Below are positions 1-39,001 of a stretch of DNA of 39,001 nt, piece after piece. The notes under the pieces are model-generated. The model was not told the DNA's origin, did not search any database, and worked only from the letters and a program-made list of their open reading frames with translations. This DNA is from Clostridia bacterium (GTDB lineage: Bacteria > Bacillota > Peptococcia > Peptococcales > SKKY01): NCBI GenBank assembly GCA_009930175.1, contig RZYW01000009.1:1-39001 (forward strand). Reading direction: 5' to 3'. Position 1 is the stretch's first letter. Each line of letters opens with the position of its first letter. The position numbers and the translations under genes are program-made.

Positions 1-561
1 TTATAATCCTAATACATGGAACATTAATGGCAAAGCAGCAAAACCAATCGCTACGTTAACCGCACCAGCAACTTTTGTTAAAACTGGGCTTGGCTTATAC
101 CATGCAAAAGGTAAAACAATTGTAAGAACATTAATTAATAATAGCGTGATTCCAAGAGCTCCAAAGTTTCCATTTACCATGATATGCTTATATGCAAATA
201 CAGCAGTCATGAAGAAAATACCTAAGAAAAAGTGGGCATATACTTTTTTATCACCAGGATTATAAAAGTGCATAGCCACAACTACCCAGAAAAATCCGTA
301 TGTAGCAAAAATAGTACCTGAGAAAATTCTTGCTTCTGGGGCAATCCCCATATCAAAGAAAAACATACAAAAAGCAGTAAATAACTGTGCAAAACCGCCA
401 AAGTATAAAGCAACATTTGCAAGACTTCTGCCTAATTTAGCATGATCAGTATCTTTATCAACACCAATTCCAAGCTGTTCAATACCGAAGATCCAAACTG
501 TTACGCAAAGACCAAAAACACCAATTGCTTCTGGATTTACAACATTTAATGACACAGACAT
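1..561 (-). CDS. Acetate uptake transporter, GPR1/FUN34/YaaH (AceTr/SatP) family
   Basis: 186 aa, six-TM-like hydrophobic protein with N-terminal NPEAIGVFG (NPAPLGL-like family signature); preceded by AGGAGA SD. Confidence 0.85.
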   Translation of the reverse strand: MSVSLNVVNPEAIGVFGLCVTVWIFGIEQLGIGVDKDTDHAKLGRSLANVALYFGGFAQLFTAFCMFFFDMGIAPEARIFSGTIFATYGFFWVVVAMHFYNPGDKKVYAHFFLGIFFMTAVFAYKHIMVNGNFGALGITLLLINVLTIVLPFAWYKPSPVLTKVAGAVNVAIGFAALPLMFHVLGL

Positions 562-684
562 CTCTCCTATTTATTAAATTTTAGTTAGTCAAATTCTTTT
601 CTTTTTTTGAATCCAAAAACAAGTTGTTTTCAAATTCATAATTTTTTCAACAAAGTTTTTTTACAAACTTGATTACGATTTGAT

Positions 685-713
685 ATTATACTCTTTTAAA
701 TTCGAAATGGCAA
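685..713 (-). promoter_or_regulatory. Sigma-A-type promoter for the acetate transporter gene
   Basis: - strand TTGCCA-17 nt-TATAAT (-35 at 708-713, -10 at 685-690). Confidence 0.6.
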
Positions 714-744
714 GGCGTGATAAACAAAATGTCTCTAATTTATA

Positions 745-780
745 GACAAAAAAAAAGACAAGGTTAACGTAACCCTTGTC
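745..780 (-). terminator. Intrinsic terminator downstream of the MFS transporter gene
   Basis: - strand GACAAGGGTTACGTTAACCTTGTC hairpin followed by a run of T. Confidence 0.85.
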
Positions 781-818
781 AACTTATTTATTAATATATT
801 TTAACTGCCGAATATATA

Positions 819-2000
819 TTAACTGTGTTTCACTGGCTTTAGAATAAATCCAAAGAATGCTCCTACAAAGCAAAGTGCTGCTGCAACCAAAAACGCTGTT
901 TGGTAGTTTCCTGTAGCATCAAGAATAAATCCAGCAAGCTGAGGTCCAACTACTCCTCCAACACCCCACGCTGAGAAAAGAACCCCATAGTTTAAACCAA
1001 AGTTTTTAGCACCATAAAAATCTGCTGCTGCAGATGGATAAACTGCAAGCATAGCACCATAACCAAAAGTAATAACGCAAGCGCCAAGGGTTAGAAGAAG
1101 CATGTTACTGAATGTGGAATATAAAGCAAGTGTTGCACCTTGAAGAGCCATAAGAACCATCATGGTTTTTGCTCTACCAATTTTATCAGAAATAACTCCT
1201 GCTGCTGGTCTACCTAAAGCGTTTGCTATAGAAGCAATCATAACAACTGCTGCAGCATTTACTAAGCCATTAGACTGTTCAGATACAATTGTTGCCAGGT
1301 GACCAATAATCATTAAACCCGCCACTGCTCCAACAAAGAACATAATCCAAAGTTGCTTAAATTGAGTTGTTTTAATCATTTCCTGCCAATTATAATCTCT
1401 GCTGGCTGGCTTCGCAGCACCCGCAGCTGAAACAGCAGGTTTCTCGGGGTTTTTAAGTGTCATACCTAAAATTATAACAACCGCTAAGAATAAAAATCCA
1501 TAAGTTCTAAAAGTTCCTGCAATACCCATTGAAGCTATAAGAGTTCCTGTTAAAGGAGCTATATATAATGGTGCAAGTCCAAAACCACCAACGACAATAC
1601 CGGAAATAAGTCCTTTTTTCTCTGGTGCAAACCATTTAACTGCTACTGGAGTTGTTGCAGAATAACCTAAACCAATACCGGCTCCACCAAGTACACCAAA
1701 TGTTAATGCAAGTAATACAGATGAAGTTGATACAAAACTTGATAACAGCATTCCAGAACCCACAAAAACACCTGCCAAAACAACAACAAATCTTGGTCCC
1801 ATTTTATCCTGAAGTCTTCCACCAGGAATCATAAGAACAGCAAACATAATAATAGCCATTGTATATGGCAGTGATGCCTCTGATGCTGACCACCCATTAA
1901 TTTCTCTAAGGTTCTTAGCAAATACACTCCAAGCATAGAGAACACCAAATGAAAGGTTAATACCAACACCAGCTAAAACTATAAGCCAACCTCTTTTCAT
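819..2000 (-). CDS. MFS transporter, OFA (oxalate/formate antiporter) family
   Basis: 393 aa; N-term GVLYAWSVFAKNLREINGWSASEASLPYTMAI and GGxGIGLGYSATTPVAVKWFAPEKKGLISGIVVGGFGLAPLYIAPL typical of OFA MFS proteins. Confidence 0.85.
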   Translation of the reverse strand: MKRGWLIVLAGVGINLSFGVLYAWSVFAKNLREINGWSASEASLPYTMAIIMFAVLMIPGGRLQDKMGPRFVVVLAGVFVGSGMLLSSFVSTSSVLLALTFGVLGGAGIGLGYSATTPVAVKWFAPEKKGLISGIVVGGFGLAPLYIAPLTGTLIASMGIAGTFRTYGFLFLAVVIILGMTLKNPEKPAVSAAGAAKPASRDYNWQEMIKTTQFKQLWIMFFVGAVAGLMIIGHLATIVSEQSNGLVNAAAVVMIASIANALGRPAAGVISDKIGRAKTMMVLMALQGATLALYSTFSNMLLLTLGACVITFGYGAMLAVYPSAAADFYGAKNFGLNYGVLFSAWGVGGVVGPQLAGFILDATGNYQTAFLVAAALCFVGAFFGFILKPVKHS

Positions 2001-2039
2001 TTCTTTAATACACCTCCGTATTTTTTCACTACTCTGATG

Positions 2040-2069
2040 ATTATATCATTGCCATTCGCTTCTTGTAAA
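2040..2069 (-). promoter_or_regulatory. Putative promoter for the OFA-type MFS gene
   Basis: - strand TTTACA-18 nt-TATAAT. Confidence 0.5.
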
Positions 2070-2157
2070 CAATTTATTAATATATTTATTATTTAATTTA
2101 ACTACTAATAAAACACTTTATTAAATACTATATAAAAAGACAAATTTAATAAAAATG

Positions 2158-2192
2158 CCCTTAAATCATGTTTTTATCTCATGATTTAAGGG
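2158..2192 (-). terminator. Intrinsic terminator downstream of argH
   Basis: Inverted repeat CCCTTAAATCATG...CATGATTTAAGGG followed on the - strand by CATTTTTATT. Confidence 0.85.
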
Positions 2193-2210
2193 TAATATTC
2201 TTGATTAAGT

Positions 2211-3590
2211 TTATAATGTTGCTAATACTTCTATAGCCTTCTTTAATTCTTCTTCCGTCTTCTTAAAACCTGTCCCGCCTTTTATATCTCTTCTTTCAAC
2301 ACAAGTCCTTACATCAATTGCATTATAAATATCTTCCTCTATCATATCCGAGAATTTTTTAAACTCCTCTAACGTAAGATTATCAAGCTCTTTCCCATGA
2401 AGAATACCATAGGCCACAAGTTTACCTGAAACTTCATGAGCATCTCTGAATGGTAAGCCTTTATAGACCAGATAGTCCGCCAAATCTGTTGCGTTTGTAT
2501 ATCCCTTTTGAGCAGCTTCAAGCATTTTTTCTTTCTTTACTCTCATTGTTTTCAACATTGGAGCATAAACAAGCAAACATTTTTTCACAGTATCAATTGT
2601 ATCAAATAGACCTTCTTTATCTTCTTGCATATCTTTATTATAAGCCAGGGGGAGACCCTTCATCACAGTTAGGATCCCCATAAGATTGCCATAAACCCGA
2701 CCTGTTTTACCTCTAACTAATTCAGCCACATCTGGGTTTTTCTTTTGGGGCATAATGCTTGAACCAGTACTGTAAGCATCATCCAATTCAATAAACGCAG
2801 CCTCCTGGCTTGACCAGAAAATTATTTCTTCTGATAATCTGCTTAAATGCATCATTAAAATTGCAGAAAAAGATGTGAATTCAATAATGAAATCTCTGTC
2901 ACTAACCCCATCTAAACTATTGTTAGTAACCCCAGAAAGACCCAGCTCTTTTTGCACCATTTCTCTGTTTAAAGGGAATGTAGTTCCCGCCATGGCACCT
3001 GAACCCAAAGGAGATACTGAAGTTCTTTTTGCAGTGTCCTGGAGCCTTTGATAGTCCCTGTAAAACATTTCAAAATATGCAAGCATATGATGAGCAAAGT
3101 TTATAGGCTGAGCCCTTTGAAGATGAGTGTACCCCGGTAGCACTGTTTGTATATTTTCTGAGGCAACCTTTGTAAGCCCCTTCATAAGATTAACAAGCAA
3201 TTCACCAATTTCTTCCATTTCAGTTAATAAATACAATCTTACATCTAATGCTACCTGGTCATTACGGCTTCTTCCTGTGTGCAGCTTCTTGCCAACATCC
3301 CCAATTTTTTTTGTTAAAAGTGATTCAACATTCATGTGAATGTCTTCAGCCCCAACATCAAACTCAACTTTACCTTCACTTATTTCCTTAAGCACTTCCT
3401 GAAGACCATTAATAATCTGATCCGCCTCAGACTCACTAATTATATTTTGGAGCCCAAGCATTCTTGCATGGGCAATACTTCCTCTAATATCTTCTTTATA
3501 TAAACGTTGATCAAAGGAAATAGAAGAATGAAAATCTTCAACCAGGTGATCCGTTGTTTTGGAAAACCTTCCTCCCCACATTTTCTTCAT
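2211..3590 (-). CDS. argH: Argininosuccinate lyase
   Basis: 459 aa; MWGGRFSK N-terminus, [16 protein letters not shown] fumarase/lyase signature. Confidence 0.98.
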
Positions 3591-3621
3591 AATTTTTCTC
3601 TCCCCTTCAAATTAAAAAATA

Positions 3622-3640
3622 AAGCTGACATAAGTCAGCT
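3622..3640 (-). terminator. Putative weak terminator/attenuator between argG and argH
   Basis: - strand AGCTGAC-TTAT-GTCAGCT stem-loop then TTATTTTTT. Confidence 0.5.
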
Positions 3641-3648
3641 AATATTTC

Positions 3649-4851
3649 TTATTTCTTAGTATTTTTTTCCATCATTGCTCTGACTTTTAAAGGAAGACCA
3701 AATAAATTAATAAATCCTTCAGCATCCTTTTGGTTATATACATCATCCTCTTCAAAAGTCACAAATTCCTGACTATATAGTGAATACTGTGATTTTGAAC
3801 CTGCTGACATACAGTTTCCTTTATATAATCTTAATTTTACAGTACCAGTAACATTTTTTTGAGTGGTATTGATAAATGCATCTAAAGATTCTTTTAATGG
3901 CGTATACCATAAACCATCATAAACTAACTGAGCATATTTTACTGCAACAAGTTGCTTATATTCCAATGTTGCTCTATCTAATGTTAAAGATTCCAAATCT
4001 TGGTGGGCTTTATATAAAATAGTACCACCTGGAGTCTCATAAACACCCCTTGACTTCATACCCACAAGTCTGTTCTCAACCATGTCAACAATACCAATAC
4101 CATTTCTTGCACCAATAGCATTAAGCTCTTCAAGCATTTCAACTGGTCCAAGTTTTTTGCCATTTACTGTTACAGGATTACCTTCAACAAACTCTATTTC
4201 TACATACTCTGCTTCATCCTGAGCATTTTCCGGGTGACATGTAATCATATAGATATCTTTTTTAGGTTCGTTCCATGGATCTTCAAGATCTGATCCTTCA
4301 TGACTTAAGTGGAAAAGGTTTCTATCCATACTATAGTTTTTCTCTTTAGTTACAGGAACTGGAATCCCTCTTTTTTCTGCATAGTCAATAGCATCTTCTC
4401 TGGACTTAATATCCCACTCTCTCCAAGGTGCAATAACTTTCAAACTTGGGTTCAAAGCAAAAATTGTAAGTTCAAAACGAACCTGGTCATTTCCTTTTCC
4501 AGTAGCTCCATGAGCTATGTAGTCAGCTCCTTCTTTTTCTGCAATTTCCACAAGTTTCTTGGAAATTAATGGTCTTGCAAAAGAAGTCCCTAATAAATAT
4601 TTTCCTTCATATAAAGCTCCAGATTTTATTACTGGAAAAACAAAATCCTTAACGAATTCTTCTTTTAAATCTTCAATATAAATTTTTTCTGCCCCTGATT
4701 TAATAGCCTTTTCATTTAAAGGAGCAAGTTCTTCTCCCTGGCCCAGGTCTGCAGCCATACAAATAACCTCAAGATCATAATTTTCCTTAAGCCATGGAAT
4801 AATAATTGATGTATCCAATCCTCCAGAATACGCTAATATAACTTTTTTCAT
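3649..4851 (-). CDS. argG: Argininosuccinate synthase
   Basis: 400 aa; [18 protein letters not shown]-terminal ATP-binding motif, [10 protein letters not shown]. Confidence 0.98.
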
Positions 4852-4871
4852 TATTTATTTCTCCTTTTCTA

Positions 4872-5801
4872 TTACATTATTGCAGCTAAAATTCCCTTAT
4901 GGGCGTGAAGTCTGTTTTCAGATTCATTAAAGATAACCCGGGAATATTTTTCAAATATTTCAGCCGTAATTTCCTGCCCCTTGTAAGCGGGTAAACAATG
5001 CATAACAATGGCATCTTTCTTCGCTAATTCTAGCACTTTTTCATTTATCTGAAAACCTTTAAAAACTTCTTTTCTTGCTGCAGCTTCCTCTTCCTGCCCC
5101 ATACTTGCCCAAACATCGGTATATAAAACATCTGCTCCCTTGGCACCTTCCAATGGGCAGTTTACATATTTAAGAGTAGTATTTTGATCTTTCTTTAAAG
5201 ATTCCGCCAGCTCTTTGATTTCCGTATTTACCTGGTAACATTCTGGAGTGGCTATAGTAACATTCATCCCCATAATAGCTCCCCCAATCAACAAAGAATG
5301 AGCCATATTATTTCCATCACCAATATAAGTCAAATTAATTCCTTCAAGTTTTCCTTTTTCCTCTATTATTGTCATCATATCTGCCATAACCTGAGTTGGA
5401 TGGAATAAATCTGTTAATCCATTAATAACCGGAACCGAAGCATATTTGGCAAGGTCATCAACTTCTTTTTGATCAAAAGTTCTGATAAGAATTCCGTCAA
5501 CAAAGCCAGATAGCACTCTTGCTGTATCTTCTATAGGCTCACCACGACCAATTTGAGACTCTTGAGGACTTAGAAAGACACTACTCCCGCCTAATTGATA
5601 CATACCTACTTCAAAAGCAATTCTGGTGCGCGTAGAGGCCTTTTTAAAGATCATCGCAAGGACCTTATTCTTCAAAACAGGAGTTTCTTCTCCTACCTTC
5701 TGCTTTTTCTTAATATCAAAAGACAAATCTAAAATATATTGCAATTCTTCTCTGGAAAAATCTTTAAGTGATATAAAATTCTTCCCTTTTAAACTAATCA
5801 T
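4872..5801 (-). CDS. argF: Ornithine carbamoyltransferase
   Basis: FKKASTRTRIAFEVG carbamoyl-phosphate motif, HPTQVMADMMT, MHCLPAYKGQEI. Start placed at MISLKGK (5801) because GGAGG lies just upstream and overlaps the ATG used in the ORF track (5816). Confidence 0.95.
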   Translation of the reverse strand: MISLKGKNFISLKDFSREELQYILDLSFDIKKKQKVGEETPVLKNKVLAMIFKKASTRTRIAFEVGMYQLGGSSVFLSPQESQIGRGEPIEDTARVLSGFVDGILIRTFDQKEVDDLAKYASVPVINGLTDLFHPTQVMADMMTIIEEKGKLEGINLTYIGDGNNMAHSLLIGGAIMGMNVTIATPECYQVNTEIKELAESLKKDQNTTLKYVNCPLEGAKGADVLYTDVWASMGQEEEAAARKEVFKGFQINEKVLELAKKDAIVMHCLPAYKGQEITAEIFEKYSRVIFNESENRLHAHKGILAAIM

Positions 5802-5825
5802 AAAATCATCCTCCATTAATGTATA

Positions 5826-5854
5826 ATTATACTTATGTATGCATATTTTTGCAA
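5826..5854 (-). promoter_or_regulatory. argF promoter overlapping a putative ArgR operator
   Basis: - strand TTGCAA-17-TATAAT (5849-5854 / 5826-5831); spacer and -10 contain TATGCATACATAAGTATA (5828-5845), closely matching the argC promoter box. Confidence 0.65.
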
Positions 5855-5935
5855 CATTCTATTTTTAATTTTATACCCCTTTTCCTTGAATTTTAAATAG
5901 CAAAGTACTAGACTTATAAATAAGGAGGTGTTTTT

Positions 5936-6703
5936 ATGAGTTATAAAACAATATTACTTAATAAAGAAAACTACATAGGAACAATATCAATGAACCGGCC
6001 GGAAGAATTAAATACCTTTAGTAGCCAAATGGCTGCAGATTTAAACTCAGCTTTACTGGAAATGGATTCAGATCCAGAAATAAGGGTAATTGTAATTAAA
6101 GGGGAAGGACGAGCATTTAGTGCAGGGATTGACCTTTCCGAATTTGAAGGAAAAAGTTATTGCGAACTGGTGGAATGGGTTAAGCCAATTAACAATATCA
6201 CCCTTACCATTAGTAAAATAAAAAAACCTGTTATAGCTTCTGCTCATAAATTTGCTGTTGCAAATGGTGTTGCCCTGGTTGCAGGTGCAGATTTAGCAAT
6301 AGTTTCTGATGATACCAAATTTGGAACCACCGCAGTAAATATCGGACTTTTCTGCATGGGACCAGCAGCAACTTTAATTCAAAATATCGGAAGAAAGAAA
6401 ACACTAGAGTTACTTCTTACAGGAGACATGATTGACGCTGAAGAAGCAGTAAGAATTGGATTAGTTAATTACGCAGTCCCCAAAGAACAGTTAGAAGAAA
6501 AAACTATGGAGCTTGCAGCTAAAATTGCATCAAAAAGTCCAACAGCAGTTCAAATTGGCAAATCTTCTTTCTATGAAATTGCTGATTTAGAATATGCCAA
6601 AGCTTTGGACTTCGTTTCCCAGCACTTCGCAAGCCTCTGTGCCACAGAAGAAGCAAAAATTGGATACAACGCTTTCAAAGAAAAGAAAACAATAACATGG
6701 TAA
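5936..6703 (+). CDS. Enoyl-CoA hydratase/isomerase (crotonase) family protein
   Basis: 255 aa; GEGRAFSAGIDLSEFE, HKFAVANGVALVAGADLAIVSDDTKFGTTAVNIGL crotonase motifs; AAGGAGGTG SD. Confidence 0.92.
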   Translation: MSYKTILLNKENYIGTISMNRPEELNTFSSQMAADLNSALLEMDSDPEIRVIVIKGEGRAFSAGIDLSEFEGKSYCELVEWVKPINNITLTISKIKKPVIASAHKFAVANGVALVAGADLAIVSDDTKFGTTAVNIGLFCMGPAATLIQNIGRKKTLELLLTGDMIDAEEAVRIGLVNYAVPKEQLEEKTMELAAKIASKSPTAVQIGKSSFYEIADLEYAKALDFVSQHFASLCATEEAKIGYNAFKEKKTITW

Positions 6704-6728
6704 ATTGAATTCAGAAAGGATATAGATC

Positions 6729-7349
6729 ATGAACAGAGCTTTTTTTGAAAAACTAAAAGACAGACAACTTAGAATAAACGGATACGAAAACCTTAAAAAG
6801 TTTGGTGTTCTGGTTCCTCTGACCTGTATTAACAATGAATATCACCTTATTTTTCAAGTACGTTCGGATAAAATTTCCACCCAGCCAGGTGAAATCAGTT
6901 TCCCCGGAGGGGGCAGGGAACCGGGGGATAAAACGATTATTGAAACAGCTATAAGAGAAACTCAAGAAGAATTTGGCTTAAGCAGAGATAAAATAAATGT
7001 TTTAGCCCATCTTGATACACTTATAACTCCTTACAATATTGTAATTCGCCCCTTTGTGGCAGAAATTTTAGATTACGATAAAATTATTCCAAATGAATCA
7101 GAAGTTAAAGAGGTCTTCACTGTTCCTCTCAGTTTTTTTACTGAAAATGACCCTGAAGAATATTTTATTGATATCCAGGCTAAAATTAATCCTGAAAAAA
7201 AATTCCCCACCCACTGGGTTGATACTGATTATAACTGGAGAGTAGGGAAGTACTCCGTTCTATTTTATCAATATGAAAATAGAATTATTTGGGGTTTTAC
7301 AGCAAAAATTATAGAAAATCTTGTTAAGATCATAAAAAATCCCTCCTAA
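6729..7349 (+). CDS. NUDIX hydrolase, CoA pyrophosphatase-like
   Basis: 206 aa; FPGGGREPGDKTIIETAIRETQEEFGL Nudix box in UPF0035/CoAse-like context. Confidence 0.88.
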   Translation: MNRAFFEKLKDRQLRINGYENLKKFGVLVPLTCINNEYHLIFQVRSDKISTQPGEISFPGGGREPGDKTIIETAIRETQEEFGLSRDKINVLAHLDTLITPYNIVIRPFVAEILDYDKIIPNESEVKEVFTVPLSFFTENDPEEYFIDIQAKINPEKKFPTHWVDTDYNWRVGKYSVLFYQYENRIIWGFTAKIIENLVKIIKNPS

Positions 7350-7365
7350 ATATTTAGGAGGGATT
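7338..7365. terminator. Bidirectional intrinsic terminator between convergent NUDIX and carB
   Basis: Palindrome CCCTCCTAAATATTTAGGAGGG flanked by A-run/T-run on both sides. Confidence 0.85.
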
Positions 7366-7375
7366 TTATTTATAA

Positions 7376-10300
7376 CTACATTTTCAGATAATCCTGAATT
7401 GTCTTTGTACTTACTAGTGTTTTATCAACTTCACAAACTCTGGCCTTTAAAAATGCTTTTGCAGTATCCAGAGAAGTAAAACAAGGAGTCCTGGTTTCCG
7501 CTGCAATTCTTCTCATCTTAAATCCTCTGGTAAGTTTATTCCTGGATTTTGTTGGTGTATTAATAATCAAATCAATCTGACCATTCTCTACCATGCTCAA
7601 AGACTCTTCTGTGACAACAACATCAAGGCCTTCTTTAGTGAAAAATTCTCCTGTAGCTTCGGTACAAAAAACTTCATACCCCATTTCAAGAAAATCCTTT
7701 ACAATTTCCTTTCCTTCTTCATAGTCTTTTTTAGCCAAAGCAACCATTACTTTCCCTGATAAAGGATAACGGACTCCTGTACCAATAAAAGCTTTATATA
7801 AAGCAGCTTCAAAATTAAGATCTATCCCAAGTACCTCTCCTGTTGACTTCATTTCAGGACCTAAAGTAGTTTCAACCTGAGTAAGCTTTTCAAAAGAAAA
7901 AACCGGGGCCTTAACAACAAAATATGGTTTTTCAGGGAACAACCCTTCCTGGTAACCCATGTCCCTAAGTTTTTTCCCAACCATAGCCAAAGTGGCAAGC
8001 TTAACCATGGGAACTCCAGTAACTTTACTCATAATTGGAACAGTACGACTTGCTCTTGGGTTTACTTCCAAAACATAAGCCTCTTCATCAGCAACTACAA
8101 ACTGAATATTAAAAATTCCAGATATTTTTAACGCCTTACCCAGCCTAATCGTATAATCAACAATCTTGTTTTTAACATTCTCAGAAATTGAATAAGAAGG
8201 ATAGGCCGACATTGAATCCCCTGAATGAACTCCAGCTCTTTCAATATGCTCCATAATCCCGGGAATTAATATTTCTTCCCCATCTCCAATGGCATCTACT
8301 TCAACTTCTTTTCCCAAAATATATTTATCTATCAGTACGGGATGTTCTGTTGAAAGATCCACAGCAGACTGAACATAATGAATTAATTCTTCTTTATCAT
8401 ATACAACCTGCATAGCCCTTCCCCCTAATACATAAGAAGGTCGAACCAAGAGAGGGAATCCTAACTCATCTGCAATCGCTTCAACTTCATCAACACTTTT
8501 AGCAGTCTTTCCCTGAGTCTGGGGAATTCCTAATTCCTTCATCATTTTCTCAAACTTTTCCCGGTCCTCCGCCATATCTATCATTTCAACAGGAGTTCCA
8601 AGAACTTTAACACCACTATACTCCAGCTTTTCAGCAAGATTTATTCCCGTCTGGCCAGCAAACTGTACCACTACTCCAGCGATATCAAGCTGCTCAACAA
8701 TATTCATAACCTTTTCAAAGTTAATTGGTTCGAAGAAAAGTTTATCCGAGGTATCAAAATCTGTGCTTACAGTTTCAGGGTTATTATTTACTATCACCGC
8801 CTGATATCCAGCCTCCTGAAGAGCCCAAACTGCATGGACGGAACAATAGTCAAACTCTATTCCCTGACCAATCCTGATAGGTCCCGAACCTAATACCAGT
8901 ACTTTTTTCTGATCATTTTTAATTAATTCATTTTCAGTTTCATAAGTTGAATAATAGTAAGGGGTAACAGCTTCAAATTCACCTGCACAAGTATCAACAA
9001 TTTTATATACAGGCTTCAAATTAATATTATCTCTTTCTTTACGAACTGCATCTTCACTAATACCTTTTATGGAAGCAATTTGTTTATCCGAAAAGCCCAT
9101 TCTCTTTGCTTCAATAATCAAATCATATTTTAATTTATTCCCTCTAAGTTTTTCTTCCATATCAACAATATTTTTTATCTTTGCGAGGAAAAAGGGATTA
9201 ATTTTTGTCAATTGCTGCAATTCTTTAATTGTATACTTCCTTCTTAAAGCCTCTGATAATGCATATAAACGCTCATCATCCGCATTCTCCAGCTTGTTTT
9301 CCAGCTTCATTTCAGACCACAGGCCTGTTTCTTTCAAAGTTAGTCCGGTAATTTTTAAATCTAAAGATTCAACACTTTTTAAGAGAGCTCCTTCAATGGT
9401 TCTTTCAATTCCCATAACCTCTCCCGTTGCCTTCATCTGGGTTCCAAGCTTACGGTCTCCCTCAGCAAATTTATCAAAAGGCCAACGTGGTATTTTACAT
9501 ACAACGTAATCAATACTTGGTTCAAAGCAAGCGCTGGTTTTTCCCGTAATAGGATTAGTAAGCTCATCTAAAGAGTATCCCAGAGCGATTTTTGCAGCAA
9601 TTTTAGCAATAGGATAACCAGTAGCCTTAGATGCAAGAGCAGATGAACGAGAAACCCTTGGATTCACCTCAATAACGACATAGTTTCCACTATACATATC
9701 TAAACCAAATTGAATATTACAGCCTCCCTCAACCTCAAGGGCACGTATAATTTTCAAGGATGCCGTTCTTAACATTTGAAAATCTTTATCAGTCAAAGTT
9801 TGTACTGGTGCAAAAACAATACTGTCACCTGTGTGAATTCCCAGTGGATCCAGGTTTTCCATACTACAAACAATAATACAATTGTTCTTACGATCACGCA
9901 TTACTTCAATTTCAATTTCCTTCCAGCCAAAAACACTTTGTTCAACCAAAACCTGATTAATACGGCTGGCTTTTATACCTCTGTTAACAATCTCCTGAAA
10001 CTCTTTTTCATCGTGAGCAATACCCCCACCAGTACCTCCAAGAGTATAGGCAGGACGGATTATCAAAGGAAATCCAACCTTATTCGCAAATTCTAAGGCA
10101 TTACTATAATCAGTAAAAATACCACTTTCAGGAATAGGCTCATTAATCTGCGTCATCATCTGCTTGAATTCATCTCTGTCCTCAGCCTTTTTAATAGCTT
10201 CAAGATTAGTACCAAGCAACTCAACTGCATATTTTTCAAGAATACCAGCCTCAGATAATTCTACTGCCATATTAAGCCCCGTCTGACCCCCAAGGCCAGG

Positions 10301-10561
10301 AATAATCCCATCGGGTCTTTCCTGAGCAATAATCTTTTCAATAGATTCAATATTTAAAGGTTCAATATAGACCCTGTCCGCTGTATTCTCATCTGTCATA
10401 ATCGTTGCCGGATTACTGTTAACGAGAACAACTTCGATACCCTCTTCTTTAATTGCTTTACAAGCCTGGGTACCTGCATAGTCAAACTCAGCAGCCTGAC
10501 CAATAATAATCGGCCCGGAACCTATAACCATAACTTTTTTTAAATCATCTCTTTTAGGCAT
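7376..10561 (-). CDS. carB: Carbamoyl-phosphate synthase large subunit
   Basis: 1061 aa; duplicated ATP-grasp halves ([27 protein letters not shown] and [28 protein letters not shown]), C-terminal MGS-like domain. Confidence 0.98.
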
Positions 10562-11615
10562 TTTTTACTCCTTCTATCAGCTTATAAAAATCATCAAACA
10601 AATACATAGAATCCGCAGGTCCAGGTGCTGCCTCAGGATGATATTGTACCGATAAAACCGGCAAAGTTTTATGACTTACTCCCTCAACAGTATTATCATT
10701 AAGATTTCTGTGAGAAACGTATAAGTCTGAGCCTAAAGACTCTTCCTTAACTGCATATCCATGATTCTGACTAGTTATAAATACCCTGTTACTTCTTAAG
10801 TCTTTAACTGGCTGATTAAGTCCCCGATGTCCAAACTTCATTTTATAAGTATCTGCACCTAGTGCCAGAGAAATTATTTGGTGTCCAAGGCAAATTCCAC
10901 AAATTGGTTTTTTCCCCAGGAAATACTTAACTATCTCAATTGCATTTTTTGCGTCTTTTGGGTCCCCTGGGCCATTCGAAAGAAAAATACCATCAGGATT
11001 TGCCTTCTCCAGTTCCTCAATAGTAGTCCAGGCAGGATAAACATCTACTGCGAAATTCTTTGATAGCAAACCCTTTAGAATACTTTGTTTAAGGCCCAAA
11101 TCAAGAACAGCAAGTTTTTTACCACCAGGATTTGGATATTTCAAAATCTTATCCGTTGTAACCATTTGAACCTGATTTCTTGAAAATTCCTCAAAATCTG
11201 TTTTACCCATATCATAAGCTGTGGTAATAATTCCCCTCATAGTGCCTTTGTTACGCAAATGCCTGGTTAAAGCCCTGGTGTCAACTCCCTCAAGGCCAAC
11301 TATCTTATGTGATGCCAAAAATTCTTCAAGACTTTCACTAGCCCTGTAATTTTCATAAAACATACTTTTTTCTCTAACTACAAAACCTCTTACATGGGAT
11401 TTGAGAGACTCTTTATCATCTATGTTAATTCCATAGTTGCCAATAAGAGGATAGGTCATAATTACAATCTGTCCGTAATAAGAAGGATCTGTAAGCACTT
11501 CTTGATATCCTGTCATCCCTGTATTAAAAACTACTTCTCCCTGGTTCTTCCCCATGTAGCCAAATACTTTTCCTGGGAAGCATGTGCCATCTTCCAATAT
11601 TAATACACCAGACAC
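10554..11615 (-). CDS. carA: Carbamoyl-phosphate synthase small (glutaminase) subunit
   Basis: 353 aa; [15 protein letters not shown] glutaminase motif; probable GTG start overlapping the argD stop by 1 nt; overlaps carB by 8 nt. Confidence 0.97.
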
Positions 11616-12796
11616 TAAGCGCTCACCTCCCTAAAAACTTCCTCTAAAGCCTTTATTACAATATCAATTTCCTCATATTTTACATTCAAAGGAGGAACAA
11701 ATCTTAAAGTCTTTCCTCCAATAGCATTAATCAAAATATTTTTCTCAAGCATTTTGCTTACAATTTCTCCCGCATCCTTAGGATAATCTAAGCCCACCAT
11801 TAAACCTTTGCCTTTAACTTTGCCAGGAAACAAAAATTGTTCCTTAAGTTTCCCTAGTTGCTCACGCATATATTGACCCTTTTCCTGAACTTCTCTAAGA
11901 AAATCTTCACAAAAAATAACCTGGCAGACATTTAAAGCAACATTCGTAACAAGAGGATTTCCACCAAAAGTAGAAGCATGATCTCCAGGCTGAAAGATTT
12001 CAGCCACCTCATCCTTTGCAAGCATTGCACCAATTGGTACTCCACCCCCGAGACCTTTAGCCAAAGTTATAATGTCTGGTTGAAAATCATAATTCTGGAA
12101 ACCAAAAGCCTTTCCTGTGCGTCCAACACCAGTCTGCACTTCATCAATTATGAGAAGAAGATTATGTTTTTTGCACAAGTCCTTTACACCTTTGAAAAAG
12201 TCCTCAGAAGGCTCGTTGATGCCTCCTTCACCTTGAATAGGTTCAAGCATAATTGCACAAGTTTTTTCAGATATCTGAGCCTGGATAGACTCAAGATCAT
12301 TAAAGACAGCATATTTAAATCCTGTTAGAACAGGAATAAATGATTTTTGATATTTTTCCTGACCCGTAGCAGCTAATGCACCCATCGTTCTGCCATGAAA
12401 AGACTGGATTGCAGAAATTATTTCATACCTTCCATTCCCCCATTTACGAGCAAGCTTTATAGCACCCTCATTTGCCTCAGCACCACTATTACAAAAGAAA
12501 GCCTTATCCATGCCCGCTGCCATACATAAAAGCTCTGCCAGATCAATTTGAGGCTCAATCCAATACAAATTAGAACAATGAATAAGTTTTTCACTTTGTT
12601 CCCTTAAAGCCTTATTAACAATCTCACTGTTATGTCCCAAAGAATTAACAGCAATACCAGCAACAAAGTCTAAATATTTATTTCCATCAGTATCATAAAC
12701 CCAAGAGCCTTCACCTTTTTCCAATACAACAGGGAGACGTCCATAGGTATTCATAATATACTTTTTACCTTTGGCAATTTTTTCTTCCATTTTCAT
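11615..12796 (-). CDS. argD: Acetylornithine aminotransferase
   Basis: 393 aa; class III aminotransferase; LLIIDEVQTGVGRTGKAFGFQ, PDIITLAKGLGGGVPIGAM. Confidence 0.95.
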   Translation of the reverse strand: MKMEEKIAKGKKYIMNTYGRLPVVLEKGEGSWVYDTDGNKYLDFVAGIAVNSLGHNSEIVNKALREQSEKLIHCSNLYWIEPQIDLAELLCMAAGMDKAFFCNSGAEANEGAIKLARKWGNGRYEIISAIQSFHGRTMGALAATGQEKYQKSFIPVLTGFKYAVFNDLESIQAQISEKTCAIMLEPIQGEGGINEPSEDFFKGVKDLCKKHNLLLIIDEVQTGVGRTGKAFGFQNYDFQPDIITLAKGLGGGVPIGAMLAKDEVAEIFQPGDHASTFGGNPLVTNVALNVCQVIFCEDFLREVQEKGQYMREQLGKLKEQFLFPGKVKGKGLMVGLDYPKDAGEIVSKMLEKNILINAIGGKTLRFVPPLNVKYEEIDIVIKALEEVFREVSA

Positions 12797-13683
12797 TAAA
12801 GATTTTCCCCCTCAACAAACATAGTACCAACACCCTTATCAGTGAATATTTCCAGCAATAAGGCGTGAAGTAAAGTACCATTAACAATATGGGCAGATGA
12901 TACTCCATTTTCAATTGCTTCCATACAACATTCAATTTTAGGAATCATCCCTCCAGAGATAGTCCCATCAGCAATCATTCTTTTCGCCGAAGCCTGGTCA
13001 ACTCTGGAAATCAATTTCCCTTCCTTATCCAGTACACCATCAATATCAGTGAGCAAAAATAACTTCTCAGCATTTAAACTCGCTGCAACACTTCCTGCTG
13101 CATAATCCGCATTAATATTATAAGACTGTCCTTTTTCATCAACACCAACGGGAGCAATTACCGGAATATATTTATCATTAATAGCCTTGTCAATTAGTGC
13201 AGGATTAACCTTTTCAACCTCACCAACAAATCCCAAATCGTAAATTTTTCCATCAATTTCCGCCATTTTCTTTTTTGCAAGAAGTGTCTGTCCATCAATC
13301 CCACTAAATCCAAGAGCCTTTATTCCATTATTTTCAAAAAGGGCAACAACTTCCTTGTTAACCTTGCCAATCAAGACCATCTGAACTACTTCCATGACCT
13401 TCTCATCAGTCACTCTCAAACCCTGAATAAATTTACTTTCAGAACCAGTCTTGGCAAGCCACTCATTTATGTCCGGACCACCACCATGAACAATTACAGG
13501 ATTTATTCCAACATACTTCATTAAAATAATATCATTAATAACCTGTTGTTTAAGTTCATCATCAACCATAGCATTCCCGCCATATTTAATTACAAAGGTT
13601 TTTCCAGAAAACTTTTTTATATATGGAAGAGCTTCAATTAATATTTTAGCCTTATCTCCAGGTGTAAGCTTACTCATATTCAT
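12796..13683 (-). CDS. argB: N-acetylglutamate kinase
   Basis: FVIKYGGNAMVDDELK, VIVHGGGPDINEWL; start placed at MNMSKLTPGDKA downstream of TTAGGAG; ORF track extends to 13713. Confidence 0.96.
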   Translation of the reverse strand: MNMSKLTPGDKAKILIEALPYIKKFSGKTFVIKYGGNAMVDDELKQQVINDIILMKYVGINPVIVHGGGPDINEWLAKTGSESKFIQGLRVTDEKVMEVVQMVLIGKVNKEVVALFENNGIKALGFSGIDGQTLLAKKKMAEIDGKIYDLGFVGEVEKVNPALIDKAINDKYIPVIAPVGVDEKGQSYNINADYAAGSVAASLNAEKLFLLTDIDGVLDKEGKLISRVDQASAKRMIADGTISGGMIPKIECCMEAIENGVSSAHIVNGTLLHALLLEIFTDKGVGTMFVEGENL

Positions 13684-13693
13684 TTCAATACTC

Positions 13694-14899
13694 CTAACTA
13701 CGATATTCCGCATTTATTTTTATATATTCATATGAAAGATCACAGGTCCAGGCAACAGCATTTTCAGAACCGATATTCAAATTACAAACAATCTCTATTT
13801 CTCTTTTTTTCAAGATTTCTAAAGCTGCGTCTTCATCGAAAACCATAGCTTTTCCCTGTTTAGCCATCATTAAATCCCCAAGAAAAATATCACATTTTGA
13901 AGGATCTATTTCAGCACCTGAATATCCAAGGGCGGTTATAATTCTGCCCCAATTAGCATCCTCACCAAAAAATGCAGTCTTTACCAGGCTGGATGTAGAT
14001 ATACTTCTTGCAGCCTTTCTTGCATCATCCTTAGTAAGAGCATTTAACACTTTAATCGTCAGAAGTTTAGTTGCACCTTCACCATCATTTACAATAGCAA
14101 TAGACATCTTCTCACAAATTTTACGCACTACATCTTTAAATTTAAGATACTCTTCAGTATTTTTCTCAATTACCAGATTACCCGCTTCACCGTTAGCCAA
14201 AATACAAACCATATCATTTGTACTTGTATCTCCATCAACAGAAATCATATTAAAAGTATCATCAATTACATCCTTAAAAATATCTTTTAGGGCATCTTTG
14301 CTCACCGCAGCATCTGTAGTAAGAAATCCAAGCATAGTAGCCATATTAGGATGAATCATCCCCGACCCCTTAGCCATTCCACCAATTCTTACAGTTTTCC
14401 CTCCAAGTTCAAACTCATAGGCAAACTCTTTATTCACAGTATCTGTTGTCATAATAGCAAGGCTGGCATCTGTTCCACCTTCCTCAGAGAGGTGGTTTTT
14501 TATTTCTTTTATACCAGCTTCAATTTTATCCATAGGAAGATATACCCCTATAACCCCAGTAGAAGCTACAATAATATCCTTTGCATCAATTCCCAATACA
14601 CTGGCAGTTAAAGAAGTCATTTTTAGAGCATCTGTCTTCCCTTGATCTCCGGTACAAGCGTTAGCACATCCGCTATTCACAATAATTGCCTGTGCCTCAT
14701 TATTTCCAAGATTCTCTTCTGAAACAAAAAGTGGTGGTGCCTTAAATTTATTTTTTGTATAAACCGCTGAAGCAATTCCTTTTTTTACAGAATAGATTAC
14801 AGCAAGATCTTTTTTCTTACTTCCTGGTTTAACACCAACATTTATTCCTGCCGCTAAAAATCCCTGAGGTGCAGTCACCCCACCATTTATTTTTTTCAT
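13694..14899 (-). CDS. argJ: Glutamate N-acetyltransferase/amino-acid N-acetyltransferase (ArgJ)
   Basis: 401 aa; KGSGMIHPNMATMLGFLTTDA contains the self-cleavage A-T site. Confidence 0.97.
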   Translation of the reverse strand: MKKINGGVTAPQGFLAAGINVGVKPGSKKKDLAVIYSVKKGIASAVYTKNKFKAPPLFVSEENLGNNEAQAIIVNSGCANACTGDQGKTDALKMTSLTASVLGIDAKDIIVASTGVIGVYLPMDKIEAGIKEIKNHLSEEGGTDASLAIMTTDTVNKEFAYEFELGGKTVRIGGMAKGSGMIHPNMATMLGFLTTDAAVSKDALKDIFKDVIDDTFNMISVDGDTSTNDMVCILANGEAGNLVIEKNTEEYLKFKDVVRKICEKMSIAIVNDGEGATKLLTIKVLNALTKDDARKAARSISTSSLVKTAFFGEDANWGRIITALGYSGAEIDPSKCDIFLGDLMMAKQGKAMVFDEDAALEILKKREIEIVCNLNIGSENAVAWTCDLSYEYIKINAEYRS

Positions 14900-14912
14900 T
14901 AACTTATTCCTC

Positions 14913-15953
14913 CTAAGGATATACTGGTAAAAAGTCTATACCTGTTTTTTCAGGTAATCCAAACATCAGATTCATATTTTGAACCGCCTGTCCTGATGCA
15001 CCTTTAATTAAATTATCTATTGCCGATACAACTATTAATTTATTACCCTCACCAGCCTTAACCAGTCCGATATCGCAAAAATTAGATGCAGATACCAATT
15101 TTGTTTGAGGTAATTTATCTTTCCTGACTCTAACAAAAAACTCATTATCATAAAAATCATCATATAATTTATACAAATCTTCAATACTATAATTTTCATT
15201 TAAATCTACATATATAGTAGAAAGAATTCCTCTAGTCATAGGCAGAAGATGGGGACTAAAAATTACCTGAAGATTCTCCAGCCCAGATGCGGCAACAAGC
15301 TCCTGTTTAATCTCTGGTGTATGACGATGTTTCCCAAGATTATAAGCATAAAAATTCTCATTTATTTCTGGATAATGAGTATGGTCTGCAGCTTTTTTAC
15401 CTGCTCCAGAAACCCCAGACTTACTATCGGCTATAACAGCCCCTTCAACAATCATCTTATTTTTCAGCAAAGGATACAGTCCAAGAATTATACTCGTTGG
15501 ATAACACCCTGGATTAGCAATTAAATCTGTATCTTTTATATCTTCTCTATATAACTCTGGAAGTCCATATACTGCATCCTTAAAATATTCTGGACATGAA
15601 TGTTTAACTCCATACCATTCTTCATAAATATCTAAATCTCTCAGACGAAAATCCGCAGATAAATCGATAATTTTTACTTTTCCCTTTATTTTTGCAACAA
15701 TTTCAGAAGCAGTACCATGAGGAAGAGCCAAAAATACAACGTCAAGACCCTCAACAAATTTTTCCGGATTATCAAGGCCTTCATCAACCATATCTATAAC
15801 TTTAAAAAGATGACTATGATTCTCAAAAATCTGACAATCCTTATTACTTCTGGATGCAACTCTTTTAATATTTACCTTCGGATGAGAATACAATAACCTT
15901 ATTAACTCCGCCCCCGTATATCCAGTTACTCCAATAATACCTGCCTGAATCAT
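14913..15953 (-). CDS. argC: N-acetyl-gamma-glutamyl-phosphate reductase
   Basis: MIQAGIIGVTGYTGAELIRLL, IANPGCYPTSIILGL; start at 15953 preceded by AAGGAGTGAT; the ORF track N-terminal extension runs into the promoter. Confidence 0.96.
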   Translation of the reverse strand: MIQAGIIGVTGYTGAELIRLLYSHPKVNIKRVASRSNKDCQIFENHSHLFKVIDMVDEGLDNPEKFVEGLDVVFLALPHGTASEIVAKIKGKVKIIDLSADFRLRDLDIYEEWYGVKHSCPEYFKDAVYGLPELYREDIKDTDLIANPGCYPTSIILGLYPLLKNKMIVEGAVIADSKSGVSGAGKKAADHTHYPEINENFYAYNLGKHRHTPEIKQELVAASGLENLQVIFSPHLLPMTRGILSTIYVDLNENYSIEDLYKLYDDFYDNEFFVRVRKDKLPQTKLVSASNFCDIGLVKAGEGNKLIVVSAIDNLIKGASGQAVQNMNLMFGLPEKTGIDFLPVYP

Positions 15954-15983
15954 AAATTCATCACTCCTTAAACTTGTCTTATT

Positions 15984-16012
15984 ATTATACATAATTATGC
16001 ATATATATACAA
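15984..16012 (-). promoter_or_regulatory. argC promoter overlapping a putative ArgR operator
   Basis: - strand TTGTAT-17-TATAAT (16007-16012 / 15984-15989); near-palindrome TATGCATAATTATGTATA (15986-16003). Confidence 0.7.
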
Positions 16013-16022
16013 ACATTTTGTT

Positions 16023-16049
16023 AAAAAAAAACCTGACAATAAGTCAAGT
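16023..16049 (-). terminator. Intrinsic terminator downstream of the HD-GYP gene
   Basis: - strand ACTTGAC-TTATT-GTCAGGT followed by nine T. Confidence 0.8.
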
Positions 16050-16050
16050 T

Positions 16051-17094
16051 TTATACTAGGTCCATAAGTTCTCTTTTATTCTCTGGTAATATTTCATTAA
16101 TAAATAATGTTCTTTCTTCCATTAAATTAACTCTCTTAAACTGAGAAAGTCTTGCCCCATATCTATCAGCAATTTCCATTACTTCAGGGCGGCTTGGCAA
16201 GCCATCTGAAAGCCTTAAAACAACAGCATATCGAAGATTGCTCAGTCTAACAAAAGATCCCACTGGAAAGGGAGCCACATGTTTTGTGAAAATATCCACC
16301 AATTTCGGATCAAACATTGTTCTTGTTAAACTCATAATTTTTTCAAGTGCCTGGTAAGGATACATTCTTTCTTTTTCCAAGTTCATAAAAGATAAATTAT
16401 CATAATAATTCGCAATAGCAACAATTTTAGAATACTCTTGTATTTCGTCCCCACTTATTTTTCTTGGGTACCCCGTCCCTTCATAATTTTCATGATGTTG
16501 AAATGCAATATGAGCAACCTGGGCCTTTATTTCAGGAATCTTCTTAAGAATTTCAAAGCCTTTTTCAGTATGCCCTTCACCTTCATCCTCTATTTTCCCA
16601 ATATCATGAAGCATAGCTCCTAAAGCAAGATCTTTTATTTGGAAATCATTATAGCCCAAGTACTTTCCTATTAGAATAGAAAGAACTGCTACATTTAAAC
16701 TGTGAACAAATAATTTAATTTTATCGCTATAAAAGTCCACCCCAGAAACAATTAAGTTCTTGCTACTTGTAACATCCTCAAGAACTTTATTGATTATATT
16801 GTGAATTTCTTTACTATCAATATCCTTACCACTTTTAATTCTGCCATGCATGTCCATCATTACCCTGACAAAATTAACTTTTACACTATCACTCACCAAA
16901 TCTTCTTTTTCTATTTCTTTTTCAAGAAGCTCATCTTTTACATAAACAAAAGGCAGACCCATGTCCTCAAGCCTTTTAACATATAGTTTTTTAACTACGG
17001 TGCCTTCTTTAAGTAAAAGTCTGCCTTCCTTGTCATAAACATTCTTAGCTATAATCTGGCCATCTTTAATATCCTCGATGGCAATTGATCTCAT
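16051..17094 (-). CDS. HD-GYP domain protein (putative cyclic-di-GMP phosphodiesterase)
   Basis: 347 aa; HSLNVAVLSILIGKYLG, MLHDIGKI, FQHHENYEGTGYPRKISGDEI, IVAIANYYDNL. Confidence 0.88.
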   Translation of the reverse strand: MRSIAIEDIKDGQIIAKNVYDKEGRLLLKEGTVVKKLYVKRLEDMGLPFVYVKDELLEKEIEKEDLVSDSVKVNFVRVMMDMHGRIKSGKDIDSKEIHNIINKVLEDVTSSKNLIVSGVDFYSDKIKLFVHSLNVAVLSILIGKYLGYNDFQIKDLALGAMLHDIGKIEDEGEGHTEKGFEILKKIPEIKAQVAHIAFQHHENYEGTGYPRKISGDEIQEYSKIVAIANYYDNLSFMNLEKERMYPYQALEKIMSLTRTMFDPKLVDIFTKHVAPFPVGSFVRLSNLRYAVVLRLSDGLPSRPEVMEIADRYGARLSQFKRVNLMEERTLFINEILPENKRELMDLV

Positions 17095-17116
17095 CTAAAA
17101 CTTTCCCACCTAATCT

Positions 17117-17530
17117 TTATTGAAGTATTTTTTCCAAGTCTATCAATTTTACCAGTCTTTCCTCCAACTTGGCAATACCAAATATATAATTTTTTTCTTT
17201 ATCTTCACCAATTCCCTCTTGCCTGTCAATTTGATCTTCTTCAATTTTTATAATTTCAGACACAGAATCAACTTTAAAACCATAGATTTTTTCACCTAAA
17301 GAAGCAACAATAATTCTTGTTCTGTCATCATCAGCAGATTCTTCCATTCCCAATATTTTTTTCATTGAAATAATTGGAATAACCTTCCCCCTGATATTTG
17401 TAACTCCAAGAATGTAAGCTGAAGTATTTGGCATTGCAGTTAATTCCTGCATCCTAATAATTTCATTTACGTTCATTATTTCCAAACCAAAATCCTCATT
17501 GTTTAATCTAAAAATTACTTCCTGAACCAT
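17117..17530 (-). CDS. cheW: CheW-like chemotaxis/signalling coupling protein
   Basis: 137 aa; FRLNNEDFGLEIMNVNEIIRMQELTAMPNTSAYILGVTNIRGKVIPIISMKKILG. Confidence 0.92.
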   Translation of the reverse strand: MVQEVIFRLNNEDFGLEIMNVNEIIRMQELTAMPNTSAYILGVTNIRGKVIPIISMKKILGMEESADDDRTRIIVASLGEKIYGFKVDSVSEIIKIEEDQIDRQEGIGEDKEKNYIFGIAKLEERLVKLIDLEKILQ

Positions 17531-17550
17531 TTCCTTCTCCTCCTAAAATA

Positions 17551-18408
17551 TTAAATATTTCCAACATAAACAAATTTCATATACTTTTCGGCAACATCCT
17601 TAATTGCCATTAAATTTTTCATACTAGTTGCTTGTTCATTAGACTTATAACAAGGATAATAACGATTAATATGAACAGGTATGTTCTGGTCAATTTCAGA
17701 CAACCATTCAAAGAATTTTTCCCCTTCCTCTATTTTATCATTAATCCCAGGAACAATTAAACAACTAATTTCAAGATGTCTTACTTTTGAGTTAATTAAT
17801 TTAAGATTTTTTTTAATCACATTAAAATCTGCAGAGAAATTTTTTAAATAACTTCCCTCAGAAAATGCTTTAACATCAATATTAAACGCATCAATATATT
17901 CCAAGAGATCAAGGAGAGGATTTTCTTCAATATACCCATTTGATACAAAAACATTCTTCAAGCCTTTTTCTCTTATAATTTTTGCCGCTTCCAACACATA
18001 CTCAATCATTATAACAGGCTCCGAGTAAGTATATGCAACTCCAATATTCCCGGAAGAAACCAGGTCTAAAGCCTTTTCCGCAAGATCTTCCGGAGATAAT
18101 TTAATTAGATTTTTATTTTCACACTGAGAAATTTGCCAGTTCTGGCAAAAATCACAATGAAAATTACAACCACTTGCCCCCGCAGATAAAATTTTACTAC
18201 CAGGGAAAAAATGAAATAATGGTTTCTTCTCAATAGGATCAATCGCTAAAGATGATATAAATTCATTTTCAGTGTACAACACACCTTCATGATTATACCT
18301 TGATCTGCAATATCCTCTATAGCTATTTTTTATTAAACACTTCCTTGGACAAAGAACACAAAGCACTTTCAATGAATCAAATTTTTCGTAATACCTACAT
18401 TCAAGCAT
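17551..18408 (-). CDS. amrS: AmmeMemoRadiSam system radical SAM enzyme
   Basis: 285 aa; CVLCPRKCLIKNSYRGYCRSR plus GASGCNFHCDFCQNWQIS (radical SAM CX3CX2C). Confidence 0.92.
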   Translation of the reverse strand: MLECRYYEKFDSLKVLCVLCPRKCLIKNSYRGYCRSRYNHEGVLYTENEFISSLAIDPIEKKPLFHFFPGSKILSAGASGCNFHCDFCQNWQISQCENKNLIKLSPEDLAEKALDLVSSGNIGVAYTYSEPVIMIEYVLEAAKIIREKGLKNVFVSNGYIEENPLLDLLEYIDAFNIDVKAFSEGSYLKNFSADFNVIKKNLKLINSKVRHLEISCLIVPGINDKIEEGEKFFEWLSEIDQNIPVHINRYYPCYKSNEQATSMKNLMAIKDVAEKYMKFVYVGNI

Positions 18409-18907
18409 ACCTTGTCACCTTAAACTTCTTAATATTATATTCTCCAGTAGTTATACCAGCCTTTTCTTTAGCGATATTTATTTGATGTTCAATTGAATCA
18501 ACCCCATCTAAATTAGGGAGAAGTAGTCCTTTTTTATAACCTTGCTCAACAATTACCCCATAAACTTTAGGATCTAATTCACTTATATCAGTGACTTCCT
18601 CCTCAGCTTCTAATACATCTGCAGAAATCTCTAAATCTCCAAACTCCTCTTTCCTAACAGGAGGAAATCTTGGGTCTTCAGATGCAGCAGCAATAGCATT
18701 ATTTATAATTTCCTCTTCAAGAGGGAACCTACCCTTTATAGTTCCAATACAGCCCCTAAGTATTCCACCTTTTTTTAAAGACACAAAAACACCTTTTTTA
18801 ATATCATTTTCAACAAATCTACTTTTTAATTTCACTCTTTCCCCATATTCTAAGTAATGAGATATTGCCAAGGATGCAATTTCCACAAATTTATTATTCA
18901 TATTCAA
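18401..18907 (-). CDS. amrA: AMMECR1-family protein (AmmeMemoRadiSam protein A)
   Basis: 168 aa; GVFVSLKKGGILRGCIGTIKGRFPLEEEIINNAIAAASEDPRFPPVRKEEFGDLEISADVL; overlaps amrS by 8 nt. The ORF-track start is TTG; ATG at 18901 is the likelier start. Confidence 0.92.
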   Translation of the reverse strand: MNMNNKFVEIASLAISHYLEYGERVKLKSRFVENDIKKGVFVSLKKGGILRGCIGTIKGRFPLEEEIINNAIAAASEDPRFPPVRKEEFGDLEISADVLEAEEEVTDISELDPKVYGVIVEQGYKKGLLLPNLDGVDSIEHQINIAKEKAGITTGEYNIKKFKVTRYA

Positions 18908-19688
18908 TATCTCCCTTCCCTACCAAATATCCAACTCCAAAAGGCTTTTCATAACTAAAGACCTCACTACTAACTTTCAAACCAGAAACAGCAAAAGCAG
19001 CCAAAAGAAGCGGTATATAACCACATTGGCCTGCTCCCTCAACTATTTCAGACGGTATATTAATCAATTCCTCAACTTTCCCATTCTGGACAGCTTCAAA
19101 CACCATTTCATCAAAAACAGGGCCTTCTTCTGAAAAACCATAATACGAATCCTCTTTTAGCCTATGGCTTAAATCCGCTGATACAATTAATCCAAAATCT
19201 TCATTCTTATAAACACTATCCCCATTCAAAACACACCCTATAATTTTGCCCATTTTTTCCAGCTCTTTCTTTTCCATAAAACCAGTACTAATACTAATCA
19301 ATTCAATTTTCTTGCCCAACTTCTCAAAAAAATATAAAGGAACCAATACCCCGTGATCTAAAGGAGCTTTTATTGGATAAAAACCTTTTTCCGAAAACTC
19401 CACACTTAGTTTTGAAATATTCTTAAATTCAAATCTCTTGTAATAATTAAAATTCTTTAAATCCCCAATCAGTCTTTCATTAACATTAATTGCAAGCATC
19501 CTTGAATATGCAGGACCATGAGGAGAAATAACCAATATCTTTGTAATACCCTCATCAATAAATTCTTTAGCTAACCTCTCCATTGATTCATAAGTTTTGG
19601 CAACCTTATTGCTCTCATCCTTACCTATTTCTGGAATAACAATTGGAGGATGAGGGAATATCCCAATTTTTTTTATCATTTTTATCAC
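18894..19688 (-). CDS. amrB: MEMO1/extradiol dioxygenase-like protein (AmmeMemoRadiSam protein B)
   Basis: 264 aa; IGIFPHPPIVIPEIG, LVISPHGPAYSRM, LIVSADLSHRL, GAGQCGYIPLLLAAF; overlaps amrA by 14 nt or less. Confidence 0.9.
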   Translation of the reverse strand: MIKMIKKIGIFPHPPIVIPEIGKDESNKVAKTYESMERLAKEFIDEGITKILVISPHGPAYSRMLAINVNERLIGDLKNFNYYKRFEFKNISKLSVEFSEKGFYPIKAPLDHGVLVPLYFFEKLGKKIELISISTGFMEKKELEKMGKIIGCVLNGDSVYKNEDFGLIVSADLSHRLKEDSYYGFSEEGPVFDEMVFEAVQNGKVEELINIPSEIVEGAGQCGYIPLLLAAFAVSGLKVSSEVFSYEKPFGVGYLVGKGDIEYE

Positions 19689-19713
19689 CCGAAATTACTT
19701 ACCCTATTTACAC

Positions 19714-19750
19714 AAAAAAAATCATCTGCGTATAAAATACACAGATGATT
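19714..19750 (-). terminator. Intrinsic terminator downstream of rpsI
   Basis: - strand ATCATCTGTGTATTTTATACGCAGATGATTTTTTTT. Confidence 0.88.
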
Positions 19751-19763
19751 ATAGTTATTATTA

Positions 19764-20159
19764 TTATCTTTTTGAAAACTGAGAAGCTTTACGCGCCTTT
19801 TTAAGACCGTATTTTCTTCTTTCCTTCATTCTTGGGTCTCTTGTTAAGAAACCTGCTCTTTTTAGTGATGGTCTTAAACCTGGCTCTGCTTTAAGTAATG
19901 CTCTTGCAATACCTAATCTAATTGCGCCAGCCTGGCCTGTTCCGCCACCGCCCTGAACTTTACATACAACATTAAATCTACCTTCTGTCTCAGTTAATAC
20001 CAGAGGTTGCTTAATGATCATTTCTAAAGTCTTTTTATCAACATAATTTTCTAATTCTCTGCCATTAATAGTGATATTTCCATCTCCTGGCAATAATCTT
20101 ACTCTTGCAATTGACTTCTTACGACGTCCTGTTCCATAGTATTGAACTTGATCTGCCAT
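19764..20159 (-). CDS. rpsI: 30S ribosomal protein S9
   Basis: [19 protein letters not shown]... C-term [14 protein letters not shown]; start MADQVQ after AGGAAGGAGG; ORF track extends to 20189. Confidence 0.98.
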
Positions 20160-20176
20160 AATTTGCTTCCTCCTTC

Positions 20177-20608
20177 CTAACCTTGCCATACTTCAGGTTG
20201 CTGTGCTTGATGAGGATGCTCAGAACCTTGGTAGACATTTAATTTTGTAAACATTTTTGCACCCAAACGATTATGGGGAAGCATGCCTTTTACAGCTACT
20301 TCAATGGCTAATTCAGGTCTTTTTTCTAATAGATCTCTATACTTAGTCCTTTTTAAACCACCAGGATGTCCACTGTGACGAATTAATTCTTTTTGATCTA
20401 ATTTCTTCCCTGTAAGCTGAATTTTCTCTGCATTAATAATGATTACGTGATCACCGCAATCAACATTTGGTGTAAATGTAGGTTTGTGTTTTCCTCTTAA
20501 TACTGAAGCAACTACAGAAGCCAATCTTCCTAAAGTTTGTCCTTCTGCGTCAAAAATATACCATTTTTTTTCCACTTCAGTTGGCTTAGCCATGTACGTG
20601 GTACGCAT
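20177..20608 (-). CDS. rplM: 50S ribosomal protein L13
   Basis: 143 aa; [49 protein letters not shown]. Confidence 0.98.
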
Positions 20609-20683
20609 ATCAATTTCCTCCTCTGATAAGGTTCATCATATTAAACAAGTTAACGGGGCTCGCTTAACAATAAACCACAATTT

Positions 20684-20712
20684 ATTGTAATAAAACACTT
20701 ACTTTATGTCAA
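20684..20712 (-). promoter_or_regulatory. rplM-rpsI promoter overlapping the truA stop codon
   Basis: - strand TTGACA-17-TACAAT; the -35 box contains the truA TGA stop. Confidence 0.75.
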
Positions 20713-21449
20713 TAGTAAACTTCCTTTAAATATAGTCCTGAAGCAGGTGCTTTTTTTGACCTGAGGTTTCTATCTCCAGTTTCTAAAGCTGTAACTATGG
20801 TATCAATCTGTCTTTTTCCAATACCAACATCCAAAACAGTTCCTACTATTATTCTTAACATATTATAAACAAATCCTCTGCCTACAAAATGAAACCAAAG
20901 TTCATTACCCTCTTCAGTCAAATAGGCTTCATAAACAGTTCTTCTAAAATCTGTTACATCAGTATGTTTTGAAGAAAAAGCCCTAAAATCTTTTTTACCT
21001 ACAAACTCCATTAAGGCCTTCTCCATAATCTTTATATCCAATTCTTTTGGAAAATAATACTTATAATTATGTTCAAATACTTCCGGACGCTCACCACGAA
21101 GAACTTTATAAATATAGTACTTCTTTTTAGCTAGGTGCCGTGCATGAAAATCAAAATCCACTTCTTCCATAGACTTTATATGAACACTCAGGGGTAATTT
21201 TTTATTTGTAACATACCTAAGATTCTCAGCTGGGATTGGATTTTCTGTTCTAAAACTAATAGTATAATTGCATGCATGAACTCCCGCATCAGTTCTGCTG
21301 CAGCCATAAATTTTTATTTTTTCATTTAAAGTATGTTTAATAGCCTGTTCAAGAACACCCTGAACTGTAGGTCCCCATTTTATCTGTTTTTGAAATCCTT
21401 TAAAATAACTTCCATCAAACTCAATTACAGCCTTGATATTTCTTTTCAT
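20709..21449 (-). CDS. truA: tRNA pseudouridine(38-40) synthase
   Basis: 246 aa; GCSRTDAGVHACNYTISF, FVYNMLRIIVGTVLDVG. Confidence 0.97.
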   Translation of the reverse strand: MKRNIKAVIEFDGSYFKGFQKQIKWGPTVQGVLEQAIKHTLNEKIKIYGCSRTDAGVHACNYTISFRTENPIPAENLRYVTNKKLPLSVHIKSMEEVDFDFHARHLAKKKYYIYKVLRGERPEVFEHNYKYYFPKELDIKIMEKALMEFVGKKDFRAFSSKHTDVTDFRRTVYEAYLTEEGNELWFHFVGRGFVYNMLRIIVGTVLDVGIGKRQIDTIVTALETGDRNLRSKKAPASGLYLKEVYY

Positions 21450-21459
21450 AAAAACACCA

Positions 21460-22266
21460 TCATATAGTTATTTTTAAATAAATGACACTTACAAGTAACA
21501 AAGTCACCACAGCTAAAGCAAAGAAGTCTCTAGAAGAATAAGCCAGTTCTCTTAATCTTGTCCTACCTTCACCACCACGATAACATCTAGCTTCCATTGC
21601 AATTGCCAAATCATCAGCTCTTCTAAAAGAACTAATGAAAAGAGGGACAAGTATCGGAATCAGGGCTTTTGCTCTTTTTATGAGATTTCCACTTTCAAAA
21701 TCCGCACCTCTGGCTTTTTGTGCATTCATAATTTTTTCAGTTTCTTCAATTAGTGTTGGGATAAATCTCAAAGCTATCGTCATCATCATAGCCAACTCAT
21801 GAGCTGGGATACCAATCTTTTTAAAAGGATTTAATAATTTTTCTATTCCATCAGTTAAAGAAATAGGTGTTGTACTAAGAGTTAATACGGATGTAATAAT
21901 AATTAATAGTGCTAGTCTTAGTCCCATAAAAAACCCTTGCCACAAACCTTCTCTTGTAAGCTTAAGAATTCCCCAACTCCAGATTTCTTCACCAGGAGTC
22001 AGAAAAAAGTGCATAACAGATGTAAGAGCTATTATAATTAAAAGAGGTTTTAATCCTTTTAAATAATGCTTTACTGGTATTTGAGATAATAAAATAATGA
22101 AAAGTGTAAAGGCTGCCACAATGCTATAGGATAGTCCGTCTTTCGCAGTAAATAATGCAGCCATTAAAATAAAAACCGCAAAAATTTTCCCTCGTGGATC
22201 CATCTTATGGATAAAGGAATCTCCTGCTATATATTGACCAATAGTTATATCTTTAAGCATGAGCAT
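21460..22266 (-). CDS. ecfT: Energy-coupling factor transporter transmembrane protein EcfT
   Basis: 268 aa; [50 protein letters not shown] (two ARG-type motifs). Confidence 0.96.
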
Positions 22267-23122
22267 CAGCTCCTTTATACAATCCTTTTTTCAACTCAAG
22301 GATTGCATCCTCCACAGTGAAAATGTTTTTATTTAGGAATATCCCTTTTTCTTCCAATAAATAAAATAATTCTGTAACGACAGGAACACCTAAACCAATT
22401 TCCTTCAATCTGTCTCTATGTTGAAAAATATCTTCAGGTTTCCCTATCATTTCTATTTGCCCTTTATGCATAACAATTAATTTATCAGCGAATCTTGCTA
22501 CATCCTCCATACTGTGGGAAACAAGAACAATTGTCATCCCTGTTTCTTTGTGAAGCTTTTTAATCTGAAAAAGAATTTCTTCTCTTCCACGGGGATCTAG
22601 TCCTGCAGTAGGTTCGTCAAGAACAAGATATTTTGGTTTCATTGCAACAATACCCGCTATAGCTACTCTTCTCTTCTGGCCTCCACTCAAGTTAAAAGGA
22701 GACTTGTCTTTTATGCTTTTATAATCCAACTGAACAGATTCCAGTGCATCTTTTACTATTTTCTTTTTTTCTTTTTCTGAAAAGCCAAGATTCTCTGGCC
22801 CATAACCAACGTCTTTTTCAACTGTTTCTTCGAAAAGTTGATGTTCAGGATATTGAAAAACAAGTCCTACTTTTTTCCTTACGTCTCTCATTTTAACCTT
22901 CTTATCACTTGTAACAAGATCATCAACTTGAACAAATCCTGAGGATGGCAAAACTAGCCCATTTAAATGTTGAACCAAAGTAGACTTGCCGGAACCAGTA
23001 TGCCCAATAAGACCTACAAATTCTCCTTCATTTATATTCAAATTAACTCCTTTTAATGCATGAGTTTCATAAGGTGTTCCTTTTTGGTAGGTATAATAAA
23101 GATCTTTTATTATTATTGGCAT
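22253..23122 (-). CDS. ecfA2: Energy-coupling factor transporter ATPase EcfA2
   Basis: 289 aa; GHTGSGKST Walker [36 protein letters not shown]. Confidence 0.96.
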
Positions 23123-23937
23123 AACCTCTCCACCATTTCTTCTATTGTTAAAATGTCACTTGGGAAAGTATTATCAATTTTATTTAAAGCATACGCAATC
23201 TCAGTAACCTGAGGTATATCTAATCGAAGTTTTTTCAAATCTTCAACTTTAGAAAATACTTCCCTCGGACTTCCTTGAAGTACAACTTTCCCTTGTTCCA
23301 TAACAACTAATCTATCAGCCAATACAGCTTCTTCCATAAAATGGGTGATTAATACAATCGTCAAACCTTCTTCTTTATTCAGTTGGATAATTGTATCAAT
23401 AACTTCTCTTCTTCCCTCTGGATCTAACATCGCAGTGGGCTCATCTAATACCAGATATGCTGGTCTCATTGCAATAATACCCGCAATAGCAATTCTTTGT
23501 TTCTGTCCCCCAGATAGTAAATGAGGTGGCTTGTTTCTATAATCAGCCATGTTAACTTTTTCAAGAACCTCTGTAATTCTTTCTTTCATTAAATCCTGAG
23601 AAATTCCAAGATTCTCCATGCCGAAGGCAACATCTTCTTCAACTGTAGTTGCTACAAGCTGGTTATCAGGATTTTGAAAAACCATCCCTACTTTTTTTCT
23701 AATCTCCCACAGTTTGCTCTCATCTTTAGAATCAAGACCATCAATTACTACATCTCCCTTTCCGGGGAGTAAAAGAGAGTTTAAATGCTTAGCAAGTGTT
23801 GATTTACCGCAGCCATTATGACCCAGGATTACAACAAATTCTCCTTCATTTATTTCAAGATTAACGCCATCAAGAGCAATTGTCTCATTATCTTTTCCCT
23901 GAGAATAGTAATGGAATAAATTATCTATTTTAATCAT
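23113..23937 (-). CDS. ecfA1: Energy-coupling factor transporter ATPase EcfA1
   Basis: 274 aa; GHNGCGKST Walker [36 protein letters not shown]. Confidence 0.96.
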
Positions 23938-23957
23938 AAAAATTTCTCCTTAAATAA

Positions 23958-23984
23958 ATAAAAGTCAGGAAGGTTTCTCCTGAC
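23958..23984 (-). terminator. Intrinsic terminator downstream of rplQ
   Basis: - strand GTCAGGAGAAACCTTCCTGAC followed by TTTTATTTATTT. Confidence 0.7.
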
Positions 23985-23990
23985 CCTTAT

Positions 23991-24329
23991 TTATACTAGT
24001 TCTACAACTGCTGTTGGTGATGCGTCACCTCTACGGAAACCGGCCTTGATTATTCTTGTATATCCGCCCTGTCTTTCAGCATATTTTGGAGCAATATCTG
24101 TAAACAGGTTATGCACAACAGTTTCATCTAAAAGATAAGCCATAACTTGTCTTCTAGCATGAAGATCACCGCGCTTACCAAGTGTAATCATTTTCTCAGC
24201 GATTCTTCTAACTTCCTTAGCTTTAGGTTCAGTTGTTAATATTTTACCTTCTCTTAATAAAGAAGTAGTCATATTTCTTAACATCGACCTTCTGTGATCA
24301 CTTCTTCTGCCTAATTTTCTGTAACCCAT
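23991..24329 (-). CDS. rplQ: 50S ribosomal protein L17
   Basis: [25 protein letters not shown]. Confidence 0.98.
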
Positions 24330-24369
24330 TATATACTTCGCCTCCTTTTCCTTAGAATATTTATTATCT

Positions 24370-25317
24370 CTATTCTTCGGAGGATTTTAAACCCAATCCT
24401 AAACTTGCTAGTTTCTGTTTTATCTCTACCAAAGATTTTGTTCCAAGGTTTCTAACCTTCATCATTTCTTCTTCTGTCCTCTGAGTAAGTTGGTTAACTG
24501 TAATAATCCCAGCTCTCTTAAGACAATTATGAGATCTGACAGTTAAATCAAGCTCTTCAATTGTCAATTCAAGTATATTATCCTTAGTATCTTCTTCTTT
24601 TTCAATCATAATTTCAATATCATTAGTAGATTCTGAAAGGTTAATAAACAATGATAAATGATCTGCTAAAACTTTTGCTGAAAGACTAATTGCCTGAGAT
24701 GGAGTAATACTTCCTCTTGTCCAAACTTCTAGAATCAATCTGTCATAATCTGTCTTCTGACCAACTCTTGTATCTTCGACCGAGAAGTTAACCTTTTTAA
24801 TTGGAGAAAAGATTGCATCAATTGGAATCGTCCCAATTGAATCTTCCTCTTTTTTATTACTTACAGCAGGAATATATCCTCTACCACGCTCTATTACCAT
24901 TTCAATAAATAGTTTCCCATTTTTGTCGAGTGTCGCAATAACTTGCTCAGGGTTAAGAATATCAACTTCTGGACCTGCAATAATATCTCCAGCAGTTATT
25001 ACTCCTTCGCCTTCTTTATCAATGCGAATAACTTTTGCTTCGTCACTATTTAATGCTAAATTTAATTGTTTCAAATTCAAAACAATGTCTGTAACGTCTT
25101 CAACAACACCAGGTATTGTTGAGAACTCATGGAGAACCCCATCAATTTTTACTGATGTTATTGCAGAGCCGGGAAGTGAAGAAAGAAGCACTCTTCTAAG
25201 AGAATTACCTAGAGTGGTACCATAACCTCTTTCAAGTGGCTCGAGAACAAACTTTCCATATGTTTTATTTTCATCTGAATCGACAAGTTCAATACTTGGT
25301 TTTTCAATTTCTATCAT
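24370..25317 (-). CDS. rpoA: DNA-directed RNA polymerase subunit alpha
   Basis: 315 aa; [30 protein letters not shown] and alpha-CTD. Confidence 0.99.
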
Positions 25318-25352
25318 TTAATAACCCCCTAGTCCTATATTTTTAATTGAGA

Positions 25353-25979
25353 CTATCTGGAGTACAACTCAACTATCAACTGTTCACTTACTGGTATGTC
25401 AACATTTTCTCTGGCTGGTAACGCAACAATTTTAACAGCTAAGTTCTCTGCATCAAGATTCAACCATTCTGGTAAATTTCTTTGTCCAAGCTTATCAACA
25501 ATAGTCTTAATAACTACTGACTTTTTACTTCCTTCTTTAAGTTGAATCACATCTCCAACCTTTAGAAGCATTGAAGGAATATTCGCTTTTTTTCCATTAA
25601 CTTTAAAATGGTTGTGTCTCACAAACTGTCTCGCTTGTGATCTTGAATCAGCGAAACCTGCTCTGAAAACAATGTTATCAAATCTTTGTTCTAATTGGAC
25701 AATAAGATTCTCACCAGTAACGCCTTTTCTTCTATCAGCTTCTTTAAAATATTTTCTAAACTGACCCTCGCCAATTCCATAAATTCTACGAGCTTTTTGC
25801 TTTTCTCTTAACTGAATACCATATTCAGATTGCTTTGATCTTCTCTGACCGTGCTGACCAGGAGCATACGCTCTCTTTTCAAACGCACATTTTTCTGAGT
25901 AACATCTATCACCTTTCAAAAAAAGCTTAACGCCTTCTCTACGGCATAACCTGCAAACAGGTCCTGTATATCTAGCCAT
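25353..25979 (-). CDS. rpsD: 30S ribosomal protein S4
   Basis: 208 aa; [44 protein letters not shown] (cysteine-containing S4). Confidence 0.98.
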
Positions 25980-25996
25980 TATTTACTTAACACCTC

Positions 25997-26392
25997 CTAT
26001 ACTCTTCTACGTTTTGGTGGACGACATCCGTTATGTGGAATTGGAGTAACATCTTTAATCATATTTACTTCCAATCCAGCAGCTTGTAATGATCTAATTG
26101 CTGCTTCACGTCCTGAGCCAGGTCCTTTTACCATACATTCAACTTCTCTTAAGCCGTGTTCCATCGCAGCCTTAGCTGCCTGTTCTCCAGCCATCTGAGC
26201 AGCAAAAGGGGTACTTTTTCTTGAACCTTTAAATCCAACGCCACCAGAACTTGCCCAAGCAATGGTGTTACCATTTGTATCAGTAATTGTCACAACAGTG
26301 TTATTAAACGTTGACTGAATATGAACAATACCCTTACTAATATTCTTTCTTTCTTTTCTTTTAACGCGTGTGCGTTTCTTTGGACTTGCCAT
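25997..26392 (-). CDS. rpsK: 30S ribosomal protein S11
   Basis: [45 protein letters not shown]. Confidence 0.98.
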
Positions 26393-26408
26393 TAAAAATT
26401 CTCACCCC

Positions 26409-26777
26409 TTATTTCTTTTTCTTTGTAACAACTGCTCTTACTTTACCTTTGCGAGTACGAGCATTTGTCTTTGTTCTCTGACCACGAACAGGTAAACCTC
26501 TGCGATGTCTTAGTCCTCTATAACAACCGATTTCAATAAGTCTTTTAATATTCAATGAAACTTCTCTTCTTAAGTCACCTTCAGTTTGCATTCCACGAAT
26601 AATTTCTCTTAGTTGAGCTACTTCTTCCTCAGTAAGATCTTTAACTCTTGTATCTTTATTAATATTTGTTTGTTCTAAAATCTTTAAAGATTGAGCTCTG
26701 CCAATTCCAAAAATATAAGTTAAAGCAATTTCAACTCTTTTATCTCTTGGCAAATCTACGCCGACAATTCTTGCCAT
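26409..26777 (-). CDS. rpsM: 30S ribosomal protein S13
   Basis: [26 protein letters not shown] ... [25 protein letters not shown]. Confidence 0.98.
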
Positions 26778-26805
26778 TCTTTTATTGCACCTCCCTTAGG
26801 TTTTA

Positions 26806-26919
26806 CTACCCTTGTCTTTGCTTGTGCTTGGGATTTTCACAGATCACTCTTATTACACCGTTTCTGCGAATGATTTTACATTTTTCACAAATAGGTTTAA
26901 CTGAAGCCCTTACCTTCAT
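26806..26919 (-). CDS. rpmJ: 50S ribosomal protein L36
   Basis: 37 aa, not in ORF track: [37 protein letters not shown]. Confidence 0.97.
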
Positions 26920-26933
26920 AAGAAACCCTCCTT

Positions 26934-27155
26934 CTATTTATACCTGTAAGTAATGCGTCCTCTGGTTAAATCGTATGGTGAAAGTTCCACTGTAACTTTA
27001 TCACCAGGAAGAATTTTAATGAAATTCATTCTGATTTTTCCAGAAACGTGGGCAAGTATTTTATGTCCATTTTCAAGTTCAACATTAAACATTGCATTTG
27101 GTAGCGGTTCAATAACTGTACCTTCTACTTCTATTACTTCTTTAGACATACTCAA
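26934..27155 (-). CDS. infA: Translation initiation factor IF-1
   Basis: 73 aa; [67 protein letters not shown]. Confidence 0.98.
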
Positions 27156-27172
27156 AAACCTCCTTTTTTACC

Positions 27173-27451
27173 TCAACTCTTTGTAAGCAATCTTTCCAAT
27201 GCATCACGAATATCTTTGTTTGTAACTTTCAGACCATTTTCAAGTTTTTCCTTTAATTCCTGGTCCGTTTTTTCAGAATACCATAAATGGTTTATATTTT
27301 TTTTCTTGGGATTACTAATTCTTTTATATTCTCCATCGATAACGTAAACAAAAGACGTGTCCCAATCATAAATAATATAATTTGTGTTCTTATCACGACC
27401 AGCTCTGGAAGTTACGAGTTGACCTTTTTGTATTTCTCTCATCATTGGCAT
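27173..27451 (-). CDS. KOW-domain (L14e/L27e-like) putative RNA-binding protein
   Basis: 92 aa; IQKGQLVTSRAGRDKNTNYIIYDWDTSFVYVIDGEYKRISNPKKKNINHL; located upstream of infA as in many Firmicutes. Confidence 0.8.
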   Translation of the reverse strand: MPMMREIQKGQLVTSRAGRDKNTNYIIYDWDTSFVYVIDGEYKRISNPKKKNINHLWYSEKTDQELKEKLENGLKVTNKDIRDALERLLTKS

Positions 27452-27532
27452 AAAATCACCTTTTTAATTAATTAGGGAGTAAAATCAGAATAAATTATGA
27501 GTATATCTAGATAAGTCTCACCCACTTAAACT

Positions 27533-28195
<663 letters not shown>

Positions 28196-28202
28196 CTAAA
28201 TT

Positions 28203-29459
28203 TTACTTCATAAAGCCTTCATAGTGTCTCATTAACAAGCTCGCTTCTAACTGTTTCATTGTATCAAGGGCAACGCCCACAACAATTAAAAGTGCAGTTC
28301 CACCAAAATAAACAGGAATAGCTGTTAAAGCAATTAGAATACTTGGAAGAACAGCAATCGCTGCAAGAAAAATTGCACCTGCTAAAGTTATTCTGTTCAT
28401 AATCTTTGTTATATATTCAGTCGTTGGCCTCCCTGGTCTGATACCTGGGATGAAGCCACCATTTTTCTTAATGTTTTCAGACACATCTGCTGGATTAAAT
28501 GTAATAGCAGAATAAAAATATGTGAAGAACATAATTAGCATTGCATAGAAAACCATATAAGGAATAGATGTAAAATCAAAGAATGACCCTATTGCTCTTG
28601 CAAAACTATTATTTGGGAACCATGATGCAATTGTTCCTGGGAACATCATAATAGACATTGCAAAAATTACTGGAATAACACCTGCAGAGTTCACCTTAAT
28701 TGGAATATGAGTGCTTTGTCCTCCATAAACTTTTCTACCAACAATTCTTTTAGCATAATGAACTGGAATTCTTCTTTGTCCTTCATTAACAGCAATAATT
28801 GCAACAATTACAACACATGCAACAATAACAAAAGCCAGCAATGTAATTATTCCTATTGTTCCAGTTTTAAAGTACTCTACCATTGACATCACGCCACCAG
28901 GCAAGCTTGAAACAATACCGGCAAATATTATTAAGGAAATACCATTTCCAATACCTTTTTCAGTAATCATTTCTCCTAACCACATTAAAAAAGCAGTTCC
29001 AGCTGTTAACGTTAATGCTATTAATAGAATACTAGGAAAGGATGTATTTTCAAGGGCAGTTCTTAAACCAAAAGAAATTCCAATCCCCTGAACAAAACCA
29101 AGAATTACTGTTAAATATCTAGTATATTCAACAATTTTCTTTCTTCCTTCCACTCCTTCTTTAGCTAATCTCTCTAAAGATGGAACAACTATTGTTAATA
29201 ATTGAATAATGATCGAAGCATTAATATATGGCGTGATACTCATGGCAAAAATCGAAAAGTTTGCAAAAGCACCACCGGAAATAATATCAAAAAATCCTAA
29301 AAGCTGCCCCTGACCAATTAATTCTTGTATAACTTCGAGTTTTATTCCTGGTACAGGAATATGAACTCCTATTCTAAATACAAGTATCATCATCAATGTG
29401 AATATAATTTTTCGTCTGAGTTCTTCAACCTTAAATACACTTTTTAATGCATCAACCAT
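28203..29459 (-). CDS. secY: Preprotein translocase subunit SecY
   Basis: 418 aa; GVHIPVPGI, LGFFDIISGGAFANFSIFAMSITPYINASIIIQLL. Confidence 0.98.
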   Translation of the reverse strand: MVDALKSVFKVEELRRKIIFTLMMILVFRIGVHIPVPGIKLEVIQELIGQGQLLGFFDIISGGAFANFSIFAMSITPYINASIIIQLLTIVVPSLERLAKEGVEGRKKIVEYTRYLTVILGFVQGIGISFGLRTALENTSFPSILLIALTLTAGTAFLMWLGEMITEKGIGNGISLIIFAGIVSSLPGGVMSMVEYFKTGTIGIITLLAFVIVACVVIVAIIAVNEGQRRIPVHYAKRIVGRKVYGGQSTHIPIKVNSAGVIPVIFAMSIMMFPGTIASWFPNNSFARAIGSFFDFTSIPYMVFYAMLIMFFTYFYSAITFNPADVSENIKKNGGFIPGIRPGRPTTEYITKIMNRITLAGAIFLAAIAVLPSILIALTAIPVYFGGTALLIVVGVALDTMKQLEASLLMRHYEGFMK

Positions 29460-29461
29460 TA

Positions 29462-29920
29462 TTAATTAATCACCTCGACACTACCGCCAGCTTGTTCAAT
29501 TTTAGCTTTAGCTGACTCGCTAACAGCATGAACTTTGAAAACTAGTGGTTTGGATATTTCACCTCTTGAAAGAATCTTAATACCGTCTTTCATTTGATTA
29601 ACGATACCTACTGACTTTAATGTTTCAGGAGTAACCTCCGAATTTGCTTCAAACTTTTCAGTAATCATGTCTAAGTTTATACCAACATAAACAGTTTTAA
29701 ATCTAGCATTTGAAAAACCACGCTTCGGAAGTCTTCTTTGTAATGGTGTCTGACCACCCTCAAAGTAAGGTCCTTTTCCTCCACCTGAACGAGCTTTTTG
29801 ACCTTTATGACCTCTACCTGCTGTTTTACCTAATCCACTTCCAATACCTCTGGCTTTACGAGTTCTTTCTTTCCTTGAACCCTCAACCGGTTTAATTTCA
29901 TGGAGCTTCACAGAGAACAC
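29462..29920 (-). CDS. rplO: 50S ribosomal protein L15
   Basis: [46 protein letters not shown]. Confidence 0.98.
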
Positions 29921-29934
29921 CTCCTATCCTTTGC

Positions 29935-30114
29935 CTAAACTTCTTCTACTTTAACTAAATGACCTATAGTCTTAACCATGCCTCTTATGGCTTCGTTGTC
30001 TTCTTTAATAACTGTCTTATTTAACTTAGTTAGGCCAAGAGTTTGGGCAGTTGCCATTTGTTTTGGTCCTCTTCCTATAGTGCTTTTCACTAAGGTAACC
30101 TTAATTTTTCCCAT
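29935..30114 (-). CDS. rpmD: 50S ribosomal protein L30
   Basis: 59 aa, not in ORF track: [59 protein letters not shown]. Confidence 0.97.
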
Positions 30115-30125
30115 TGTCTTGCCTC

Positions 30126-30644
30126 CTATTTAAGAATTTCTTCAACAGTCTTGCCACGAAGTGCCGCAACATCTTCAACTCTTTTTAAAGATTCAAGACC
30201 TTGCATTGTAGCTTTTACAATATTAAGACTGTTGCTTGATCCTAAAGATTTTGTAAGAATATCTTTTATGCCACATAATTCCACAACAGCTCTAGCTGCT
30301 CCACCAGCAATAACTCCAGTACCTGGTGCTGCCGGTTTCAACATAACTCTTGCTGCACCAAATTTACCAAGAACCTGGTGAGGAATAGTTGTATTAGTCA
30401 TAGGAATTTCAACTACATTTCTTTTTGCATCCTCAACGGCTTTCCTGATCGCTTCTGGAACTTCTGAAGCTTTTCCCATTCCAACGCCAACTTTACCATT
30501 TTGGTTTCCAACAGCTACTAAAGCACTAAAGTTAAAACGACGTCCACCTTTAACTACTTTAGCAACACGGTTAATAAAAATAACTTTTTCTTGAAATTCC
30601 TGTTGCTTATCTGAACCTCTTTGTCTATCTGTACCTCTAGCCAA
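30126..30644 (-). CDS. rpsE: 30S ribosomal protein S5
   Basis: [51 protein letters not shown]. Confidence 0.98.
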
Positions 30645-30671
30645 AAGATTTTCCCTCCTTCACCAAAAAAA

Positions 30672-31031
30672 TTAAAACTCTAATCCAGCTTCTCTTGCAC
30701 CTTCGGCAAAAGATTTAATTCTGCCATGATACATTAATCCGCCACGATCGAAAACGACTTTTGTAATCCCTTTTTCAAGAGCTTTTTTTGCAATTTCAGC
30801 ACCAATTTTCTTAGCACCTTCTGCATTTCCGCCAAAATCTTCTTTTAAAGAAGAAGCAGAAACAAGAGTAACTCCCTTTTGATCGTCAATGATTTGCCCA
30901 TAAATGTTATTTAAACTTCTGTAAACACACAAACGCGGTCTTTCAGCAGTTCCTTTTAGTGTATATCTGATTCTAGCATGTTTATTCGCTCTAGTTTTTT
31001 TCCTAGGTGTTTTCTTTATCATTAAAGTCAC
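30672..31031 (-). CDS. rplR: 50S ribosomal protein L18
   Basis: [33 protein letters not shown]. Confidence 0.97.
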
Positions 31032-31050
31032 CCCTTTCCACTATGCCTTA

Positions 31051-31593
31051 CTACTTACCAGATGTTTTACCTGGTCTTAATTTTACAACTTCAGTTGTAT
31101 ATCTGATACCTTTACCTTTATATGGTTCTGGTTCTCTAACAGCTCTAATATTAGCTGCTAAACTTCCTACTTTTTCCTTGTCAATTCCTTTTACAATAAT
31201 AGTGTCTTGAGTTGGAACTTCTATTTCAGTATTTTCATAAGCTTCCATTTCTACAGGATGTGAATACCCAGCAGCTATTACAAGTTTATTACCTTGCATT
31301 GAGGCTCTGTATCCAACACCAACCATTTTTAATGTTTTCTGATAACCTTCAGAAACGCCTACTACCATATTATTAATTAGAGTTCTCGTAAGACCATGTA
31401 ATGCTCTATGGTTTTTCTCATCACTTGGACGCTTAACAATTAGCGCTCCATCTTCAATAGATAATTCCATTTCACTTGAAAGTGTTCTTGAAAGTGTTCC
31501 CTTCGGGCCCTTAACCTCAACAAGATTTCCTTCTTTTACATTTATCTCAACACCACTTGGAATATTGACAGGAAGTTTACCAATTCTGGACAT
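31051..31593 (-). CDS. rplF: 50S ribosomal protein L6
   Basis: [19 protein letters not shown] ... [25 protein letters not shown]. Confidence 0.98.
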
Positions 31594-31614
31594 ATTAATA
31601 CCTCCCGATTATTA

Positions 31615-32013
31615 TTACCATACGTAACAGATTACTTCTCCGCCAAGACCATTTTTACGAGCAACTTTATCAGTTACTATGCCCTGAGATGTAGAAATAA
31701 CCGCAATTCCTAAACCACCTAATACTTTAGGAACTTCATCTTTTTTACAGTAAACCCTTAAACTAGGCTTGCTAATTCTTTTTAATCCACTTATAACTTT
31801 TTGATTGCTATCGCTATACTTAAGGAAAATCCTGATGATTCCCTGTTTGCTGTCTTCGATAACCTCATAGTCTCTTATAAATCCCTCTGCTTTTAGTATC
31901 TCTGCTAAGTTAATCTTAACTTTTGAAGCAGGAACCTCTACAGTATCATGTTTAATCATATTTGCATTTCTGATTCTCGTTAAGAAATCAGCAATTGGAT
32001 CAGTCATAACCAT
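31615..32013 (-). CDS. rpsH: 30S ribosomal protein S8
   Basis: [31 protein letters not shown] ... GGEVICYVW. Confidence 0.98.
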
Positions 32014-32046
32014 ATTATTTATTTACCTCCTTCCATCACTTGAGGT

Positions 32047-32226
32047 TTACCAGCTGGCTTTTTTAACTCCAGGTAGTTGCCCTTTATAAGCAAGTTCTCT
32101 AAAGCAGATACGGCATATTCCAAATTTACGCATGTAAGCATGCGGTCTGCCACAAACTTTACATCTATTTACTTCTTGCACTTTAAACTTGGGAGCCCTG
32201 CGAACTCTCATTGAAACTTTAGCCAC
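32047..32226 (-). CDS. rpsN: 30S ribosomal protein S14, type Z (zinc-binding)
   Basis: 59 aa, GTG start, not in ORF track: [59 protein letters not shown]; two CxxC motifs. Confidence 0.96.
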
Positions 32227-32257
32227 TAAATTCTTACCTCCTTCTAATTAAAGAGAT

Positions 32258-32806
32258 CTAGTTTTTACTAAATGGCATTCCACTTAATCTCAATAATTCT
32301 CTTCCTTCTTCATCTGTTTTCGCTGTTGTTACAAAAACTACTTCTAGCCCACGAACTTTATCAACTTTTTCATAGTCAATTTCCGGGAAAATCAATTGTT
32401 CTTTTAAACCCAAGCTGTAATTTCCTCTTCCATCAAAAGCTTTAGGGGATACACCTCTAAAATCACGAACCCTAGGAAGTACAATATTTACTAACTTATC
32501 AATAAAATCATACATTCTTTCTCCGCGTAGAGTTACTTTAGCACCAATAGGCATTCCTTCTCTAAGCTTGAAAGTAGCAATTGATTTTTTAGCCCGCGTA
32601 ACAATCGGCTTCTGACCAGAAATTAATTTTAGATCTTCGACCGCCGCATCCAAAACTTTTGTATTAGCTACCGCTTCACCAAGACCAATATTAATAACTA
32701 CTTTTTCAAATTTAGGAATTTCCATAACACTTTTATATGCAAATTTTTCTTGCATTAAGGGAATCATTTCATTCTGATACTTTTCCTTTAATCTGGCCAA
32801 CTCCAT
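32258..32806 (-). CDS. rplE: 50S ribosomal protein L5
   Basis: [41 protein letters not shown]. Confidence 0.98.
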
Positions 32807-32826
32807 AAGCCTCCTTTCCGCATTTC

Positions 32827-33150
32827 TTATTTATCGAACACTTCGCCACATTTAGCACAAGATCTAACTTTGGTGCCATCTGAAAGAATTTTTTTTGCTA
32901 TTCTTACACCTTTACCACACTTTGAACAGTAAGGCATTGCGTTTGAAGCGTGAACAGCTGCTTCTCTTTCAATAATACCACCTTGTGGATTAGCTTTGTT
33001 TGGCTTTGAATGTCTCTTGATTACATTAACACCCTCAACTATTACTTTGCCTTCTTTAGGCATTGCTTGAAGTACGTTACCTTTTTTACCTTTATCTTTT
33101 CCAGCAGTAATTACTACTGAATCTCCTTTTTTAACATGAAGTTTTGCCAT
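32827..33150 (-). CDS. rplX: 50S ribosomal protein L24 with C-terminal Cys4 motif
   Basis: [24 protein letters not shown] ... [36 protein letters not shown]. Confidence 0.97.
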
Positions 33151-33174
33151 TTATTTCACCTCCAGGGCTTGTTG

Positions 33175-33543
33175 TTACAGCACTTCAGGAGCCAAAGATA
33201 TAATTTTCATAAAATCTTTGTCACGTAATTCTCTGGCAACTGGACCAAAAATACGTGTACCTCTTGGACTGCGATCATCTTTAATTATTACTGCAGCGTT
33301 CTCATTGAACTTAATATAAGAACCGTCTTTTCTTTTAACAGGACGAACACTTCTTACAACTACAGCCTTTACAACATCACCTTTTTTTACCATGCCACCA
33401 GGAGCAGCATCTTTTACTGCACAAATGATGATATCACCAACACCTGCATATCTGCGTCTTGTGCCGCCTAATACTCTAATACATAGAAGTTCTTTCGCTC
33501 CTGTATTATCGCCAACTTTAAGTCTTGTTTCTTGTTGAATCAT
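33175..33543 (-). CDS. rplN: 50S ribosomal protein L14
   Basis: [27 protein letters not shown]. Confidence 0.98.
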
Positions 33544-33567
33544 CTTTCGAAAACCTCCCTTCGAAAG
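33544..33567 (-). promoter_or_regulatory. Hairpin with rplN Shine-Dalgarno in its loop
   Basis: - strand CTTTCGAA-GGGAGGTT-TTCGAAAG immediately followed by ATG of rplN: perfect 8-bp stem, 8-nt loop. Confidence 0.6.
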
Positions 33568-33580
33568 CAGGTTACCTATT

Positions 33581-33859
33581 TTAGATGATAGGCGCTTTCT
33601 CTACTATTTCAATCAATCTCCATCTTTTGTCTTTGCTAAGAGGGCGGGTCTCCATAATTTTAACCTTGTCGCCAATCTTGCATTCATTTTGCTCATCATG
33701 GGCTTTATATTTTTTAGTAACAGTTTTATATTTTTTATAAATCGGATGTCTTTCTTGACTTTCGACAGCAACAGTGATTGTTTTATCCATCTTATCACTA
33801 ACTACTTTTCCGATACGAACTTTACGAGCAACTCTATCCAACTCTTTTACCCCCTTCAC
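33581..33859 (-). CDS. rpsQ: 30S ribosomal protein S17
   Basis: [45 protein letters not shown]. Confidence 0.97.
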
Positions 33860-34068
33860 TTAACTTTGGGTCTCTCAATATTTAATTCACGCTCTCTAAG
33901 AACAGTTTTAGATTTTGCGATATCTTTTTTAACCGTCTTAATTCTCATTGGATTATCCAACTGGCCTGTAGCCATCTGAAAGCGTAGATTAAACAATTCT
34001 TCCTTTAGACTAATTATCTTTGTCTCAAGTTCTTGTGTTGTAAAATCTCTAAATTCTTTTGCTTTCAC
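33856..34068 (-). CDS. rpmC: 50S ribosomal protein L29
   Basis: [60 protein letters not shown]. Confidence 0.97.
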
Positions 34069-34493
34069 TATTCTTCACCACCAATTTCTTCCTTCTTCAC
34101 AAACTTGCATCTTACAGGAAGCTTATGCATTGCTAGTCTGAAAGCTTCTCTGGCAATTTCTTCAGAAACCCCAGTCATTTCAAACAGGATGCGCCCTGGT
34201 TTTACTACTGCTACCCAAAACTCTGGTGAACCTTTACCAGAACCCATTCTGGTTTCAGCTGGCTTTGCAGTAATAGGTTTGTGAGGGAATATTTTAATCC
34301 AAACTTTACCACCACGTTTTATATAACGCGTCATAGCAATACGGGCTGCTTCAATTTGTCTGCTAGTAATCCATGATGCATCTAGGGATTGAAGTCCATA
34401 TTCTCCATATGATACCTTATTGCCTTTATTAGCATTTCCAGTCATTTTTGGTCTGTGTTGTCTGCGCCATTTTACTCTTTTAGGCATTAACAT
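34068..34493 (-). CDS. rplP: 50S ribosomal protein L16
   Basis: [55 protein letters not shown]. Confidence 0.98.
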
Positions 34494-34496
34494 GGT

Positions 34497-35165
34497 TTAT
34501 TCCTCCTCTTTAACAGGTTGTGGAGTGTTTTTTGCCTCTGGTAGAATTTCACCATTGTAAATCCAAACTTTTACTCCAAGTTTACCGTAAGTAGTATCTG
34601 CCTCCGCAAATGCATAATCTATATCTGCTCTAAGAGTATGAAGAGGAACTTTCCCTTCGCTCATCCACTCTGTTCTTGCGATTTCTGCTCCGCCCAGTCT
34701 ACCAGACACAGCAATTTTGATACCCTTAGCACCACTTTTTAAAGCTCTGCTAATCGCTTGTTTAATAGCTCTTCTAAATGCAACTCTCTTCTCAAGTTGA
34801 GCTGCAACTGATTCAGCAACAAGCTGTGAGTCTTTTTCCGGTTTCTTTACTTCCTGTATATTAATATTTACTTCTTTATTTGTCATTTTCTTCAACTGTT
34901 CTTTTAGAGCTTCTATTTCAGCACCATTTCTTCCAATTATTATTCCTGGCTTAGCAGTGAAAATAGTAATTTTAACTCTAGTATTTGCTGCTCTTTCAAT
35001 AATAATATTTGAAATGCCTGCAGCAAAAAGTTTTTTCTTAATATATTCTCTAATTTTCAAGTCCTCTTGCAGTAACTCAACATATAATTTATCTGCATAC
35101 CATCTTGCATCCCAATTTCTGATGATACCGATTCTGAGACCTTTAGGACTAACTTTTTGACCCAC
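34497..35165 (-). CDS. rpsC: 30S ribosomal protein S3
   Basis: [28 protein letters not shown] domain; [30 protein letters not shown]. Confidence 0.98.
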
Positions 35166-35169
35166 TTAA

Positions 35170-35511
35170 TTATCCCTCCTTCTTCTCAGCTACAACCACA
35201 GTTATATGGCTTGTTCTTTTACGAATTAAATCCGCTTTCCCCATTGCTCTTGGCTTTTGTCTCTTTAAAGTCGGACCCTGATCAACATGACAAGCTTTGA
35301 CATAAAGATTGTCAGTATCTAATTCTAAATTATTTTCAGCATTAGCAACCGCGGACTTAAGAACTTTCTCAACTAAAAAAGAAGCTTTTTTAGGAGTAAA
35401 TTTTAAAGTAGCGAATGCCTCTTGCACATCTTTGCCTCTGATAATGTTCATTACTTGCTGAACTTTCATTGGTGAAATTCTGATATACTTAGCGACTGCT
35501 TTTGTTTCCAT
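35170..35511 (-). CDS. rplV: 50S ribosomal protein L22
   Basis: [34 protein letters not shown]. Confidence 0.98.
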
Positions 35512-35544
35512 TATACTAAGAACCCCCTCTCTCTTCCGGACTCC

Positions 35545-35826
35545 TTATCTCAAACCTGAAGACTTTTCTGAATCTGTGTGACCTTTATATGTTCTAGTTG
35601 GAGAAAACTCTCCTAATTTATGCCCTACCATATCCTCTGTTACATAAACAGGAACATGCTTTCTACCATCATGAACGGCAATTGTGTGTCCTATAAACTC
35701 TGGAAAGATTGTTGAGCTTCTTGACCATGTCTTAATCAGCTTCTTTTCATTGCTTTCGTTCATCTGAAGAATTCTTTTATACAGACGTTCTTCAACATAA
35801 GGTCCTTTTTTTACTGATCTGCCCAT
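35545..35826 (-). CDS. rpsS: 30S ribosomal protein S19
   Basis: [19 protein letters not shown] ... [31 protein letters not shown]. Confidence 0.98.
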
Positions 35827-35850
35827 TAAGCGATTGCCTCCTTTCTCAGA

Positions 35851-36678
35851 CTATTTTCTTTTCTTAACTATAAATTGATTGCTTTGATTTTTCTTTTTAC
35901 GTGTTTTCTTACCAATTGCAACCTTACCCCACGGTGTAACAGGAGCTTTACGTCCAACAGGTGCACGTCCTTCACCACCACCATGTGGGTGATCACATGG
36001 GTTCATAACAGATCCACGAACAGTTGGTCTCTTACCTAACCAACGACTTCTTCCTGCTTTACCAATCGTAACGTTTTCGTGTGATAAGTTTCCAACTTGT
36101 CCTATGGTTGCACGACAGTTTATATGAACCATCCTTACTTCTCCGGACGGCATTCTAATTTGGGCGTAACTTCCTTCTTTTGCCATTAATTGAATGCTTC
36201 CACCAGCTGATCTAGCTAATTGTCCACCTTTGCCAGGCTTCAACTCAACATTATGAATGATTGTACCAACTGGAATGTTTTTTATTGGAAGAGCATTACC
36301 TACTTTTATATCTGATTCAGAACCAGAATAAATCACATCCCCAACATTTAAACCATTTGGAGCTATAATATATCTCTTTTCTCCATCTAAATAAGTAATC
36401 AAAGCAATGTTTGATGATCTGTTTGGATCATATTCAATAGTGCTTACTTTTCCAGGAATTACATCTTTATTTCTTTTAAAATCAATAATTCTGTACTTTC
36501 TCTTATGTCCACCACCTTGGTGACGCACAGTGATTTTACCCCTAGCATTTCTTCCTGCATGTTTCTTTAAAGGAACAACTAATGATTTTTCTGGAGTATC
36601 AGTAGTAATTTCCTTAAATGACAATACTGTCATATGTCTTCTAGCAGGAGATGTAGGTTTAAAACTCTTTATAGACAT
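35851..36678 (-). CDS. rplB: 50S ribosomal protein L2
   Basis: 275 aa; [25 protein letters not shown]-type core and [23 protein letters not shown]. Confidence 0.98.
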
Positions 36679-36711
36679 TAACCTTACCTCCTAATCAAAA
36701 TTTCAGTTTTT

Positions 36712-36999
36712 TTACAGTCCTTCAAAAACTTCAATTTGCTGACCTTCTTTTAAAGTAACTATCGCTTTTTTCCAGCTAGCAGTCTTCCCTTCAGAACGAC
36801 CCATTCTTTTCGTCTTGCCTTTAACATTCATTGTAGAAACATTAACTACATTTACTTTAAAAATATCCTGAATTGCGTTTTTGATTTCAAATTTATTTGC
36901 ACTCTTCAATACTCTGAAAGTGTATTTTCCCTCTTCCATCATAGACACAGTTTTTTCTGTAATTACAGGTTTGATTATTATATCGTATGAATTCTTCAT
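36712..36999 (-). CDS. rplW: 50S ribosomal protein L23
   Basis: IIKPVITEKTVSMMEEGKYTFRVLKSANKFEIKNAIQDIFKVNVVNVSTMNVKGK. Confidence 0.97.
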   Translation of the reverse strand: MKNSYDIIIKPVITEKTVSMMEEGKYTFRVLKSANKFEIKNAIQDIFKVNVVNVSTMNVKGKTKRMGRSEGKTASWKKAIVTLKEGQQIEVFEGL

Positions 37000-37622
37000 C
37001 TGGAAAGCACCTCCTCTGTTTTAGCAACTGCTTCCTGTGTGATGATAAGTTTTTCGTGACTTATGATATCATAAACATTTAATCCTTCGGATGTAGTATA
37101 TGTGATCCCCGGAATATTGTTTACTGATTTACCAATGTTGAAATCTTCTTCCGCAGTAACTACTAAAGCTTTTCCTTCGTTATTAAGAGCAGTAAGAATC
37201 TTAATCATTTCTTTTGTTTTTGGCTGTGTCATTGAAAGTGATTCTAAAACAATAATTTTTTCTGTTATTACTTTTTCACTTAAAACTGATTTAAGAGCAA
37301 GTCTTCTCTTTTTCTTTGGAATACTGTAAGAATAACTTCTTGGCTTTGGTCCAAAAACTATTGAACCCCCACGCCATAATGGAGATCTAATTGTACCTGC
37401 TCTAGCTCTACCTGTACCCTTTTGTCTCCAAGGCTTGCGTCCGCCCCCTCTTACTTCTCCTCTGTGCTTTGTTGAGGATGTTCCTCTTCTCATGCTAGCA
37501 AGTTGCATCACAACAGCCTCGTGAACCACACCTTCATTTGGTTCAATTCCAAATATTTCTTCACTTAACTGAACTTGACCAACTTCTTTTCCTTCTATAT
37601 TAAATAATTTTACACTTGGCAT
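36996..37622 (-). CDS. rplD: 50S ribosomal protein L4
   Basis: RRGTSSTKHRGEVRGGGRKPWRQKGTGRARAGTIRSPLWRGGSIVFGP. Confidence 0.98.
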   Translation of the reverse strand: MPSVKLFNIEGKEVGQVQLSEEIFGIEPNEGVVHEAVVMQLASMRRGTSSTKHRGEVRGGGRKPWRQKGTGRARAGTIRSPLWRGGSIVFGPKPRSYSYSIPKKKRRLALKSVLSEKVITEKIIVLESLSMTQPKTKEMIKILTALNNEGKALVVTAEEDFNIGKSVNNIPGITYTTSEGLNVYDIISHEKLIITQEAVAKTEEVLSR

Positions 37623-37653
37623 TTCATTTCCTCCTTCCTGCTGGTTTCTTTTC

Positions 37654-38289
37654 TTATGACTTCACTGATTTTTTTATAGTTATTAATGTTTTTCTTGCTC
37701 CAGGAACTGAACCTTTAATTAATAAAAGATTTTTTTCTGCATCTACTTTTACAATTTCTAAGCCTTGAACAGTTATTTTGTCTCTACCCATATGTCCTGG
37801 TAATTTTTTACCTTTAAATACTCTGTTAGGTCCCAAAGCTCCAATTGAACCTGGTTTTCTGTGATGTCTTGATCCGTGAGCCATTGGTCCTCTTGAGAAA
37901 TTATGTCTTTTAATAACACCCTGAGTTCCTTTACCTTTACTCACACCAGTCACATCAACCATATCTCCAGGCTGGAATACATCCGCCTTTATTTCATGGC
38001 CCAAAGGGTACTTAGAAAGATCATCTACCTTAACTTCTCTTAAATATCTCAATGGAGTTATTCCAGCTTTTGCAAATTGGCCTTTGTGTGGTTTGTTTGC
38101 ATTTTTTTCTTTAATTCCACCATAACCAACTTTTACAGCTTGGTAACCATCATTTTCTGTGTCTTTTTGCTGAACCACTATACACGGTCCCGCTTCAACA
38201 ACTGTTACTGGGATTAATTTTCCCTCCGCATCAAATATCTGCGTCATACCTATTTTTTTTCCTAAAATCATTTCTCTCATCCTATCCAC
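37654..38289 (-). CDS. rplC: 50S ribosomal protein L3
   Basis: [48 protein letters not shown]; true start probably a few codons inside. Confidence 0.97.
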
Positions 38290-38298
38290 CTCCCAATA

Positions 38299-38613
38299 TT
38301 AGAGTTTAATCTCGATATCTACACCAGAAGGCAAGTCTAATCTCATTAATGAATCAACAGTCTTTGGTGTAGGATCAAGAATGTCAATTAATCTTTTATG
38401 AGTTCTCATTTCGAATTGTTCTCTTGAGTCCTTATTGACATGAGGTGATCTCAAAATTGTGAAAACATTCTTCTCTGTTGGAAGAGGTATCGGACCCGAT
38501 ACATTAGCACCTGTTTTCTTTGCAGTTTCAACAATTTTTTGTGCTGATTGATCAATAATTTTGTGATCAAATGCCTTTAATCTGATTCTGATTTTTTGTT
38601 TCGCCATTTTCAT
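38299..38613 (-). CDS. rpsJ: 30S ribosomal protein S10
   Basis: [76 protein letters not shown]; likely start 38607. Confidence 0.98.
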
Positions 38614-38619
38614 TCCTCC

Positions 38620-38722
38620 TTACCGCCCGATTTTCGGACATTCTCAACGGAAATAACTTGTCCACGGTGTCTGGCGTATCATCCGGACAACAACCTTCCG
38701 CCTCATCGCACTTTGTGCATAC
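38620..38722 (-). promoter_or_regulatory. Putative structured 5' leader of the S10 operon
   Basis: - strand contains TTGTCC...GGACAA (perfect), a competing GTCCGG...CCAGAC pairing (one mismatch), and a GUCCGA-AAA-UCGGGC hairpin just upstream of the SD. Confidence 0.45.
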
Positions 38723-38728
38723 CCTATT

Positions 38729-38756
38729 ATTATATATATTTTTTAGTATTTGTCTA
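38729..38756 (-). promoter_or_regulatory. Promoter for the S10 (rpsJ) operon
   Basis: - strand TAGACA-16-TATAAT. Confidence 0.6.
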
Positions 38757-38771
38757 TATTTTTTTATGAAA

Positions 38772-38813
38772 AATTTAAAAATCAGGACAAGTTTTTTAAC
38801 TTGTCCTGATTTG
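38772..38813 (-). terminator. Intrinsic terminator downstream of tuf
   Basis: - strand AAATCAGGACAAGTTAAAAAACTTGTCCTGATTTTTAAATTTTT. Confidence 0.9.
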
Positions 38814-38833
38814 CTTTTTATTTATAAAATTAA

Positions 38834-39001
38834 TTATTCGTTAATTCCTGAAACAACGCCGGCTCCAACTGTTCTTCCACCCTCACGGATAGCGAATCTT
38901 AGTCCTGGCTCGATTGCGATTGGAGTGATTAATTCGATGTCCATTTTGATGTTATCTCCTGGCATGATCATCTCTACTCCTTCTGGCATTGAAATTGAGC
39001 C
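38834..39001 (-). CDS. tuf: Elongation factor Tu, C-terminal part (runs off window edge)
   Basis: - strand translation ends ...[23 protein letters not shown]. Confidence 0.97.

Follow-up and report, generated by a model that had tools for sequence, protein, structure and literature searches.

An AmmeMemoRadiSam locus with a LigB-type B protein in a Clostridia bacterium

The trio and the described system

The AmmeMemoRadiSam system (TIGR04335/TIGR04336/TIGR04337) is already described, and the association of Memo, AMMECR1 and radical SAM proteins is attributed to Burroughs et al. 2019 (10.1074/jbc.RA119.007595), as cited in PMC7159879. Human MEMO1 binds iron through H49, H81 and C244, and binding is abolished by H49A or C244S. 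These ligands correspond to H12, H61 and E242 of LigB and to H13, H62 and E251 of aminophenol dioxygenase, while D189 and H192 of MEMO1 lie near the metal and have no ligand role (PMC11081632).

In the window, that is, the whole stretch of 39,001 nucleotides that was analysed, amrB, amrA and amrS follow each other in this order on the minus strand (19688-17551; Table 1), as three overlapping reading frames at the places originally predicted. The locus is an ordinary further copy of the described system. Its identification as AmmeMemoRadiSam was borne out by HMM search: AmrA matched PF01871 at 140 bits and TIGR04335 at 125 bits (cut-off 99), and AmrS matched TIGR04337 at 241.2 bits (cut-off 220) and PF04055 at 61.4 bits. 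The B-A-S order, the adjacency of the genes and their co-occurrence are likewise shared. The locus differs from the described system in two respects. Its B protein belongs to the LigB branch and scored 25.7 bits against TIGR04336, missing the cut-off of 26 by 0.3 bits, so that the locus was filed as a LigB-type variant of AmmeMemoRadiSam without a canonical B. Moreover, A and B are separate proteins, whereas they are mostly fused in close relatives.

Table 1. Positions of genes, candidate functional residues and terminators at the amr locus.
Feature	Position	Strand	Remark
Intrinsic terminator rpsI/amrB	19720..19750	-	14-bp stem and T tract; fold z-score -4.68
amrB	18894-19688	-	264 aa (GTG start) or 261 aa (ATG start at 19679); LigB-type domain
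Candidate metal ligand His10 (FPHPP)	19650..19652	-	numbered from ATG 19679; H13, an Fe ligand in 3VSH, aligns here
Candidate metal ligand His54 (SPHGP)	19518..19520	-	counterpart of the superfamily's second ligand His
Asp169 to His172 of SADLSH	19164..19175	-	counterpart of MEMO1 D189/H192
Gln218-Cys219 of AGQCG	19023..19028	-	Gln at the dioxygenase Glu-ligand column; Cys similar to MEMO1 C244
amrA	18401-18901	-	166 aa from ATG 18901; AMMECR1 domain
AMMECR1 motif LRGCIG	18743..18760	-	R, G and C in 106/106
amrS	17551-18408	-	285 aa; radical SAM enzyme, short form without C-terminal Cys tail
AmrS N-terminal four-Cys cluster C17, C20, C24, C34 (CX2CX3CX9C)	18307..18360	-	
AmrS radical SAM motif CX3CX2C (C81, C85, C88)	18145..18168	-	
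CheW-like gene directly downstream of amrS	17117..17530	-	PF01584, 132 bits
HD-GYP-type HD domain gene, last before next terminator	16051..17094	-	PF13487, 73 bits
Terminator-like site	16028..16052	-	closes a possible amrB-amrA-amrS-cheW-HD unit

Neighbouring genes overlap by 8 nt each. For amrA and amrS (ATGCTTGA) this is the overlap originally given. For amrB and amrA (ATGAATAA), the 14 nt of the original prediction are obtained only if amrA starts at TTG 18907; a start at ATG 18901, which lies 9 nt downstream of a GGGAG ribosome-binding site and shortens the overlap to 8 nt, is the likelier one by its sequence context. The separation of amrB from amrA is not a frameshift artefact, since the congener is split alike; two further split cases were found.

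Structures of archaeal AMMECR1 proteins (1zq7, 1vaj and 1wsc) agree with the assignment of AmrA. In AmrS, the CX3CX2C motif (CNFHCDFC) and the N-terminal cysteine cluster are present as predicted, and both are invariant in the 24 class-level sequences; the four-Cys cluster is also at least 90% conserved in 56 sequences. AmrS shares the CX3CX2C motif and a distant sequence similarity with PFL activase and the radical SAM activases related to it. However, it reached only 53 bits against the PFL activase model TIGR02493, far under the cut-off of 231.75, and has an N-terminal four-Cys cluster of its own, so that it does not fall among the ordinary PFL activases. Only 285 of the 349 model positions of TIGR04337 were matched, but a truncation of the gene was ruled out, as lengths of 275-295 aa are usual in the class; the missing part is a C-terminal Cys-rich tail confined to longer forms. 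A search of phage records for AmrS found none.

The B protein and its candidate metal site

AmrB had been predicted to be MEMO1-like, and this part of the prediction was not upheld. The protein matched PF02900 (LigB) at 82.6 bits (cut-off 26.3) and reached 13.6 bits against PF01875 (Memo), below the cut-off of 27; the PF01875 search of the host genome gave no match. With the AlphaFold2 model of AmrB (pLDDT 93.6, pTM 0.92) as Foldseek query, TK2203 was the best match (TMq 0.77), DHPAO scored 0.75 and aminophenol/DOPA dioxygenases 0.68-0.77, whereas MEMO1 was weaker (0.60-0.63). The fold matches of a fused relative ranked in the same order, the dioxygenase side before MEMO1. By HMM and by predicted fold, AmrB is thus a LigB or class III extradiol-dioxygenase-type domain, and not a member of the Memo family.

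TK2203 (5HEE), an archaeal extradiol-dioxygenase-like protein, has the closest solved fold but lacks the cysteine that is invariant in AmrB, with ALPDSY at that place. The class III extradiol dioxygenases (LigB, DHPAO 8IQ8, aminophenol dioxygenase 3VSH and DODA) share PF02900, the fold and two His ligands with AmrB; they differ in their third ligand, a Glu that is Gln in AmrB, and in that the host of AmrB appears anaerobic. Human MEMO1 (7KQ8) falls into the fold class of AmrB, with a TM of about 0.6, and likewise has two His, SxDxxH and a Cys, which is iron-binding in MEMO1, but its identity to AmrB is about 15%, it belongs to another HMM family, and dioxygenases have closer folds. Despite its placement on the dioxygenase side, the LigB-type AmrB family bridges to Memo in profile comparisons. 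TIGR04336 was matched by 57 of 62 fused relatives at E≤0.001, and a protein from another member of the host's order scored 34.8 bits against it, above the cut-off. Fourteen of 21 LigB-type domains also matched PF01875 at E≤0.01, and hhalign of LigB-type AmrB with standalone Memo proteins gave a probability of 96.

All motifs quoted in the original prediction for AmrB, as for AmrS, were found in the sequence. The candidate metal ligands that AmrB was said to keep (in FPHPP, SPHGP, SADLSH and GQCGY) are indeed kept: all 106 LigB-type AmrB sequences have both His, the Asp and His of SxDxSH and the Cys of A[GA]xCG, and for this reason the motifs are not due to chance. The residue before the invariant Cys, position 218, is less constant (Glu in 98 of the 106, Gln in seven and Val in one) and is Gln in the host genus. 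In a profile alignment to 3vsg_B, H13 falls on His10 and E251 on position 218. The 2-His-1-Glu ligand set of the class III enzymes is therefore incomplete in AmrB, as Gln218 occupies the E251 column of 3VSH; the original prediction had overlooked this exchange and the MEMO-like Cys beside it. Because the dioxygenase Glu aligns to position 218 and not to 219, it could be the Glu or Gln, rather than the Cys, that faces the metal.

The AmrB partners of the Memo type carry a conserved Cys as well, in an ACG motif. When the two types were aligned with hhalign, the Cys was offset by three residues; since the column is shifted in profile alignments, the equivalence rests on the common pattern CGxx[PA][LI]. 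By this pattern, Cys219 of LigB-type AmrB is likely the same Cys as that of the Memo type.

Distribution, fusion and gene neighbourhood

AMMECR1 is present in 29 of 46 genomes of the host's class, with AmrS directly downstream in nearly all of them. LigB and AMMECR1 are fused in 24 of these 29, in a frame of 440-620 aa with AMMECR1 at the C terminus; among the remaining five, three are interrupted by contig ends and two, the window genome and its congener, are unfused. The NCBI conserved-domain database contains a class for the fusion of a LigB-type domain with AMMECR1. Two changes between the split and the fused state are needed on the tree, which does not fix their direction. A search of genome contigs with AmrA alone returned no relatives and was redone with an alignment. 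The fusion was found in 80 of 80 named loci, mostly from Bacillota, but these had been retrieved with a fused query, so that the sample is biased to fusions. AmrS lies downstream within 100 nt in 57 of the 80 loci and within 1 kb in 10 more (67/80), and is upstream of the fusion or overlaps it in three. On a Chloroflexota contig, AmrS is upstream, then comes the LigB-AMMECR1 fusion and then a second, separate AMMECR1-like frame.

Co-occurrence of the families, which the original prediction had taken as established, was confirmed at the level of the phylum. An even sample of 250 genomes was surveyed, with PF01871 for AMMECR1 and TIGR04337 at E≤1e-40 for AmrS. AMMECR1 was found in 190 genomes and AmrS in 186, all of them inside those 190 (Fisher p 1.6e-53, not corrected for phylogeny); none of the 60 AMMECR1-negative genomes had AmrS, and four had AMMECR1 without AmrS. 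Both are absent from several members of the host's order. The system thus occurs in most of the phylum genomes sampled, and two of its parts are related to human MEMO1 and AMMECR1. Fusion and co-occurrence together support a joint function of AmrB, AmrA and AmrS, though not a particular reaction.

Examples of Memo-type AmrB were drawn from plasmid records. Plasmids from Segatella hominis and Ideonella dechloratans carry a Memo::AMMECR1 fusion followed by AmrS, and the pair is annotated amrB-amrS. The fusion slot and the order are the same as in the LigB-type relatives, and AmrS is 36-41% identical. In contrast, the B domain is there a true PF01875 Memo (154-194 bits), clearly homologous to MEMO1 (E 1e-32). 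As the fusion slot of Bacteroidota and Proteobacteria holds Memo instead of LigB, the two B types look interchangeable, and since one architecture occurs with either of them, we infer that they are functionally equivalent. The B slot takes a LigB-type or a Memo-type domain, the residue never lost being the Cys and not the dioxygenase Glu.

Homologues also occur in some aerobes, on plasmids of Ideonella, Methylocystis and Sinorhizobium. The Memo::AMMECR1-AmrS pair of the Ideonella plasmid is near arsenic-resistance genes (L169, 4001-8855), and AmrS of the Methylocystis plasmid has mercury-resistance genes in its vicinity, together with a divergent radical SAM gene (L170, 2962-8855). Standalone Memo proteins were considered as the separate B of the phylum and rejected, since in those found the Cys is absent and neither A nor S lies within 1.5 kb. 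These PF01875 proteins (L117-L129) have a signal- or lipoprotein-like N terminus and NDYLDSP where the ligand Cys would be expected.

The terminator between rpsI and amrB sets the trio apart from the ribosomal operon. The cheW-HD order recurred, whole or in part, in 12 of the 21 class regions examined, that of the congener included, and cheW directly follows amrS in six families of the class. The wider order rplM-rpsI-amrBAS-cheW-HD-argC-argJ-argB-argD-carA (10554-20608) is conserved in the class and, to some extent, in the phylum. From these comparisons we regard the amr-cheW-HD neighbourhood as a conserved gene order. Four CheW-domain frames were counted in the host genome, one of them inside a CheA-sized frame of 670 aa. 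An Rfam search of the window gave no match. Elsewhere in the window, adk is separated from the infA-rpsM region by an interval (27173-28177) in which a map gene is often located; it has a KOW-like ORF of 92 aa and no evident map gene.

Possible function and alternatives

A literature search found no paper stating the reaction of the AmmeMemoRadiSam system. The abstract of Burroughs and co-workers reportedly links Memo to the modification of nucleotide bases and isoprenoids.

The reading that we tentatively favour, with slightly less than even confidence, is that of a LigB-type AmmeMemoRadiSam system in which an oxygen-independent metal-site/AMMECR1 module and the radical SAM protein AmrS act on a common substrate. 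AmrB and AmrA are taken as one module because they are fused in relatives and because the fused protein is predicted with a confident two-domain fold (pTM 0.86). This module would be built around a metal ion on His10, His54 and Cys219, in a 2-His-1-Cys arrangement like that of MEMO1, with Asp169 and His172 as putative acid-base residues. The LRGCIG surface of AMMECR1 might complete the metal site or bind the substrate. AmrBA would bind and position the substrate, or perform a non-oxygenase step, and AmrS would take a hydrogen atom from the substrate held by AmrBA, via a SAM-derived radical.

A bolder version of this reading appears rather doubtful. In it, LigB-type AmrB would be an oxygen-independent 2-His-1-Cys metalloenzyme in which the dioxygenase Glu is swapped for the MEMO-type Cys; it would form one catalytic unit with AMMECR1, served by AmrS, and bacterial AmrBA would be a tractable counterpart of a human MEMO1-AMMECR1 module.

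AmrS might instead be an activase that puts a radical or a modification on AmrB or AmrA itself, so that AmrBA would be its target and not a substrate carrier. The relationship in sequence of AmrS to PFL-activase-type proteins, its strict co-occurrence and adjacency with AmrBA, and the invariant Cys and Gly motifs of AmrA and AmrB would fit such a role. We nevertheless consider it unlikely, since AmrS is far under the cut-off of the PFL activase model and no HMM marks AmrA or AmrB as a glycyl-radical enzyme; in addition, eukaryotes keep MEMO1 and AMMECR1 and, to our knowledge, have no AmrS partner.

There is also a small chance that the three proteins share no biochemical step, AmrBA being an iron/copper-handling or redox protein and the linkage a consequence of the conserved order in the rpsI-argC region. 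MEMO1 is an Fe- and Cu-binding protein with an effect on iron homeostasis (PMC11081632), and the trio does sit in a conserved rpsI-amr-(cheW-HD)-argCJBD order. However, the presence of A in genomes of the phylum goes hand in hand with that of S, and the arrangement B::A-S is met again, among different neighbours, in Bacteroidota and Proteobacteria.

The host appears to be an anaerobe, as judged from its gene content: a search of the genome for COX1 gave no match, and one Fe-hydrogenase was found. A trait model counts AMMECR1 among its seven indicators of anaerobes, with a presence in 50.66% of anaerobes and 3.38% of aerobes (PMC13386939). The apparently anaerobic life of the host argues against AmrBA being an O2-dependent ring-opening dioxygenase, and together with the occurrence of AMMECR1 mainly in anaerobes it makes O2-dependent ring cleavage unlikely as a general function, though some aerobes have homologues. 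It is thus most improbable that AmrB functions as a class III extradiol dioxygenase, opening aromatic rings with O2 at a 2-His-1-carboxylate Fe, with AmrA as an accessory and AmrS separate: the match to PF02900, the nearest solved folds (class III dioxygenases and TK2203) and the Glu kept at the canonical ligand column in 98 of 106 relatives would favour it, but the AmrB of the window has Gln in that column, the invariant residue is Cys and not Glu, the host has an Fe-hydrogenase and no COX1 match, and MEMO1 showed no dioxygenase activity on standard substrates (PMC11081632).

In the host genus, A and B exist naturally as two proteins, and this simplifies tests of interaction and of metal.
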